Shown here: piece after piece, positions 1 to 64,000 of the stretch
Position numbering within the stretch: the first letter of the stretch is position 1
How the letters are laid out: the number at the start of each line of letters is the position of its first letter
From: Chryseobacterium candidae
Lineage (GTDB): Bacteria; Bacteroidota; Bacteroidia; Flavobacteriales; Weeksellaceae
Assembly: GCF_004916905.1 (NCBI RefSeq)
Contig: NZ_SDLV01000019.1
Location: 62,001-126,000 of the forward strand
Length of the DNA stretch: 64,000 nt
Direction: 5' to 3'
Program-made: the position numbers and the translations under genes
The notes under the pieces: model-generated
Seen by the model: the letters and a program-made list of their open reading frames with translations, nothing else
What the model was told of the DNA's origin: nothing
Database searches by the model: none

Positions 1-2
1 TA

Positions 3-797
3 GGCATCGAAGATGTAGTTCCGGCCAGTATTCTGAACAGCCGCCGGCAGAAACTGAAAGCCAGATTTATCGGAAGGCTGGCTGCTACTGCCATCAAATG
101 CATTCCCGTAGGTAGGAAAGCCGTGGAAAGACAGAATGACTATCTGATCCACTGGAAACTGGATGAAACGGTGAGCAAACAATTAATTGATTACTGCAAA
201 TCTCAGAAAGTAACCGTCAATACATTTTTGAGTGCAGCAGTATTGCAGGCATTTAAAAAAGTAAGAGGAGAAAAATCTTTCAATAAAGTTTCCTGCCCGG
301 TAGATATCAGACGTTTCGCCAGGCAGATTAAAGAAGATCATATTTTTGCTTTTGGATTAATGATAGTGGTTTCTTCTGATGAAAAACTGAGTTTTTCAGA
401 TAACCTTCGTGCGATGCAGAAATCTGTGGAACAGAAGACCTCAAAACTGAATCCTTATATCACGATGATGGTGATGGAATCCGGGCACGATGCGCTGAAT
501 AATTTCACCAGGCTTTTAAAGAACGGGAAATCTTCCAACGACTGTATGTTTTCCAATCTGGGACGTATTAAGATTCCTCATCAGTATAAAGCTTTCAGTG
601 TAGATACTATTTTCAGCCCTACAGTAATAGGACCTTTAGGAAATACAACTACGATGGTGACCTCAACCTACCGTGGTGAAATGGATTTTTCATTCATGGG
701 AAGCGAAGGATATTTACCTTACACCGATGCATTAGCCGTCCGTGATGAGGTAATACAGACCATTCATTCACAACTAAAACAAATGGCAGTATCATGA
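3..797 (+). CDS. Condensation/acyltransferase-like protein (5' end outside window)
   Basis: The reading frame is open from the first bases of the window, so this is the C-terminal part (about 264 residues) of a longer protein. It is clearly similar to the C-terminal half of the next gene: both have an IHWK segment, a PVD[IV]R segment, an EDH[IL]FAF segment and an MDF[ST]FM segment near the end. That architecture belongs to the chloramphenicol-acetyltransferase/condensation-domain superfamily, which includes alcohol acetyltransferases and wax-ester-synthase-like enzymes. The catalytic HxxxDG motif would lie upstream of the window. The stop overlaps the next start by four bases (ATGA), which suggests translational coupling. 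The substrate is unknown. Confidence 0.75.
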   Translation, partial: GIEDVVPASILNSRRQKLKARFIGRLAATAIKCIPVGRKAVERQNDYLIHWKLDETVSKQLIDYCKSQKVTVNTFLSAAVLQAFKKVRGEKSFNKVSCPVDIRRFARQIKEDHIFAFGLMIVVSSDEKLSFSDNLRAMQKSVEQKTSKLNPYITMMVMESGHDALNNFTRLLKNGKSSNDCMFSNLGRIKIPHQYKAFSVDTIFSPTVIGPLGNTTTMVTSTYRGEMDFSFMGSEGYLPYTDALAVRDEVIQTIHSQLKQMAVS

Positions 798-2047
798 TCA
801 AAAGACCTTTAATGATGGTGGAAAGGATCATGTATGTAGATCCGGAAACGCCCTTAAACTGTATTTATACGGCAAGAATCAAGGGAAAAATTCCCGAACA
901 AAATTTTAAAGCTGCTTTAGTAAGAATCCAGCAGAAACATCCTATTCTGAGAACGAATATTGATCATAATATTGGATGCTATCCTTTTTTTATGGGACAA
1001 AGAGATATTGAATCTATTCCCCTTCGTATTGTTGAGCGTAAAACAGATGAAGACTGGTTTAAAGAATCTGAAAAAGGATGGTTTAAACTTTTTGAAACGC
1101 CCAAAAAGCCATTGGCCGAAGTAGTATGGGTAAAGGGACAGGATACTTCTGAAATTCTTTGGATCATCCCCCACTGTATTTCAGACGGAACAACCGGAGT
1201 AACCTTAATTCGTGAACTTTTAAGCTTGCTGGACAATCCATATGCTCCATTAATTCCTTATGTTGCTTTTGAATCTGTTGATGATTTCCTGCCTTCAGAT
1301 TTTAACACTGTAATAAAAAAATACAAAGCCAGCCTTTACCTGCTGTTTGCTAAAATATTCTTTTCCATCCAAAGAAAAAGTAAAAAGAGAAACCAGGGAA
1401 AAAATTATGCGATTCACTGGAAAATGACTTCAGAGGACACCAAACTGATCACTGAAAAATGTAAAGCTAACGGAATTTCTGTGCATGCTTTGTTGTGCTC
1501 TTCCGTAATTCAGGCCTTCCGTGAAGTTCAGGGAGACCGTGCCAAAGGCAAAGTGATCAGTCCTGTAGATGTGCGGCATTTTATTCCGGAGATTAAAGAA
1601 GATCATTTATTTGCTTTTGCTCCTACAGTAGAACTTTCTGTGAAAAAAAACAGCAAGGATGTTATGAGCAATGCCAAAGAGATCAAAAAGGATCTTACTG
1701 AGAAAATCAACAAGATGGAAGCCCGTGAACTTCTGTGGATGGGTGAGCACATGCATCCTGTTGTGGGGCGTATGATCAATATGCTGAAATCCAGTGAAGG
1801 CGGACATGATATCACCTTATCCAATATGGGAAAGGTAAATATCTCTAATGATTACAAAAATTTCAGTCTGGAAACAGTCTTTAGTCCTACCGTAGCTTTC
1901 CCATGGCTGAATTCAAATACTTTAGTCACCAGTACATACAACCAACAGATGGACTTCACTTTCATGTCCAATGAAAACTTTCTTCCCAAAGAAGAAGCTC
2001 ATCTGATCAAAGATAAAGCCATCGAGCTATTGACCCTCTCTCTATGA
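794..2047 (+). CDS. Condensation-domain/alcohol-acetyltransferase-like enzyme
   Basis: A 417-residue protein of the condensation/CAT superfamily. The catalytic-type HCISDG motif (HxxxDG) lies near residue 123, in the N-terminal half. The C-terminal half repeats the segments seen in the preceding gene (IHWK, PVDVR, EDHLFAF, MDFTFM), so the two are tandem paralogues. Members of this fold transfer acyl groups to alcohols, amines or carrier-bound substrates. No carrier protein or adenylation domain is visible nearby, so a stand-alone acyltransferase is more likely than a peptide synthetase part. It overlaps both neighbours by four bases in a three-gene unit. The specific reaction is unknown. Confidence 0.75.
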   Translation: MIKRPLMMVERIMYVDPETPLNCIYTARIKGKIPEQNFKAALVRIQQKHPILRTNIDHNIGCYPFFMGQRDIESIPLRIVERKTDEDWFKESEKGWFKLFETPKKPLAEVVWVKGQDTSEILWIIPHCISDGTTGVTLIRELLSLLDNPYAPLIPYVAFESVDDFLPSDFNTVIKKYKASLYLLFAKIFFSIQRKSKKRNQGKNYAIHWKMTSEDTKLITEKCKANGISVHALLCSSVIQAFREVQGDRAKGKVISPVDVRHFIPEIKEDHLFAFAPTVELSVKKNSKDVMSNAKEIKKDLTEKINKMEARELLWMGEHMHPVVGRMINMLKSSEGGHDITLSNMGKVNISNDYKNFSLETVFSPTVAFPWLNSNTLVTSTYNQQMDFTFMSNENFLPKEEAHLIKDKAIELLTLSL

Positions 2048-2592
2048 AATTTAAAATAAAGCCTCCGAAACCCAGACCTATAAAGAAAACCACCCTCAAA
2101 CGCTTTCTCATTAAGCGTACGATTTACTATGTCCTTCCGAATGTATTTTTTAATTTCATTATTGCCTATGCCAGTTTCAAAGAATTGGGCTACACGCATT
2201 TCTTTTCAGGAACTCAAAACCTGGCCCGCCTTACCCTGCCGATGGCGGTCTTCCTTCCGGTAGTTCTTACTATTGATATCATCAAAAGAGTAACGGATGC
2301 CGCCAGCCAGGAAGCCATAGAGTTTACGGTAGACGAACAGTTGAATATCAAAAAACTGATGACCAAACTAAGCATTTTACATGGTTTGATTACCGGATTA
2401 TTGGTATTATCCATCCTCTATATAGGACAGTATAATTTCTCAAAGGATTATAAACTGGATGCAACAGCAATGGCTGTGGTAGTGGGAATACTGGCGGGAA
2501 TATTATCTGTGATTTTTGTGTATTTACCAGTATGGAGATTAAGAAGATGGATGTGCAAAGTAACACCAGTACCAGCAGATATAAACCCATAA
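2044..2592 (+). CDS. Membrane protein of unknown function
   Basis: A 182-residue protein with a basic, proline-rich N-terminus (MKFKIKPPKPRPIKK) and about four hydrophobic segments: near residues 30-50, 62-80, 108-128 and 140-165. The tail after the last segment is basic (VWRLRRW). I do not recognise the family. The start overlaps the preceding acyltransferase stop (ATGA), so it is probably co-translated and may anchor or serve the two acyltransferase-like enzymes at the inner membrane. That link is inferred from position only. Confidence 0.7.
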   Translation: MKFKIKPPKPRPIKKTTLKRFLIKRTIYYVLPNVFFNFIIAYASFKELGYTHFFSGTQNLARLTLPMAVFLPVVLTIDIIKRVTDAASQEAIEFTVDEQLNIKKLMTKLSILHGLITGLLVLSILYIGQYNFSKDYKLDATAMAVVVGILAGILSVIFVYLPVWRLRRWMCKVTPVPADINP

Positions 2593-2798
2593 TTTTAAAT
2601 AAAAACTGCTACAATCCTGGATATCATTTAATTAAAAATAAAAAAAAATAACCATATCCGGATGATCATGAGGTAACAGATCATTTTTATGCACAGATTT
2701 AATTAATTTTTTTCTATGAAACTTAATATTTGATAAATTTTTTATATTTATATGGAAAATTTGCAAGAATTTTTCTTGAACAGAATGACCCACAATGT

Positions 2799-3629
2799 AT
2801 GTACAAAATAACGGATCAGTTAAAAAATATAGGATTCAGTATCAATCGTTTAGATTACCTTATCAACAGAAATAACAACAAAAGAGAATTCAATACCTTG
2901 GAATATTTTTGTATCTATATTATTCTGGAAGATATCCAGTTAACGATAGATAATGTTCCCTACCCATTAAAAGGGGGAAATATTGCCTTCGTAGGCCCGC
3001 AAAAGAAAATCGTTTTCGGGGAAACCAAAAGATCAGATGTCTATTCCATTGCATTTTCATCCAGTTTTTATGAAAGATCAACCAAAGACAGCCTTTTTAT
3101 CAATTCCCAGCTTTTTTATAATTATAATTCCGACATATTTATAGCTCCTTTCCTCGATGCAGAACAGATGAGAGTGATATTCCTGGAACGTATGGAAACT
3201 TTCCGGAAAAAAGATGAAAGCCTGTATATCTCTGCTGCCCATAATGCCATAGAAAGACTGATGCTGGACGCCCTTTTACATATTCCCACTGAAGAAATCA
3301 AAAAGGATATCAAATTTGACTATATGTATTATGTGAACCGCTTCAAAGTTCTGCTGCAAAGAGACTACAAAAAGGCAAAGAAAGTAGCATACTATGCAGA
3401 AGAACTTAATATCTCACCAAGGAAACTCACTGAGATGACAGAGTATGTACTTGGCAAAACAGCCAAACATATCATCATTGAAAAGCTCATTATCGAATGC
3501 AAAAAAGCTCTGAGTTTCTCAAACTCCACAATCTCTGAGATATCTTATGACCTGGGTTTCAGCAATGAAGGAAATTTTACCAATTTTATAAAAAAACATA
3601 CGGGAAAAAATCCCTCCGAAATGAAATAA
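2799..3629 (+). CDS. AraC-family transcriptional regulator
   Basis: A protein of 277 residues if it starts at the ATG at 2799. An in-frame TTG at 2730 would add 23 residues but is a weaker start. The last 100 residues form the double helix-turn-helix DNA-binding domain of the AraC/XylS family. The second helix-turn-helix reads ISEISYDLGFSNEGNFTNF and is followed by KKHTGKNPSE. The N-terminal part (about 170 residues) looks like a cupin-type sensory domain and has no obvious membrane segment. It stands alone about 200 bp after the membrane protein and only 46 bp before the first subunit-like gene, on the same strand. It is the natural candidate regulator of the fimbria-like locus, but this is positional inference. 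Confidence 0.85.
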   Translation: MYKITDQLKNIGFSINRLDYLINRNNNKREFNTLEYFCIYIILEDIQLTIDNVPYPLKGGNIAFVGPQKKIVFGETKRSDVYSIAFSSSFYERSTKDSLFINSQLFYNYNSDIFIAPFLDAEQMRVIFLERMETFRKKDESLYISAAHNAIERLMLDALLHIPTEEIKKDIKFDYMYYVNRFKVLLQRDYKKAKKVAYYAEELNISPRKLTEMTEYVLGKTAKHIIIEKLIIECKKALSFSNSTISEISYDLGFSNEGNFTNFIKKHTGKNPSEMK

Positions 3630-3675
3630 TTTGTATATTTACATAAGTAACCTTTTGGGGAAAAATATAGGTTAT

Positions 3676-4092
3676 ATGCTTGCAAAGTACATTTTATTCA
3701 TTTTGTTATATTTTGCTTTTACAAAATCTTTTGCACAGGCAGCAGACGGTTTAAGACTTAATGTAAGGCTTTATCCGGTGCAGATGCTTGCTGTGGGTAC
3801 AGGATTTTCGGACGAGGGGAATGAGTCTTCCTTCCGGGAGGTTCAGTCTGTAATGATCTCAAGTCCGTCAGGGTTTCAGCTTAATGCACAGTATGATGAA
3901 TATTTAGGTACAATCGGTAATACCGATACCAACAGAGAAAGATCTGAAGAATATCATCTTATCAGCCATCACAAAGGAGTGGTGCAAAAGAGATATATTA
4001 TCGATCATGAGTTAGAAGATGCAATAAAAAATTTAAGCTCCAACACCAACTATGAGCAAAATTTTTTAATACTAACTCTAATTTCTCAGTAA
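3676..4092 (+). CDS. Secreted small subunit-like protein of fimbria-like locus
   Basis: Start taken at the ATG at 3676, which gives 138 residues with a clean signal peptide (hydrophobic stretch ending SFAQA). The mature protein begins with LNVRLYPVQ. The next gene has LNVRLKPIQ at the same place, and both contain an S-x-x-G-F-Q segment near the middle. The protein ends FLILTLISQ, resembling the ends of two other proteins of this locus. It lacks the DYxNGV segment found in the two larger relatives. I interpret it as a minor or initiating fimbrial subunit. No database family is recognised, so the function rests on comparison within the locus. Confidence 0.65.
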   Translation: MLAKYILFILLYFAFTKSFAQAADGLRLNVRLYPVQMLAVGTGFSDEGNESSFREVQSVMISSPSGFQLNAQYDEYLGTIGNTDTNRERSEEYHLISHHKGVVQKRYIIDHELEDAIKNLSSNTNYEQNFLILTLISQ

Positions 4093-4407
4093 AAAATCAA
4101 GCAAAGCCTTAAAAAAAATAATTATGCACTGAATAACAATCTTGCAATTTATTCATTCCCTTTATATTAAGTAAAATTAATGTTTAATATCAATAAAGCA
4201 TTTTTTTTACTTTATGGTGATTTTATCAGCACTTAAATGATACTTTTTATGTAATTATTCATAAAAAGAATTTATACATGTGCGCTTATTTCTCTGTAAA
4301 AATTCACAAATAATAAGTATTTTTTCACAAAGATCCTGATGTTCTTTGTATTTACCTTTGCATCCGCAATTTTAAAATAATTAATACAAAAAAACGTCTT
4401 TAACCTT
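4093..4407. other. Non-coding leader between minor and major subunit genes
   Basis: A 315-bp A+T-rich stretch without a convincing gene. A TAnnTTTG-type -7 box (TACCTTTG, 4353-4360) lies 48 bp before the main subunit start, and no matching -33 TTG is visible at the usual distance. A short inverted repeat, CAAAGA...TCTTTG, lies just before it (near 4328-4348). Together these suggest that the main subunit has its own promoter. Confidence 0.45.
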
Positions 4408-4929
4408 ATGAAAAAATTTATTTTAGCATCTTTCGCTATCGTAGGATTCTCTACATTAAAAGCACAAAATGTAACACTGAACGTTAGACTTAAGCCCATC
4501 CAGACTCTTGTCGTTAACAACGCTCAGAAAATCGTTAACTTAGACTACGTAACTAAAGATGACTACGCAAACGGTGTAACTTCTGTAAACGCAGATCACT
4601 TAAGTATTTACAGTACAGGAGGATTTCAGGTAAAAGTAAAAGGTGGTAACGATGTATTAGAGTATGGAGGTAAAAACATCCAGGCTAACAGCATCCAGAT
4701 TAAAGCAAGCGCAGGTTCTGACGCTGTAAACGGTGCTCAATATGCTCAGAATGTACAGTTATCAACTAACGAAGCAACTTTGGTAACTTCTTCTGCCGGA
4801 GGGGTAGACAAAAAAATTAACATTGAATACACAGGAGCCGGAGGTAACACTTACCTGAACAATTATATTGCCGGACAGGATCCTACAGTATACACTACTC
4901 AACTTACGTATACCATTATTTCTCAATAA
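4408..4929 (+). CDS. Probable major fimbrial subunit (secreted)
   Basis: A 173-residue protein with a signal peptide ending KAQ at residue 20. The mature 153 residues are rich in Thr, Val, Asn and Gly with alternating beta-strand pattern and no cysteine. Features shared with its locus partners are LNVRLKPIQ at the mature N-terminus, DDYANGV near residue 60, STGGFQVKVK near residue 80 and the terminal QLTYTIISQ. The size, secretion signal, beta-rich composition, long 5' region with its own -7 box and the hairpin after its stop fit a strongly expressed pilin. A chaperone gene follows directly. The assignment is inference; the family is not one I can name. Confidence 0.65.
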   Translation: MKKFILASFAIVGFSTLKAQNVTLNVRLKPIQTLVVNNAQKIVNLDYVTKDDYANGVTSVNADHLSIYSTGGFQVKVKGGNDVLEYGGKNIQANSIQIKASAGSDAVNGAQYAQNVQLSTNEATLVTSSAGGVDKKINIEYTGAGGNTYLNNYIAGQDPTVYTTQLTYTIISQ

Positions 4930-4946
4930 TAGCTATCATTATGTAA

Positions 4947-4981
4947 TGATAAAGTGTTGTACCTACCACAACACTTTATCA
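4947..4981 (+). terminator. Stem-loop after the major subunit gene (attenuator-like)
   Basis: A perfect stem of about 14 bp (TGATAAAGTGTTGT pairing with its complement) closes a 7-base loop, 18 bp after the subunit stop and 24 bp before the chaperone start. No T-run follows, so it is more likely a partial terminator or mRNA-stabilising hairpin than a full stop. Pilus operons often use such an element to make more pilin than chaperone or usher. Confidence 0.6.
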
Positions 4982-5004
4982 ACACTTAAAAACTAATCTC
5001 CGTC

Positions 5005-5808
5005 ATGAGCAGACTTTCTCTTCTCCTTTTCAGTCTTCTTTTCCTATCCTCTTTTTACGGATATGCGCAAACAGGAGTTTCGGTTTCGCCGCCAAGACTG
5101 TATTTTGAATCGGGGAACGGAAACAGCAATACCCAGACCATAACGGTAACCAATGTAAGTGCCAAAAATTCTCTGGATCTTGCCATAAGCCTTGGAGACT
5201 GGGAATATGACGGCAAAGGTGAGAATGTAACATATCCTGCCAATACCCTTCCCTCTTCCTGCGCAAGTTGGGTTTCAGTAAAAAAAGAAGATAATTACTT
5301 CACGCTGGCTCCGGGAGAAAAAAAAGATATTGAGGTAACCATTACAGTTCCTAATGTGCTTTCAGACCAATTGGCTGCCCATACGGCTGTTCTGTATGTA
5401 AGCCAGATGAATCCGGTAGATGATGTGGATCATAAAGGCGCCAACATCAAAGTAAGCATCCGTTCAGGAATCAAATTATTCCACAAGATGCCTGCCGCCA
5501 AAACTAAAAAACTTGAAATCCAGAATCTGGTATACGGAAAAACAACCAATACAGTCAACCTCTTTTTTGACAACCAGGGAGATGTATGGGGTGACGGAAA
5601 AATATACACTGACTTTGTGAATACCCAAACCGGAAAAAAAGTGTCACTGGACCCTGTTATCTTTTATACTATGCCCGGAAACAAAAGGGAAATGGATATC
5701 CCGCTTCCGGCAGGCCTTGAAAAAGGAAAGTATACCGCTTCTGTAATGATTGATTACGGAGACAACAACAATCTGGAATTAGGAGAATTAAGTTTCAGCT
5801 ATGAATAG
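5005..5808 (+). CDS. PapD-like periplasmic chaperone
   Basis: A 267-residue protein with a signal peptide ending YAQ at residue 22. The mature part starts with VSVSPPRLYF, followed by a strand pattern (QTITVTNVS), a SCASWVSV segment and a lysine-rich APGEKKDIEVTITVP strand. This is the two immunoglobulin-like-domain layout of PapD/FimC chaperones, and the length is close to theirs. Such chaperones bind secreted pilus subunits in the periplasm by donating a beta-strand. The ORF overlaps the next gene by eight bases. Its place after a pilin-like gene and before an adhesin-like and a barrel protein supports the role. I cannot confirm the classical Arg/Lys anchor pair by eye. Confidence 0.7.
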   Translation: MSRLSLLLFSLLFLSSFYGYAQTGVSVSPPRLYFESGNGNSNTQTITVTNVSAKNSLDLAISLGDWEYDGKGENVTYPANTLPSSCASWVSVKKEDNYFTLAPGEKKDIEVTITVPNVLSDQLAAHTAVLYVSQMNPVDDVDHKGANIKVSIRSGIKLFHKMPAAKTKKLEIQNLVYGKTTNTVNLFFDNQGDVWGDGKIYTDFVNTQTGKKVSLDPVIFYTMPGNKREMDIPLPAGLEKGKYTASVMIDYGDNNNLELGELSFSYE

Positions 5809-6829
5809 TAAAACATTCTTCTGTTTCTTGCTGTTGATTTCCCTGAACTGCTTCTCACAGATCAATTACAACTCATGGGTGAACAGTTACCTGCAGATTA
5901 ATTCTTACAGCGGAAATACCAATCCTGACGCTTATACTTTTACCCTGGCTGGTAATGGAGTGTTTAACATTCCTTACTGGAAAATATCCATGAGGCTGAA
6001 ACAGCCTATCACCTCTACGGACGGGAATTATACGATGCCTGCCAACAAAATATCATTTCAGCCGGTTTCCACTTCAGGACAGGCTTATCCGGGGCCTGTG
6101 CCCACCATTCCTCAGATCGGAATGCCGTTAAATACTTTTCTTCAGGCCAACCAGGAAGTCTTTTTAATTCCACAATCCAATGCAGCGCTGTATAATCAGC
6201 CGCCCCAGCCCAATGGCTACTACAACCTGCAGGTAAAATACAGTCTGACTGTTATGGGAGGATCTTATCTGGGAAGCTACCCTTCCTGGACCAGATTTAA
6301 CGCTCCAATACAGTTTACGGCGTATGACCAGTACAACAATATTATTGGCAGGGCTGATCATAATTTTCAGATTCACATCGGAACGCTCAGCGGAACTCCG
6401 ACCGATGTACCCGAAATGTCGCTTCAGTTTTCTGCAAAAGCAGTCAACGGTTCACTGGAATTCAGGAGCATATCTGATTATGTTAACGGAGTAAGTGTCA
6501 TCTATTCTAATGGACTGATTGTAAAAAGCAATACCAATTATCAGATCAAATTACGTTCTCTTCAGGGACAGTTCAGTTCTCCTGCCGGAAATTTTATTCC
6601 TTTGGAAACCGTAAAACTTAATCTCACCCCCGTTTCAGGGAACACAGGCAATGTATATCCCATCTTACTGAGTGCTTCTCCCCAGCTTATCGCTACAGGA
6701 GGTTCCACCGGAAATTCTAGTCTATATTATGATATCAGATATTCCACCAAAGCCAATGATGAAAGGCTGATTAATGCCAAATCGGAAGAATATTCCACCA
6801 CCCTTCAATACGAGATTATCCCCCAATAA
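5801..6829 (+). CDS. Two-domain subunit, possible tip adhesin
   Basis: A 342-residue secreted protein (signal peptide ending FSQ near residue 20). The N-terminal domain, to about residue 195, is rich in Tyr, Asn, Pro and Gly, with a PQPNGYYNLQVKYS segment, and has no match in the small subunits. The C-terminal domain resembles the major subunit: DYVNGVSVI aligns with its DDYANGVTS, and NTNYQIKLRS aligns with STGGFQVKVK. The protein ends LQYEIIPQ, matching LTYTIISQ in the major subunit. A binding domain fused to a pilin domain is the design of chaperone-usher tip adhesins. It overlaps the chaperone gene by eight bases, and the barrel-protein gene follows after two bases. Confidence 0.6.
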   Translation: MNSKTFFCFLLLISLNCFSQINYNSWVNSYLQINSYSGNTNPDAYTFTLAGNGVFNIPYWKISMRLKQPITSTDGNYTMPANKISFQPVSTSGQAYPGPVPTIPQIGMPLNTFLQANQEVFLIPQSNAALYNQPPQPNGYYNLQVKYSLTVMGGSYLGSYPSWTRFNAPIQFTAYDQYNNIIGRADHNFQIHIGTLSGTPTDVPEMSLQFSAKAVNGSLEFRSISDYVNGVSVIYSNGLIVKSNTNYQIKLRSLQGQFSSPAGNFIPLETVKLNLTPVSGNTGNVYPILLSASPQLIATGGSTGNSSLYYDIRYSTKANDERLINAKSEEYSTTLQYEIIPQ

Positions 6830-6831
6830 CC

Positions 6832-9627
6832 ATGCTTCAAGACCTGTTCAAAAAAATCTTTTTCATTTTTTTGATTTCGTTTCAGATATGGATTCCGGCA
6901 CAAAGCAGCTCCGGAGTAAGTCTTGATATCCGGAATGAATCCAGAACAGATAAAACAGGGATACTGGATCTGATCATCGTCCTTGACAATCAAAGCACAA
7001 ATGATTTCAAAGGAAAGCTGAACATCACGATTCCTCAAGGTTTCAGAAATATTTCAGGAAACAATCTTCAGGTTGAAATGAAGCCTGGTGAACACCTTTT
7101 CTTACCTGTAAAAATACTGGTCAGCAATAATGCCGTTTCGGGAGAATCCCGTCTGGGTTTCCGTCTTTCGGACCTGCAGAATAAAACAATGGCGGAAAAA
7201 GAAATACCTTACACCGTTACTGAAAACAATGCTATGCGCATCACTGCGGAAAATCCTCTGATCTATGTGAATAAGCCTACGGATTCAGTAGAAGTAAGGG
7301 CAAGGGTTTCCAACCTTGGGAACAGAAAGCAGAATGTAACGGTAGTCTTTAAAATTCCGGAAGCTGAGCAGGGAAATGCTTTTATAGAAAAAAAAGGAAG
7401 TATTGGTGTACAGAAAGACTCTGTGTTTGTGTTCCGTTTTCTGCCTTCCGGAATCAGATCCCGCAGTCCTCAGATTTCCGTTACTATTGCAGGCTTCAGA
7501 GAGCCGGACAGAGAAATATTCGGTAACACTACGGTTTCCGTACAGAATGTTTCTTCAGTGCAGCGTTATGAAGATATGGAATCCACCGCTTTTTCCAATT
7601 TTACCAGGAACACCATCACTGCAAGCTACAGACATGCCGGAGAAAACCTTGACATGTATCAGTTGGTAGGTTCGGGAGGCTTCAATCTTCCTTCAGGATA
7701 TATTTTCATCCGGGGGAATATCTATACCATGACGAATCAGAGCGATCCTATTGTGAACAACACCTATCTTACCTATCACAGGGAAAAGAGCGAATTCACG
7801 ATCGGAAATATCAATAAATTACTGGAACTCTCTATGTTTGGAAGAGGACTGGAATATGCCTACACTTCTCCAGATAAAAACAAGAAAATTGAAGCTGGTT
7901 TTGTAGACCAGACGTACAGCCTCATCGAAAGAAATTCTTTTCTGAAATATGGCTATGGATTTTACACCAGAGGAACTCTTGGGGCTCAAAATGCTTCCCG
8001 TAATATCTCCGGAACGTATATTTTCAGGGATGATCCTTACGAAAAAGCCAGACATCATGTAGCCGGAACAGACCTTCAGTATGCCTTCGGCAAAGACTGG
8101 AAAACGAATACCAAGTTATATGGCGGACTGAGTTTCTACGAAAACAACCAGCCCGCGAAGCCTTCCCTGGCTTTGGAATCACAATATTCCGGAATGATCA
8201 AAAAGGTGAATCTGAACGGAAATTATTTCTACAGCACAGATTATTATCCCGGAAACCGAAGGGGAATCCTGCAGATCCAGCAGAATTTCTCTGCAATGGT
8301 CTTCAAAGACCATTATGTATATGCCAACATCATGGCTTCCAACTTTTCGCCTAAATTTTACTTTTACAACAACACCCTGAATTCAAGCAATATAAGACTG
8401 GATACAGGAATCAACTTCCCTAAGAAAGGGAATTTCGGGATGGGACTTGGATATCAGTATCAGGAAGAAAACTCCAACTCTTATAATAATTTCTTCAATG
8501 CACAGCCTTATGAAAAAACGAAACAGCTGAAAGCACAGCGTTTTACGGAATACCTTACCTGGCTGAGCCCTAATAAGCAACACTCCTCTATCTTAAGCAT
8601 GGAGACAGGATTGGTTCAATATCCGGACAACGACAAACAGCAGTTCCAGATGAAAGTAAGCGGAACTTACAGCTACAAATGGCTTACCGTGAACGGGATC
8701 TATCAGCACGGAAGTTATTTCCTTTCCGAATATGCTTTTTCAAAAATGATGAACCAAAGCATTCCCTACGAAAAGCTGTCCCTTTCTGCTTTTGTGAATA
8801 AAAACTTCTTCAACCGTCAGCTGAATGTCACCTCAGGGGTTTCTTATACGGATGATGTTCTGTATGGAAAATCACCTTCCGGCTTTATGAACCTGAAGTA
8901 CTCAAGGGAAAAGTATGCCCTGTATCTGAACTCTTCCTACTTCAGCTATACTGCAGGAAGTTTCACCAATAATCTGCTGACCGTTGAAGCCGGTGTAACC
9001 GTCAATCTTAGAAACAGCACGCTGGATCCGGGTAAAAAAGGCAATATCAAAGCCTTTGTTTATTATGACCTGAATGAAAATAATGTCTATGATGAAGGCG
9101 ACAAAGAAGCGGCAGGCTACCTGATTATGCTCAACAATATTTCATTTAAAACCGACCCGTCCGGTTCTATCAGTTACCGCTCCATTCCTTACGGAAAGTA
9201 TGCCCTGAAACAGGTGATCCAGCAAGGCTGGTATTATGATGAAACCGAATTTACGGTAGACAAGCACCACTACTCTTTTGAGATTCCTCTTCATCAAAAC
9301 GGAACTACCCAGGGAAAGGTAACCTATGATTTTGATTCCAAAACCGCAGTAGATTTCACACCCAAAACCGGAGGGGTACTCTTCAATATTTACCGCAACG
9401 AACAGTTAGTACAGCACATCATCACCGATGACAACGGGGAATTTGCCTCCTTCCTGCCCTCCGGAAATTACAGGATTGAACTGAACAAAAACTCTCTGCC
9501 TTCCAACACCTATTGCGAACGCTCTACAGATACCTTCAAAGTGGAAGCCGGGAAAATAGTAAAACTGGAACCTTTTGTGATTAAGGTGAGGGAGAAGGTG
9601 ATCAGGGTGAAGAAGTTTGGGAATTAA
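6832..9627 (+). CDS. Usher-like outer membrane barrel protein
   Basis: A 931-residue protein with a signal peptide ending PAQ at residue 24. Residues 28-130 and 135-240 form two beta-sandwich-like regions, the first ending a strand with a PGEHLFLPVKI pattern. Residues about 255-735 have the alternating, aromatic-rich strands of a large outer membrane barrel (LTYHREKSEFTIGNINK, GTYIFRDDPY and similar). Residues 736-822 resemble an SdrD-B-type domain (YYDLNENNVYDEGDKEA), and residues 826-931 form a second carboxypeptidase-regulatory-like sandwich. N-terminal domain, barrel and two C-terminal sandwich domains mirror classical ushers, but I see no direct FimD similarity. A different secreted or TonB-independent barrel remains possible. 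Confidence 0.6.
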   Translation: MLQDLFKKIFFIFLISFQIWIPAQSSSGVSLDIRNESRTDKTGILDLIIVLDNQSTNDFKGKLNITIPQGFRNISGNNLQVEMKPGEHLFLPVKILVSNNAVSGESRLGFRLSDLQNKTMAEKEIPYTVTENNAMRITAENPLIYVNKPTDSVEVRARVSNLGNRKQNVTVVFKIPEAEQGNAFIEKKGSIGVQKDSVFVFRFLPSGIRSRSPQISVTIAGFREPDREIFGNTTVSVQNVSSVQRYEDMESTAFSNFTRNTITASYRHAGENLDMYQLVGSGGFNLPSGYIFIRGNIYTMTNQSDPIVNNTYLTYHREKSEFTIGNINKLLELSMFGRGLEYAYTSPDKNKKIEAGFVDQTYSLIERNSFLKYGYGFYTRGTLGAQNASRNISGTYIFRDDPYEKARHHVAGTDLQYAFGKDWKTNTKLYGGLSFYENNQPAKPSLALESQYSGMIKKVNLNGNYFYSTDYYPGNRRGILQIQQNFSAMVFKDHYVYANIMASNFSPKFYFYNNTLNSSNIRLDTGINFPKKGNFGMGLGYQYQEENSNSYNNFFNAQPYEKTKQLKAQRFTEYLTWLSPNKQHSSILSMETGLVQYPDNDKQQFQMKVSGTYSYKWLTVNGIYQHGSYFLSEYAFSKMMNQSIPYEKLSLSAFVNKNFFNRQLNVTSGVSYTDDVLYGKSPSGFMNLKYSREKYALYLNSSYFSYTAGSFTNNLLTVEAGVTVNLRNSTLDPGKKGNIKAFVYYDLNENNVYDEGDKEAAGYLIMLNNISFKTDPSGSISYRSIPYGKYALKQVIQQGWYYDETEFTVDKHHYSFEIPLHQNGTTQGKVTYDFDSKTAVDFTPKTGGVLFNIYRNEQLVQHIITDDNGEFASFLPSGNYRIELNKNSLPSNTYCERSTDTFKVEAGKIVKLEPFVIKVREKVIRVKKFGN

Positions 9628-9760
9628 AGTAATCGGAATATAACTCACCATTTACTTACATTATTATGAACTTTCACAGCAGTATCTATGTATAAATTAA
9701 CTAAAAGATTAAGAAATGGATACTTAAATACCAATAAAAATTGAGTAGAGATTTTAACTA

Positions 9761-10392
9761 TTATAAAGTTTCCTTGATTAGGTTTGTAATGTTAGGTAAA
9801 TTATTTGTAAACCAATCCGGAAGATCAGAAACTTCAACAGAGATTGCAGGAATGCCATTTTCTATCTTTACTAATTCAATATGCTCAAGTCCTGAGGTAT
9901 CATAAATATCTACAGTATCAAACATATGAAAATGAATATCTAGTTTTTCAAGATTACCATAAAAATTAGCAGCAATTGTCGCCGGATCAACATAATGCCC
10001 ACCTTCCTTTGATCTTGTAATTACTCTTAATTCGAAATATTTGTATCTGTTAATCCAAAGAAAATAAGATGAATATTATATCCAAAATTTTTAAATCTTC
10101 TTGGAACATCCCATGTTGCTTCGTTGGTAAAATGTCCCTCATAAGCAAAATTCACTTGATTAGCAAGTGCTGAATCTGTTAGGTTCTCAAAAGTTGTGTG
10201 TACAATTTCTGCAGCCCGCCGGGTACATTCTTTAGATGATTTAATTCCACTATCCCAAAACTCCTTCTTCTTTATCATCAATAGCTTATCTCCGTCAAAA
10301 ACGTCTTCTCGTAATGATTCAGGAATATAGGCTGTACCTAAACTCGACTTTCCTGCTCCATTAGACCCAGTGATAATATATAGATTGGGCAT
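9761..10392 (-). pseudogene. Zeta-toxin-like P-loop ATPase, frameshifted
   Basis: The first 121 codons encode a P-loop protein starting MPNLYIITGSNGAGKSS (Walker A GSNGAGKS), with an EGHFTN segment typical of small zeta-like or predicted ABC-type ATPases. The frame stops at 10027-10029. A second frame continues without interruption to 9761. It reads LRVITRSKEGGHYVDP, the R-x(6)-GGHxV region expected next in this family, and then about 75 residues more. One missing base near 10030-10034 explains the break. The repaired protein would be about 210 residues. It is probably inactive, or the shift is a sequencing error. It lies two bases after its small partner gene. Confidence 0.75.
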
Positions 10393-10394
10393 TT

Positions 10395-10652
10395 TTATAC
10401 AAGTTCGGCAAAACTCAATTTTTTTCGCAAACCTTTTGCTTCATTATCAGAAAGCCTTCTCAGAATATTAATATCCGTTTTTGATTGTTGAGCTGAAACT
10501 ACTACGATAGTTCCATCAGGATATTCAAGATAACATTCTTTAGTTCCTAATTCCTTTGTATTGATCATAAAAGGTTGCCCTGCACGAAGTTTTTGTTCAC
10601 GTAATTTTTTTACAAGAACTTTACTGTTATTAGGTGGGAATTTTACTTTCAT
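10395..10652 (-). CDS. Small partner protein of the zeta-like ATPase
   Basis: Start taken at the ATG at 10652 (85 residues, MKVKFPPNNSK). It is a basic, soluble small protein with a middle segment predicted to form strands (ECYLEYPDGTIVVVS) and a helical C-terminus (RRLSDNEAKGLRKKLSFAELV). The gene lies two bases upstream of the zeta-like ATPase in the same direction, the usual arrangement of a toxin-antitoxin or similar pair. I do not recognise the family, and an antitoxin role is only a positional guess. It is divergent from the Fic gene, separated by about 170 bp. Confidence 0.55.
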   Translation of the reverse strand: MKVKFPPNNSKVLVKKLREQKLRAGQPFMINTKELGTKECYLEYPDGTIVVVSAQQSKTDINILRRLSDNEAKGLRKKLSFAELV

Positions 10653-10790
10653 AATACTCTCGAATTTACAAATAAAATTTGAATTATACAATAAATGGTT
10701 CTAAGAATGTGTAGACCAACCAAACTGTCTTTTTAGACTTCAATCACTAGTTTATTTTCAAAATATCTAACCGGTTCTCATATAAATCCC

Positions 10791-10798
10791 TATCTTTG
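10791..10798 (+). promoter_or_regulatory. Bacteroidota -7 box of the fic gene
   Basis: TATCTTTG matches TAnnTTTG, 28 bp before the fic ATG. It touches the palindrome that follows. No clear -33 TTG is visible at the usual distance. Confidence 0.45.
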
Positions 10799-10821
10799 AT
10801 AGTATCATATGATACTATCAA
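10796..10821. promoter_or_regulatory. 26-bp perfect palindrome, likely operator of fic
   Basis: The half-site TTGATAGTATCAT is followed directly by its exact reverse complement, with no spacer. It overlaps the 3' end of the -7 box and ends four bases before the fic ATG at 10826. A spacer-free perfect palindrome at this position is typical of a repressor dimer site. Confidence 0.65.
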
Positions 10822-10825
10822 GAAT

Positions 10826-11785
10826 ATGAAAACTCCCTATACCATTACAGACACCATTTTATTCTTAGTGGCTTCTATTTCTGAGAAGATAGGAGAAATC
10901 AATGCATCACATCTTTATAAACCTGTCACTGAATTAAGAAAGAAAAACAGAATCAAAACCATTCAGGCTTCATTGGAAATTGAGGGAAATACTATTACTG
11001 AAGAGCAGATAACTGCTTTGTTGGAAAATAAAAGAGTCATTGCTCCTCAAAAAGATATTCTTGAAGTACAGAATGCGATACAGGTGTATGAAGAAATCAA
11101 TCAGCTTAATCCTTATCACTTAAAAGATCTGGAAAAAGCACATTCCATTCTGATGAAAGGTCTGGTTGCCCATCCCGGTAAGTTAAGAACCACTAATGTG
11201 GGCATCATTAAAGGTTCAAAAGTAGAACATATAGCACCGGGAGGCACCATGGTAAAAGGATTAATGAAAGACCTCTTTGCTTACCTGAAAAAAGACAAAG
11301 ACCTGATTTTAATTAAAAGCTGTGTCTTCCACTATGAGTTTGAATTTATACATCCTTTTACAGATGGTAACGGAAGAATGGGCAGGCTCTGGCAAACCTT
11401 GATTCTGATGCAGCAATATCCTGTATTTGAATATCTGCCCGTAGAAACCCTAATCAAACAAAAACAGGCTGAATATTATAATACCTTATCAGAATCTGAT
11501 AAAAAGGGAATTTCTACCCCTTTTATAGAATTTATGCTCGGTATTATCCTCGAATCTCTACAGGAACTTTTACAATCTCAAAATAAAACATTGTATACAG
11601 AAGACAGAATTTTCTTATTTAAAGAGAAAGTAAAACAAAATACGTTCAGCAGGAAAGACTATATGCAGAACTTCAGGAGTATTTCCGCTCCCACTGCAAG
11701 CAGAGACCTGAAATGGGCGGTTGAACAGGGTATTTTATTAAAATCCGGAGAACAGAGGCTGACAGAATATTGGTTTAAAGAATAA
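10826..11785 (+). CDS. Fic family protein (probable AMP-transferase)
   Basis: Start set at the ATG at 10826 (319 residues); a TTG ten codons upstream lies inside the palindrome. The active-site motif HPFTDGNGRMGR near residue 180 matches HxFx[DE]GNGRxxR, with the catalytic His and the phosphate-binding residues all present. An inhibitory-helix motif [ST]xxxE[GN] appears as SLEIEGN near residue 50, so autoinhibition of the class II type is expected. The C-terminal 90 residues look like a winged-helix region. Fic enzymes usually transfer AMP from ATP to a Tyr, Thr or Ser of a target protein. The target is unknown. The neighbours are restriction genes. Confidence 0.88.
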   Translation: MKTPYTITDTILFLVASISEKIGEINASHLYKPVTELRKKNRIKTIQASLEIEGNTITEEQITALLENKRVIAPQKDILEVQNAIQVYEEINQLNPYHLKDLEKAHSILMKGLVAHPGKLRTTNVGIIKGSKVEHIAPGGTMVKGLMKDLFAYLKKDKDLILIKSCVFHYEFEFIHPFTDGNGRMGRLWQTLILMQQYPVFEYLPVETLIKQKQAEYYNTLSESDKKGISTPFIEFMLGIILESLQELLQSQNKTLYTEDRIFLFKEKVKQNTFSRKDYMQNFRSISAPTASRDLKWAVEQGILLKSGEQRLTEYWFKE

Positions 11786-11917
11786 AGAAGCAATATTAAT
11801 TTAGACGATCAATAAATCCTTCAAACTCTTAAATATTGATAATAAAATAATAGAAATTTTAACACTAAAAAATAGAAATTACTTGTCTTATTTCTTCGTT
11901 TGAGGATCTCGGAATCT

Positions 11918-11925
11918 TATCTTTG
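11918..11925 (+). promoter_or_regulatory. -7 box of the hsd operon
   Basis: TATCTTTG matches TAnnTTTG, 31 bp before the chosen hsdR start. A TTG at 11900-11902 lies 15 bases upstream, a little closer than the usual spacing. Confidence 0.5.
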
Positions 11926-11955
11926 CCGAACCAAAATAATAACAGAAAATTTCTA

Positions 11956-14900
11956 ATGGCATTTAACGAAAATTCCAGAGTTAAAATACCGGCCCTTCTT
12001 CATCTTATGAAGTTGGGCTATAAGTATATTCCATTTTCAGAACAGAATCGTAGAGATCAAACTAATATTTTTGAAGAAATTTTTGTAGAAAGTCTTTTGC
12101 GCATCAATTCGGATATATCCAAAGAAGATATCTTACGTGTATTAGATGAAATTACTTTAGAATTAGACTATGAGGATTTAGGAAGAAAGTTTTTTCAAAG
12201 ACTTACTGCTAACTCTGGCATTAAACTGATAGACTTTAAGAACTTCAACAACAATAGTTTTCATGTAACAGCTGAGCTAACAGCCAAAAACGCAGACGAA
12301 GAATTCAGACCAGATATTACAATTTTGATAAATGGTATGCCACTGGCTTTTGTAGAAGTAAAAAAACCACACAATAAGCAAGGGGTACTTGATGAAAGAA
12401 CTCGTATAAATAGCCGTTTCAAAAACAAACATTTCCGACGTTTTGCCAATATCACGCAATTGATGGTCTTCTCCAATAATATGGAATATGAAGATGGTAT
12501 CGTAGAACCTGTTTTTGGAGCTTTTTATGCAACAACAGCTTATGCTGATCTACACTTTAACTATTTCCGTGAAGATGAAGAATTTCCAGTTAAACAAAAA
12601 TTTGGAATAATTTCAGAGTCTGAAGAAAATACAATTCTAAAAGACAACAATTTATTAGTTATTAAACATAGCCCTGAGTTTAAAGTTAATAAAGAACTTT
12701 ATACACCTACGCACCGTATACTTACTTCTTTATTTAGCAGGGAACGTCTGGCTTTTATATTACGTTATGCCATTGCTTATGTAGAAGAAGAAAATGGTTT
12801 GCAAAAACATATTATGCGTTATCCGCAGATTTTTGCAACCATGGCGATTACTCAAAAATTAAGTGAAGGAAAAAACAAAGGAATTATCTGGCATACACAG
12901 GGTTCAGGAAAAACGGCTTTGGCTTTTTTTAATGTTAAACATCTGACCGATTATTACCAGAAACAAAATACTATTCCAAAGTTCTATTTTATTGTAGATA
13001 GAATTGATTTATTGATTCAGGCTTCTACAGAATTTTCTAATCGTGGTTTAAAAGTTAATCAAGTTAATTCCCGTCAGGAATTTATTAAAGATTTGCAGGT
13101 TGTAGGTGCCATTCATAATGATAGTGGACAAGCAGAAATTACAGTAGTCAATATTCAGAAGTTTAGTGAAGATTCAACCATTATTAAACTGCCGGATTAT
13201 GATATTAATACACAACGTGTTTATTTCTTGGATGAAGCTCATAGAAGTTATAATCCAAAAGGTAACTATCTTGCTAATCTTATCAATTCAGACAGAAATG
13301 CTGTAATAATTGCATTAACCGGAACTCCATTGTTAAGAGAAGTCACTAAGGAATATGATTCTAAACTACTCTTTGGGAACTATATTCACAAATACTATTA
13401 TAACCGTTCCATTGCAGATGGCTACACCTTACGTTTGATTCGTGAAGAAATCGAAGGCAGCTTCAAAATGGAAATGAAGGAAGTAATGGAGCAGATCAAA
13501 TTACTGAAAGGTGACATCAAAATATCGGACGTTTATGCCGAAAGACCATTTGCACAAGGATTAATTAATTATATAACTAAAGATCTCATAGAATTCAGAG
13601 ATCGCTGGAAAGATGAATCTTTGGGAGGAATGGTTGTTTGTGATTCTTCTAAGCAAGCTAAAATGTTGTTCCAATTATTTGAAGAACAATATGGCAAACA
13701 GGAAACAGATGCAGATAAACTACCATTAGTTGCGGAAACATCTGCTCCTTATAGTAAACGCAAGAAGGACAAATTAACCGCTGCATTAATTCTGCACGAC
13801 GAAAATGATAAATCCACTCGTAAGGAACTGATAAAAGCGTACAAAGGGGGAAAAGTAGACATCCTTTTTGTATATAATATGTTATTGACTGGTTTTGATG
13901 CCAAACGATTAAAAAAACTTTATTTAGCACGTGTTATTCAGGATCACAATTTGTTGCAGACATTAACCCGAGTAAACCGTCCTTACAAAAACTATCAATA
14001 TGGTTATGTAGTAGATTTTGCCGACATATCTAAAGCTTTTGACCGTACCAATCAACTGTACTTTAAAGAATTGCAGGATGAGCTTGGCGATGAGATGGAA
14101 ATGTATTCTAACCTGTTCAAATCAGAAGAAGAAATCAGAGAAGAGATTGAGAATATCAAAGAAACACTTTTCCATTATGATACTGAAAACAGGGAAATAT
14201 TCTCACAGCAAATAGCTCAGCTAACGGATAAAAAGGAATTATTACAGTTGGTAAAAGCCTTACGTACTGCAAAAGAATTAAAAAACCTGATAGCATTGCA
14301 GGACCTGCAAGGGCTGGGAGAACTCATAGACTTCGAAATTCTGAACCGCTTATTAATTGAAGCTCAAAATCGTTTAGACAATCTCAATCTTCTTGAAAAC
14401 CTTGCTAATGCCGAAGAAACCCAAAATCTTCTGAGTATTGCATTAGAGGATATTGTTTTCCAATTTATTAAAGTAGGAGAAGAAGAACTAAAGCTGGCAG
14501 ATGAACTGAAAGATCAGCTTCGTAAAACACGTGAAGCTCTGCAAAACAATTTTGACCAGAACGATCCCGTTTTTGTGAGTTTAAGAGAAGAATTAGAACG
14601 TATCTTCAAGAAAAAAAATCTCACCGAAACAACGCAAGCTGAAATGGTAGAAAACTTACCTTTGCTGCGTAAAATATATGATGAAGCCAAAGAGCTGAAC
14701 CGTAAAAATGCATTATTGAAAGCCAAGTACAACAACGATGAAAAATACGTCCGAATCCATAAGCGATTGATCGAGAAAGGAAAACTTAATGCTAAAGAAA
14801 CTCAATTATACAGAGCACTGATGCAGGTGAAAAATGAAGTAGACACCAGACTTGAAGGACAGGAAGATTATTTAAATAATGAAGAACTATTCGAACGTTA

Positions 14901-15027
14901 TTTGGTTCGGTTAGTGGCTCAAAGTTTTGTGATAGAAGAAAAATTAGATTTAGATGCAGGTGCCAGACAAAACATTGGTAACCTTATTGGAAAAGAATAT
15001 TTACAGCTGTATAACAACAGAATATAA
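11956..15027 (+). CDS. hsdR: Type I restriction enzyme, R subunit (HsdR)
   Basis: The ATG at 11956 gives 1023 residues starting MAFNENSRVK; an in-frame TTG at 11923 is less likely. The N-terminal nuclease domain has the PD-(D/E)xK residues (RPDITIL, then EVKKP, about residues 119-138). The helicase part has Walker A (HTQGSGKT, near 315), a DEAH box (FLDEAH) and further motor motifs (TGTPLL, TLTRVNRP). The C-terminal region is helical and charged, as expected for contact with the methylase core. HsdR moves DNA and cuts it far from an unmethylated site. hsdM follows after two bases. Confidence 0.95.
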   Translation: MAFNENSRVKIPALLHLMKLGYKYIPFSEQNRRDQTNIFEEIFVESLLRINSDISKEDILRVLDEITLELDYEDLGRKFFQRLTANSGIKLIDFKNFNNNSFHVTAELTAKNADEEFRPDITILINGMPLAFVEVKKPHNKQGVLDERTRINSRFKNKHFRRFANITQLMVFSNNMEYEDGIVEPVFGAFYATTAYADLHFNYFREDEEFPVKQKFGIISESEENTILKDNNLLVIKHSPEFKVNKELYTPTHRILTSLFSRERLAFILRYAIAYVEEENGLQKHIMRYPQIFATMAITQKLSEGKNKGIIWHTQGSGKTALAFFNVKHLTDYYQKQNTIPKFYFIVDRIDLLIQASTEFSNRGLKVNQVNSRQEFIKDLQVVGAIHNDSGQAEITVVNIQKFSEDSTIIKLPDYDINTQRVYFLDEAHRSYNPKGNYLANLINSDRNAVIIALTGTPLLREVTKEYDSKLLFGNYIHKYYYNRSIADGYTLRLIREEIEGSFKMEMKEVMEQIKLLKGDIKISDVYAERPFAQGLINYITKDLIEFRDRWKDESLGGMVVCDSSKQAKMLFQLFEEQYGKQETDADKLPLVAETSAPYSKRKKDKLTAALILHDENDKSTRKELIKAYKGGKVDILFVYNMLLTGFDAKRLKKLYLARVIQDHNLLQTLTRVNRPYKNYQYGYVVDFADISKAFDRTNQLYFKELQDELGDEMEMYSNLFKSEEEIREEIENIKETLFHYDTENREIFSQQIAQLTDKKELLQLVKALRTAKELKNLIALQDLQGLGELIDFEILNRLLIEAQNRLDNLNLLENLANAEETQNLLSIALEDIVFQFIKVGEEELKLADELKDQLRKTREALQNNFDQNDPVFVSLREELERIFKKKNLTETTQAEMVENLPLLRKIYDEAKELNRKNALLKAKYNNDEKYVRIHKRLIEKGKLNAKETQLYRALMQVKNEVDTRLEGQEDYLNNEELFERYLVRLVAQSFVIEEKLDLDAGARQNIGNLIGKEYLQLYNNRI

Positions 15028-15029
15028 AA

Positions 15030-16619
15030 ATGACGCAGGATATAACATACACAACAAAAACCAAACAACTTATTGACAACCTAAAAAGTGTCTGTGCTAA
15101 TTTTGGCCTTGGAAACGACGGTAACGAATTCAAGATTATATCACAGATGTTTCTGTATAAATTTTTAAATGACAAATTTAACTACGAAGTAAAAAAAGAG
15201 CAACAGAAATTAGGAAAAGATATAGATTCCGATCTCCTGATGGATTTATTGGATGAAAATGTCCCAAGATTAAGACAAGATCAATTAATATCACATCTGC
15301 ACAATATTCAAAACGATGGAGATTTTGCTAAAACATTTGACGATACACTATTAGATATTAGTAAACAAAATGCAGGGATATTTTCTATCAAATCTTATCT
15401 GGGTGCTAAAGATAAATTGTTTGATGAATTGAGCCAGTTTATTTCTGATGCTTCACAAAGAGATGCTTTCTGCAAAGCATTGATTAATAAATTATTTGAA
15501 TTTAGTTTTGAGTTCGAGGATTATTTCAGTGAAAAATATGATTTCTTTAAAGATATTTTTGAGTATTTAATCAAGGATTATAATTCAGATTCCGGGGGGA
15601 AATATGCAGAATATTACACGCCTAATGCTGTTTCTCGTATTATTGCAAACATTTTGGTTCCAGAGCCCGTTAAACAAGCAAAATGCTATGATCCAAGTGT
15701 AGGATCGGGTTCATTATTAATGTCCTTGGCTCATAAAATTGGAGAAGATAAGTGTACCATTTATTCTGAAGATATTTCGCAAAAGTCGAGTACCATGCTG
15801 CGACTGAATCTAATCTTGAATGATCTTACGCATAGTATTCCTAATATCATTAAAACCAATACCATTTCACAACCTTATTATCTGGAGAAACAAAAGTTTG
15901 ACTATATTGTATCAAACCCTCCTTTTAAACTGGATTTTTCAGATTTCAGAAATGATTTGGAAAAAGATAGTTTTAAAGAACGCTTCTTTGCAGGTATCCC
16001 TAATATTCCGAAAACCAAAAAGGAATCCATGGCTATCTATCTGCTATTTATCCAACACATTATGTACAGTTTAAATGATAGTGGAAAAGCAGCTATTGTA
16101 GTTCCTACCGGATTTATTACAGCACAAAGCGGTATAGAAAAGAAAATACGCGAACGTTTAATAGATAAAGGCTGGCTACGAGGTGTGGTAAGTATGCCTA
16201 GCAATATTTTTGCAAGCACAGGTACTAACGTATCTGTATTGTTTATAGATAAAAAAGCTGATAGTAAAAATATTGTATTAATGGATGCCAGTAAGCTTGG
16301 TGAAACCGTAAAAGAAGGCAAAAATCAGCGTACTGTCCTTACCCGTAAGGAAGAAGCCAATATAGTAGAAACTTTTAACAATAGAATAGCTGTTGAAGAC
16401 CTTTCTGTAATTGTAACCACAAAACAAGTAAAAGAAAAGAATTATTCCTTTTCTGCCGGACAATATTTTGAAGTAAAAATAGAATATACAGATATTACAG
16501 CTAATGAATTTCAAAAGAAGATTCAAGGTTTCGAAGAAAGTCTGAATCTTCTTTTTGCAGAAGGAAATCGTTTAGACACTGAAATTCAGAAACAATTAAA
16601 AAGATTAAAATATGAATAA
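15030..16619 (+). CDS. hsdM: Type I restriction-modification methylase, M subunit (HsdM)
   Basis: A 529-residue N6-adenine methylase. The SAM-binding motif I is DPSVGSGSLL near residue 223, and the catalytic motif IV NPPF (IVSNPPF) lies near residue 297. The N-terminal 150 residues form the helical HsdM_N-type domain (FLNDKFNYEV). With HsdS it methylates the recognition site and protects host DNA. The last eight bases overlap hsdS, which supports coupled translation of M and S. Confidence 0.95.
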   Translation: MTQDITYTTKTKQLIDNLKSVCANFGLGNDGNEFKIISQMFLYKFLNDKFNYEVKKEQQKLGKDIDSDLLMDLLDENVPRLRQDQLISHLHNIQNDGDFAKTFDDTLLDISKQNAGIFSIKSYLGAKDKLFDELSQFISDASQRDAFCKALINKLFEFSFEFEDYFSEKYDFFKDIFEYLIKDYNSDSGGKYAEYYTPNAVSRIIANILVPEPVKQAKCYDPSVGSGSLLMSLAHKIGEDKCTIYSEDISQKSSTMLRLNLILNDLTHSIPNIIKTNTISQPYYLEKQKFDYIVSNPPFKLDFSDFRNDLEKDSFKERFFAGIPNIPKTKKESMAIYLLFIQHIMYSLNDSGKAAIVVPTGFITAQSGIEKKIRERLIDKGWLRGVVSMPSNIFASTGTNVSVLFIDKKADSKNIVLMDASKLGETVKEGKNQRTVLTRKEEANIVETFNNRIAVEDLSVIVTTKQVKEKNYSFSAGQYFEVKIEYTDITANEFQKKIQGFEESLNLLFAEGNRLDTEIQKQLKRLKYE

Positions 16620-17886
16620 AGATTATCAACTAGGTAACTTGTGTTCTGTTGGATCTAGTAAACGCATTCATTTATCTGATTATGTAGAAAAAGGTGTCCC
16701 TTTTTATAGGAGTAAAGAAATTATCGAATTGTCAAAAGGAAATAATATATCAGATACATTATATATTTCTAATGAGAAATATAATGAAATAAAAGAAAAA
16801 TTTCCAGTCCCTCAAGAAAACGATATCTTAATTACATCAGTTGGAACAATTGGTATTTCTTATTTGGTTAAGGATGCAAATTTTTATTTTAAAGATGGTA
16901 ACCTTACTTGGCTAAGGAATATAAATTCAAATATAGTAGATGTAAAATTTCTAATCAAGTGGCTGAAATCTGATTTTTTTCTAACTCAAATATACAATAA
17001 TAATATTGGAGCTGTTCAAAAAGCTATTACTATAGACTATTTAAAACAAGTTAAAATATCCTTACCAGATCTTCTTACTCAACAAAAAATAGCATCTGTC
17101 TTATCTGCATTAGACGATAAAATAGAACTCAACAATAGTATCAATATTAAACTAGAACAAATAGCCAAAACGCTATATGATTATTGGTTCGTACAGTTTG
17201 ATTTCCCTAATGAAGAAGGCAAGCCTTATATATCTTCAGGCGGTAAGATGGTCTATAATGAGGTTTTGAAAAGAGAGATTCCAGAAGGTTGGAAAATAAA
17301 AAATATTGAAGATATTTGCGAAATTGTAGATTGCTTGCATTCCAAAAAACCTAATCACGTTTTTGAAAATGATAAATATTATTTATTACAATTAAACAAC
17401 TTACTAGATAATGGCTTAATTGATATAAGTAAAAAATATTATGTATCTAAAAAAGATTTTGAATTTTGGACTAGTAGAATAACTATTAAAGAACATGATA
17501 TTTTATTTACTAATGCAGGAAGAGTTGCACAAACAACTCAAGTTTCTAAAGAAATTATTGCTGGAATTGGGAGAAATATTACTGCAGTAAGACCCAAAAA
17601 TATCAGTCCTACCTTTTGTTATCTTTCTATAAATGGAATTGATATTCAAAAACAAATTTTAAATAATATTGACCAAGGTGCCTTTTTTCAAAGTTTCAAT
17701 GTTAAAGGTATAAAGCTACTGAATTTCATTTATCCGCCGATAGATATTCAAAAAAGATTTGAAAAAATTGTATATCAAATTAGAAGAAAAAGAGAACTAA
17801 ATCTTCAACAAAACCAAGAACTTACTTCTCTCCGAGACTGGTTACTACCAATGCTAATGAACGGACAAGTAAAAGTAACAGATTAA
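16612..17886 (+). CDS. hsdS: Type I restriction-modification specificity subunit (HsdS)
   Basis: A 424-residue subunit with two target-recognition domains, about residues 1-150 and 222-370. Each is followed by a helical spacer: the central one carries LNNSINIKLEQIAKTLYDYWF and the C-terminal one RRKRELNLQQNQELTSLRDWLLP (both shown only in part of the conserved region). HsdS decides the bipartite DNA sequence recognised by the complex. The first recognition domain is visibly more A+T-rich than hsdR/hsdM, as is common for exchanged specificity modules. No second or inverted hsdS copy is present, so site switching by inversion is not indicated here. Confidence 0.93.
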   Translation: MNKDYQLGNLCSVGSSKRIHLSDYVEKGVPFYRSKEIIELSKGNNISDTLYISNEKYNEIKEKFPVPQENDILITSVGTIGISYLVKDANFYFKDGNLTWLRNINSNIVDVKFLIKWLKSDFFLTQIYNNNIGAVQKAITIDYLKQVKISLPDLLTQQKIASVLSALDDKIELNNSINIKLEQIAKTLYDYWFVQFDFPNEEGKPYISSGGKMVYNEVLKREIPEGWKIKNIEDICEIVDCLHSKKPNHVFENDKYYLLQLNNLLDNGLIDISKKYYVSKKDFEFWTSRITIKEHDILFTNAGRVAQTTQVSKEIIAGIGRNITAVRPKNISPTFCYLSINGIDIQKQILNNIDQGAFFQSFNVKGIKLLNFIYPPIDIQKRFEKIVYQIRRKRELNLQQNQELTSLRDWLLPMLMNGQVKVTD

Positions 17887-17894
17887 CAATACAA

Positions 17895-17922
17895 AAAAGC
17901 TCAACAATCCTGTTGAGCTTTT
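17895..17922 (+). terminator. Terminator of the hsd operon
   Basis: A 12-bp perfect stem (AAAAGCTCAACA and complement) with loop ATCC and a T-rich end lies 9 bp after the hsdS stop. The A/T flanks make it work in both directions, which also suits the convergent XRE gene. Confidence 0.85.
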
Positions 17923-17940
17923 CATTTATAATAGCTTAAA

Positions 17941-18351
17941 CTATTTATTCTCAATCAACCTTTCCAGCCTCCCCATCATCTCATCCTTTTCCTTCAGCAT
18001 CCTTTCATAAAGTCCCATTTTTTCTTCATGCATCTTAAGGATAGCCTCTACCGGATTAAAAACAGGATGAATATTGATCGCAGAAGCTCCTTCTTTGAAA
18101 TCACTAAACGTATTAGAAATAATATTCACCGCCTGCTCCTCATCAAAATTCTGAAACGCTTCCACCGGAATTTTCAATACTTCAGAAATTCTTTTCAGTA
18201 AAGGATCTTCAATAATTTCTTTCTGTTCCAGCAGAGAAATTTTCTTCTGGCTCCAGTCGTCCCCAAGGTCAAAAGCCAGTGCTTCCTGCTTGATGCCCAG
18301 CATTTCCCTGAATCGTTTCACATTGCGTCCCTGATGTATTTTATGTTCCAT
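17941..18351 (-). CDS. XRE-family helix-turn-helix regulator
   Basis: The ATG start at 18351 gives 136 residues (MEHKIHQGRN). Residues 8-65 form an XRE/Cro helix-turn-helix (VKRFREMLGIKQEALAFDLG, then WSQKKISLLEQ). The C-terminus is a charged, heptad-like helix (MHEEKMGLYERMLKEKDEMM) that could be a coiled-coil dimerisation region. The gene converges on the hsd operon and faces away from it, so control of hsd is possible but not shown. No metabolite-binding domain is seen. Confidence 0.82.
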   Translation of the reverse strand: MEHKIHQGRNVKRFREMLGIKQEALAFDLGDDWSQKKISLLEQKEIIEDPLLKRISEVLKIPVEAFQNFDEEQAVNIISNTFSDFKEGASAINIHPVFNPVEAILKMHEEKMGLYERMLKEKDEMMGRLERLIENK

Positions 18352-18651
18352 GATCAATCAATATGTATGAAGTTTTAAATATAGAAAAATATTTATAAAA
18401 ACACGGCTTAAAAAGCAGCTTAATTACAATCTCAGTTCTTCACCATGATACCCTGGAAACGGACCTCCTCACCTATTTCGCCATTTCCGTTTTTACAGCC
18501 TATTTTTTTCATCAAAAACAACAAAAAAACAAAAGCTGTTATCAGGTTTTCACTTTCTGGTGAACACCTTCTGAAAATCTTACAACACTCTATTTTTCTA
18601 TGCATTACACTCGCTATATTTGATCCTGCAAACCCAAAAAAGCACAATATT

Positions 18652-19155
18652 ATGGCACTGGACAATTTAATTAGTGTAAGCTTTTCAGAAAGCGATTTAC
18701 AAACCATTGACAAAGCAATTCAGGACATCCAGACCGTCCTTACAGGCAAAACCATCAACCTCACCCCGGACCAGAGACAGCAATACGGAAGAATTGCAGA
18801 ACAGAACAAACTCTTCGTGAATAAAGCCAAAACCTATATGGAACAAAATACTCAGTATGTTCCGGGATTCCTTGATAAAGCAGAATTCGACAGAGATTAT
18901 ATCGCAAGAGAACAGATAGAACAACGCTTACAGCTATTAGATTCACTGGTAGAGCAGCTTTCAGACACCAAGGTATTGCTGGATCACGATAATTATCACA
19001 ATGCCATCAGTTTCTACCGAAGCGTCAGATACCTTTCTGAAGAAAATGTACCTGGTACCAATGTGATTTACGAAGGAATGAAACAATTTTTTGTAACGGG
19101 ACAGACTTCAGGACAAACTGAAACCCCTCCCCCCACTTCAAATAATAATCAGTAA
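18652..19155 (+). CDS. Conserved hypothetical protein, helical
   Basis: The start is placed at the ATG at 18652 (167 residues, MALDNLISVSF). The open frame extends upstream, but that part contains the -7 box TATATTTG at 18615-18622 and is not protein-like. The protein is largely helical and polar (DLQTIDKAIQDIQTVL, then EQRLQLLDSLVEQLSD) with a low-complexity tail rich in Thr, Pro, Asn and Gln. There is no signal peptide or membrane segment. I do not recognise the family. Confidence 0.65.
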   Translation: MALDNLISVSFSESDLQTIDKAIQDIQTVLTGKTINLTPDQRQQYGRIAEQNKLFVNKAKTYMEQNTQYVPGFLDKAEFDRDYIAREQIEQRLQLLDSLVEQLSDTKVLLDHDNYHNAISFYRSVRYLSEENVPGTNVIYEGMKQFFVTGQTSGQTETPPPTSNNNQ

Positions 19156-19173
19156 GAATAAACCCTTTTTTTT

Positions 19174-19197
19174 GAGAGCACGTGAAAGCGTGCTTTT
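19174..19197 (+). terminator. Terminator after the hypothetical gene
   Basis: The stem AGCACG/CGTGCT has a TGAAAG loop and is followed by TTTT, 19 bp after the stop. Confidence 0.7.
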
Positions 19198-19863
19198 CTG
19201 TTCTCACCTGTTTGCTATATTTTGGTTGGAAGTCGCAAGTCCTTAATTATAATGACGCTTTTTAAGGCGCAAGGATTTTATTTCCGATAAAATTTCTATA
19301 TCCTAATATACTCACTTGCTGAAAATCTTTGATTTTCTTACGCCTTAAAAAACAGATCAATATTTAAAACTTTGCGACTTTTCGTTTAAAACAAAGGAAT
19401 AAGTCTATGATTAGAGGGAGCAAAGGAATGATGGCTGCACCACTGATGAAGCCAGGTGGATAGCACATGATTCTTATAACAGTATTTTAATCCTCTTACC
19501 TCCTTTATTAAACCCTCCAGGTAGTATAGCAACGGTCTCTACCCTCTTTAATAACGGTCTCGCCCCCCTTATATAAGCACCGGGAGCCCCTTAAGCAACC
19601 CCCTCTACCCCCTTACCCAAGGGGGTAAAGCCCCTTCATGTAGGGGGTAGAGACCGTTCATGAAGCCTCTCCAGGGTCTTATTAAAGGGATTGGAGGAAC
19701 TTTGGAAGGGGCGAAAATTATTTCTGAGCAATATTTTCAGTGATTTTAAAGAAAATTTACGTTTTCCCGTAAGCGGGAGCTGGAGATTTTTATTATTATT
19801 GCAATCTTAATTGGATAATACAGCCTAAGCTGTTCATCAAAATATGAAAAACTATAACCAAAA
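19198..19863. other. 666-bp gene-free stretch with nested inverted repeats
   Basis: No convincing gene. Two related arms with TTTTTAAGGCGCAAG and its near complement CTTACGCCTTAAAAA lie around 19260-19275 and 19338-19352. Further on, a long imperfect inverted repeat has arms at about 19503-19546 and 19643-19686. It includes AACGGTCTCTACCCTC and its complement with one mismatch, and encloses a C/G-rich hairpin at 19606-19627. The stretch ends with the mcrB leader. Confidence 0.5.
19503..19686. repeat. Long imperfect inverted repeat with central C/G hairpin
   Basis: The outer arms are about 44 nt each (19503-19546 and 19643-19686). They share CTTTATTAA-like ends, an ACCCT/AGGGT block and a 15 of 16 match over AACGGTCTCTACCCTC. 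Inside, TACCCCCTT (19606-19614) pairs exactly with AAGGGGGTA (19619-19627) across a 4-base loop. The base composition is strikingly C-rich then G-rich compared with the A+T-rich surroundings. Confidence 0.55.
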
Positions 19864-21744
19864 ATGACTTTTACAGAATTAATTGACGAAATAGAGATCT
19901 GGGAACCTTGGCAGGGAGAATATAATCGTTTTGTGCCTCAGTTTGTAGCAGAGGCAAGCACAGGGAAAAATTGGGAAGATTGGGACACCGAACTTTTTTA
20001 TGAGTTTTTTATGCGTTCTGCAGACCAATGTGTTTCGTCTCTGAGACAGGGATATTTTACCCATGCAGAAAAAGACCTTATCAAACGTAGCTGGCCTGAG
20101 CTTTCCGCATTATTACAGAAAATTGCCTTAAGCCAGGAGCAGCCTTTATTTGAGACCTACCATCAGATCAAAGAACTGATCCGAATGTATACCGGCAATA
20201 ATAAAAAAGCCGCTACCAACAGACTGATCGCCGGTTTGCAGCCTCAGCTGTTGTGCACCATTGTCAATCAGGACAAATTGGGACAGCTGGTGTATCTGCT
20301 CAATACCCATGTTGAGGATTTCAAAATGGAACTTACCTATGACTGGTTTGAGGACAGCTACCATCTGCTTCAGATGTTCAAAGAAAAACTCAATAAAGAC
20401 GGCTTTGAAATTGTGACCCTTCCATGGCAGGTTTACGATTATTTTCAGGAACAAAATAACCCATCTTCCAAAGAACAAAATGATATGAGCGAAAATAAGC
20501 TGGAACAGCAGATCCAAATTTTAGAATATAAAAAACAAATCATCCTGCAAGGTCCTCCGGGAACCGGAAAAACGAGACAGGCCAAAGAACTGGCTGTTCA
20601 ATTATTGGGATTGAATAATACTAAAGAATTAAAAAATCACCCCCAGTTTAAACTTATCCAGTTTCATCCTAGCTATAGTTATGAAGATTTTGTAAGAGGA
20701 ATTGTAGCGAAACCTGACGAGGAGGGAAATGGAATTGTCTATGAGGCTGAAAACAAAGTTTTAGGTGATTTCATCAAAAGAGCGTGTGAACATTCTCAAC
20801 TTATCAACGAATTCCCACATGCTGAATGGCTTGATGAAATGTTTGAACATTTTAAAACTTCCATAGAGGAAGAGTTGATTGCCAACGATCATAAAATACA
20901 ACTTACCAATAAACTCTTTCTGACACATATCGGAGAGAATTCTTTTCACATTTCCAGTGAAGGATGGAAAGGAGATCGATTAAAGTTCAGTGAGATTAAA
21001 AAATTATATAAATATAATATCACAACAAAAGGAGAGACAATAGGATTTGATGATCTTGCAAAAACAGTGTATCACAGAACATCATATTACTTTCCAATGG
21101 TAGATAAATTCAGAAATTTTTTGGAAGGTAAATCTGCACCTGTTGATAATAAACCGCAATCTCATTCAGAGAATTATGTTCTAGTAGTCGATGAAATCAA
21201 TCGTGCTAACCTGTCATCTGTACTAGGAGAATTAATTTACGCTCTTGAATACAGGGGCAAAGCAGTAGAAAGCGTATACGAAGTGGATGGTAAAAGGGAT
21301 CTCATTCTTCCTCACAACCTTTACATCATTGGCACTATGAATACCGCAGACCGTAGTGTAGGACACATTGATTATGCGATCAGAAGACGTTTTGCTTTTG
21401 TTGATGTGTTACCTGAATCTTTGGAAGACGATGATAGTATTCATTTTAATACTGAAGGCTTCAAAAAAGTTTCCGAGTTGTTCAAAAATGGTAATGTAAG
21501 TGGTGAATTTGAAGCGAAGGATGTTCAGCTGGGACACAGTTATTTTATTGCCAAAAATGAAGATATACGAGCTGGGCAGACAAAAGAAGAAATTTTCAGA
21601 ATGAAGATGAATTATGAAGTAGTCCCTATTCTTCTGGAGTATGTGAAAGACGGGGTTCTTATCGGAACCTTCGAGGATAAGAATGACAACAATAAAGAAT
21701 ATAACATCAAAGACTATATCAATACCTTGAAAATAAATAATTAA
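19864..21744 (+). CDS. mcrB: McrB-like GTP-dependent restriction subunit (AAA+)
   Basis: A 626-residue protein. Residues 1-200 are an unrecognised, helical N-terminal domain, in the place where McrB homologues carry their DNA-recognition module. Residues about 215-600 form an AAA+ motor: Walker A GPPGTGKT near 234, Walker B VVDEINRAN near 443 and the sensor/arginine-finger region MNTADRS...RRRF near 494-514. The EINR form of Walker B is characteristic of McrB. With McrC it makes a type IV system that cuts modified foreign DNA. The stop and the mcrC start overlap by one base (TAATG). Confidence 0.88.
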   Translation: MTFTELIDEIEIWEPWQGEYNRFVPQFVAEASTGKNWEDWDTELFYEFFMRSADQCVSSLRQGYFTHAEKDLIKRSWPELSALLQKIALSQEQPLFETYHQIKELIRMYTGNNKKAATNRLIAGLQPQLLCTIVNQDKLGQLVYLLNTHVEDFKMELTYDWFEDSYHLLQMFKEKLNKDGFEIVTLPWQVYDYFQEQNNPSSKEQNDMSENKLEQQIQILEYKKQIILQGPPGTGKTRQAKELAVQLLGLNNTKELKNHPQFKLIQFHPSYSYEDFVRGIVAKPDEEGNGIVYEAENKVLGDFIKRACEHSQLINEFPHAEWLDEMFEHFKTSIEEELIANDHKIQLTNKLFLTHIGENSFHISSEGWKGDRLKFSEIKKLYKYNITTKGETIGFDDLAKTVYHRTSYYFPMVDKFRNFLEGKSAPVDNKPQSHSENYVLVVDEINRANLSSVLGELIYALEYRGKAVESVYEVDGKRDLILPHNLYIIGTMNTADRSVGHIDYAIRRRFAFVDVLPESLEDDDSIHFNTEGFKKVSELFKNGNVSGEFEAKDVQLGHSYFIAKNEDIRAGQTKEEIFRMKMNYEVVPILLEYVKDGVLIGTFEDKNDNNKEYNIKDYINTLKINN

Positions 21745-23210
21745 TGGGAATTTTACTTTCGGAACATAAAAGTTTTCTGATCAAACGGGTTGCTGCAGAA
21801 GAGTCTTTTACCAATATAGCAGATGAACTGCTGCATCTTGATGATGACTCTTTTCAGCTGTTTGCGGCTTTGGAAAGTAAAAAGTTCAACCATCAGTCTT
21901 ATTCTTTTTCGGTGGTAAAAAGAGAAAATCATTGTGAGATTAAGGCAGATTATTTTGTAGGTATTGACTGGCTGGGAATTACCGGCAGAACCATTTATGT
22001 AGAACCCAAGATTAATGCAGGTTTGTCACAGTACTTCCGGAACTGCCTTAATGAAGACGAAGACTCTACCAAAACTCCGGAAGCATTTGAAAGTAAGGAA
22101 AAGATGGAGACTAAAGAAGTCAATTATCTTAAAATTCTTTTGGATGTCATGGCTTTGCCACAAACTGCACAGTATTCAAAAGATGTTATCCAAATAGACT
22201 GGGATGCAAAATATATTGAAATAGATCAAAAAGATGATCGTTTAACCCCTTTTCTTATTATACAGTTTTTGCAACATTTGAAAATAATTGTAAGAAAAGG
22301 ACTAAAAAAGGCATATTATAAAGTCCAGGAAAATCTTAATAGTAGAGTGAAGGGCAAAGTATTAATAGGTCCACATATAAAGAAGAATGTTTTTAAAAAT
22401 AAACCCACCTCTACTTTTTGTGAATTTCAGTTTTTTGGTGAAGATTATTTTGAAAACAGATTTCTAAAGAAAGTATTGGTGTTTGCAACCAGCTATATTG
22501 AGAACAATCCTTCACTATTCTCCTCCAATATAGAATCTGTTCAACATATCTTAAATTATTGTAGGCCAGCATTTGAACATATCAGTACCGATGTTGATGA
22601 ACTTCAATTAAAACATGGTAAAAAAAATCCGTTCTTCAATGAATATGGAGAGGCCTTACGAATAGGGAAATTTATTTTGAAAAGGTTCTCGTATACCATT
22701 ACGAAAACGACGCAAAAAAAGATAAAAACTCCTCCCTTCTGGATTGATATGCCCAGATTATTTGAACTGTACTTTTATTATCAATTGATCAAAGCTAATC
22801 CCGAAGATGCCCATCATATTCATTATCAATTCAAAACATACGGAAATCACCTGGATTTTTTGATTAGTAAACCAGGCTATGAAATGGTCATTGATACAAA
22901 ATATAAGCTGAAATATACCAAAAGTCATATTCACAAAGATATCCGTCAGGTTTCAGGGTACTCCCGTTTAAAGAAGGTTATCAACGAAATGAAAAGTAAA
23001 AATAAAGATTGGAAAGAAGATCAGATATTGGATTGTTTGATTATTTACCCGCATCTTCACCAGCCTGATAATGAGGAATCTAATAATCCACCCTCATTAC
23101 TGCATAACTTTTCAATTGAAAACATAAAAAGACAGTTTGATAATACTGATAATCAAATCACGGCTTATCATAAAATTTTTAAACTGGGAATAAATTTGCC
23201 TGTAAGCTAG
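21744..23210 (+). CDS. mcrC: McrC-like nuclease subunit
   Basis: A 488-residue protein, translationally coupled to mcrB. The C-terminal third holds a PD-(D/E)xK nuclease core: LDFLISKP followed by MVIDTKYK (Asp...Asp-x-Lys) near residues 370-393, preceded by FELYFYYQL. The N-terminal part (RTIYVEPKI and similar strands) is the region that contacts the McrB ring. The length is somewhat above that of E. coli McrC (about 350) but usual for homologues with an extended middle. Function is inferred from family and operon. Confidence 0.88.
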   Translation: MGILLSEHKSFLIKRVAAEESFTNIADELLHLDDDSFQLFAALESKKFNHQSYSFSVVKRENHCEIKADYFVGIDWLGITGRTIYVEPKINAGLSQYFRNCLNEDEDSTKTPEAFESKEKMETKEVNYLKILLDVMALPQTAQYSKDVIQIDWDAKYIEIDQKDDRLTPFLIIQFLQHLKIIVRKGLKKAYYKVQENLNSRVKGKVLIGPHIKKNVFKNKPTSTFCEFQFFGEDYFENRFLKKVLVFATSYIENNPSLFSSNIESVQHILNYCRPAFEHISTDVDELQLKHGKKNPFFNEYGEALRIGKFILKRFSYTITKTTQKKIKTPPFWIDMPRLFELYFYYQLIKANPEDAHHIHYQFKTYGNHLDFLISKPGYEMVIDTKYKLKYTKSHIHKDIRQVSGYSRLKKVINEMKSKNKDWKEDQILDCLIIYPHLHQPDNEESNNPPSLLHNFSIENIKRQFDNTDNQITAYHKIFKLGINLPVS

Positions 23211-23262
23211 TAAAAAAGCTTAATGACAATGAAGGTTTAAAATAATGTGAATATAATATTTA

Positions 23263-23450
23263 GATTCCTACGGAATGACAAGGTGGGCGCATGATGATGC
23301 ATGTAATGATACTTATCTACTCCGGATCACCATACAAACTATCCGCTTAGACTATCCACTCCAATTGTCATTCCGTAGGAATCCAGGCACAGAAAGCTTT
23401 CTGATGATAAATGAGGATAAACTATTGTTTAGATTCCTGCGGAATGACAA
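23263..23450. repeat. Repeat array, left part (three alternating arms)
   Basis: Three copies of a 19-bp arm in alternating orientation: GATTCCTACGGAATGACAA at 23263, its complement at 23365, and the direct form again at 23432 with one change (A to G). Spacings are 102 and 67 bp. The 67-bp internal spacer carries the same sequence as in the right-hand array. A GIY-YIG gene follows after 84 bp. Confidence 0.85.
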
Positions 23451-23534
23451 GGTGGGCGTTTATTTGTACGTGCATTACCGCTTATTTCCTTCAGACATCA
23501 AATTTTTTGTAACTTTTGTAAAACAAATACACAA

Positions 23535-23855
23535 ATGACTGCATTTTCAAAAGGAAGATATACCTACTATATCTATATTCTTACCAATAAAAACAGAAAA
23601 GTACTTTATACTGGTGTTACAGGAAACCTCCATAGGAGATTGTATCAACACAAAACAAAGCTAAATCCAGGCAGTTTCACAGCAAGATATAATCTTGAAT
23701 TTCTAGTTTATTATGAAAAATATAATTGGATTCACCATGCTATTCAAAGAGAGAAGGAAATCAAAAACTGGTCAAGAATGAAGAAACTTGAACTGATAAG
23801 GAGCACAAATCCTAATTTAGAATTTTTGAATTACCTTTTTGAAAATTGGATTTAA
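23535..23855 (+). CDS. Small GIY-YIG nuclease-domain protein
   Basis: A 106-residue single-domain protein. The GIY-YIG core is visible as YYIYILTN followed by VLYTGVTGNLHRRLYQH, with the catalytic Arg in the second part and the metal-binding Glu in QREKEIKNW. This is the UvrC/YhbQ-like small type, common in Bacteroidota and often in several copies per genome. It probably nicks or cuts DNA, but the substrate is unknown. It stands alone, with its own start after a short leader, and is enclosed by the repeat arms on both sides, which may be meaningful. Confidence 0.88.
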   Translation: MTAFSKGRYTYYIYILTNKNRKVLYTGVTGNLHRRLYQHKTKLNPGSFTARYNLEFLVYYEKYNWIHHAIQREKEIKNWSRMKKLELIRSTNPNLEFLNYLFENWI

Positions 23856-23956
23856 CACTTACATTTCATATGAATTACCAAATTGGATATCGTCAGATTA
23901 ATAAAGTAAACAGTTCGTAGAGAATGTTTTAATTCGGAGGGTAAAATAAGAGCTTA

Positions 23957-24486
23957 GATTCCTACGGAATGACAAGGTGGGTGCTTATGTGCGTGTAATG
24001 ATACTTATCAACTCTGCAGCGCCTTACAAACTATCCGCTTAGACTATCCACAACGTTTGTCATTCCGTAGGAATCCAGGCACAGAAAGTATTCTGATGAT
24101 AAATGAGGATAAACTATTGTTTAGATTCCTACGGAATGACAAGGTGGGCGTTTATTTGTGTGTGTACATGTGCATAGTTACTTGCTTCAGACATAATACA
24201 AACTGCTCGCTTAGCCTATCCACAACGTTTGTCATTCCGTAGGAATCCAGGCATAGAAAGTATTCTGATGATAAATGAGGATAAACTACTGTTTAGATTC
24301 CTACGGAATGACAAAGTGGGCGCTTATTTGTGTGTGTACATGTGCATAGTTACTTGCTTCAGACATAATACAAACTGCTCGCTTAGCCTATCCACAACGT
24401 TTGTCATTCCGTAGGAATCCAGGCACAGAAAGCTTTCTGATGATAAATGAGGATAAACTATTGTTTAGATTCCTGCGGAATGACAA
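23957..24486. repeat. Repeat array, right part (172-bp tandem units)
   Basis: Seven alternating 19-bp arms: direct form at 23957, 24124, 24296 and 24468; complementary form at 24057, 24229 and 24401. The complementary copies are exactly 172 bp apart. Complementary-to-direct spacing is always 67 bp, and direct-to-complementary spacing is 100-105 bp. Spacer sequences are themselves conserved (ATAAATGAGGATAAACTA and CTATCC-containing blocks). Each unit also creates a spurious open frame of about 60 codons. Confidence 0.88.
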
Positions 24487-24498
24487 AGTGGGCGCTTA

Positions 24499-24538
24499 TT
24501 TGTTTGTTTGTTTGTTTGTTTGTTTGTGTGTGTGTGTG
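24499..24538 (+). repeat. Simple-sequence tract (TTTG)7 then (TG)6
   Basis: Seven TTTG units followed by six TG units at the end of the last repeat unit. Earlier units have only TTTGTGTGTG at this position. It lies about 155 bp before the acyltransferase gene and is a likely slippage or assembly-error site. Confidence 0.9.
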
Positions 24539-24692
24539 CATAGTGAACGGATGAAGGAGTGCGTCAAGATACTTATTGCACAGTTGTTTTAACCAACTCC
24601 TACGCCCCTCATAATACTTTAACACCCTTTATAGCCTCTCCCCCGATAAATTTTCGTTCTTTTGCAAAAAGTTTTAATTTTTACCCAACCGC

Positions 24693-25835
24693 ATGTCTAA
24701 GTTTGATGAAATCCGGTATTTCAATGATCAGGAAGTCAATGAGAGATTACAGAGCATAGCCCGTGATCCCATGATGAAAGCCTTTATGAATTTTACTTTT
24801 CCTGATACAGATGAGCAGGTTTGGCTGGAACAGTTTAAGAATGTTCATTCCATCAGTGATTTTCAGCATCAGTTTGTAGCCTATGCCGTTCGCCAGATCC
24901 TTTCAAAAAGTTCTGACGGTTTAACGACTTCAGGATTTGATAAGCTGGAGAAAAACACCTCTTACCTTTTCATCTCGAACCACAGGGATATCGTCCTGGA
25001 TACTTCATTGCTTAATCTGGTATTGCTGGAAGGCGGTTATGTAATGACAGCTTCTGCCATTGGGGATAATCTTGTCCGCAAGAATTTCTTAAACGTACTG
25101 GCTAAACTGAACCGTAACTTCCTGGTACAAAGAGGACTGCCACTTCGTGAACAACTTACCAGTTCACAGACGATGTCTGAGTACATTAAAGAGCTGCTCC
25201 TTCAGGAAAACCGTTCTGTATGGATTGCCCAGCGTGAAGGCCGTACCAAAAACGGCAACGATTCTACCCAGCAAGGGGTTTTGAAAATGCTTGCCATGGC
25301 ATCCGGAGATCAACCTGTTATAGATTATTTTAAAACATTAAAGATTGTTCCGGTCTCCATCTCCTATGAGTATGATCCTACAGATTCGTTAAAAATGCCT
25401 CAACTGCTGGCACAGCACAGGGATGAGGAATACATTAAAGGTAAAAATGAAGATTTCACCAATATCATCAGCGGAATCCTGGGACAAAAGAAACGCATCC
25501 ACCTCCATGCAGGTGATGTTCTGGACAAAGAACTGGATGAAATTGCAGCTGCCATTGACAACAAAAATAAACAGCTGCAGGCCATTGCACAGGTGATTGA
25601 CCGCTCCATCATCAGTAATTATAAGCTTTGGCCAACCAAGTACATTGCTTATGATCTTCTGCACAACACAAATACTTACGCTTCCAAATACACAGAACAG
25701 GAAAAACAGTTATTTGTCCGCAGGCTTGAAATGCGTATTGATCCTTCAGATCCTGTTTCCAGAGAGTACTTCCTGGCCATGTATGCCAATCCTCTGGTGA
25801 ATAAACTGAAGGTTGAAGAGGGTTTTGAAAGCTAG
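24693..25835 (+). CDS. PlsC-like acyltransferase
   Basis: A 380-residue protein of the glycerolipid acyltransferase superfamily. The catalytic NHxxxxD motif is NHRDIVLD near residue 94, and the second block is REGRTKNG near residue 178, corresponding to EGTRS in PlsC. The C-terminal 150 residues are helical and outside the core domain. There is no signal peptide. It probably transfers an acyl chain to a lysophospholipid or related acceptor at the inner membrane. It stands alone between the repeat array and the ergothioneine genes. Confidence 0.82.
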   Translation: MSKFDEIRYFNDQEVNERLQSIARDPMMKAFMNFTFPDTDEQVWLEQFKNVHSISDFQHQFVAYAVRQILSKSSDGLTTSGFDKLEKNTSYLFISNHRDIVLDTSLLNLVLLEGGYVMTASAIGDNLVRKNFLNVLAKLNRNFLVQRGLPLREQLTSSQTMSEYIKELLLQENRSVWIAQREGRTKNGNDSTQQGVLKMLAMASGDQPVIDYFKTLKIVPVSISYEYDPTDSLKMPQLLAQHRDEEYIKGKNEDFTNIISGILGQKKRIHLHAGDVLDKELDEIAAAIDNKNKQLQAIAQVIDRSIISNYKLWPTKYIAYDLLHNTNTYASKYTEQEKQLFVRRLEMRIDPSDPVSREYFLAMYANPLVNKLKVEEGFES

Positions 25836-26175
25836 CTTTAAATAATAAAGTGGCTGCCTCCTATGTTTGCAGTCAGTTACGAGCGTGGGCTGTCGCTCCT
25901 GCTGGGATTAACAAAATTTAAAATAGCAAAATGTTAAATGTTTAGGTTCTTTCTATCCGCTTAATACCGGATTATTGGCTTTATAACCCTTACACCATCT
26001 TTCTGCCGGAATAATTCGTGATGGGTAAAAAAGTACCACATCTGTTAAAAACATCAATATTATCATTCTATTAAAAGTAAAATTGTTTATATTTAGTTAG
26101 ATATATTCAAAAAAATCCATGCTGTAAAAGGCAGGATAATTGCAATAATCTACAAAATCACACAAAATAATACTT
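25836..26175. other. Gene-free stretch before egtD
   Basis: About 340 bp with no convincing frame. The last 120 bp are strongly A+T-rich, as expected for a promoter region. No clear TAnnTTTG box with a matching -33 element could be chosen. Confidence 0.4.
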
Positions 26176-27156
26176 ATGAATGTACAGCTGGACCCACAAT
26201 CTAAGACTGAAAAGAATGCTGATCATTTCCGTTCAGATATTTTGAACGGACTTAAAAATACTCCTAAAAAATTATCTTCAAAATATTTTTACGATAAGAT
26301 AGGAGATCATCTTTTTCAGCAAATTATGGATATGCCTTCCTATTATCTGACCCGTTGTGAACTGGATATTTTCAAAAATAAAACAGATGAACTTATTGAT
26401 CTCCTTATTCCCGGAAATGAATCTTTTGACCTGATTGAATTAGGGGCAGGAGACGCCATGAAATCCACCTATTTACTTGAAAAGCTGATCAGCAAAGGGG
26501 TTAACTTCACTTATATGCCGATTGACATCTCAGGAAATATTCTTTCCATACTTCATAAAAAACTGAGCAGCCAGTTTCCGGAAATCAAAATAACCTGTCT
26601 GGAAGGAGATTATTTTGAAATGCTTCAAAAAGCAGCTTCATTATCTGACCGGAGAAAAGTTGTGTTATTTCTGGGAAGTAATATCGGAAATATGACTCCG
26701 GAAGAGGCCGAAGATTTCTGTCTGCATCTGAATAAAAATTTATCTCAAAAAGATCGTGTCCTGATAGGTTTTGATCTAAAGAAAAATCCGCATATTATCC
26801 TGAATGCCTACAATGATAAAGAAGGAATTACAGCTTCTTTTAACCTTAATCTTCTTACCCGCATTAACAATGAACTGGGCGGTAATTTTGATCTGAAACA
26901 ATTTCAACATTACCAGACTTATGATCCCGTTACCGGAGCCTGCAGAAGTTTTCTGATAAGCCTTATCAGACAGGATGTGACTATTGACAATACCAGGATT
27001 TCTTTTGAAGAAAACGAATTGATCGATATGGAAATTTCCCAAAAATTTTCTTCCGAAAAAATCAGGGAATTAGCCAAAAAAACAGGTTTTACCATCACAG
27101 GAGAGATCAATGATTCTAAAAAATGGTTTGTAGATACCATCTGGCAGGTACAATAA
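26176..27156 (+). CDS. egtD: L-histidine N-alpha-methyltransferase (EgtD)
   Basis: A 326-residue SAM-dependent methyltransferase of the EgtD family. The N-terminus carries the family signature KLSSKYFYD, then MPSYYLTRCE. The SAM-binding loop is ELGAGDAMKS near residue 87, and LFLGSNIGN near residue 163 is typical. EgtD trimethylates histidine to hercynine, the first step of ergothioneine synthesis. egtB follows after 89 bp and two transporter genes after that, so the four probably form one unit. The length matches the family. Confidence 0.92.
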   Translation: MNVQLDPQSKTEKNADHFRSDILNGLKNTPKKLSSKYFYDKIGDHLFQQIMDMPSYYLTRCELDIFKNKTDELIDLLIPGNESFDLIELGAGDAMKSTYLLEKLISKGVNFTYMPIDISGNILSILHKKLSSQFPEIKITCLEGDYFEMLQKAASLSDRRKVVLFLGSNIGNMTPEEAEDFCLHLNKNLSQKDRVLIGFDLKKNPHIILNAYNDKEGITASFNLNLLTRINNELGGNFDLKQFQHYQTYDPVTGACRSFLISLIRQDVTIDNTRISFEENELIDMEISQKFSSEKIRELAKKTGFTITGEINDSKKWFVDTIWQVQ

Positions 27157-27245
27157 AAAGAGATGATACACACAACGCATCTGCAAAAGTGAAAAAATAA
27201 AATATCCTTCTTTCATTGAACTTCAATCATTAAAAACTAAAAGAC

Positions 27246-28415
27246 ATGACCCCAGAGATCATCACAAAAGATATTACTAAAAAGTATATGGACATCCGCA
27301 GACGTTCTGAAGAAATCTGTGCCCCGCTGGAAATAGAAGATTATGTGGTACAGCCGATTGTAGATGTAAGCCCTCCGAAATGGCATCTTGGCCATACCAC
27401 ATGGTTTTTTGAAACCTTCATTCTTACCCAGCATTTTCCGGATTACAAGGTTTTTGATCCGCAGTATAATTTTGTTTTCAACAGCTACTATGAGACTATC
27501 GGAGCGCGGGTGATCCGGACCGACCGCGGAAACCTCAGCCGTCCTTCTGTTTCAGAGGTGTATCAATATCGAAAATATGTAGATGAGCATATGGAAGCTT
27601 TTCTTGAAAGCTCATTTCTGACAGAAGCCCTTAAACCGCTTTTGGAACTGGGGCTTAACCATGAGCAGCAGCATCAGGAGTTATTAATTACCGATATTAA
27701 ATATATTTTGGGACATAATCCGCTTTTCCCAGCCTATACAAAAGAAAAATCCGGACAAATGAACTCCGGAGATCTGGAAATGCTGAGGTTTTCTGAAGGC
27801 ATCTATGAAATTGGATTTAAAGGAGATGGATTTTGTTTTGATAATGAACTGGGAAGGCATAAAGTATATCTTACAGACTTTGAAATTGCCAGCCGGCTTG
27901 TTACCAATAGTGAATATTTAGAATTTATGAAAGCAGGCGGATATGAAGATTTCAGATACTGGCATGCTGAAGGATGGGACTGGGTGAAACAGAATTCCGC
28001 AAAATCTCCACTGTACTGGCATTATATTGAAGACCAATGGATGTATTACACACTCCATGGCTTACAGGAAATAGACCCTCATGCCCCATTGCGCCACATC
28101 AATTTCTATGAAGCATCTGCTTTTGCCTCCTGGAAAGGAATGCGTCTGCCCACTGAAGAAGAATGGGAAGCGGCTTCGGATTATTTTGACTGGGGAACAC
28201 GCTGGGAATGGACAAATTCTGCTTATCTGCCCTACCCTCATTTTAAGAAAGAAGCAGGAGCTGTAGGTGAGTACAACGGAAAATTCATGATCAATCAAAT
28301 GGTTTTGAGAGGGGCTTCAGAAGCTACTCCCCCGGGACACAGCAGAAATACATACCGTAATTTTTTTCAGCCTGATTTAAAATGGCAGTTCACAGGAATA
28401 AGACTTGCCCAGTAA
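27246..28415 (+). CDS. egtB: Ergothioneine biosynthesis sulfoxide synthase (EgtB)
   Basis: A 389-residue protein with an N-terminal DinB-like domain and a C-terminal formylglycine-enzyme-like (FGE-sulfatase) domain, the EgtB layout. The iron-binding histidines are visible as HLGH near residue 50 and HEQQH (His139, His143). The C-terminal domain has RLPTEEEWEAAS and ends GIRLAQ. EgtB joins hercynine to a sulfur donor using oxygen. No egtC or egtA is nearby, so use of cysteine directly with a lyase encoded elsewhere is plausible, but this is inference. The next gene's ATG follows after 10 bp. Confidence 0.92.
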   Translation: MTPEIITKDITKKYMDIRRRSEEICAPLEIEDYVVQPIVDVSPPKWHLGHTTWFFETFILTQHFPDYKVFDPQYNFVFNSYYETIGARVIRTDRGNLSRPSVSEVYQYRKYVDEHMEAFLESSFLTEALKPLLELGLNHEQQHQELLITDIKYILGHNPLFPAYTKEKSGQMNSGDLEMLRFSEGIYEIGFKGDGFCFDNELGRHKVYLTDFEIASRLVTNSEYLEFMKAGGYEDFRYWHAEGWDWVKQNSAKSPLYWHYIEDQWMYYTLHGLQEIDPHAPLRHINFYEASAFASWKGMRLPTEEEWEAASDYFDWGTRWEWTNSAYLPYPHFKKEAGAVGEYNGKFMINQMVLRGASEATPPGHSRNTYRNFFQPDLKWQFTGIRLAQ

Positions 28416-28425
28416 TTTTTCACCG

Positions 28426-29346
28426 ATGATCACAGTAGAATCCATTTCAAAGAGCTTCAACGGAAAAAAAGCAGTAGATCAAATTTCTTTTCAGGCACTT
28501 GATCAGGAGATCCTTGTTCTTTTAGGAACCAGCGGGTGCGGGAAAACGACTACGCTTAAGATGATCAACCGTCTCATAGAAGCAGATTCCGGAAATATTT
28601 TCATAGATGGCAAAAATATCCGTGATCAGAAAGCCGAGGAACTGAGAAGGGGAATTGGTTTTGTCATGCAACACTCGGGACTATTTCCCCATTATACCAT
28701 TCAGCAGAATATTGCGGTAGTTCCTGAGCTATTGCAATGGGACAAAAAGAAAACAGAAAGAAAAACATATGAGCTTTTGGCCAAGCTTCACCTTTCTGAA
28801 GAGATACTTTCACGATTTCCTCATGAATTAAGCGGCGGACAGCAGCAACGGGCAGGCATTGCCAGAGCACTGATTGCAGACAATCCTGTTTTGCTGATGG
28901 ACGAACCTTTCGGAGCACTCGATAATATTACCAGGGCTGATATTCATTCGGAATTTAAATCGTTGGAAGAACTTAAAAACAAAACCATCATATTGGTTAC
29001 CCATGATGTACAGGAAGCCTTTGAACTGGGCCACCGGATATGTCTGATGGATCAGGGAAAAATTGTACAGATGGGTACTCCCAGGGAAATGCTTTACCAT
29101 CCTGCAACCCATTTTGTGCGCAATTTTTTTGCTGAAAACAGGCTTTTACTGGAATATAAGGTAACGGCTCTACATCATATCAGCCCATTTCTCCCTTCGG
29201 AAAATTCATACTTAAGGCCATACAGTACATCCAATACCAGTGTGTGGGATATTTTACAGCAATTGAGTTCTGATCACCAAAACGCTGAGGTTTACGAGCA
29301 ACTGGTCAGAGCGTTTAATCAGTATAGAAAATCACAGATGGTATGA
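28426..29346 (+). CDS. egtV: ABC importer ATPase, EgtV/OpuCA-like
   Basis: The ATG at 28426 gives 306 residues (MITVESISKSF). The ABC motifs are complete: Walker A GTSGCGKTT, signature LSGGQQQR, Walker B LLMDEPFGALD and the H-loop VTHD. The first 240 residues resemble glycine-betaine/choline-type ATPases (OpuCA, ProV). The C-terminal extension is short and lacks recognisable CBS domains. The last four bases overlap the permease gene (ATGA). Position after egtD-egtB suggests ergothioneine as substrate, but a quaternary-amine osmolyte remains the alternative. Confidence 0.8.
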   Translation: MITVESISKSFNGKKAVDQISFQALDQEILVLLGTSGCGKTTTLKMINRLIEADSGNIFIDGKNIRDQKAEELRRGIGFVMQHSGLFPHYTIQQNIAVVPELLQWDKKKTERKTYELLAKLHLSEEILSRFPHELSGGQQQRAGIARALIADNPVLLMDEPFGALDNITRADIHSEFKSLEELKNKTIILVTHDVQEAFELGHRICLMDQGKIVQMGTPREMLYHPATHFVRNFFAENRLLLEYKVTALHHISPFLPSENSYLRPYSTSNTSVWDILQQLSSDHQNAEVYEQLVRAFNQYRKSQMV

Positions 29347-30911
29347 CGCAGCAACAGAGTTTTTGGCAATTTATTGCTGAACAGCAGGAAAAGCTCACCA
29401 CCCAGATCATTCAGCATCTCGGGCTTACGTTTTTGTCTTTGCTTTTGGCCATCCTTGTTGGAGTGCCTTTAGGAATACTTATTTCCAGAAAAAAAAGACT
29501 TTCCAGCCCGGTGCTGGGCATTGCCGGTATTTTACAAACCATTCCGAGTATTGCATTGCTGGGATTTATGATTCCTGTTTTCGGCATTGGTCCGAAGCCA
29601 GCCATTGCTGCTTTATTGATCTATGCTCTTCTTCCCATTATCCGGAATACCTACACTGGAATTATGGGTGTAGATCCCGCAGTGATTGAAGCTGCTAAAG
29701 CAATGGGGATGAACAAAAGCCAGCTTCTTTTTAAGGTAAAACTTCCTTTGGCCATGCCGGTTATCATTGCCGGTATCAGGACTGCTGCTGTAATTAATGT
29801 AGGAGTGGCTACACTGGCTTCTTTTGTGGCAGCAGGTGGTTTGGGAGAGTTTATCTTCGGAGGAATCTCTCTCAACAATACGAATATGATCATGGCTGGA
29901 GCCATTCCGGCAGCATTATTGGCTGTTTTTCTGGATCAGTTCATTGCCATGATCCAGAAATCAGGTTACCGTTTCTTTCAAAAACTGAAATATATTCTTC
30001 CTGTTATCCTTATTATTCTGGGAGCAGGCTATCTTCTGACTTTTGTATCACACCGGACAATTAAGGCGGGTTTTACACCGGAATTTATGGGTAGACAGGA
30101 TGGGGACATCGGGCTTCGTTCAGTATATGGGCTTAACGTTAATCCCCTTGTGGTAAGTGATGCGATTATGTATAAGGCTGCGTATGAGAATGAGCTGGAT
30201 CTTATCAGCGGATATTCTACAGATGGCAGAATCAAAGCTTATGATCTGTATGTGCTGAATGATGATAAAAAAATATTTCCGCCTTATTATGCAGCCCCTA
30301 TCATCAAAACCAAAACGCTGAAAAAATTTCCGGAATTGGAAAAAACCTTAAATCTATTGGCCGGGAAATTCAATGATTCTATCATGACGGATCTGAATTA
30401 CAGAGCTGATCATCTGCATCAGAATCCTGAAAAGATTGCAAAGGACTTTCTCATCAGAAATAATCTGTATAAAAGCCCAGGAAAAGGAAATGCAGGAACT
30501 GTGAGAATTGGTTCAAAAATCTTTGGTGAACAATATATTCTCGCAGAAATGTATACTATGCTTATTGAAGGGTATACAGATTATAAAGTGGAAACCAAAA
30601 CGGGTTTAGGGGGAACAAAAATATGTTTTGATGCCTTAATGAATGATGCCATAGACTTTTATCCTGAATATACGGGAACAGGGCTTCTGGTGCTTTTAAA
30701 ACCTACAGCAGAGACCATCAGAAATGTTTCCAAAAGTCCCGGCATCACCTATCAGTATGTGAATTCAGTGTTTCAAAAACAATATGGGATCCAATGGCTG
30801 AAACCGTTGGGGTTTAACAATGCCTATGCCCTGATGATGCGAAGAAAGCAGGCAGAAGAACTTCATATCAAAAGCATATCTGATCTTGCCCATTATTTTG
30901 ATGGAAACTAA
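29343..30911 (+). CDS. egtU: ABC permease fused to a circularly permuted substrate-binding domain (EgtU-like)
   Basis: A 522-residue fusion. Residues 1-235 are the OpuCB-type permease, with a coupling loop around VIEAAKAMGMNKSQLL and ASFVAAGGLGEF, ending in a transmembrane anchor (219-236). Residues 243-376 correspond to the second lobe plus C-terminal helix of OpuCC/EgtU binding proteins (STYGL-like SVYGLNV, YSTDGRIKAYDL, FFPPY-like IFPPYY, ELNYE-like DLNYRAD). Residues 386-522 correspond to the first lobe, normally N-terminal (VRIGSKIFGEQ, YPEYTGT, WLKPLGFNNAYAL). The lobe order is therefore reversed. A permease-binder fusion matches EgtU. Likely role: ergothioneine uptake. Confidence 0.82.
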   Translation: MTQQQSFWQFIAEQQEKLTTQIIQHLGLTFLSLLLAILVGVPLGILISRKKRLSSPVLGIAGILQTIPSIALLGFMIPVFGIGPKPAIAALLIYALLPIIRNTYTGIMGVDPAVIEAAKAMGMNKSQLLFKVKLPLAMPVIIAGIRTAAVINVGVATLASFVAAGGLGEFIFGGISLNNTNMIMAGAIPAALLAVFLDQFIAMIQKSGYRFFQKLKYILPVILIILGAGYLLTFVSHRTIKAGFTPEFMGRQDGDIGLRSVYGLNVNPLVVSDAIMYKAAYENELDLISGYSTDGRIKAYDLYVLNDDKKIFPPYYAAPIIKTKTLKKFPELEKTLNLLAGKFNDSIMTDLNYRADHLHQNPEKIAKDFLIRNNLYKSPGKGNAGTVRIGSKIFGEQYILAEMYTMLIEGYTDYKVETKTGLGGTKICFDALMNDAIDFYPEYTGTGLLVLLKPTAETIRNVSKSPGITYQYVNSVFQKQYGIQWLKPLGFNNAYALMMRRKQAEELHIKSISDLAHYFDGN

Positions 30912-31039
30912 ATTTCTGTTGACAGCCCGGATAGATTGAACAAAGACTATCTGTATTTTTTCTCAACAACAGGAAAAGTCTTCTGAAATCCCTCATTTTT
31001 TTCAAAAGCCCTATCTTCGTACCTTAAAAAATTGACAAA

Positions 31040-31585
31040 ATGAAGAAATTCCTATTGCTGGCTTCGGCTGTATTTTTTTTACAATCCTGTGTGGTAAGAA
31101 CTGCTACAAAAGTAGTATCAGGTGCAGTAAACTTAAGTTATAAAGCGGTAAAAGGTACAGTAAACGGAATCAGCTGGGCAGTAAGCAAGGCGAAGGGAAA
31201 AATAGATGAAGACCGTTTGGATGGTACGTGGAAAGTAGTGGGTGTTTATCGTGGTTCTTTTGAGGACTTTTCAAAGGATCAGAATCCTGATGGTTCGTTT
31301 ACGTCGGAATGTACGGAAGGTTTTGACCAGATTGTTTTCAAGGCCAAAAAGTCTAAATTCAAGCCGGTGCACTGCAGCACACAGGATGAAGATTGGGTGA
31401 AATATTCTATGGAGTTTGGAAAAAATCCTTCTACCAAAGAAAAGGAAAATTATATAGAATACAATTCCAGCAATTATATTTCTGTGATAGATGTCACCAA
31501 TAAAACAATGGTTCTGGAAGGCAATCTGATGCCTAAATTAGGGTTTTCCGGTGGTAAATTGTATCTCCTTGAGAAAGTAAAATAG
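31040..31585 (+). CDS. Lipoprotein of unknown function, lipocalin-like size
   Basis: A 181-residue protein with a lipoprotein signal (LLASAVFFLQSC, lipobox Cys at residue 17). The mature part begins with a small helix rich in Ala, Val and Lys, then a beta-rich domain (DGTWKVVGVYRGSF, DQIVFKAKKSKFKPV). The DGTWKV start and the overall size are like lipocalin-type domains of Bacteroidota, but the assignment is uncertain. It would be anchored to the periplasmic or outer membrane. A terminator-like hairpin follows. Confidence 0.7.
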   Translation: MKKFLLLASAVFFLQSCVVRTATKVVSGAVNLSYKAVKGTVNGISWAVSKAKGKIDEDRLDGTWKVVGVYRGSFEDFSKDQNPDGSFTSECTEGFDQIVFKAKKSKFKPVHCSTQDEDWVKYSMEFGKNPSTKEKENYIEYNSSNYISVIDVTNKTMVLEGNLMPKLGFSGGKLYLLEKVK

Positions 31586-31598
31586 AAATACAAAGGGT

Positions 31599-31637
31599 GA
31601 GGTTATTTCAAAAACTGCTCTGCAATAAAATAACCTC
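31599..31637 (+). terminator. Hairpin after the lipoprotein gene
   Basis: GAGGTTATTT (31599-31608) pairs exactly with AAATAACCTC (31628-31637), 14 bp after the stop. The run after it is CTCC rather than T, so termination efficiency is uncertain. Confidence 0.5.
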
Positions 31638-31792
31638 CTCCTGTTACTGAATGACTCCTGCTGCAATGATGATATAATATTGCCACATAGCTTTCGTTTT
31701 ATTTCTGTTCATCCCATTTCATCCTGAAAACAAACACTTATCTATTTCAGATTGACACTCCGATTACACAAATATTTTTATTGTATAAACAG

Positions 31793-33280
31793 TTATCTGG
31801 TTTCTGTCTCTACGATCTTCTTTCCTTCCTTACCCAGATAATGTAGAACCAGCTTCTCATACACTTTATAACCATCATCTACATTGGTAAAAATTACAAT
31901 TCCTTTTCCTGAATTGGGCAATACGATGGTAATACACTGCGTGCCAAGATCGGCGCCGCTGTGGGATAAAGCATAATCACCATTTCCGAGATCATAGATT
32001 TCGAATCCCAATCCGAAGTATTTATTTTCTTTCGTTTTTACCTGTTTTCTGATCATTTCCTGAAAAATTTCCGGTTTCAGATTCTTCCCATTCATGACAC
32101 TGACCATAAAATTCCCGTAATCTGTTATCGTGGTATGGAGATCATCGGCGGCATTAGCCGTTTTATTCTTCACGGTTGGATAAGCTTTACCTTCTTTATC
32201 ATATCCTATGGCAAATCTTGATTCATCGGTATTCTGATCCCAAACATAATTGGTATCATTCATCCTGAGTGGCTGAAAAATAAGTTCATTCGCAAGCTGA
32301 TCGAGTGATTTTCCAAATTTCTTTTCCAGAGCCTTCCGAAGGTATTCAAAACCTTCACCTGAGTATTGGTATTTTGTGCCGGGATCAAACTGAAAATTCA
32401 GTTTTTTGTCTGCATTCATCCATCTCCAGTTGGGAAAGCCAGTCTGATGGCTCAGGATCAATCTGGTGGTTAATTGGGTATGCCTTGGATCAGCCGCAAT
32501 ATCAGGATCAGTCCAGTATGCATCTAAAGGCTCATCAAGCTTCCATTTCCCAAGACTTATCAACCGTAAGGCAACCATTGCTGTAACAGGTTTGGTGAGA
32601 GATGCTACATTGAATAAGGTATTGGAAGGTGCTGAAATTCCGTTCTTTATCCCGCCAAAAACTTTTACCTGCTTTAGCTTCTCATCTTCGATAATTCCCA
32701 GTCCCAGAGCAGGAATATTGTTTTCTTTCAGCCAATTTTGCATCGACTGATCGTTATCAAACATGGTTTCATTATCGGTAGTCTGCTTCGGATGGTGATT
32801 AAAACTCAATGAACTTTTAAGCTTCCACTCAGCATTTTCCAATATCCATAAATGGGTAAACTTTGCTTCCCCGACTAATTTCTCAGCCTGACTCCCCATT
32901 TTTTCATAAAACAGATGATCCCCGTTCTGAATGGCTGCGTAGATCTTTCCGTCTTTATACATGGGATAAATTTCTGTGCTTTTATTAATCAGAACTCTTT
33001 TTATCTGGTAAGTTTCCGGAGATTTGCATAATCCGTTTTTAAAGTCAGTGATAAAATTTTTCCTGTCCTCGAAACCGCCTTTATCGTGATAAAATTCAAA
33101 CCTGTCGCTTAACAGACTTTCCATCTGCTTTATATTGCAGGTATTGTAGCCCACAGAAAAAAACAGGCTGTCTTTCGATATAATGGTTTTGTAAAGAGGA
33201 TCGGTTTTTTCTGTCTGTGCCTGCATGATGTTCACAAACAGAATTAAAAAAGGAAGGATCAACCCTGAAGACTTTGTCAT
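31793..33280 (-). CDS. Secreted serine hydrolase (class C beta-lactamase/PBP-like)
   Basis: The ATG at 33280 gives 495 residues with a signal peptide ending MQAQ. Residues about 25-155 form an extra N-terminal region resembling an NTF2-like domain (FEDRKNFITDFKNG). The hydrolase domain follows, with SxxK in ASLTKPVTA near residue 230, a tyrosine motif YSGEGFEYL and a terminal HSGADLG motif. Such proteins act as esterases, peptidases or beta-lactamase-like enzymes in the periplasm; the true substrate is unknown. The HTH membrane regulator gene lies 89 bp upstream in the same direction. Confidence 0.82.
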   Translation of the reverse strand: MTKSSGLILPFLILFVNIMQAQTEKTDPLYKTIISKDSLFFSVGYNTCNIKQMESLLSDRFEFYHDKGGFEDRKNFITDFKNGLCKSPETYQIKRVLINKSTEIYPMYKDGKIYAAIQNGDHLFYEKMGSQAEKLVGEAKFTHLWILENAEWKLKSSLSFNHHPKQTTDNETMFDNDQSMQNWLKENNIPALGLGIIEDEKLKQVKVFGGIKNGISAPSNTLFNVASLTKPVTAMVALRLISLGKWKLDEPLDAYWTDPDIAADPRHTQLTTRLILSHQTGFPNWRWMNADKKLNFQFDPGTKYQYSGEGFEYLRKALEKKFGKSLDQLANELIFQPLRMNDTNYVWDQNTDESRFAIGYDKEGKAYPTVKNKTANAADDLHTTITDYGNFMVSVMNGKNLKPEIFQEMIRKQVKTKENKYFGLGFEIYDLGNGDYALSHSGADLGTQCITIVLPNSGKGIVIFTNVDDGYKVYEKLVLHYLGKEGKKIVETETR

Positions 33281-33368
33281 TGTTATTTTTTTTGACAAAG
33301 ATTCAATTTCATTTTGTTTTTCTGCTAAAAATGAACCCGACAAAAACCCGACAAAGGCCTGACAGGAT

Positions 33369-33941
33369 TTATATCATACTGAATTTCAGCCTGAAATAGA
33401 GTTTTTTATTTTTATCGATTTCTGCTGCATTGCGAAGGATAATCAACACATTGGAAAGCACAATCAGAATCATAAGGATCAGGGTAAACTGTTTTCCGAA
33501 CTTTAAAAAGATTCCGAGCATGAAGGTAATAGGAGCCATTACTGTCCAGATCATCTGAACCGAAATAATCTGCCTTGCCAGACTGTTTCTCTGTTTCATA
33601 CTGTGCATGAGTATGAGCGGAACAAAAATATTCAGTGGAGGTAAAAGGGTAAAAATTAATGAGGAAAGATTAATGATTTTAATATAAGAATAGTTGATTG
33701 GATTCTCTTCTTCTTTTACTTCTATTTCCACCTCATTTACTTCTGAAAGTACTTGAGGCTGTTCCTGCTGTAATTCAAACTCTTCTATTCCTAAAGTCTG
33801 CGCCAGTACTCTGAGCGTATGTCCTTTAGGTTCTGTTCCTGCTTCTATACGTTGAATGGTTCTTACAGATATTTTTGATTTTTCTGACAGTTCTTCCTGA
33901 GTCAGATTTTTTTGTTCTCTTATGGCTTTTAGCTTGGACAT
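33369..33941 (-). CDS. XRE-type regulator with membrane domain (DUF4870-like)
   Basis: A 190-residue protein. Residues 3-60 form an XRE helix-turn-helix (LKAIREQKNLTQEELSEKS, ISVRTIQRIE). After an acidic linker, residues 85-175 carry three to four hydrophobic helices (IINLSSLIFTLLPPLNIFV and others) like the DUF4870 family. A DNA-binding domain tied to a membrane domain suggests a regulator that senses membrane state. It may control the serine hydrolase downstream, by position only. Confidence 0.8.
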   Translation of the reverse strand: MSKLKAIREQKNLTQEELSEKSKISVRTIQRIEAGTEPKGHTLRVLAQTLGIEEFELQQEQPQVLSEVNEVEIEVKEEENPINYSYIKIINLSSLIFTLLPPLNIFVPLILMHSMKQRNSLARQIISVQMIWTVMAPITFMLGIFLKFGKQFTLILMILIVLSNVLIILRNAAEIDKNKKLYFRLKFSMI

Positions 33942-34008
33942 GGTATGCCTTCCGATTAATTTTCGTCAGCTAATTTACATTTTTTCAGGTCCGGAAACAA
34001 GATACAGA

Positions 34009-34446
34009 TTACTCCTGTTCTTCCTTTGACTTCTTTTTTAAAGTTTCCGCTTCAGAGTTTTTCCCTCCGAAAAGCTTTTGGGTATAGGTATACCAGATTC
34101 CGCATAAAGAGATGACTATCAGTAATGAAATAGTGAGCCACAGCATTCTGAAACCGTAGTTTTCAGCAATAAAAGATCCTAAAAGTGGGGAAAGGAATAA
34201 AGCAGCCGAAAATATTCCTCCAAATAGCCCCATATAAGCCCCTATATTTTTGTCTTCCGCCCTTATAGACGTGATTGCTGATAAAAAAGGGATTACCCAC
34301 ACATTGAATTCCTCCGTCAAGTAGACCCGAAGAAATGGCAGAAACATTGATCCTGAAAGGTAGATCTGCATAATAACAGAAGGCATCCAGGACTCCCTTG
34401 CTAATCCTTTATAAGCATCTGAAAAAAAGTAATGATATTGCTCATG
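34009..34446 (-). pseudogene. MFS transporter remnant with internal deletion
   Basis: The open frame from 34446 down to 34009 starts without a good start codon and reads HEQYHYFFSDAYKGLARESW, the typical N-terminus of one group of MFS permeases. It continues into the first membrane helix (GSMFLPFLRVYLTEE) and then jumps to what looks like helices 10-12 (IGAYMGLFGGIFSAALFLSP, then YGFRMLW). About 270 central residues of a normal permease of about 400 are missing without a frameshift. The remaining 126-residue protein could be translated from an internal ATG but should not transport. Confidence 0.7.
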
Positions 34447-34635
34447 TCACTTTAAGGCCAGTATTTCTTGAATAATTTTTCCGGAAAACACATATACTGC
34501 TTTCTATGGTAATTGAACTGAGTAATCTCCGAAACCCTGAAAAATATCATCTGCTCTTTCCGGGATATGAATGGGCAAATAATAATCCCCCAATGAATGA
34601 GCAAAAAGTTTTCAGGATTCCGGAATTATTACACA

Positions 34636-35076
34636 TTAAACGTTCCTGATCAGCAGATAGAAATGATGAAGATCATAGAACTGATTGTTTTTATAAACAG
34701 CATCAATAGAAATTCCTTCTTCAAGAAAACCGTTGTTTTTCAGCACTTTCATAGAAGCTGTATTATATTCAAAAACTCTGGCAAAATCCGGTTCAGATCC
34801 AGGTTGTTTATGGCATAGTCTATGAGTTTTTTCGTTGAATTGCTGACTATTTTCTTTCCCCTATCCAGAATCCGGGCTCTGCGCTTTTTCTGTACACTTC
34901 AGGTTGCTTAATAAGACTTATCATTCCTGCAAAATGACCATTGTATTCTATCGCAAACGTAAGCTGAGGATCTTCCGCAGATACGATATCAATAAATTGA
35001 AGGGCATCTTTAAGGGTATAGGGATGAGGAAATATATCCCTCATATTGTCCCATACTTTTAAAAATTTCGGGCAGC
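34636..35076 (-). pseudogene. GNAT acetyltransferase remnant, frameshifted and truncated
   Basis: The reverse strand encodes three pieces of a RimJ/RimL-type GNAT domain in different frames. First comes KVWDNMRDIFPHPYT through EPGFWIGE. Then, after a break near 34850, IVSNSTKKLIDYAINNLDLNRI. After another one-base shift, ARVFEYNTASMKVLKNNGF runs to the stop at 34636. The GKG-type acetyl-CoA loop is lost at the first break, and the N-terminus is missing where the piece meets the oxidoreductase gene. The gene is dead unless the sequence contains several errors. Confidence 0.75.
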
Positions 35077-35655
35077 TTATTTTTGTTTCTTTCCAAGCTC
35101 CTTTACTTTCTTCAGCCATTGGGACCGCTCTTCATCCTTAGAATTCCGGATTATGCCAATATAAGTCAGTTTAACAGGTTTTACCCCACAATATTCCAGT
35201 ACAGATTTTTTAAGCTGATTCACGCTGGGCCTGCCAAAAAACAGACGGTAATACCAACCCGGCTGGTCTAAAGTGGTAATAATGTGAGCGGTCTTTCCTT
35301 TCAACAGCTTGTCCCACCACACAGAATTTTCACGGTATTTATAAGCCATTCCCGGTAAAAAAAGCCGGTCTATAAATCCTTTCATTATGGCAGGAAATCC
35401 TCCCCACCAAACCGGATGTACCCAAACGAGATGATCTGCCCACTGAATAATTTCCCAGGCTTTCAACAGATCCGGCTCAAGCTCCATTCTTTTCTGATAT
35501 CCAAACTGTAAGTTGGAATTAAAGTTTAAATCCGTAATTACTATTTCTTTTACTTCAGCTCCAGCTTCTATTGCACCTGATCTGTAAGCTTCTGCTATCC
35601 CAAAATTGAAAGAATCTTTGTTGGGATGTCCGTTGATAATGACTGTTTTTTTCAT
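35077..35655 (-). CDS. Flavodoxin-fold NAD(P)H oxidoreductase
   Basis: A 192-residue protein of the NAD(P)H dehydrogenase (quinone)/NQO family. It starts KKTVIINGHPNKDSFN, the FMN/FAD phosphate loop, and has the core segment WADHLVWVHPVWWGGFPAIMKG with a following FIDR, both typical. It would reduce quinones or related electrophiles in the cytoplasm. It overlaps the preceding saccharopine-dehydrogenase-like gene by four bases, so the two are co-translated. Confidence 0.87.
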   Translation of the reverse strand: MKKTVIINGHPNKDSFNFGIAEAYRSGAIEAGAEVKEIVITDLNFNSNLQFGYQKRMELEPDLLKAWEIIQWADHLVWVHPVWWGGFPAIMKGFIDRLFLPGMAYKYRENSVWWDKLLKGKTAHIITTLDQPGWYYRLFFGRPSVNQLKKSVLEYCGVKPVKLTYIGIIRNSKDEERSQWLKKVKELGKKQK

Positions 35656-36674
35656 GATTTCACCTTAATATTGATGGAATCATAGGCATTAAGCTGTGCC
35701 ATTAATGATAAAGGCTCATGCAGCTGGTGGCTGAAATACACTTTATTTTGATGAGGGTTTCTCAACAGTTCCTCGGTATGCAGAACGGCAGATAAAGCGG
35801 TTAGTTCTGCCTGCCCTTTTTCACTTTGCAAACTCAGCTTCTTTTCTCCGGAATGGCTATTAACTACAATTTCAAAGACCGCCTGATCTCCGTTACCACT
35901 GGATCCAAAAATCATTTTTCTTTCCTTTAATGACAAAATATTGTAGATTCTGAGATATTGAAATGATCCCAGCAGCCAGGTAATGAATCTTGAATTATAA
36001 GTCATTTTCACACTTACATCGGAAATCCTTTCTACTTTGTTGAGAATATACAGATCGGGCACATCAAAATTATAGGCATTTCTTTTCCCTATCCCAAAAG
36101 AAAAATTAAAAGCTTCTGTATCCAGAAAATGCCTTATAAAAACCGGCTTATCATTCTTATAATGCACAAAAGGAACGGCTACGTTTTCTGCCATAAAGTG
36201 AGCTGAACTCTCGCCTGCAAGATCTTTCACAGAATAATAGACAAAGAGTTTTGCTTCAGTAATATCACCTGAATCCGCAAGAATATTAGCCAATCCAGGG
36301 ACAATTCCGCCCATCCAGCCTGAACTGAAGACAATTCTGCTGTTGATATCTGATTTGCCGGCAATATCATACGCCTTCACCAAAGCAGGAGTAGGTTTGG
36401 TAATATCCAGATAATCTATGTGATGATCAATCGCAAAGCGAAGTACATGATCTTCCTTGTCATTCACGGAAAGAATGATGAGTTGTATTTTCTTCTCAAT
36501 AATCACTTTAAAAGAGGAAGGATCTGTAACATCGATTTTCAGGTCTTTGTCTGTTTTTCCCCCTTTTCTTCCTCCGATGAAAACAGTAAGATGAGGATTT
36601 CTTGATTTCAGAATCCTGGAAATTGTTTTACCAACCAATCCATTGCCACCAATAATTAAAATATTTTGCTCCAT
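35652..36674 (-). CDS. Saccharopine dehydrogenase-like NAD(P)-binding protein
   Basis: The ATG at 36674 gives 340 residues (MEQNILIIGGNGLVGKT). The Rossmann motif GGNGLVG near residue 9, followed by FIGGRK and the next strand, is that of the saccharopine-dehydrogenase NADP-binding family. The C-terminal domain is unspecific. The true substrate is unknown, as for most bacterial members. It shares an operon with the flavodoxin-fold oxidoreductase, and a Crp/Fnr gene on the same strand lies 53 bp upstream. Confidence 0.8.
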   Translation of the reverse strand: MEQNILIIGGNGLVGKTISRILKSRNPHLTVFIGGRKGGKTDKDLKIDVTDPSSFKVIIEKKIQLIILSVNDKEDHVLRFAIDHHIDYLDITKPTPALVKAYDIAGKSDINSRIVFSSGWMGGIVPGLANILADSGDITEAKLFVYYSVKDLAGESSAHFMAENVAVPFVHYKNDKPVFIRHFLDTEAFNFSFGIGKRNAYNFDVPDLYILNKVERISDVSVKMTYNSRFITWLLGSFQYLRIYNILSLKERKMIFGSSGNGDQAVFEIVVNSHSGEKKLSLQSEKGQAELTALSAVLHTEELLRNPHQNKVYFSHQLHEPLSLMAQLNAYDSINIKVKS

Positions 36675-36727
36675 AACTTTTTTTGACAAAAGTAGAGAGC
36701 CGATGTTTCAATAAGCAGGACAAATGT

Positions 36728-37294
36728 CTAAAAAGAAACTTCCTTTCTGATGCGGCTCAGGTGACGTTGGGTAATGCCAAGGTAGGAAGCAAGATACTGT
36801 AATGGAATATTTTGAATATAATCAGGATGTTTTTTTAATAATGTTTCGTAACGCCGGGCAGCGCTGTCTCTTTGCAGCTGAAAAAACCGTGTTTCAAGTT
36901 CAAGATATTCCTGTTCAGCAATAATCTTTAAAAATTTTGTCCAGTTTATGCTATTCTTTACCAGTTCATCTACCGCTTCTTTTTTAAGGATAATCACCTC
37001 TGCATTAGTAATGGCCTGCATACTTTCTTTACTCGGGCATCCTGAAACAAATGAGGAATAGGCAGCGATCATATGATTGGGAAACCGGAAGCAGTAGGTC
37101 ATATCTTTTCCATCATCAGAAGTATAAAAAGAACGGAAAATACCAGACTTTACCAATCCTACTTCCTTACAAAGCTCTCCTTCCTGTATGAAATATTCAT
37201 TTTTACTGATATGTCTGACTTCGGAAAACTTAAGGAGTTCTTCAATTTCATTCTCTGAAAACAGATTAAAGCTTCGAAAATATTCATGTTCCAT
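36728..37294 (-). CDS. Crp/Fnr-family regulator
   Basis: A 188-residue protein. Residues 10-115 form the cyclic-nucleotide-binding-like beta-barrel (EYFIQEGELCKEVGLVKSG). The C-terminal helix-turn-helix reads LQYLASYLGITQRHLSRIRKE in part. It lacks the canonical RxE-S/T-A phosphate cassette, so it probably does not bind cAMP. It lies 53 bp before the two-gene oxidoreductase operon in the same direction and is its likely regulator. Confidence 0.87.
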   Translation of the reverse strand: MEHEYFRSFNLFSENEIEELLKFSEVRHISKNEYFIQEGELCKEVGLVKSGIFRSFYTSDDGKDMTYCFRFPNHMIAAYSSFVSGCPSKESMQAITNAEVIILKKEAVDELVKNSINWTKFLKIIAEQEYLELETRFFQLQRDSAARRYETLLKKHPDYIQNIPLQYLASYLGITQRHLSRIRKEVSF

Positions 37295-37428
37295 TCTATA
37301 AATAAGTTTCAGCGAAAATAAATAAAATACTTCTTTGTAAACGCTGCGTTTTCATTTTTATAGAATTCTATTTTAAGAAAACAAAGACGGATACTGAATC
37401 TCAAAAGTCCACTAGGACTTTTGTCATT

Positions 37429-37556
37429 GACTACGTCGAATCTTCGATTTCTGACGAAGGAAGAATCTCAATCATAAACAACTAGATGAGATTCTTCACT
37501 ACATTCCAGAACTTTGCTCGCAGACTTTCAGTCTGTGTTCAGAATGACACTTTTGA
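37429..37556. repeat. Dispersed palindromic element, copy related to 60.2 kb
   Basis: CTTTTGTCATTG opens the element and CAGAATGACACTTTTGAAC closes it. Between them lie GACGAAGGAAGAATCTCA and ATGAGATTCTTCACTACATT, which face each other. The same blocks occur in the MITE-like element at 60.2 kb. Both outer arms here contain extra sequence, and the 18-bp terminal repeats of the other copy are absent. Confidence 0.6.
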
Positions 37557-37607
37557 ACTTCTTTTAATCGGAAGCCTTTTGATACATTTCAATTAACAAC
37601 AAAAAAA

Positions 37608-37628
37608 ATCATCTCAGGACGAGATGAT
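37608..37628 (-). terminator. Hairpin with T-run on the minus strand
   Basis: ATCATCTC pairs with GAGATGAT around an AGGAC loop. The A-run on its left becomes a T-run for minus-strand transcripts. Confidence 0.5.
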
Positions 37629-37767
37629 CTACCGTTTTGAATTTACTTGAGTTATTTATGAAGATATGAATGATGTTTTGTTGTAACAAAGATAAGTCAA
37701 CCTTATTTTTTATGCATCAGTGAAATCCCCAGAATTATATCCGTAAAAATACGGTTGTATAAAAAGA

Positions 37768-37799
37768 AAAGTCCTGCAGGAAATACCTTACAGGACTTT
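37768..37799 (-). terminator. Terminator of the Xaa-Pro aminopeptidase gene
   Basis: AAAGTCCTG pairs with CAGGACTTT, with an extra inner AGG/CCT pairing. On the minus strand it is followed by a T-rich run, about 85 bp after the stop. Confidence 0.7.
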
Positions 37800-37884
37800 G
37801 GATTATCTAACAATATTCAGTTTAATATTTACAATTCAGGGTTTAAAGTTATGATGGTCATCTGCTTTCACCTTTGAATCTTTA

Positions 37885-39654
37885 TTAAAGAGGGCTTACC
37901 AGTTGAAGGAACCATTCTTTAACTTCACCTTCCAAGTATGGAGCAAGCTTTTCCTCACAGGTTTTATGGTAACCGTTCAGCCAGGCGATTTCGCTTTCTG
38001 AAAGCATTTCTTTCACCACTGTATCTTTGAAGAACGGACAGAATGTTAGTGTTTCAAATTCATAGAATGTTCCGTGAATTGTTGTTTCTGATTCTTTTAC
38101 GACAATAAGATTTTCGTGACGAATTCCATAATGTCCTTCAAGATAGTACCCCGGTTCGTTTGAACATACCATTCCCGGAAGAAGTTCCTGAGGATTCAGA
38201 TCTTTTCTGATATTTTGCGGTCCTTCATGTACATTCATGAAACTTCCTACCCCATGTCCCGTTCCGTGGTTGAAATCTTTCCCTTCCATCCATAGCGGAA
38301 GCCTTGCAATAGCATCCAGTTGTACTCCTTTTGTTCCTTTCGGGAATTTTACCATTGATAAACGGATCAGTCCTTGTAATACCAATGTTGAATTTCTTTT
38401 AAACTCTTCCGATGGTGTTCCTAAGGCAAAAGTTCTTGTAATATCTGTAGTTCCTTCAAGGTACTGACCTCCTGAGTCTACCAGGATTGTTTCCTCGTTG
38501 GTTACTTCTTTGCTTCCTTCTTTTTTGGCAGAATAGTGCATAATAGCACCGTTATCTTTATATCCTACGATAGAACCAAAGCTTTCTCCGACAAAATTTT
38601 CACCTTCTGCACGGAATCCTTTCAGTTTTTGTCCTATAGAATATTCATTCATCGTTTCTTTTCCTGCATTGTGCGTTAGCCAATAAAGGAATTTTACCAT
38701 GGCTACTCCGTCTCTTACCATTACTGTTCTGAAACCTTCCAGCTCAGCTTCATTTTTCTGGGCTTTCATCAGGTTGCCGGGAACCGGAGCTTTGATAAAC
38801 TGATTGTCTGATTTTAATGTTTCAAAAATCTGTTGGTTGCTGTTCGGAGAAACCAGAACTTTTTCGTTTTTGAAGGTCTTCAGGTAATTGTAGAATTCTT
38901 CGTAAGGCATCATTTTTACAAAGGAATCATCCATTTGTTTTCTGGCTGCCACTTCCATTTTCTCTAATCCTGTGAACAGAACAGCATCATTTTTAGTGAT
39001 TACAATATATCCTAAGAATACCGGATTGCTTTCTACATCACTTCCTCTCAGATTCAGTGTCCATGCCACATCATCCAGACTTGAGATAATGTGTACGGTA
39101 GCTTCCTGCTCTTCCATTTTCTGACGGATTGCAGCAATTTTATCGGATACTGATTTACCAGCTCTTTCTACCGGATGAACAAAAATAGGATTAGCAGATG
39201 GAGTTCCTCTGTCTTTCCAGACTTCTTTTAAAAGCGGAGCATCTGCAAGTGTAATATTTTTGGAATTGAATTTTTGAGAAAGCAGTTCCCAGTTGGCATG
39301 AGAGGCTGCAACAGCATTTACCGCCACTTTACCACCTGCTGGAATTTCTGAAATAATCCAGTCGATATAATTAGGAGTTCCTTCCATCCCATCTTTAAAA
39401 AGATCAATTCCGGAACCTTCCAGTTCAATAGCAGCTTGTGTAAAGTATCTTCCGTCTGTCCAAAGTCCCGCTTTGTCTTTGGTAACTACCACAAAACCGG
39501 CAGAACCTAAGAAACCTGACAGCCAGGCTCTCTCCTGCCATTCTTCAGGAAGGTATTCGCTCATATGCGGATCTGCAGAATATACTATAAATGCATCAAC
39601 ATTATTTTTCTGCATTTCTTCACGAAGTGCAGCAACTTTTTCCTTTGAAGTCAT
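37885..39654 (-). CDS. Xaa-Pro aminopeptidase (M24B family)
   Basis: The ATG at 39654 gives 589 residues (MTSKEKVAALREEM); the open frame extends further upstream, but that part is not protein-like. The N-terminal and middle creatinase-like domains are followed by the catalytic pita-bread domain. The metal ligands are recognisable: Asp in VDSGGQY and GTTDITRT, His in HGTGHGVG, Glu in SNEPGYY and Glu in RHENLI. The length fits the long three-domain form of aminopeptidase P. It removes N-terminal residues before proline, in the cytoplasm since no signal peptide is seen. Confidence 0.93.
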   Translation of the reverse strand: MTSKEKVAALREEMQKNNVDAFIVYSADPHMSEYLPEEWQERAWLSGFLGSAGFVVVTKDKAGLWTDGRYFTQAAIELEGSGIDLFKDGMEGTPNYIDWIISEIPAGGKVAVNAVAASHANWELLSQKFNSKNITLADAPLLKEVWKDRGTPSANPIFVHPVERAGKSVSDKIAAIRQKMEEQEATVHIISSLDDVAWTLNLRGSDVESNPVFLGYIVITKNDAVLFTGLEKMEVAARKQMDDSFVKMMPYEEFYNYLKTFKNEKVLVSPNSNQQIFETLKSDNQFIKAPVPGNLMKAQKNEAELEGFRTVMVRDGVAMVKFLYWLTHNAGKETMNEYSIGQKLKGFRAEGENFVGESFGSIVGYKDNGAIMHYSAKKEGSKEVTNEETILVDSGGQYLEGTTDITRTFALGTPSEEFKRNSTLVLQGLIRLSMVKFPKGTKGVQLDAIARLPLWMEGKDFNHGTGHGVGSFMNVHEGPQNIRKDLNPQELLPGMVCSNEPGYYLEGHYGIRHENLIVVKESETTIHGTFYEFETLTFCPFFKDTVVKEMLSESEIAWLNGYHKTCEEKLAPYLEGEVKEWFLQLVSPL

Positions 39655-39868
39655 TCTTTTTATTTTTAACCACCGAAAGTTACAAAAAATTTGATGTCTG
39701 AAGGGTAAATCTACCGCTATTTTGCTTAATAATTCTTTATTGTAAATGAGTTCAAATAAAATCAAAATACTAAATATATTTCATAAAAGAAATCATTTTT
39801 AAGAAAAAAAAACTACCACATTATCAAAATAATAATTTTTTGGAAAGATTATTGCTTCATTCTATAAC

Positions 39869-40306
39869 ATGAAACAGCAAAACTATAATAACCACAGGAA
39901 ATTTTATCCGCCCTATCATTTTATTTATCTTCCATTACTTATAATACTGGAGATTTTAGGAATTTATAAAATCTGGGACGACCCCGGAAATCAGCTGATC
40001 TGGATATTATTTTCTGTTGTAATTTTTCTGCTTTTTTATCTGGCATTCATGACAAGACAGCATTACGCGCTGGGACTTCAAAACCGGATGGTGATCCTGG
40101 AGTTTAAACAGCGTTATTTCGAGATTTTCAATAAAAGATCGGATGAAACTGCTGAGAAACTGAAGTTCGATCAGATTGCTGCATTGAGATTTACGTATGA
40201 TGAAGAGTTCAAAGAGCTTTTATACAGAGCACTTCATGAAAATATCTCAGGAGACGAAATTAAAAGGTCTATCAAAAAATGGAGAGCAGACCGACTCCGA
40301 ATCTAG
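39869..40306 (+). CDS. DUF6526-type membrane protein
   Basis: A 145-residue protein starting MKQQNYNNHRKFYPPYHF, the signature N-terminus of a Bacteroidota family known to me as DUF6526. Two hydrophobic helices follow (about residues 18-36 and 42-62), then a charged helical cytoplasmic part (FDQIAALRFTYDEEFKELL). The function is unknown. A small lipoprotein gene follows 24 bp later. Confidence 0.78.
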   Translation: MKQQNYNNHRKFYPPYHFIYLPLLIILEILGIYKIWDDPGNQLIWILFSVVIFLLFYLAFMTRQHYALGLQNRMVILEFKQRYFEIFNKRSDETAEKLKFDQIAALRFTYDEEFKELLYRALHENISGDEIKRSIKKWRADRLRI

Positions 40307-40329
40307 TACACCCACAAAAATTGAAACCT

Positions 40330-40497
40330 ATGAAAAAATGGAGCTTTTACAGTATTACAATATTAATGTTGTTGACACTCACAAGTTGTGAAGCTGTAGA
40401 AACGATTTTTAAGGCAGGAATGTGGTGGGGAATAATCTTAGTCTGTGTGATAGCAGGGATTCTTTTACTGATTTTTTCGAGGGGTAAAAACTCTTAA
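40330..40497 (+). CDS. Small lipoprotein with a membrane helix
   Basis: The ATG at 40330 gives 55 residues. The signal MKKWSFYSITILMLLTLTSC ends in a lipobox cysteine. After a short EAVETIFKAGM segment comes a second hydrophobic helix (about residues 31-49) and a basic tail. Small proteins of this design are frequent in Chryseobacterium. The function is unknown. It sits between the DUF6526 gene and topoisomerase IB on the same strand. Confidence 0.7.
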   Translation: MKKWSFYSITILMLLTLTSCEAVETIFKAGMWWGIILVCVIAGILLLIFSRGKNS

Positions 40498-40506
40498 CCA
40501 TGTTTT

Positions 40507-41613
40507 ATGGAGAAGAATACAGACTTGGAGATGATTTCTCACCTTAAGCCTTCAAAAATTGTTAAAATAATGAAGGATCCGGAAGCTTCTGCAAAGGCGG
40601 TGCATCTTGTATATACCACCGATGCAGAAACCGCCGGAATTACCCGGAAAAAAACCGGAAAAAAATACTCTTATTATAAAGACGGAGAAAAAATAAAGGA
40701 TAAAGAAGAAATTACCAGGATCAATAAACTGGTCATTCCACCTGCCTGGGAAAATGTCTGGATCTGTGCTCTTGATAACGGCCATCTTCAGGCAACAGGC
40801 TTTGATGTAAAAAAAAGAAAACAATACCGCTACCACCCTCTGTGGAGTGCTTTAAGAAATCATACAAAATTTTACAGGATGCTTCAGTTCGGGTATGCAT
40901 TACCGGACATGCGTCTGCATATAGAACAGGATCTTGCCCTGAGAAATTTTGAGAAAAGAAAAATTCTGGCTTTGATTGTAAGCCTTATGCAAAGAACCAA
41001 TATCCGTATTGGAAATAATGTATATGAAAAGCTGTACGGTTCTTTTGGCCTGACCACATTAAAGGATAAACATGTAAAGGTAAAAGGACAAAAAATTTCT
41101 TTTTCTTTTAAAGGAAAGAAAGGTATTATGCATAAAATTGACCTCAGAAGTAAAAGGCTGGCAAGGCTGGTACAGAAATGCAAGGATATTCCCGGGAAAG
41201 AGCTTTTTCAGTATTTTGATGATGAAGGAAACCGCCATTCTGTAGATTCCGGAATGGTCAATGAATATATCAAAGAGATCAGTGGTGAAGATTTTACGGC
41301 TAAGGATTTCAGAACATGGTCCGGAACCGTAAGTGCTCTGATCGCTTTTAAAGAAATCGGGTATGCAGAGAATGACACTGAATATAAAAAGAAGGTAAAA
41401 GAAGCCCTCGACATTGTTGCAGAACACCTGGGAAATACATCGACGGTCTGCAGAAAGTATTATGTTCATCCTTTAGTCATCAACCTTTACGAGAACAATA
41501 CGATCAAAAAATATCTTGATGAACTGGAAGTCATAGAAGAAAATGACGGAAAAGCCGATCTTACAAAAGAGGAAAGACTGGTTCTGAAGATTCTGGAAAA
41601 CGAGAAGATGTAG
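40507..41613 (+). CDS. DNA topoisomerase IB
   Basis: A 368-residue type IB topoisomerase of the short bacterial/poxvirus-like kind. The N-terminal domain has PPAWENVWIC, characteristic of the family. Catalytic residues are visible: Arg in RTNIRIGN, Lys in the following beta-hairpin, Arg in KDFRTWSGT, and the Tyr nucleophile in CRKYYVHP near residue 320. It relaxes supercoils through a 3'-phosphotyrosine intermediate. The start is 9 bp after the small lipoprotein stop. Confidence 0.92.
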   Translation: MEKNTDLEMISHLKPSKIVKIMKDPEASAKAVHLVYTTDAETAGITRKKTGKKYSYYKDGEKIKDKEEITRINKLVIPPAWENVWICALDNGHLQATGFDVKKRKQYRYHPLWSALRNHTKFYRMLQFGYALPDMRLHIEQDLALRNFEKRKILALIVSLMQRTNIRIGNNVYEKLYGSFGLTTLKDKHVKVKGQKISFSFKGKKGIMHKIDLRSKRLARLVQKCKDIPGKELFQYFDDEGNRHSVDSGMVNEYIKEISGEDFTAKDFRTWSGTVSALIAFKEIGYAENDTEYKKKVKEALDIVAEHLGNTSTVCRKYYVHPLVINLYENNTIKKYLDELEVIEENDGKADLTKEERLVLKILENEKM

Positions 41614-41742
41614 AATATGGAAGAATGGAAGCTGGGAAAGGGAAGTTATGAAACTCCTAAAACAGTTTTCTGAATTCTCAACTTATTTTGATCAGACTAA
41701 TGCACAATATTTCCGGCATCTGACTTCCCGCTTCCATCCGGA

Positions 41743-41820
41743 CTATATTGAAATCCTATTGTTATTCAAAAACTGAACTCTGTACTCTTTTGGGGTAATC
41801 CCTGCAATCTTTTTGAAATG
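41743..41820 (-). pseudogene. C-terminal scrap of an AraC-family regulator
   Basis: On the minus strand a frame reads HFKKIAGITPKEYRVQFL up to a stop at 41743. F-K-K-x-x-G-x-T-P-K-E-Y-R is the hallmark end of AraC/XylS DNA-binding domains. The sequence just upstream does not continue the domain in any frame, so only about 25 codons are left. Confidence 0.6.
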
Positions 41821-41899
41821 TAAAATGGGAATGATTTTTACGGATTGGTATTGACGTGATTACAAACCATACCGGATCATTAAAAATGAAGAAAAGGGA

Positions 41900-42227
41900 T
41901 TAACAGCCCGCTATCTGCAGGCAATGATATAGAATGTATCTTGGCGCTGTAATATAATCACCGTTTTGAACAGCAGCAACCTGTGTATTGTAAGTATAGC
42001 CTGCAAAGAAATAGTGTAGCCAAGGCTGTGCAAGTAATGAATCAAATTTCACTTTCTCCCAGTCATTGGAATCCTGCACATCCTGTATATCTGAAAAATT
42101 GTAAATTTCAGTCTGCGTCTGCTGAAGAAGATTAATTTTTGAAATGATTTCAGAGTATGAACGAGTTTTTCCTTTCTGCGAAAGAAGAACCGCACACAAC
42201 GCTGAGAAAAATAAGACTTTTTTTCAT
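41900..42227 (-). pseudogene. Small secreted protein, frameshifted at an A7 run after the start codon
   Basis: An ATG at 42225-42227 is followed by seven A. With six A the frame would read MKKVLFFSALCAVLLSQKG, a good signal peptide, and run on for 87 more codons to the stop at 41900 (YNFSDIQDVQDSNDWEKV, then AAVQNGDYITAPRYILYH). With seven A, as written, the start and the body are in different frames. Slippage or a sequence error could restore the protein of about 108 residues. I do not recognise the family. Confidence 0.55.
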
Positions 42228-42239
42228 ACTTGTTTAATA

Positions 42240-42635
42240 ATGATGTAAAATTAGAACAATCCCAACCCTTCGCCTTTCAAAAAGATTATTTAAAATGTTC
42301 AAAATTGCAGTAAAAGTGAATTTATATAAATTTAACATTCTGCCATAAATCCTTTATTTACAGCAGTTAACAGTTGTTTTTAAACCAGGACAAATCATTT
42401 ATTATCCTTATTACTATAATTACAACAAACGGATGATTTTTTTTGTTTAATCTAAAAAACAAGATAAATATGTTAATATTCCATACCGTTTACAATTAAA
42501 AACGAAGTATCTATTATTAACTGTGCTGCATCGGATTTTATCTGATAAAAACAGGCGGTATTTTTTCTTTCTTTATAATTATTGTAAATTTGTATACACA
42601 TCTTATTTAAATTTAATAAAATAATAAAACGTAAT
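42240..42635. other. Gene-free A+T-rich region upstream of pruA
   Basis: About 400 bp without a convincing gene. A -7 box TAAATTTG (TAnnTTTG) lies at 42585-42592, 44 bp before the pruA start, and is the likely promoter. No matching -33 TTG was identified. Confidence 0.5.
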
Positions 42636-44261
42636 ATGTCAAAAGCAATTTCGCAAGTACCATTAGCGGTAAACGAGCCTGTAAACTCATACGAACCGGG
42701 ATCTCCGGAAGTTAAAAGCCTTATCGACACTTATAAAAAAATGTGGGCTGAAAAGGTAGAAATCCCAATGATCATCAATGGAAAAGAAGTAAAGACTGAT
42801 ACAAAAGTACAGCTTCAGTCTCCACAGGATCACGCTCATGATTTCGGGTTTTACTACCAGGGTGGTATGCAGCATGTGGATGACGCTATCAACGCGGCAT
42901 TGGCAGCTAAAAAAGAATGGAATGAACTGGGCTGGGAACAGCGTGCAGCAATTTTCTTAAAAGCAGCTGATCTTTTGGCTGGTCCTTACAGAGATGTAAT
43001 TAATGCTGCAACAATGATCGGACAGTCTAAAAATGTACATCAGGCTGAAATTGATGCAGCTTGTGAGTTCATCGATTTCCTAAGATTCAATGTAGAGTTC
43101 ATGACAGAAATGTATGCTGAGCAGCCGGTTTCTGACAATGGAATCTGGAATCGTGTTGAATACAGACCATTAGAAGGATTCTGTTTTGCCGTAACTCCAT
43201 TTAACTTTACCGCAATTTCCGGAAATCTTCCGACTTGTATGGCAATGTTAGGAAATGTTGTGGTTTGGAAGCCATCTGACAAGCAGGTATATTCTGCAAA
43301 AGTAATCATGGATGTATTAACAGAAGCGGGTCTTCCTGCAGGGGTTATCAACATGATCTTTACGGATGGTAAAGAAACGGCTGAAAAAGTATTGGCTCAT
43401 AAAGATTTCGCAGGTCTTCACTTCACTGGTTCTACAAAAGTATTCCAGGGAATGTGGAAAATGATCGGTGATAATATCCACAACTACAGAACATATCCAA
43501 GAATCGTTGGAGAAACTGGTGGTAAAGACTTCGTTATTGCTCACTCGTCTGCTAACGTAGAAGCAGTAGCAACGGCATTGGTAAGAGGTGCTTTCGAATA
43601 TCAGGGTCAGAAATGTTCTGCGGCTTCAAGAGCGTATGTGCCGAAATCTCTTTGGGCTGATGTGAAAAAAGTAATGGAAACTCAGATGAGCTCTATTAAA
43701 GTAGGTTCTCCAGAAGATACTTCAAACTTCGTAAACGCTGTAATTGATAAAAATTCTTTTGAAAAATGTAAAGGATATATCGACAGAGCAAATGCTTCTG
43801 ACGAAGCTACTGTGGCGATCGGTGGAAAATATGACGATTCTAAAGGATGGTTTGTACACCCAACGGTAATTGAAACTACAAATCCTCACTACGAAAGTAT
43901 GGTGGAAGAGATCTTTGGCCCGATCTTATCAATCTACGTATATGAAGATCAGGACTGGAAAGAAACGCTGAAACTGGTAGATTCTACTTCTCCTTATTCA
44001 TTAACAGGTTCTGTATTCTCACAAGACCGTTACGCAATCAGCGAAGCATACAAAGCTTTAGAAAATGCATCAGGTAACTTCTATATCAATGATAAACCTA
44101 CAGGTGCCGTAGTAGGCCAGCAGCCTTTCGGTGGTGGCAGAGCATCAGGAACCAATGATAAGGCAGGTTCTAAAATGAACCTTCTGAGATGGGTTTCTGT
44201 AAGAAGCGTAAAAGAGACTTTCGTTTCTCCTAAAAACTACAAATATCCTTACCTAGGGTAA
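42636..44261 (+). CDS. pruA: L-glutamate gamma-semialdehyde (P5C) dehydrogenase
   Basis: A 541-residue aldehyde dehydrogenase. The length and N-terminal extension match single-function P5C dehydrogenases. The NAD-binding segment VTPFNFTAISGNL, the Glu motif GETGGKD and the catalytic Cys in GQKCSAAS are present, with EEIFGPILS and QQPFGGGRASG further on. It oxidises glutamate semialdehyde to glutamate in proline degradation. It is a monocistronic gene with its own promoter and terminator. Proline dehydrogenase is not in this window. Confidence 0.94.
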   Translation: MSKAISQVPLAVNEPVNSYEPGSPEVKSLIDTYKKMWAEKVEIPMIINGKEVKTDTKVQLQSPQDHAHDFGFYYQGGMQHVDDAINAALAAKKEWNELGWEQRAAIFLKAADLLAGPYRDVINAATMIGQSKNVHQAEIDAACEFIDFLRFNVEFMTEMYAEQPVSDNGIWNRVEYRPLEGFCFAVTPFNFTAISGNLPTCMAMLGNVVVWKPSDKQVYSAKVIMDVLTEAGLPAGVINMIFTDGKETAEKVLAHKDFAGLHFTGSTKVFQGMWKMIGDNIHNYRTYPRIVGETGGKDFVIAHSSANVEAVATALVRGAFEYQGQKCSAASRAYVPKSLWADVKKVMETQMSSIKVGSPEDTSNFVNAVIDKNSFEKCKGYIDRANASDEATVAIGGKYDDSKGWFVHPTVIETTNPHYESMVEEIFGPILSIYVYEDQDWKETLKLVDSTSPYSLTGSVFSQDRYAISEAYKALENASGNFYINDKPTGAVVGQQPFGGGRASGTNDKAGSKMNLLRWVSVRSVKETFVSPKNYKYPYLG

Positions 44262-44322
44262 TTAATAAATAATGATTAATAAGTAATAGGCAATGAGTAA
44301 TTGTTGTCTGTTCTTGGAATAC

Positions 44323-44353
44323 AGCCTCGGAATTTCGGTTTCGGGGCTTTTTT
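44323..44353 (+). terminator. Terminator of pruA
   Basis: A ten-pair stem (AGCCTCGGAA with TTTCGGGGCT, two wobble pairs) is followed by six T, about 60 bp after the stop. Confidence 0.75.
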
Positions 44354-44636
44354 GTGGAGTGCGAGACACGAGGTTTGAGAGTGGGAAGGTTTGAGAGTTT
44401 GAGGGTTATAGCGTTTGAGAATATTAGAGTATGAGAGTATTTCTGGTAATAAAGTATTTTTTGGACTACAATCAACATTAAACACTATACGTTAAACTCG
44501 CATATCCCGTATCTCGAAACCCAGTATCTCCACTAACATCTTTTAACAAAATTTACCGATATTTTACGATTCTCCCAGCCTTGTTAGGAATAATTGTTGA
44601 TTTTTTTATTAATACAACACCACAAAATAAAATAAT
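44354..44636. other. Low-complexity intergenic stretch
   Basis: Short G+A-rich words such as GTTTGAGAGTTTGAG repeat around 44370-44440, followed by ordinary A+T-rich sequence up to the lipoprotein gene. No gene seen. Confidence 0.4.
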
Positions 44637-44858
44637 ATGAAAAAGTTATTGCTAACAGCCGTCGGAATAGGAATATTTACAGTGAGCTGTGGAACCAAAG
44701 AATCGACAATGTCAACCAGTAGCCGTGATTCAGCAACAGTAGAGAACACACAGAAAAATATAGATCCTGCAGCTACTGATACCATGACTACAAAAATGAA
44801 GAATCCCGACTCTATCCAAATGAAAAAGGATTCTGCGGCAATGTCTCCTGTCAAATAG
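44637..44858 (+). CDS. Small lipoprotein, Ser/Thr/Asp-rich
   Basis: A 73-residue protein with a lipoprotein signal (MKKLLLTAVGIGIFTVSC, cysteine at residue 18). The mature part is a short, disordered, polar chain (DSATVENTQK, AATDTMTTKM, DSIQMKKDS). It resembles the lipoprotein at 45.6 kb in length, DS-containing words and the hairpin that follows. The function is unknown; such chains are common in this genus. Confidence 0.75.
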   Translation: MKKLLLTAVGIGIFTVSCGTKESTMSTSSRDSATVENTQKNIDPAATDTMTTKMKNPDSIQMKKDSAAMSPVK

Positions 44859-44884
44859 TATTTTATACCTCTAATTTAAAATGT

Positions 44885-44917
44885 AAATCCACAAATCACT
44901 CATTGTGGATTTTTTTA
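44885..44917 (+). terminator. Terminator after the small lipoprotein
   Basis: AAATCCACAA pairs with TTGTGGATTT, followed by T, 26 bp after the stop. The stem sequence is nearly the same as that of the hairpin at 45818-45841. Confidence 0.8.
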
Positions 44918-44938
44918 TACTTTCTACTATCATTTTTT

Positions 44939-44946
44939 TATCTTTG
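44939..44946 (+). promoter_or_regulatory. -7 box of the decayed thioredoxin-like gene
   Basis: TATCTTTG matches TAnnTTTG, 17 bp before the ATG of the pseudogene. Confidence 0.45.
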
Positions 44947-44963
44947 ATGGAAACAACACAACA

Positions 44964-45363
44964 ATGATAAAAAAAATTCAGCTGCCTTATCTTATCAAGA
45001 TATCAAATTTGATAATGGTGCATTTCCTGAAATTATATCCAAAGCTGAAAAATACTATAAATCAGTATTTATTAATGCTTATACATACTGGTGTGATCCC
45101 TGTAAACTCATGGTTAAAAATATATTCATCCTGCAATCTGTGAGTGAATACTATATCCAGCATTTCATAAATGTAAACATTAATACAGAAAAAGGTGTAG
45201 GGATTGAATTAGTAGAAAAATACCACATAAACTCTTATCCCACTTACTTATTTATTAATGGAAAGGTGAGCTTATTCACAGAGGTTTAGGTTATTTTACA
45301 GAAAAAGAGTTTATTCAACCCGGCAAAGATGCAGATGATGCAAATAAAAAGCTGAATGTCTGA
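44964..45363 (+). pseudogene. Decayed thioredoxin-like paralogue of the gene at 48.1 kb
   Basis: The middle of this stretch reads FINAYTYWCDPCKLMVKNIF and then LQSVSEYYIQHFIN, closely matching FIDAYASWCGPCKLMVKNIF and LQSVGEYYNSHFIN of the intact gene. The redox CxxC is preserved as WCDPC. The frame breaks near 45262 (ends LFTEV-stop) and resumes in another frame as GELIHRGLGYFTEKEFIQ up to a stop at 45363. The N-terminus is also out of frame. The C-terminal 250 residues of the intact protein are missing. This is a duplicated and dying copy. Confidence 0.8.
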
Positions 45364-45598
45364 AAAAAATTAATTTTCTTCAACACTAAAATGATCTGTA
45401 GCCTTATTCAGGGTATATAAAGATCTCTTTAGGTAATATACAGATCCTTCAAAAAAGATCATGGAGAAAGGCTGTGGCAGCAATTCTTAACATCAGAAAA
45501 TATAAAGAGCGGGGTTTTATTTCCAAAAAATGTGTTTGTTTACAATTGCATTCAAGATTTATTATATTTACTCAAGAAAACCAGTCAAAAAAATTACT

Positions 45599-45811
45599 AT
45601 GAAAAAATTATTCTGTACAGGAGCAGTTGTTGGACTTCTTTTCCTTGGAAGTTGTGCTCAAAACAAAGAAAAAAGAGAAGAATATAAAGAAGCTCATAAT
45701 AAAGATTCTCTAAGAAACAGGATGGGAGACTCCGCTGTAGCCAATTCTATACCGACTCCGGCAGCTGCCGATACGTCAAAAACCAAAACCGACAGCACAA
45801 AACTTAAATAA
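45599..45811 (+). CDS. Small lipoprotein, Asp/Ser/Thr/Lys-rich
   Basis: The ATG at 45599 gives 70 residues (MKKLFCTGAVVGLLFLGSC, lipobox Cys at residue 19). The mature chain is polar and probably unfolded (NKEKREEYKEAHNKDS, AADTSKTKTDSTK). It parallels the lipoprotein at 44.6 kb, with the thioredoxin-like pseudogene between them. The function is unknown. Confidence 0.72.
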   Translation: MKKLFCTGAVVGLLFLGSCAQNKEKREEYKEAHNKDSLRNRMGDSAVANSIPTPAAADTSKTKTDSTKLK

Positions 45812-45817
45812 AATCAC

Positions 45818-45841
45818 AAATCCACAGATTACTGTGGATTT
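45818..45841 (+). terminator. Terminator after the second small lipoprotein
   Basis: A ten-bp perfect stem AAATCCACAG/CTGTGGATTT with a 4-base loop, 6 bp after the stop. The T-run is short. Confidence 0.75.
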
Positions 45842-46129
45842 GCACTTAAAAAAACTTGACTGAAAAAAAACCGGGCAATCAACCCCGATTATGATATATG
45901 ATTTTCTTCCTGCTCAGAAGAATATATCATTAAAAAGCTAAAAATGGGAATCGCAGTTTGTCTTATAATGATCTTAATTCAGAAATGAAATAAAAGTGAT
46001 AAGCTGTAACAGAATTGTGTGTGTACTGTGAAACTGGCGCAAAGATATGATAGCAAAGGTTTCCTTTCAAATAATAGGTTGTTCATTTTCGTGAAAATGG
46101 CAAGATAGAATTAAATTAAGCCTCTCTTT
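45842..46129. other. Gene-free stretch between convergent genes
   Basis: About 290 bp without a gene or a clear repeat. Confidence 0.35.
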
Positions 46130-47758
46130 TTAATCATTTTCAGGAAAATGAACATTTTTATCTGATGTGTTTTCAGCATCCAGATATTTGATATATGCTG
46201 ATGGAGAATAGTCTGTAACCGCTTTAAAGACGGCGGCAAATTTGCTGTGTGAAGAGAATCCGCATTCGTCAGCCAGAATACTTATTTTATATTGTCTGTA
46301 CTTCTCATCATTAATTAGTTTGTCTACAATATAGTTGATTCTTAAACGATTGATATACGTTTTGAAATCTGCATTTTTATGCTGATTGATTACGTAAGAC
46401 AGATATTTTGTATTGGTATTCAGTTCCCCTGCAAGAAAAGACAAAGACATTCCTTTATTGTTATAAAGATTACCTTTTTCAAAATCTTCAAGCAGTTCAA
46501 GTAATTTCGATTCGGTTTCGGAAGTCATCAGGGAATCATTCCTTCTTCGGTCTGCTTCCGAGTCTTTTTCATCAACTTCTTCCACAAATATATTCGAAAA
46601 CTCAGAATCGCCGGATTGAGCTAAAGGATAATGAGTTCTGCTACTGATCATATGTAACTGAGTTCTTATAATATTTCTGAATTTTGAGCGTTGTTTTCTC
46701 TGCTTTGTCCTGAATAAAACAAGTAAGCCAACCAGCGAAGTAAACAGAATGACAATGGCAGTATTTTTCACCAGATTCATCTGCCCTCCTTTCTTATTGC
46801 TATTCCCTTTCAGAGTCTCAGCTCCCATTGTTACAAAACTTTGATTACGGGCTGCTATGCTGTCATAAGCATGCATATATTTCACCGCATATAATGAAGC
46901 TTTAAAATTATCTCCTATTCCTTCATAGTAATCATTTATATTGGAATAAACTGCTTTTTTTAGTTTAAGACTTCGGGATGTATCTGCAATTTTTTCTGCT
47001 TTTTTAAGATACCGTTCAGCATCGTTCCAGTTTTTCTGCTTTAGGCGGATCCCTCCTAATCCATTGTATACCAATCCCAGGGTACAGCTTCCATTTTTAA
47101 GCAATCCTTCTGCTTTTCGGTAATAACTTTCGGAAACAGAATAATCATTAAGTTTGAAATAGACATCTCCCAACAGCTGATAAGAAGCTGCTGCTGTTCT
47201 GTTCTTATTATTGCTGTTTATTTTTCCAAAATATTTCAGAGAGGACTCAATATTCCGTATTGCATTGGGAAAATTCCCCATCTCCATTTCATAGAAGGCC
47301 ATTTCCTGATTCAGGAGTCCAGCCGCTTCATTACTTTTCTGAAAATCAACAATCTGTCCTGAAGCATACAGTCCTTTTACAATATATTTTTTGGATCTTT
47401 CGTATAACCCTACCTGTCTATATTGCCTCGCAAGTAATCTGGTCACCACAGCCATCCATTCCGGATCATTAATCTGATTGATCACAGAATGGGCATTTTC
47501 ACTGTAACAGATTGCTTTTTTAAGTTCACCTGCATGCTGATATAGTTCTGAAGAGAGCACAAGGCATTTTATTTTCTCTGAGGGTTTTTGTGCCTTCATG
47601 TAGAGAGAATCTGCAGTTTTTATTGCTTTGGGTAAATCCTTATAGGCTGTTACGGAAGAAGTTCTCTCACAGATAAGGTCAAAGTTACTTTTTTTCTGAG
47701 CGAATAGGGGGACTGATATTGTCAGCAGAAACAAAAATTTCAAAAGACTTTTAGTCAT
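46130..47758 (-). CDS. TPR-containing AraC-type sensor/regulator
   Basis: The ATG at 47758 gives 542 residues (MTKSLLKFLFLLTISVPLFAQ, signal-like N-terminus). Residues about 25-310 are helical TPR-like repeats (LLGDVYFKLNDYSVSESYYR, RYLKKAEKIADTS). A transmembrane helix (TAIVILFTSLVGLLVLF) lies near residue 340, and the last 110 residues form an AraC DNA-binding domain (ILADECGFSSHSKFAAVFK). The layout suggests an extracytoplasmic sensor joined to a membrane-bound transcription factor, a type frequent in Bacteroidota. Targets are unknown; the divergent neighbour is the thioredoxin-like gene 301 bp away. Confidence 0.85.
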   Translation of the reverse strand: MTKSLLKFLFLLTISVPLFAQKKSNFDLICERTSSVTAYKDLPKAIKTADSLYMKAQKPSEKIKCLVLSSELYQHAGELKKAICYSENAHSVINQINDPEWMAVVTRLLARQYRQVGLYERSKKYIVKGLYASGQIVDFQKSNEAAGLLNQEMAFYEMEMGNFPNAIRNIESSLKYFGKINSNNKNRTAAASYQLLGDVYFKLNDYSVSESYYRKAEGLLKNGSCTLGLVYNGLGGIRLKQKNWNDAERYLKKAEKIADTSRSLKLKKAVYSNINDYYEGIGDNFKASLYAVKYMHAYDSIAARNQSFVTMGAETLKGNSNKKGGQMNLVKNTAIVILFTSLVGLLVLFRTKQRKQRSKFRNIIRTQLHMISSRTHYPLAQSGDSEFSNIFVEEVDEKDSEADRRRNDSLMTSETESKLLELLEDFEKGNLYNNKGMSLSFLAGELNTNTKYLSYVINQHKNADFKTYINRLRINYIVDKLINDEKYRQYKISILADECGFSSHSKFAAVFKAVTDYSPSAYIKYLDAENTSDKNVHFPEND

Positions 47759-48059
47759 AGAAGAACAAATTATTATTTTGATTTTATAATAATTCATCAT
47801 TATTTTTACGGGAGTGTCTTTTTGTTTTTTACAAAACTAGTGATATTTTATTTTTTATTAAAACATTATATTGAAATTTAATCATTTAACACAAAACAAT
47901 CATTTACGTTAATTTTAATAATAAAACCAAAATAATAAAAGATTATCTTTAATACAAGCTGACACCTGTATTAAAATCAAAGTTCCTGTGTAATTATTTT
48001 CAATATGAACGGCTCATGTGTCATCATATTTATTACATTTGCAGGGAATAAAAAGTTTT
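47759..48059. promoter_or_regulatory. Divergent intergenic region
   Basis: 301 bp of strongly A+T-rich DNA between the TPR-AraC gene and the thioredoxin-like gene. Promoters for both are expected here. TACATTTG (TAnnTTTG) at 48034-48041 lies 19 bp before the thioredoxin-like start. Confidence 0.5.
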
Positions 48060-49220
48060 ATGAAAAAAATAGCAATACTTTCCTCAATCTTTATAGGAGC
48101 CCTTGCATGGGCGCAGGGAATCAAATTTGAAGAAGGCAATTTCGCCTCTATTCTTGCCAAAGCAAAAAAAGAAAAAAAACTGGTCTTTATTGATGCATAT
48201 GCCTCATGGTGTGGACCTTGTAAACTGATGGTTAAAAACATTTTCCCTCTTCAGTCTGTAGGAGAGTATTACAACTCTCACTTTATCAATGCTAAAATTG
48301 ATATGGAAAAAGGAGAAGGAATTGAGCTGGCCAAAAAATATAATGTAAAAGCATTTCCTACTTATCTTTTTATAGACGGAAACGGTGAAGCGGTACACAG
48401 AACATTAGGATATGTGGAAGAAAAAGACTTTATCCAGTTTGCAAAAGACGCAGAAGATCCAAACAAAAGACTCACTTCTCTGAAGCAGCAGTTTGAAAAA
48501 GGGGAAAAAGATCCTGAGTTTTTAAAAAATCTTGCGGTCCTTACCATGTATAACGATGCTGAGTTTGCCGGGAAAGTTCTTAACCGTTACTTTCAGCAGA
48601 AAACAAGTTTAGATCAGGAAGATATCCAAATGCTTCTTTCAGGAGTACAAATTACAGATAGTCCTTTGTACAAAATTTTCCAGGATAAAAAAGCTGATAT
48701 CATTAAATTCTTCCCTGAGGATAAATATGAAAAGTTTGATAAAAATATTAAGCTGAACACCATTTCTAAAAAAGCCTATAATCCGGATACAAAGAAATGG
48801 GATGACAGCTATTTTATGGCTGAAACCCAGAAATTCCTGAGCAAAGAAGAAGCTGATAAGATCTTAAAAAGAATGAAAGCCAACAGAGCTTTAAAGAATA
48901 AAGATATTCCTGAGTATGAGAAATTAATTCTTGACCTTTACAAAGATTATTCTGCAGTTGGTTCTGATGAACTGAATTCTCTAGCATGGAACTTTTTTGA
49001 AAATGTAAGCAATAAAACTTCTCTGGAAAAAGCCATTGCCTGGGCACAGGAATCTGTAAAGAAAGATCAGAATTTTGCCAATACAGATACTTTAGCGAAT
49101 CTTTACAATAAGGTTGGTGATAAGAAAAATGCAAAAATGTGGGCTGAAAAATCTATTGAGCTGGCCAAAAGTACAGGACAGGATTCTTCCGACACGGAAA
49201 AGCTATTGAAAAGTCTTTAA
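48060..49220 (+). CDS. Periplasmic thioredoxin-like protein with long C-terminal domain
   Basis: The ATG at 48060 gives 386 residues with a signal peptide ending AWAQ. Residues 20-135 form a thioredoxin fold with the redox motif WCGPC near residue 50 and the cis-Pro segment AFPTYLF. The remaining 250 residues are helical and TPR-like (AIAWAQESVKK, TLANLYNKVGDKKNAKMWAE). It is likely a periplasmic disulfide reductase or scaffold. A broken partial copy lies 3.1 kb upstream. Confidence 0.85.
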   Translation: MKKIAILSSIFIGALAWAQGIKFEEGNFASILAKAKKEKKLVFIDAYASWCGPCKLMVKNIFPLQSVGEYYNSHFINAKIDMEKGEGIELAKKYNVKAFPTYLFIDGNGEAVHRTLGYVEEKDFIQFAKDAEDPNKRLTSLKQQFEKGEKDPEFLKNLAVLTMYNDAEFAGKVLNRYFQQKTSLDQEDIQMLLSGVQITDSPLYKIFQDKKADIIKFFPEDKYEKFDKNIKLNTISKKAYNPDTKKWDDSYFMAETQKFLSKEEADKILKRMKANRALKNKDIPEYEKLILDLYKDYSAVGSDELNSLAWNFFENVSNKTSLEKAIAWAQESVKKDQNFANTDTLANLYNKVGDKKNAKMWAEKSIELAKSTGQDSSDTEKLLKSL

Positions 49221-49243
49221 TTGGATAGACATTAGTTAATAAT

Positions 49244-49275
49244 AAAACCGCAGAACTGAGGTTCCGCGGTTTTTT
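49244..49275 (+). terminator. Terminator of the thioredoxin-like gene
   Basis: AAAACCGC pairs with GCGGTTTT, enclosing a partly paired loop, followed by TTTT, 24 bp after the stop. It probably serves the convergent gene too. Confidence 0.8.
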
Positions 49276-49292
49276 ATTTATTTTGTAAATGC

Positions 49293-50915
49293 TTAGTTAT
49301 TATATACTAAAATCTGCATCTTAGTAAGCATGGATTCTGTATCACCATTATAACCTCCATAACCAGAAGGTACAAAATTCACCGTTGCAGATCCGAACCA
49401 TGCAGAATATTGTACTTTAAATGTATAAGTTCCTGCTGTAAGGGTTACTGATTTCAAAAATGTCACCGGAACCGGCATACTTCCCAAAGCTGTGCCTCCA
49501 GGAAAGCTTCCTGCTTTAGAAGCAAAGGCTGAAGAAATTTTTGTTCCGTTTTGTACAAGGGCAAAAACCCCCTGACTCGAGTTACCGTCTACCAATGTTG
49601 CATATCCCAAAACAGTAAATAAAAAGGTCTGAGTTCTTCCTGCAGGAACTGTCAGAGTAATTGTTGCGCCTGGCACATCAATTGTCGTTCCCTGTGCGGC
49701 TGTAGCAGCAGTAGTTCCCTGTACATAATAAGCGCCGTTAATAGTTCCGCTTATTGTATTCAGGGTTTGCCATGTTGGTGCTGCTCCTGCCCCGCCGGAT
49801 GTTAAAATCTGCCCTGAAGTACCTGCACTGCCCGCAGTAGTGCCATTACCTCCCACATTGATTTCATTGGTAACCTGTAAGGCACCATTAACGTGTAGAG
49901 CTCTTTGCGGTGTAGATGTTCCTATACCTATTCTTCCGGAATTAGCATCTGTAAGATACATCAGCTCGTTGGGAATCCGCCCAACACTAAAAGACAGGTA
50001 ACGATCCCCTGTTGCCGTTGTTGTGGAAACATCACCAAAGTTAATACGTGAAATAGGTCCTGTAAATACTGAAGATGAAGATTTCATATTAATACCGAAA
50101 TTATCTGTACGGTTACCATAGCCAAACCCATCTTGTCCAACATTAATATCCAATGCATTTTTAGTCTGGGCTGTAGTAACTGCTGCATTAAGCAACTGAC
50201 TGCCTTCTACGTGTAATTTACTTGAAGGAGTAGTGGTTCCAATTCCCAGACGGTTATTGGCAGCATCCACAGATAAGGTAGTTCCATCTACAGAAAATGC
50301 ATTGGTCTGTGTTCCTGTAAATGTAAGGGTATTGGCTCCCTGTGTTACCGTTCTGTTCCCTGCAAGAGTACCGTCTGCGGTATAGATATTAGTAGGGGAA
50401 GCTCCAGCTGCTCCTCCGTCGGTAGACCTCCAGAATGAATTGCTGAAAACAAATTCCAATGCTTTGCCATTAGGAATAGTAACGCCATCCAGTGTAGCCC
50501 CAAATCCACCTGTGGTATTGTTATAAACAATAAGCCGCTGGCCCGGGTTGGGAGCGGCAAAGGCAGAAATGGCCACCGTAGCTGTAGCGGCTCCGGTAAG
50601 CTGTACCTGGCTTACATTAACCGGAATAGTAACAGCATTACCCGCAACGGCTAAAGCAGTTTCACGGTTGGTAATGGCCCCATTAACATCCAATGTAGTA
50701 CCGGGAGCAGTAAGCCCGAGCCCCAGATTACCATTAGAGATCATCACCAGGTCATCTTTAGCCTGAACGGCATTAGGAACTCCTGTTGTCGGATTATTCT
50801 TTAACCCGTCAATATTAAATACTCCCTGAGGATTGGAAGTGTTAATCCCAACTTGTGATTTTACCACTAAAGAAAATGTGGTAAACAAGCCTGCTAGTAA
50901 TAAATTTTTTCTCAT
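49293..50915 (-). CDS. Secreted surface protein with LGIGT-type repeats
   Basis: A 540-residue protein with a signal peptide ending VVKSQ and a mature start VGINTSNPQGVFNIDG. Short tail-fibre-like motifs recur: NLGLGLTAPGTTLDVNG, RLGIGTTTPSSKLHVEG and RIGIGTSTPQRALHVNG. The chain is Ala/Thr/Gly-rich. The C-terminal 140 residues form a separate beta-rich domain (TFLFTVLGYATLVDGN, FKVQYSAWF). Proteins of this kind are common in Chryseobacterium and resemble phage tail-fibre shafts; they may be surface structures or adhesins. No sorting domain is evident at the end. Confidence 0.75.
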   Translation of the reverse strand: MRKNLLLAGLFTTFSLVVKSQVGINTSNPQGVFNIDGLKNNPTTGVPNAVQAKDDLVMISNGNLGLGLTAPGTTLDVNGAITNRETALAVAGNAVTIPVNVSQVQLTGAATATVAISAFAAPNPGQRLIVYNNTTGGFGATLDGVTIPNGKALEFVFSNSFWRSTDGGAAGASPTNIYTADGTLAGNRTVTQGANTLTFTGTQTNAFSVDGTTLSVDAANNRLGIGTTTPSSKLHVEGSQLLNAAVTTAQTKNALDINVGQDGFGYGNRTDNFGINMKSSSSVFTGPISRINFGDVSTTTATGDRYLSFSVGRIPNELMYLTDANSGRIGIGTSTPQRALHVNGALQVTNEINVGGNGTTAGSAGTSGQILTSGGAGAAPTWQTLNTISGTINGAYYVQGTTAATAAQGTTIDVPGATITLTVPAGRTQTFLFTVLGYATLVDGNSSQGVFALVQNGTKISSAFASKAGSFPGGTALGSMPVPVTFLKSVTLTAGTYTFKVQYSAWFGSATVNFVPSGYGGYNGDTESMLTKMQILVYNN

Positions 50916-51500
50916 AATGTATATATTTAAATTAATATTTGCTCATACAAACTTCTTAATAAGCCACTTGTATTACTAAACTGAATGGCTGGGAACGATC
51001 TTTCAGTTTTATAAATATTTTTAAAGGAATAATTTTATTTAAAGTTACAAAAAAAACATACACAAGTAACTAAATACCTAAAAATCTATCACTTAAATAT
51101 AAAATTTAATATATAAACAGCAAATTATCTGAAAACAAAACACAATTAAGTGAAATATTTATAAGAGCAAATAGACTTTAATAATGTAAAAATTATTTAA
51201 AAAAAATCCTTATAAAGGGATATTACCCATCAGTAAATGAACAAGAAAATGGACAAAATCATAGCCGGAAATGTATAAAGCCATTCTCTATGCTAACGAA
51301 ATTTGTATAGCTGGCAGCAACACCACATTATGCCTGGTTAATAGTTTTTTGACAAGAAAGCTTTATCTCAAAACCTAATAATGCCGGCAGATCATCCTTT
51401 GCATGAAAATTGTTCCCCGGCAAAGAGTGTGGGGAATAATAAAAAAGTCCTTTTTAACTGGTTGTAAAAAGGACTCTTCTAATTTTCATATAGGAATAAA
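50916..51500. other. 585-bp gene-free region
   Basis: The right flank of the surface-protein gene is very A+T-rich. No gene is convincing. The fabH terminator lies at its right end (51446-51475). Confidence 0.5.
51446..51475 (-). terminator. Terminator of fabH
   Basis: AGTCCTTTTTA pairs with TAAAAAGGACT (11 bp, 8-base loop). The A-run on its left is a T-run for the minus strand, 26 bp after the fabH stop. Confidence 0.8.
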
Positions 51501-52523
51501 TTAATATTCAAACAAGACGCTTCCCCACGTAAATCCGCTTCCGAATGCTGAAAGAAGTACAAGGTCTCCTCTTTTGATTTTCCCTTGTTCAATCGCTTCG
51601 CTTAAAGCAATGGGAATAGAGGCTGCTGTTGTATTTCCATATTTCTGGATGTTATTAAAGATTTTATCCTCCGGTAATCCAAATTTTTCCTGTACAAACT
51701 GAGCAATTCTCAGGTTGGCCTGATGTGGAATGAACATGTCAAGATCTTCAATGGTTTTTCCAGCTTTATTCAATGCCTCCATCATCGTTTCAGGGAATCT
51801 TGTTACCGCATGTTTGAATACGAAGTTTCCGTTCATAATAGGATATACTTCTTTGTTTGTTACATTTTCAGGATCTCTTCTCATTCTGTCACTCCATCCG
51901 TATTTTGATCCCGGAAACTGGGTACAAAGATCGTCTGCATATTTTCCTTCAGAATGCATATTCACCGCTAAAATATCTCCTGCATTTTCATTTTCTGATG
52001 CAGAAAGAACAACAGCTCCTGCCCCATCACCGAAAATGACCGATACACCTCTCCCTTCGTCAGAAAAATCAAGTCCGAAAGAGTGAACCTCTGCTCCCAC
52101 CACCAGAATATTTTTATAAGTACCTGATTTGATGAATGCATTGGCAACGCTCATAGCATATACAAATCCTGAACACTGGTTTCTTACATCCAATGCTCCA
52201 ATGGTATCACATCCCAGCATATCCTGAAGTAATACCCCACACCCCGGAAAATAATAATCCGGCGAAAGCGTTGCAAAAACAATATAATCAATATCTTTTG
52301 AGGTAAGGCCGGCATTATGGATGGCTTTTTCTGCAGCTTTAAACCCCAGATAAGCGGTAGTTTCCTGAGAGTCATCTCTGTTTTTTCTATGTCTTCTTTC
52401 CTTAATACCTGTTCTTTCTGTAATCCATTCGTCATTGGTTGTCATGAGTTTTGCCAAATCATCATTTGTAACAACGTTATCTGGAACATAAAATCCGAAC
52501 CCTTTTATTGTACTTTTAATCAT
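51501..52523 (-). CDS. fabH: 3-oxoacyl-ACP synthase III (FabH)
   Basis: The ATG at 52523 gives 340 residues (MIKSTIKGFGFYVP). The catalytic Cys is at about residue 117 in RNQCSGFVYAM, the His in FIPHQANLRI and the Asn in KYGNTTAASIP, the complete FabH triad. It condenses acetyl- or branched acyl-CoA with malonyl-ACP to start fatty-acid synthesis. The family resemblance is to the standard FabH, but bacteria of this group carry several copies, so a role in a special lipid cannot be excluded. It is divergent from corA. Confidence 0.92.
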   Translation of the reverse strand: MIKSTIKGFGFYVPDNVVTNDDLAKLMTTNDEWITERTGIKERRHRKNRDDSQETTAYLGFKAAEKAIHNAGLTSKDIDYIVFATLSPDYYFPGCGVLLQDMLGCDTIGALDVRNQCSGFVYAMSVANAFIKSGTYKNILVVGAEVHSFGLDFSDEGRGVSVIFGDGAGAVVLSASENENAGDILAVNMHSEGKYADDLCTQFPGSKYGWSDRMRRDPENVTNKEVYPIMNGNFVFKHAVTRFPETMMEALNKAGKTIEDLDMFIPHQANLRIAQFVQEKFGLPEDKIFNNIQKYGNTTAASIPIALSEAIEQGKIKRGDLVLLSAFGSGFTWGSVLFEY

Positions 52524-52596
52524 ATAGTTTTTTAATTTTGGCAAAGATAAAACTTATTTAACACATAGTTTTTCAAAATATTAGTATTTTTACTTT

Positions 52597-53496
52597 ATGC
52601 CAATTGATACGATATACAGAACCTCCCAGTGCGAATGGGTAGATGTAGAGGCTCCTACTTTAGAAGACCTGAAATTTCTTCATGAAAGATATGAAATCAA
52701 CAATCTTCTTCTGGAAGATACGATGGATCCTAATCACCTTCCGAAATATGAAGAAGACGGGAATGTAAAATTCTTTTTACTCCGTGAAAGTACAGAGCTG
52801 GAAAGAAAGAATTTGAACACCATCAGTGATATCAGTACCAAAATCGGGATTTTTCTGGTGGAAAATACCATTATTACCATCCACAGGATGAAGACCAGAA
52901 GTATTTCAGATACCAGAAAAAAGGTTTCTTTGATTCAGGAAGATCTTAAACCTCAGCAAATCATTCTGATGATTGCGATATTGATCATGAAAAGCTTTGA
53001 TGATGAATCTTTAAGTCTGTTCGAAACAATGGACAATATAGAGAATGAAATTTTTCTTAAAAACACCAATCATACCAGCCAGATCCGCCGTCTTTACAAG
53101 CTGAAACGAAAATCAGGATTAAATTCCCGTGTATTGGTAATTTCTACAGATGCTATTGATAAATTTAAACTGCTGAATTTACAGGACTCAGAAACTGTTG
53201 ATCTAAAAGATAAACATAAAGATGTGGTTGCCGATTTTGATCATTTAAATATTCAGATCACCAACCTTATTTCTATGTTTCTGGCACTTTCGGATCAAAA
53301 AGCGAATCAGGTGATGAAAGTTCTGGCGATTTATTCCGTTTACTTCTTACCAATTACCTTTATTGCCGGAGTTTATGGGATGAATTTCGATAATATGCCT
53401 GAGCTTCATCATAAGTACGGATATTTTATAACATTGGGAGTAATGGCAACGGTTGTGATCAGTACGTTTATTTATGTGAGACGAAGACAGTGGTAA
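52597..53496 (+). CDS. corA: CorA-type magnesium transporter
   Basis: A 299-residue protein with the long N-terminal cytoplasmic funnel domain and two C-terminal transmembrane helices. The conserved GMN motif (GVYGMNFDNMPE) lies near residue 261 at the end of the first helix, and the protein ends with the basic YVRRRQW tail. It moves Mg2+, or possibly Co2+ or Ni2+, across the inner membrane as a pentamer. The start follows a divergent fabH by 73 bp. Confidence 0.92.
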   Translation: MPIDTIYRTSQCEWVDVEAPTLEDLKFLHERYEINNLLLEDTMDPNHLPKYEEDGNVKFFLLRESTELERKNLNTISDISTKIGIFLVENTIITIHRMKTRSISDTRKKVSLIQEDLKPQQIILMIAILIMKSFDDESLSLFETMDNIENEIFLKNTNHTSQIRRLYKLKRKSGLNSRVLVISTDAIDKFKLLNLQDSETVDLKDKHKDVVADFDHLNIQITNLISMFLALSDQKANQVMKVLAIYSVYFLPITFIAGVYGMNFDNMPELHHKYGYFITLGVMATVVISTFIYVRRRQW

Positions 53497-53604
53497 TTTA
53501 ATATAAACACAAAGTTGCAAAGAAGAATATGTTATTATATTCTCAGTAAAATAAAACACTGTAGATTACTTTTTGACTTTAACACACCATCAAAACAAAA
53601 TACC

Positions 53605-55191
53605 ATGGCTCCTGAAAACCTTAACAAAATTCTGGAAGATTCTTCTCTGTCAGATGCATCCAAGGACAAATTGCTTGCTTTACACAGGAATATCTCTGCC
53701 AAAGAATTCTCTGATCTTCTGGATCAGAATGGTAATCAGTATATAGAATTTGTACAGGAAGGAGGTGGCGTCTGGGGAAGTGCATTGGTAGGCTATCTTT
53801 ATGGGTTGGAAATATTTGGAATCCGTTTTCTGAAAGTAGCAGGAACGAGTGCCGGAGCTATTAATACCATGCTTATTGCTGCCTGTAAGACCAAAGAAGA
53901 ACCTAAAAGTGAACTTATTAAGGATATTCTTTTCAGCTGGGATTTTTCGGATTTTATGGATGGAAAAAGTTATGTAAAAACGACTCTCCATGCGATGCTG
54001 AACAACAAAGATTTCTTTAAGATCAATGCTGTTATTGCCGCTATCCTTTTTATTATTCTGATCAGTATTCCTTTTCTGGCATCATCATCAACAATACTGA
54101 ACGCCAAACTGATGTTTCTGATTCCCCTGATTCCGGCTGTTATTCTCTCTTTCTGTATCCAAAAACTGTATAATAACTTCAGGAAAGAAAACAGCGGACT
54201 GAATCCCGGAAATACCTTTCAGAATACCATGCAAAATGCACTGGATCAATTTGGAATACAAACAGTTGCCGATCTCAACAAAAAATTCATTCAGAAAGGA
54301 CAGGAACTCAATCTCAGCTACCGCTATGGGAACGGGCAGGAATATTATCAGATGGCTTTGCAAAACATTGAAAAAATTAAAATCAAAAATCAGGAACATA
54401 TCGACCAGACCCGATACAGAATTTTCTATGAAAGTGCGGTCAATAATGACTATTATAAAAACAATCCGTTTTATCTTCTTACATCAGAATATGTTGTTAT
54501 TGCCACTGATATCAATGCCAAAATTAAAGTAGAACTTCCTACGATGGCCAATCTCTACTGGTCCGAAGAGGAACTGAAACATATCAGTCCTGCCGAATTT
54601 GTAAGAGCTTCTATGGCAGTTCCTTTTTTCTTTGAACCTTTCCAGAAACAAATCAATAGAGACGATGATTCCGTAAAATATGCCTGGAGATACTGGATGA
54701 ATACGAAACCCGAAGACATTAATCCTTCAGGAGTTTTCATTGATGGTGGCAGTATTTCCAACTTTCCTATTGACCTGTTTCATGCGGATGAAGTTTTTTA
54801 TCCCAGAATGCCTCTTTTTGGAGTGCAGCTAACCAGTGATTCAGCTATTCTCTCTGAAAAAGGAAAAACAAGTGAAGAAATCCTTAAAACACCTTTCAGC
54901 TATGCCGGAAATATCATCAACACTCTGAAAGGTTTTAATGATAAGACATTCCTTACCAAACATACTTTTTACCGTTTATACAGCATACAAAGCGTTAATT
55001 GCGGTACCAGCAGCTGGCTGAATTTCTTTATGAAAAAAGAAGAAAAGGAAGATCTTTTCAACAGAGGTTTTCAGGCTGCCCTTGATTTTCTCAACACATT
55101 TGATTGGGAAAAGTACAAATATGAAAGAATGATGCTTACCATGAAGGAGAAAAAAATACTGAAAGAAGAGGATACGCCTACTGTGGGATAA
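53605..55191 (+). CDS. Patatin-like phospholipase with internal membrane hairpin
   Basis: The ATG at 53605 gives 528 residues (MAPENLNKILED). The oxyanion loop is GGGVWG (53-58), the nucleophile elbow GTSAG has Ser82, and the partner Asp lies in DGGS near residue 380, so the Ser-Asp dyad is complete. Unusually, two hydrophobic helices (about 141-160 and 166-186) lie between the Ser and Asp parts. A membrane-tethered lipase is expected, with lipid acyl hydrolysis as the likely reaction. The two small genes downstream have separate starts. Confidence 0.83.
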   Translation: MAPENLNKILEDSSLSDASKDKLLALHRNISAKEFSDLLDQNGNQYIEFVQEGGGVWGSALVGYLYGLEIFGIRFLKVAGTSAGAINTMLIAACKTKEEPKSELIKDILFSWDFSDFMDGKSYVKTTLHAMLNNKDFFKINAVIAAILFIILISIPFLASSSTILNAKLMFLIPLIPAVILSFCIQKLYNNFRKENSGLNPGNTFQNTMQNALDQFGIQTVADLNKKFIQKGQELNLSYRYGNGQEYYQMALQNIEKIKIKNQEHIDQTRYRIFYESAVNNDYYKNNPFYLLTSEYVVIATDINAKIKVELPTMANLYWSEEELKHISPAEFVRASMAVPFFFEPFQKQINRDDDSVKYAWRYWMNTKPEDINPSGVFIDGGSISNFPIDLFHADEVFYPRMPLFGVQLTSDSAILSEKGKTSEEILKTPFSYAGNIINTLKGFNDKTFLTKHTFYRLYSIQSVNCGTSSWLNFFMKKEEKEDLFNRGFQAALDFLNTFDWEKYKYERMMLTMKEKKILKEEDTPTVG

Positions 55192-55249
55192 AGATTTTAT
55201 AGTAATATGAAATACAAGAAAATCAATAGAATCTTTAAATAAAAAATAG

Positions 55250-55729
55250 ATGAACTGGATTATAAGAAGTACAAAGAAAGTAAAATTCCATACTAATCTT
55301 CAGGAAGTTTTAAAGCCTATATGGGATGATCTTGCCATTTATAAATGGATTTTGACAGATTTAGATTTTATATCTGATCAGACTCTTCCCATTAATTTTG
55401 ATGAAGATTATTTTGTGTTGGATCATCCGGAATTTGAACTGCTCTATCAAAGCAATACTCAGATCATTTGGGGGATCATTTCAGCCGTTCCAAATAATAT
55501 TGAACCCGATACTTCAGCCATTTCTATCTTATCTGCTGAAGATACAAGTGTTTGGGAATCTAATCAATTTTTAATACCAGAAAGTATTTTAGAAATTATT
55601 GCTTTTGACAGCGGGTATACTATTGTAAAATTTAAAGATAAAAGTCTCTCAGATCAATTTGAAAACTATTTTAAGGAACAAGTAATAGATCTGCAAAAGT
55701 TCAATGAGAAATATATTAATCGAACATGA
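55250..55729 (+). CDS. Hypothetical cytoplasmic protein
   Basis: A 159-residue acidic protein without signal or membrane segment (FDEDYFVLDHPEFELLYQ, FENYFKEQVIDLQKF). I do not recognise it. The style (small, acidic, Tyr/Phe/Asp-rich) is often seen among immunity or SMI1-like proteins, but no defining motif is present. Its stop overlaps the next start by four bases, so the two genes are expressed together. Confidence 0.65.
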   Translation: MNWIIRSTKKVKFHTNLQEVLKPIWDDLAIYKWILTDLDFISDQTLPINFDEDYFVLDHPEFELLYQSNTQIIWGIISAVPNNIEPDTSAISILSAEDTSVWESNQFLIPESILEIIAFDSGYTIVKFKDKSLSDQFENYFKEQVIDLQKFNEKYINRT

Positions 55730-56178
55730 AAAAATTGATCTCAGAAAAATTTCATATTATTCTTTTGATACTCACTTTTGGATTTATTATATTCTGTTTA
55801 ATTAGTGCTAATTCAGGAATTAATGATCTGCTCAAAAGTCCGAAATATACCATTGGAGAAGCTATATCGGACTGGCATCACAAAAACAATAATGGTGTAG
55901 GAATAGATTATAAATATCATGTTAATGGTATTACTTATTCTAAAACTGCTAATGTCTCTTATCAGAAAGGAGATAAATTCCTGATCATTTTTGATTCTAT
56001 AAAACCTGATAATTCGGCAATACTTGACATCTACTCTATTGAAAACTATCTTATAGATTTAAAAGTTCCTTCAAAAGGTTGGAAATATCAGGATGTTCCC
56101 TTTAATATTGATAGTAATACCATAAAGAAATATATTCAGGACTGGAATCCAGAGCCTTTTGAATATATTCAGAAATAA
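55726..56178 (+). CDS. Small membrane-anchored protein, unknown function
   Basis: A 150-residue protein with one N-terminal hydrophobic helix (about residues 8-26, IILLILTFGFIIFCLIS) and an extracytoplasmic part of about 120 residues (GVGIDYKYHVNGITYSKTA, GDKFLIIFDSIKPDNSAIL). The strand pattern is reminiscent of DUF3592-like domains, but this is not certain. It is co-translated with the preceding hypothetical gene. Confidence 0.6.
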   Translation: MKKLISEKFHIILLILTFGFIIFCLISANSGINDLLKSPKYTIGEAISDWHHKNNNGVGIDYKYHVNGITYSKTANVSYQKGDKFLIIFDSIKPDNSAILDIYSIENYLIDLKVPSKGWKYQDVPFNIDSNTIKKYIQDWNPEPFEYIQK

Positions 56179-56209
56179 AGTTGAACTCTTGAATTCCAGA
56201 GCCCAACTT
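56178..56209 (+). terminator. Terminator-like hairpin between convergent genes
   Basis: AAGTTG and CTCT pair with AGAG and CAACTT, with two-base interruptions, followed by CATTTTT. It lies directly after the preceding stop and before the end of the convergent oxidoreductase gene. Confidence 0.55.
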
Positions 56210-56222
56210 CATTTTTATATTG

Positions 56223-56753
56223 TTATAAATTATCCAAGAATTCCAGATACATCGGAACACTTCTGTTGATCCATTCATCGGAAGAATCTCTTTCAATTCC
56301 GTAATAAACAAAGGGTTCTTTATAATCGGCTTTTATATAATCAAAAGTCAGTTCATAAGGTCGGAGAAGTTCCTTCATCGTGTATTTATATTCTCCGGCT
56401 TTAGAATATCCATCTTCATCTATTCCTGCGGTAACAGCCAGTGATATTTTCTTTCCGGCCAGTTTGAAACCGCTTTTGCTTCCATACGCCCAGCCATATA
56501 AAACCACCTCATCCAGCCATTGTTTGAAAAGCGGCGGACTGCTGAACCAGTAAAAAGGAAACTGAAATACAATCTTGTTATAAGATTCCATCAGCTTTTG
56601 CTCTTCTGCTACATTGATTTTTCCATCAGGATAAGCCTCGTACAGCTGATGAACAGTATATTTTTCAGGGTGTTTTTTTAACTCGTCGATCCATTTTTTA
56701 TTGATCGCTGATTTTTCAATATCAGGATGCGTCACAATCACTAATGTTTTCAT
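56223..56753 (-). CDS. NAD(P)H oxidoreductase, KefF/MdaB-like
   Basis: A 176-residue flavodoxin-fold protein (KTLVIVTHPDIEKSAINK, QFPFYWFSSPPLFKQWLDE, FVYYGIE). This is the short quinone-oxidoreductase family that includes KefF and YwrO. It would use NAD(P)H to reduce quinones or other electrophiles, with bound FMN. It is divergent from an HxlR regulator, with an inverted repeat between them, so induction by an electrophile through HxlR is a good guess. Confidence 0.88.
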   Translation of the reverse strand: MKTLVIVTHPDIEKSAINKKWIDELKKHPEKYTVHQLYEAYPDGKINVAEEQKLMESYNKIVFQFPFYWFSSPPLFKQWLDEVVLYGWAYGSKSGFKLAGKKISLAVTAGIDEDGYSKAGEYKYTMKELLRPYELTFDYIKADYKEPFVYYGIERDSSDEWINRSVPMYLEFLDNL

Positions 56754-56787
56754 TATGCTTAAATTTCTGATACAAAATTACTGAACG

Positions 56788-56845
56788 TTACTTACATTTT
56801 GTACATTAGCAACCTATTGTATGGTACTATAAAAAATGTAAGTAA
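56788..56845. promoter_or_regulatory. 13-bp inverted repeat, likely HxlR operator
   Basis: TTACTTACATTTT (56788-56800) and its exact complement (56833-56845) flank 32 bp between the divergent oxidoreductase and HxlR genes. The right arm touches the hxlR ATG. Spacing and position fit autoregulation and control of the neighbour. Confidence 0.65.
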
Positions 56846-57210
56846 TGACAAAAATAAAAGAAAGCTCTACCAATTTTGCCAATAAAAAAGCCCTTGCAGA
56901 TGAATGCCCGGAAATCTATGCATCCAACATTATCGGAGGGCAATGGGCATTGGCAATCTGCTGTTATCTGATCAATGGAAAAATGAGATTTGGTGAACTT
57001 AAAAAAAAGCTTCAGAACATTACCGAACGTATGCTTACCCTTCAGCTTCGCAGGCTTGAAGAAGATGAAATCATCACCAGAACCGTGTATGCCGAAGTTC
57101 CTCCAAAGGTAGAATATGAACTTACAGAAATCGGGTACAAGCTGAAACCCATTATCCTCGAACTCGAAAAATGGGGTAACGAACATAAACAGATTATGGA
57201 AAAGAAATAA
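56845..57210 (+). CDS. HxlR-family regulator
   Basis: A 121-residue winged-helix regulator of the HxlR (MarR-like) family. The typical segments are IGGQWALAICCYLINGKMRF, then FGELKKKLQNITERMLTLQL (in part), and PPKVEYELTEIG. A single Cys follows the N-terminal helix region (ADECPEIYAS), with two more in AICCYL. A Cys in the first position is used for electrophile or disulfide sensing in HypR/QorR-type members, so redox sensing is possible. Confidence 0.88.
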   Translation: MTKIKESSTNFANKKALADECPEIYASNIIGGQWALAICCYLINGKMRFGELKKKLQNITERMLTLQLRRLEEDEIITRTVYAEVPPKVEYELTEIGYKLKPIILELEKWGNEHKQIMEKK

Positions 57211-57285
57211 AAAGATTGGTTAAAGAATTTTCATAGTATAATTTTTTACCTAATTTAATTCTTATTAAATATTAAAACAATCTCT

Positions 57286-57795
57286 ATGAAAAACCTTACT
57301 TTTTTTCTCTCTTTTACGGCTCTCACTTTTTTAGGAAATCTTCTGAATGCACAAAAAATTTCTGATGGCCAAACACTTGAAGTCAACGGTATGGCTGTTA
57401 CCTTTACTATCCTCAATAAAGAAAGTATAGAATCCGGTGGAAAATCCTATGACCGTTATAAAGTTTCTGCAACCATAAAAAATACATCAGATAAGGCATA
57501 CAATATCAGACTCTCTGCTTTTCCTCAAATTGTAAGCGGTATAGGTCTTGTGGAACTTGACTGCATAAATGCAACAGGAGCCAGGCTGACCTCAAAAAAG
57601 ATAGAATTAAAAATGAAAGCCCAGATGATCAATGTTACTTACTCTGCCTACGACAAATCCGGAAAATTTGTTAACAGTACAATCCCTGTAACCGGAAGTT
57701 ATTACTTTGATCCGGGAGATACCATCAGTGATGATGCAATTTTCATTGTTCCTCAAGGTGAAAAACCGGATGTTTCCGTAAGAAGTATGAAATAG
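57286..57795 (+). CDS. Secreted protein with Ig-like domain
   Basis: A 169-residue protein with a signal peptide ending LLNAQ. The mature part is a beta-sandwich-type domain with the pattern KVSATIKNTSDKAYNIRL and GSYYFDPGDTISDDAIF, similar in style to DUF4352-like secreted domains. It has one Cys. The function is unknown and it stands alone; a long inverted repeat follows its stop. Confidence 0.65.
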   Translation: MKNLTFFLSFTALTFLGNLLNAQKISDGQTLEVNGMAVTFTILNKESIESGGKSYDRYKVSATIKNTSDKAYNIRLSAFPQIVSGIGLVELDCINATGARLTSKKIELKMKAQMINVTYSAYDKSGKFVNSTIPVTGSYYFDPGDTISDDAIFIVPQGEKPDVSVRSMK

Positions 57796-57875
57796 AACAG
57801 CACTTTATACAATCTCTTTGTACCCTATTCAATCAGTTTAGAAGTTGATTGAAGCTTTGAAAGGGTAAAAAAAAT

Positions 57876-57944
57876 GGATTCCTCCGGAATGACACAGTGT
57901 ATGCATAATGTCAAACAGTCCTATATGTCATTCCGGAGGAATCC
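57876..57944. repeat. Palindromic repeat between convergent genes
   Basis: GGATTCCTCCGGAATGACA (57876-57894) faces its exact complement (57926-57944) across 31 bp. The arm matches that of the 23-24 kb array except at the one variable base of the CNCGG core. It lies between the secreted-protein gene and tag and could also end transcripts. Confidence 0.8.
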
Positions 57945-57974
57945 AGGCTTATTAATTGAAAGAATAGCTGTATT

Positions 57975-58535
57975 CTACTTCCTCTCAGCCTCTTTCCAAA
58001 AAGGTTTTTGATCCAATACTTTCGAATGAATTGGACAGGATTCATGGTGAGCTCCCTTCAGATATCCGGTGCTCATAAGAAATTCATTGACAATCTCTCC
58101 TCCTGTGAATTTGAACGTTTTCTTGAATAACTTCATCCATTCCTGCAATGTTTTGGGGTGATGATGTTCCAGCCATTTTTCGAATGAACCAAATTCCTTT
58201 TGAAGCTCAACAATTGTTTTTGCATTTTCAATGGCAGCATTCACTTTCAGTTTGTTTCTGATAATCCCCGGATCATTTAAAAGTCTTTCACGGTCTTCCT
58301 CCGTATAGGCCGCTATTTGCTGAATATTAAAATTGTCATACGCTTTTCTGAAGCTTTCTTCTTTTTTCAGAACCGTTTCCCAGCTTAGTCCTGCCTGGTT
58401 GATTTCCAGAATCAGTCTTCCAAACAGTTCATTATCATCATGGATAGGATATCCGTAATAGTTGTCATGGTAATTTTTGTGCAGTTCTTTCCTGCTTTCA
58501 GGCTGCATTCCTTCTATGGCTAAACAATAACTCAT
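57975..58535 (-). CDS. tag: DNA-3-methyladenine glycosylase I
   Basis: A 186-residue protein of the Tag family: YHDNYYGYPIHDDNELF, EINQAGLSWETVLKK, IIRNKLKVNAAIENA. The C-terminal zinc-site region has HHESCPIH. The enzyme removes 3-methyladenine from DNA in the first step of base-excision repair. The start MSYCLAIE lacks the common RCxWA word but keeps its Cys, which contributes to the zinc site. It stands alone. Confidence 0.9.
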   Translation of the reverse strand: MSYCLAIEGMQPESRKELHKNYHDNYYGYPIHDDNELFGRLILEINQAGLSWETVLKKEESFRKAYDNFNIQQIAAYTEEDRERLLNDPGIIRNKLKVNAAIENAKTIVELQKEFGSFEKWLEHHHPKTLQEWMKLFKKTFKFTGGEIVNEFLMSTGYLKGAHHESCPIHSKVLDQKPFWKEAERK

Positions 58536-58695
58536 TGAAATATTCTGTTTAAATTCTAAATAATATGGTAAAGATAAGACAGCTTTGTGACAACTGTCCG
58601 TCAGCAGTATTTTAAAGTTAATAATAATTCTATCTTCAAGATAATTTTCTGCAATTTATTAAACTTACATTGAAATAAAGTGTAGTTTTGTAATT

Positions 58696-59073
58696 ATGCC
58701 CAATTCAGGACTTCATATGAAAAACTATAAAGCAGTCATTACGCTGCTTATATTGGTCTTTTCATTGTCTCCGTGCTCTGTAAAAAGAAATGTTCTTGAT
58801 ATTTTTGATGTTCAGCTCATCAGCGGGCTGAATAAGGCAAAAACAACTACCTCAATTTCCTTCAGCTGTGATTCCGCTTTTGCTTCTTCAGAAGCTGCCG
58901 TTTCAAAAACCAAAATTCATCACCGATACAATAAATTTTTATCCGGTTTTAATTCTGGTAAATCCAATTTTTTTGAAGAAAAGGCTTTTCTCAATAACTA
59001 TTCCGGGTATTCTACTGGTAACAGCCCTCCGAAATATATTCTGTTTAAAAGACTGAGACTTCATCTGATTTAA
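58696..59073 (+). CDS. Small secreted protein upstream of the DoxD/DoxA gene
   Basis: A 125-residue protein. Two starts are possible, the ATG at 58696 or the ATG at 58717 (MKNYKAVITLLILVFSLSPC, a good signal sequence). The mature part is polar with a Cys pair (SPCSVKRNVLDIFDVQ, ISFSCDSAFASSE) and a basic end. I do not recognise a family. The partner DoxD/DoxA-like gene starts 54 bp downstream, so a shared unit is likely. Confidence 0.6.
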   Translation: MPNSGLHMKNYKAVITLLILVFSLSPCSVKRNVLDIFDVQLISGLNKAKTTTSISFSCDSAFASSEAAVSKTKIHHRYNKFLSGFNSGKSNFFEEKAFLNNYSGYSTGNSPPKYILFKRLRLHLI

Positions 59074-59127
59074 TTTTTTCAGATCAAATTATAAAAATCA
59101 GTTTTTTACAATACAATAGTAATTTCA

Positions 59128-60141
59128 ATGAAACATATTTTAAACAGCCGGTCTACAGACATGGCCGGATTATATACTTTATCCCTCCGCATGGTGATCG
59201 GATGGACTTACTTTTCAGCGTTCTGGCGCAGATTGATCCTCGAAAACAAGCTTATTCCTGATGAAAAGGGATATATCGGGGAAAAATTCAATCATTTTTT
59301 ACCCAATGCACTCGGAATAAAACCTATTATTGAATATCTGGTGACTCATCCCGATGCTTTACAACGCTCTATGATGATTTTTACCATTATTGAAGCGGTT
59401 GTAGGATTATTCATTATTCTCGGATTATTTACACGGTTAATGAGTATCGGAATTTTCAGTCTTGCCCTCGGAATATTACTGGGTTCAGGCTGGCTGGGAA
59501 CAACCTGTCTTGATGAATGGCAGATCGGAGTTTTAGGAATTGCCGGCGGATTCGTACTGTTTCTTACCGGAAGCGGTCCTTATTCACTGGATTATTATTT
59601 CATGAAGAATAACAAAAGCTTCACTCAAAAAAGATGGTTTCAGTGGCTTGGCTCAGGAAATGTTCCTGTCTCAAACCCAAAAGTATTTGTGCTCGCAGGC
59701 TCAATTATTATATTTGGATTGACTCTTTTTACCAATCAGTATTTTCATGGAGGTGTATGGGGAGCACTGCATAATAAATCGGTAAAACCAAAACTGGAAG
59801 TTTCAAATATCTCTCATCAGCATTCAAAGTTAACATTTGAAGTCTACCGGACGGAAGGAGCTGATGTATATGGTTCTTTCCTGATAGGAATTCATATTCT
59901 GGATAAAAACGGAAAAGTTTTAAAGGAACTTGATCATAAAGAACTGGCCGGATTTTCTAAAGAAAATATTCAAAACCATTATGTTGCCAAAGTAAAACCG
60001 GGAAAACACAGTCTGGTAATTCCATTGGGAGCAAAAGCTGATGTAACTTTGAATATTGATGATATTTTCCAAAAAAATGATATCCACAGTCTGAAACTGA
60101 TTGATGTAAGTGGTATTGAATGGATAGAGAAAATTGATTAG
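59128..60141 (+). CDS. DoxD/DoxA fusion (thiosulfate:quinone oxidoreductase-like)
   Basis: A 337-residue protein. Residues 10-160 contain about four hydrophobic helices of the DoxX/DoxD family (LRMVIGWTYFSAFWRR, IIEAVVGLFIILGLFTRL). A further helix near residue 192 is followed by a periplasmic DoxA-like beta domain (EVYRTEGADVYGSFLIGIH, GKHSLVIPLGAKADVTLN). The domain pair corresponds to the two subunits of archaeal thiosulfate:quinone oxidoreductase, here in one chain. An actual thiosulfate-oxidising role is not proven. It follows a small secreted protein gene. Confidence 0.82.
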   Translation: MKHILNSRSTDMAGLYTLSLRMVIGWTYFSAFWRRLILENKLIPDEKGYIGEKFNHFLPNALGIKPIIEYLVTHPDALQRSMMIFTIIEAVVGLFIILGLFTRLMSIGIFSLALGILLGSGWLGTTCLDEWQIGVLGIAGGFVLFLTGSGPYSLDYYFMKNNKSFTQKRWFQWLGSGNVPVSNPKVFVLAGSIIIFGLTLFTNQYFHGGVWGALHNKSVKPKLEVSNISHQHSKLTFEVYRTEGADVYGSFLIGIHILDKNGKVLKELDHKELAGFSKENIQNHYVAKVKPGKHSLVIPLGAKADVTLNIDDIFQKNDIHSLKLIDVSGIEWIEKID

Positions 60142-60209
60142 GAGTTCGGGATGCAATGCGTTCGTAGTATGTTTTGGCTAAAAGCCAATCCATGATTATT
60201 AATAGCAAA

Positions 60210-60342
60210 AGAGGCTGTCTCAAAAGTCAAACAATCTGGCTTTTGTCATTCTGACGAAGGAAGAATCTCATTGATAACCAAACATATGAGATTCTTCACT
60301 ACATTTCATTTCGTTCAGAATGACACTTTTGAGACAGCCTCT
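60210..60342. mobile_element. MITE-like element with 18-bp terminal inverted repeats
   Basis: AGAGGCTGTCTCAAAAGT (60210-60227) and its exact complement (60325-60342) bound a 133-bp element. Inside, GACGAAGGAAGAATCTCAT faces ATGAGATTCTTC, and a second nested pair (GTCATTCTG and CAGAATGAC) surrounds it, so the element can fold into one long hairpin. It has no coding capacity. No obvious target-site duplication is seen. A related, less complete copy lies at 37.4 kb. Confidence 0.7.
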
Positions 60343-60451
60343 CCTATTGAATGCTGTTGTACAATTTCCGGGTATTATTCATGTTGGAGGCTATTTCCCG
60401 GAGACGATGACATGATAGCTGCATGTGCTGTCCGGATCAAGCCTGAGTACT

Positions 60452-60667
60452 TTAATATCCAATAAAACATCCAGTCCCATAGTCTCGCAAATGCCCTGTA
60501 TAAAAAGGTTTGACCACTGACCATTTCAACAGACCTGCAATTTGCAGACTATGAGTGATTTTATGGTAACGGTCTACTCCTTTAATGAGCAATTCGCATT
60601 TGTAGTCATTTAATTCTTTAAATTCAAAATTATATTCGGGACTGGATGTAAAAATGGCTTCCATCAA
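60452..60667 (-). pseudogene. Unrecognised gene fragment
   Basis: A 71-codon frame with protein-like composition (MEAIFTSSPEYNFEFKEL, then KGVDRYHKITHSLQIAGL) but no ribosome-binding site and no continuation at either end. It is probably a scrap of a decayed gene next to the MITE-like element. Confidence 0.3.
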
Positions 60668-61054
60668 TATTTTTGCAACAGCAGGAATTCCAGGCTGCAG
60701 GTTGGGTTTCGCTTCAAAAAATCATGGTTAAGTTTAAATAATAAGTCTAAATACAATATTCAATACAGCTTTCCTGAAATTAGAAATTTGTCTTCATAAA
60801 ATATGAAAACAAATAAAAAAAATCCTTCGGTTGGTATTAATATCCGATGTTTAGATGAAGATCCGGTACTGTATTCCTGTAAGTCCTTTTTGAAAAAACT
60901 GCGGAAAGGTGAGGGAATTTATTCATATCTTTTTCATTTGGTGATGTAAAGCTAGAAAAAATAAATAAACTCTCCAACAAGTGATATTATTTTTTATTTA
61001 ACAAAATGAGAACAAAAGGTATTGTTTATCATTATTTTACAACATAAACAAAAT

Positions 61055-61086
61055 AAAAAACCTTCGAGAATTTCGAAGGTTTTTTT
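61055..61086. terminator. Terminator of the emr operon
   Basis: AAAAAACCTTCGA pairs with TTCGAAGGTTTTTT around a 4-base loop, 10 bp beyond the end of the efflux pump gene. The A/T flanks allow use in both directions. Confidence 0.85.
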
Positions 61087-61095
61087 ATTTAAAAT

Positions 61096-62673
61096 TTAGT
61101 GCATGGCTTCACTCAAATCTATTTTTTCTTTACTCTTTCTTTCTTTTACGAGTAAGATAAACGGAATACATATCAGGAATACGATTCCGAGGTAAAGAAA
61201 TACATCCATATAAGATAAAACAGTGGCCTGTTTTGTTACAGATAAGTCGAGCATTTTATAGGCAGCATTCATTGCGGCATCAGGAGTCATTCCTTTCGCA
61301 ATAAAATTGGCTTTCAATGCGGCCAGCCTTTGCTGAACATCAAAACTGTTTTCGTCCAGATGGGAAATTAAGTTATTTCTGTACTTCTGTCCTGCATTGG
61401 CAATAAAGGTAGTGATGGCTGCAATCCCGAAAGATCCTCCCAGCTGTCTCATCATCCCTGTAAAAGCCGCTCCCTGCCCAATCTCCTGTCCTTTCAGGGT
61501 ACTTAATGACAAAGAGGTAATCGGAATAAATAATAATCCCAAGCCTGCTCCTCTTACAATCAGCATCCAGAAGAAGGCATCTTTGCCGGTATCCGGTGTC
61601 AGAATTTTGTATCCCCAGAAGCTGTAAACGAAGAAGATAAAGAGTCCTAATGAAACCAGGATCTGCTGTTTTGCTCCTTTTGCCAGTAGTCTGCCAATGA
61701 TAGGCATCATAAAGGCTGTCGTTAAAGCAGCCGGAATCATCAAAGCTCCTGACTGAAGTGCCGTCCATCCCAAAATACTCTGGGTATACAATGGAACAAT
61801 GAATGTAGAACCGTACAATCCAAATCCAAGAACGAACGACATCATAGTTCCGATTCTCAGGTTACTGTTTTTAAGTACTCTGAGCTCAACAATCGGATAC
61901 TTGAAGGTAAGCTCCCTCCAAAGGAATAGTATAAATCCTAAAACTGCTGCTACAGTGAAGGCTACGATCATTCCGCTTTCAAACCAGTCTTCTTCATGTC
62001 CTCTTTCCAGAATAAACTGTAATGAACCTACTGTTACTGCCAGTAAAGCAATTCCAATCCAGTCTACATCGGAAACTTTACGTTTTTCTGCATATTTCGG
62101 ACTTCTTACAAACTGAAGGGTCATCAGCGTAGCTGCAATTCCAATCGGAATATTAATATAGAAAATATACGGCCAGCTGAAGTTATCAACGATATATCCT
62201 CCAAGAGGCGGCCCTAATGTAGGACCAATAATTACTCCCAGACCATAAATTGCCTGAGCCATACTTCTTTTTTCAATCGGATAAGATTCCGTAATAATCG
62301 TTTGTGAGGTTACCAATAAGGCTCCACCTCCGATTCCCTGCATCAATCTGAAGAACACAAGTTCCCAGATATTGGTCGCGTTTCCACATAAGAATGAAAA
62401 TACGGTGAATATAATGATGGATGCCGCAAAGTAATTTCTACGCCCAAACTGCTGTGAAAGCCAGCTCGTCATCGGAACAATGATAACGTTCCCGATGGCA
62501 TACGCTGTAATCACCCACCCTACTTCTGAAAGCGTAGCTCCAAGATTTCCCTTCATTTCATTCAAGGCAACATTAACAATCGTGGAGTCTACAATTTCAA
62601 GAAGGGCACAAAGGATAGCTGTAATCGTAATGATCACTCTCCGCGCTCCATATTCTACTAATGAATCCTGCAT
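61096..62673 (-). CDS. DHA2-family drug efflux permease (EmrB/QacA type)
   Basis: A 525-residue MFS protein with 14 predicted helices. The N-terminus has LEIVDSTIVNVAL, motif D1 of the DHA2 family, then WVITAYAIGN and SQQFGRRNYF (motif A). GLGVIIGPTLGPPLGG corresponds to motif C. It exports drugs or fatty acids by proton antiport. The membrane-fusion protein gene lies 140 bp upstream, so the two form an EmrAB-type tripartite pump with an outer membrane partner. Confidence 0.93.
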   Translation of the reverse strand: MQDSLVEYGARRVIITITAILCALLEIVDSTIVNVALNEMKGNLGATLSEVGWVITAYAIGNVIIVPMTSWLSQQFGRRNYFAASIIIFTVFSFLCGNATNIWELVFFRLMQGIGGGALLVTSQTIITESYPIEKRSMAQAIYGLGVIIGPTLGPPLGGYIVDNFSWPYIFYINIPIGIAATLMTLQFVRSPKYAEKRKVSDVDWIGIALLAVTVGSLQFILERGHEEDWFESGMIVAFTVAAVLGFILFLWRELTFKYPIVELRVLKNSNLRIGTMMSFVLGFGLYGSTFIVPLYTQSILGWTALQSGALMIPAALTTAFMMPIIGRLLAKGAKQQILVSLGLFIFFVYSFWGYKILTPDTGKDAFFWMLIVRGAGLGLLFIPITSLSLSTLKGQEIGQGAAFTGMMRQLGGSFGIAAITTFIANAGQKYRNNLISHLDENSFDVQQRLAALKANFIAKGMTPDAAMNAAYKMLDLSVTKQATVLSYMDVFLYLGIVFLICIPFILLVKERKSKEKIDLSEAMH

Positions 62674-62813
62674 AAGTTTTTTTCGATGTGAAAAGTCAAT
62701 TGTGAATTGTGCTTCGCAAGTGAATAGTGAATTTTAAACAGTCCATTTAAGTTGACTGCAAAGATGATTCACTACTGACAACGAAGTTCATTGACTTTTA
62801 ACAATTTTAAATG

Positions 62814-63917
62814 TTATTTCAAAGCAACTTCTGCCTTCACGTTCATTCCTGTTCTCAATCTTTTGGCAATATTCTTATCAAGATTTACAAAATCGATTTT
62901 TACAGGAAGTCTCTGAACTACTTTTACGAAGTTCCCACTTGCATTATCCGGAGGAAGAATAGAGAAAGTAGCTCCTGTAGCCGGAGAGAAAGAGCTTACT
63001 ACTCCTTCAAATTCCTGATCAGGAAAAGCATCAATCTCAATTTTCACTTTCTGGCCTTCTACCATTTTATCTACCTGCGTTTCTTTAAAGTTGGCCACCA
63101 CCCATTTCTGGTCGTTTTTAACCAAAGCAAACAGTTGTGCTCCCGCCTGCAGATACTGACCTGCCTGTGTAGGGACTTTTCCAACGTATCCATCTTCAGG
63201 GGCAAGAATTACGGTGTATGATAAGTTCAATTTTGCATTTTCTACATCTACTTCTCTTTGTTTAGCCACAGAACCTGCCACGCTGATTTGTTGTGAGCTG
63301 GCAGCCGTCTGAGAAGAAGCAATATGTGTTTGCTGGGCAATCTGATTTCTCTGGTCTACCAACACCTGTAACTGTCTGTCTGCAGATTGTTTTGCTGCCA
63401 AAGCCTGCTCATACTGCTGTTCTGTAATAGAGTGATCTTTTACAAGATTGGCATATCTCTTCAGATCCTGAGAAGTTTTCCAAACATTTACTTTTGCCGC
63501 TTCAATCTGGGCATTAGCCGTTACTACTGCTGCTGCTGAAGAGCCTATATTTTTTGAAGTAGCTGTGGTAGCAGCTTCTGCATTGGAGATATTGCTTTTG
63601 GCAGTAGATAATGCTGCCTGAGCCTGTTCAAGAGCCATTTTCTGATCTCTGTTATCCAAAATCACCAATGTATCTCCTTTCTTCACAAACTGATTGTCTT
63701 TTACTTTTACCTGAGCTACATAACCGGAGATTTTAGAAATTACCGGTGCCATATTGGAAGCAATCTGAGCATCATCAGTCTCTTCGTGATACTGTCCGTA
63801 AGTATACGCTCTGTAACCGTAGATTCCTCCTCCAATTACTACTGCTGCTAAAATGATAGGAAAGATTAAACTTTTTTTCTTTTTAGGTTCAGCTGCCTGT
63901 GTATTATTATTTTCCAT
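62814..63917 (-). CDS. HlyD/EmrA-type membrane fusion protein
   Basis: A 367-residue protein with an N-terminal membrane anchor (SLIFPIILAAVVIGGGIYGY). Then come a biotinyl-lipoyl-like half (GYVAQVKVKDNQFVKKGDTL), a long helical hairpin with EQAQAALSTAKSNISNAEAA-like heptads, the second lipoyl half (APEDGYVGKVPTQAGQYLQ) and a beta-barrel domain. It bridges the inner membrane permease and a TolC-type channel. It lies between the TolC-like and permease genes, in the usual order of this operon. Confidence 0.93.
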   Translation of the reverse strand: MENNNTQAAEPKKKKSLIFPIILAAVVIGGGIYGYRAYTYGQYHEETDDAQIASNMAPVISKISGYVAQVKVKDNQFVKKGDTLVILDNRDQKMALEQAQAALSTAKSNISNAEAATTATSKNIGSSAAAVVTANAQIEAAKVNVWKTSQDLKRYANLVKDHSITEQQYEQALAAKQSADRQLQVLVDQRNQIAQQTHIASSQTAASSQQISVAGSVAKQREVDVENAKLNLSYTVILAPEDGYVGKVPTQAGQYLQAGAQLFALVKNDQKWVVANFKETQVDKMVEGQKVKIEIDAFPDQEFEGVVSSFSPATGATFSILPPDNASGNFVKVVQRLPVKIDFVNLDKNIAKRLRTGMNVKAEVALK

Positions 63918-63933
63918 TTTGGTTTCGATCTGA

Positions 63934-64000
63934 TTATTTAATTGTTAAAGTTCCTGTTGTCTGTAATAGTTTTCTGTATGCCAGTGCGGCATCTGCCTTA
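63934..64000 (-). CDS. Outer membrane efflux protein (TolC-like), C-terminal end only
   Basis: Only the last 22 codons are inside the window (KADAALAYRKLLQTTGTLTIK to the stop at 63934). The A-Y-x-x-L-x-x-T-x-G-x-L ending is typical of TolC family outer membrane channels. It precedes the EmrA-type gene by 16 bp and completes the tripartite pump. The rest lies outside the window. Confidence 0.7.
   Translation of the reverse strand, partial: KADAALAYRKLLQTTGTLTIK

Follow-up and report, generated by a model that had tools for sequence, protein, structure and literature searches.

The window, that is, the whole stretch of 64,000 nucleotides of Chryseobacterium candidae DNA analysed here, carries egtD, egtB, a gene for an ABC ATPase and a permease gene in this order, all on the forward strand. 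The permease gene is an intact open reading frame of 522 amino acids in which a transmembrane domain (TMD) is fused to a substrate-binding domain (SBD), and its start is overlapped by the stop codon of the ATPase gene over 4 bases (29343-29346), which suggests a coupled operon or translational coupling. The genes and the parts of the fusion protein are as follows:

26176-27156, forward strand: egtD, L-histidine N-alpha-methyltransferase (Pfam PF10017, 2e-98; NCBIfam TIGR03438, 296.9 bits, cut-off 290.9)
27246-28415, forward strand: egtB, ergothioneine-biosynthesis sulfoxide synthase (NCBIfam TIGR03440, 543.5 bits, cut-off 360; FGE-sulfatase and DinB_2 domains)
28405-29346, forward strand: ABC ATPase, betaine/proline/choline type (PF00005; TTG start at 28405, alternative ATG at 28426)
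29343-30911, forward strand: permease fused to a circularly permuted SBD, 522 amino acids
29343-30050, forward strand: TMD, residues 1-236, type I importer permease (PF00528 at residues 40-202; hydropathy)
29967-30044, forward strand: membrane anchor helix, residues 209-234, running straight into D2 (hydropathy peak; helix 209-234 in the AlphaFold2 model)
30057-30476, forward strand: first piece of the SBD, residues 239-378, equivalent to EgtUC 367-506
30480-30497, forward strand: GKGNAG linker, residues 380-385, bridging the original C-terminus and N-terminus of the SBD
30498-30908, forward strand: second piece of the SBD, residues 386-522, equivalent to about EgtUC 236-366

The EAA-type loop of the TMD lies at about residues 112-134, and the hydropathy peak of the anchor helix (2.36) spans residues 218-236. 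The first piece of the SBD comprises the core of D2, hinge strand 2 and the C-terminal part of D1, and holds E247, R251, D253, Y291 and Y315. The second piece comprises the N-terminal part of D1, hinge strand 1 and the first beta-alpha unit of D2, and holds K392, F394, T425, Y443, T446, F491, N493 and Y495. The short, flexible linker between them differs in sequence and length among homologues. Downstream of the permease gene, the window contains a short lipoprotein-like open reading frame (31040-31585) without a Pfam match. A search of the organism's own genome for EgtE yielded only PLP enzymes below the cut-off (120 bits versus 400).

The permease carries its SBD in circularly permuted order. 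In a phmmer search against the PDB, the EgtUC chain 9egi is matched in two blocks, its positions 138-276 by residues 239-377 (127.7 bits, i-E 5e-36) and its positions 10-133 by residues 389-516 (70.6 bits, i-E 1e-18). The later half of the chain is thus matched first, and the order of the SBD is swapped relative to EgtUC. The Pfam OpuAC profile (PF04069), to which the protein scores 181 bits against a gathering score of 21.2 and is thereby placed in the OpuAC family, agrees with this: its positions 2-111 are matched by residues 386-518, and in a whole-genome scan profile positions 2-113 sit downstream of positions 114-255 in the permease gene. When residues 386-522 were put in front of residues 238-377 and both searches were repeated, phmmer returned a single unbroken stretch over EgtUC 10-275 (212.8 bits) and Pfam a single stretch over positions 2-255 of 257. 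As the reordered halves yield one full-length match, the SBD is complete, with nothing missing or duplicated: each part occurs once, the order is rotated and the old ends are joined. The preliminary description had proposed a permutation in an EgtU-like fusion, and the swapped and reordered matches bear this out. A fold in the order of EgtU, which it had named as a refutation, was also not seen in an AlphaFold2 model built on an alignment of 57 permuted homologues (mean pLDDT 80, most 10-residue blocks of the SBD 85-96). In Foldseek comparisons, about 296 columns of this model align colinearly with B. subtilis OpuAC (TM 0.66-0.71 depending on the target), but only about 140, corresponding to one half, with EgtUC; in the model, the SBD has the connectivity of the OpuAC type.

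The position of the cut differs from the reversal of whole lobes that had initially been assumed. With the domain limits given for EgtUC (D1, 233-331 and 445-506; D2, 341-432; PMC9732360), the new ends fall within D2, in the loop that follows the 'KTISDL' helix and precedes the strand 'LKAGFT', so that the two pieces do not coincide with the two structural lobes. The permutation leaves D1 continuous and D2 split, with the new ends in a surface loop of D2. The membrane anchor, which leads into D1 in EgtU, here enters D2 after about 5 residues.

The permuted order is not restricted to this genome. Searching 395 Bacteroidota genomes, we found a full-length colinear match in 22, including the genome under study. 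The order TMD-P2-P1 is present in all 21 loci fetched from these genomes and in all 80 further loci, hence in 101 of 101. The 80 loci are the best matches to a permuted query and therefore demonstrate conservation, not frequency; they belong to genera such as Chryseobacterium, Epilithonimonas, Pedobacter, Mucilaginibacter, Chitinophaga, Niastella, Segetibacter, Dyadobacter, Spirosoma, Larkinella, Hymenobacter, Pontibacter and Sphingobacterium, among others. The arrangement is common to many related bacteria of soil and water. This confirms the earlier expectation that other Bacteroidota permeases would share the order, and it also settles the question of a misassembled or degenerate gene. Nothing was found in favour of a misassembly or pseudogene in our genome, and with an open reading frame, near-invariant cage residues and the same order in 101 full-length homologues from other assemblies, such an explanation was rejected and retains a practically negligible probability; the protein is a natural permutant and not an error.

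Within its own genus the gene is patchy, being missing in 5 of 7 sampled genomes with our own counted (G012, G095, G265, G277 and G308), two of which (G012 and G308) have EgtB without it. A second form in Bacteroidota is an SBD of normal order followed by the TMD (P1-P2-TMD; 31 loci, L058-L088). Bacillota and one cyanobacterium have TMD-P1-P2, one gemmatimonadote has P1-P2-TMD, and further loci encode separate standard-order binding proteins. The permuted order was absent from all 12 loci read outside the Bacteroidota, taken from a plasmid collection (L089-L095, L176-L180), a sample on which we do not claim that the order is exclusive to Bacteroidota. In an unrooted SBD tree, the 37 permuted sequences (36 homologues and the window protein) form one group with a branch support of 98/94, and in the likewise unrooted TMD tree this group is broken only by one long-branched cyanobacterial sequence, which makes a single origin the simplest reading. 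On this reading, a single permutation of the SBD took place in the line that led to these Bacteroidota genes. It probably followed the usual route to circular permutants, in which the SBD of a TMD-SBD gene would first have been copied in tandem and the outer half of each copy then trimmed away. An intermediate with a duplicated SBD was not found among the loci examined.

Regarding the binding pocket, the cage and contact residues of the window protein (Y443, Y495, Y291, Y315, N493, K392, T446 and R251) assign it to the SBDs that bind quaternary amines in a Tyr cage (subcluster F-III: AfProX, OpuCC and EgtUC). The cage and the residues contacting carboxylate and imidazole are nearly invariant: in EgtU numbering, T275, N339, Y341 and Y443 are conserved in all 101 homologues, T296, E375, R379 and D381 in 100 each, K242 in 99 and Y419 in 93. 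EgtU itself has been defined by G244 together with a Y-to-F switch (F293 with Y337), and in pneumococcal EgtUC the exchange G244F lowers the affinity for ergothioneine about 100-fold and F293Y about 10-fold (PMC9732360). These determinants are replaced in the window protein by F394, Y443 and F491, which is the pattern of AfProX, and the homologues agree at positions 244, 293 and 337 with F in 97, Y in 101 and F in 101 of 101. The initial designation as EgtU-like consequently stands for the fusion layout, the ATPase partner gene and the cage, and fails for the D1-D2-D1 order and the G244 and switch residues. As this family has F and Y where these residues weaken binding in pneumococcal EgtUC, its cargo could be a different betaine, for example glycine betaine or hercynine. 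Nevertheless, some relatives outside the strict EgtU subcluster aid the uptake of ergothioneine with lower affinity, as described for H. pylori (PMC9732360), and the adjacency of egtB and egtD together with the co-occurrence of EgtB favours ergothioneine.

Both egtB and egtD are adjacent to the permuted transporter in 59 of the 80 best-match loci, while neither lies within the fetched flank in 19, and the association recurs across many genera with differing gene order. EgtB scores above the cut-off in 20 of the 22 genomes with the permuted gene versus 93 of 373 others (Fisher p 5e-10, with related genomes treated as independent), in some cases being encoded elsewhere in the genome. Genomes with the normal-order SBD-TMD form (P1-P2-TMD) show the same trend (EgtB in 25 of 31), indicating that the link belongs to the transporter family and not to the permutation. 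Besides, a gene for an FAD/NAD(P) disulfide reductase of the MerA/glutathione/mycothione reductase superfamily adjoins the transporter in 56 of the 101 permuted loci (for example L039:10523-11977, reverse strand), and similar reductases adjoin EgtU-type genes on three Lactobacillaceae plasmids (L176-L178). We regard this neighbour as a candidate ergothioneine-disulfide reductase; such a reductase was not found within the window.

Taken together, we consider it reasonably probable that the permuted transporter is an ABC importer recovering the antioxidant ergothioneine or a close histidine betaine, with its SBD tethered through the other domain. A general osmoprotectant importer for glycine betaine, choline or carnitine that merely adjoins egtB and egtD would explain the AfProX-like pocket as well as the ATPase, whose best NCBIfam match is the proV subfamily (TIGR01186, 296.7 bits, under the cut-off of 326.6). 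It would not readily account for an egtB/egtD link that is kept across genera in varied gene order, nor for the genomes in which EgtB is present though encoded elsewhere; moreover, our genome already possesses another system, of the glycine betaine type, which comprises a ProX/OpuAC-like binding protein in standard order (L033), a permease and the end of an ATPase gene (G000:C6:113304-114687). We therefore judge this alternative unlikely, although it is the most serious one. Less likely still, the transporter would carry not ergothioneine but an intermediate or precursor of its synthesis, for instance hercynine. The neighbouring egtD, the product of which is hercynine, in the 59 loci mentioned above and the missing EgtU features important for ergothioneine affinity would agree with it, as would two genomes (G364 and G081) that keep an egtD-like gene near the permuted transporter and have no EgtB above the cut-off genome-wide. 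Against this, EgtB accompanies the permuted gene in nearly all genomes, and hercynine is normally an intracellular product. In one of the two loci (L057 of L056 and L057), an open reading frame with a DUF427 domain (PF04248; 6238-6726) follows egtD.

A different type of explanation concerns the architecture itself, as the first piece of one protomer might pair with the second piece of the other in a domain-swapped dimer. The permease is expected to be dimeric and the anchor is short, with about 5 residues from the end of the helix to the first strand. However, the monomer is modelled with the SBD folded as one unit at high pLDDT, and the short linker joins what are both ends of one D1 in standard type II binding proteins, which makes the swapped arrangement very improbable. 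The preferred reading is a self-contained permuted SBD in an importer for ergothioneine or a related histidine betaine.

Permutation has precedents in the OpuAC/ProX superfamily, as the preliminary description had noted, and B. subtilis OpuAC (PDB 2B4L) is one of them: its SBD is also permuted, with its termini in the same loop, which connects the 'SIxDL' helix to the following strand. In a sequence alignment with L033, a relative in standard order, OpuAC is cut between L033 positions 130 and 133, in the loop that is also cut in the window SBD. In contrast to the Tyr cage of the window SBD, B. subtilis OpuAC, which we take to be a lipoprotein, belongs to the Trp-prism glycine betaine family and is not fused to a TMD. 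Common descent of the two permutations was rejected, since the proteins share only about 14% identity in the Foldseek alignment (2b4l) and OpuAC is missing from the phmmer sequence matches; being too distant to be the source, it leaves the two permutations looking independent. Already in 2008, proteins that bind glycine betaine were reported to be related by permutation, with 2B4L, 1R9L and 1SW1 forming one permutation family (PMC2395249).

Among the fused transporters, EgtUBC of S. pneumoniae (SPD_1642; PMC9732360) shares the TMD-SBD fusion and the ATPase partner, and its EgtUC is about 46% identical over the first piece and has the same cage with K242, T275, T296, E375, R379 and D381. It differs in its order TMD-D1-D2-D1, whereas the window SBD is permuted and anchored through D2, and in having G244, F293 and Y337 instead of F, Y and F. 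EgtU organisms scavenge ergothioneine, whereas the permuted gene adjoins biosynthesis genes. L. lactis OpuA (PDB 7AHC/7AHD/3L6G) is likewise a TMD-SBD fusion with a short linker and a homologous TMD, but its SBD gives a single uninterrupted alignment and is in standard order; a shared permutation, considered from a Foldseek match to 7AHD over 538 columns, was dropped for this reason and because of the poor fit (rmsd 9.5). The Tyr cage is shared with A. fulgidus ProX (1SW1), which also has the F/Y/F pattern at the EgtU switch positions (PMC9732360), and with B. subtilis OpuCC, yet both are separate binding proteins of standard order. A membrane-tethered, circularly permuted binding protein is also known from Treponema (MglB-2, Tp0684), and its authors proposed anchoring as a possible reason for the permutation (PMC4990184); MglB-2, however, is a Cluster B sugar-binding lipoprotein of an unrelated family. 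Permuted betaine-binding SBDs and TMD-SBD fusions are thus each known separately, and no report of a permuted EgtU-like fusion, nor of the two features combined in this Tyr-cage group together with egtB and egtD, was found in the literature searched, which covered few subscription journals.

In the proposed mechanism, the ATPase and the TMD-SBD fusion would constitute an importer, the SBD of the Tyr-cage quaternary-amine family closing on its ligand as usual and docking on the TMD dimer, and the likely cargo, ergothioneine or a related histidine betaine, would be recaptured by the cells that produce it. In OpuA, a docked SBD contacts one TMD of the dimer with one lobe and the second TMD with the other, and 11 residues make up the linker (PMC11065425). 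If the permuted transporter is analogous, a tether on D2 instead of D1 would mean either a half-turn of the SBD in its docked position or an exchange of the lobe that lies over its own TMD.

Based on our data, the permuted transporter is a real and conserved structural variant, for which a link to the recovery of ergothioneine is plausible. More tentatively, and with confidence somewhat short of even, we propose that a betaine-binding SBD was permuted a second time, independently and at the same loop, in one clade of Bacteroidota, thereby altering which domain is tied to the channel, and that the transporter, egtB, egtD and in many cases a disulfide reductase make up an uncharacterised module to make, recapture and re-reduce ergothioneine. 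One fold is found tethered to the channel in three ways, by either terminus of D1 or by D2. This amounts to a natural experiment on the docking of a tethered binding domain, in which the effect of the tether position on transport can be compared between homologues. The repeated permutation at one loop suggests a permissive site that may be useful for sensor design. Searches by full-length colinear alignment or by the EgtU signature would miss the permuted transporter, through which bacteria that produce their own ergothioneine may recover it.
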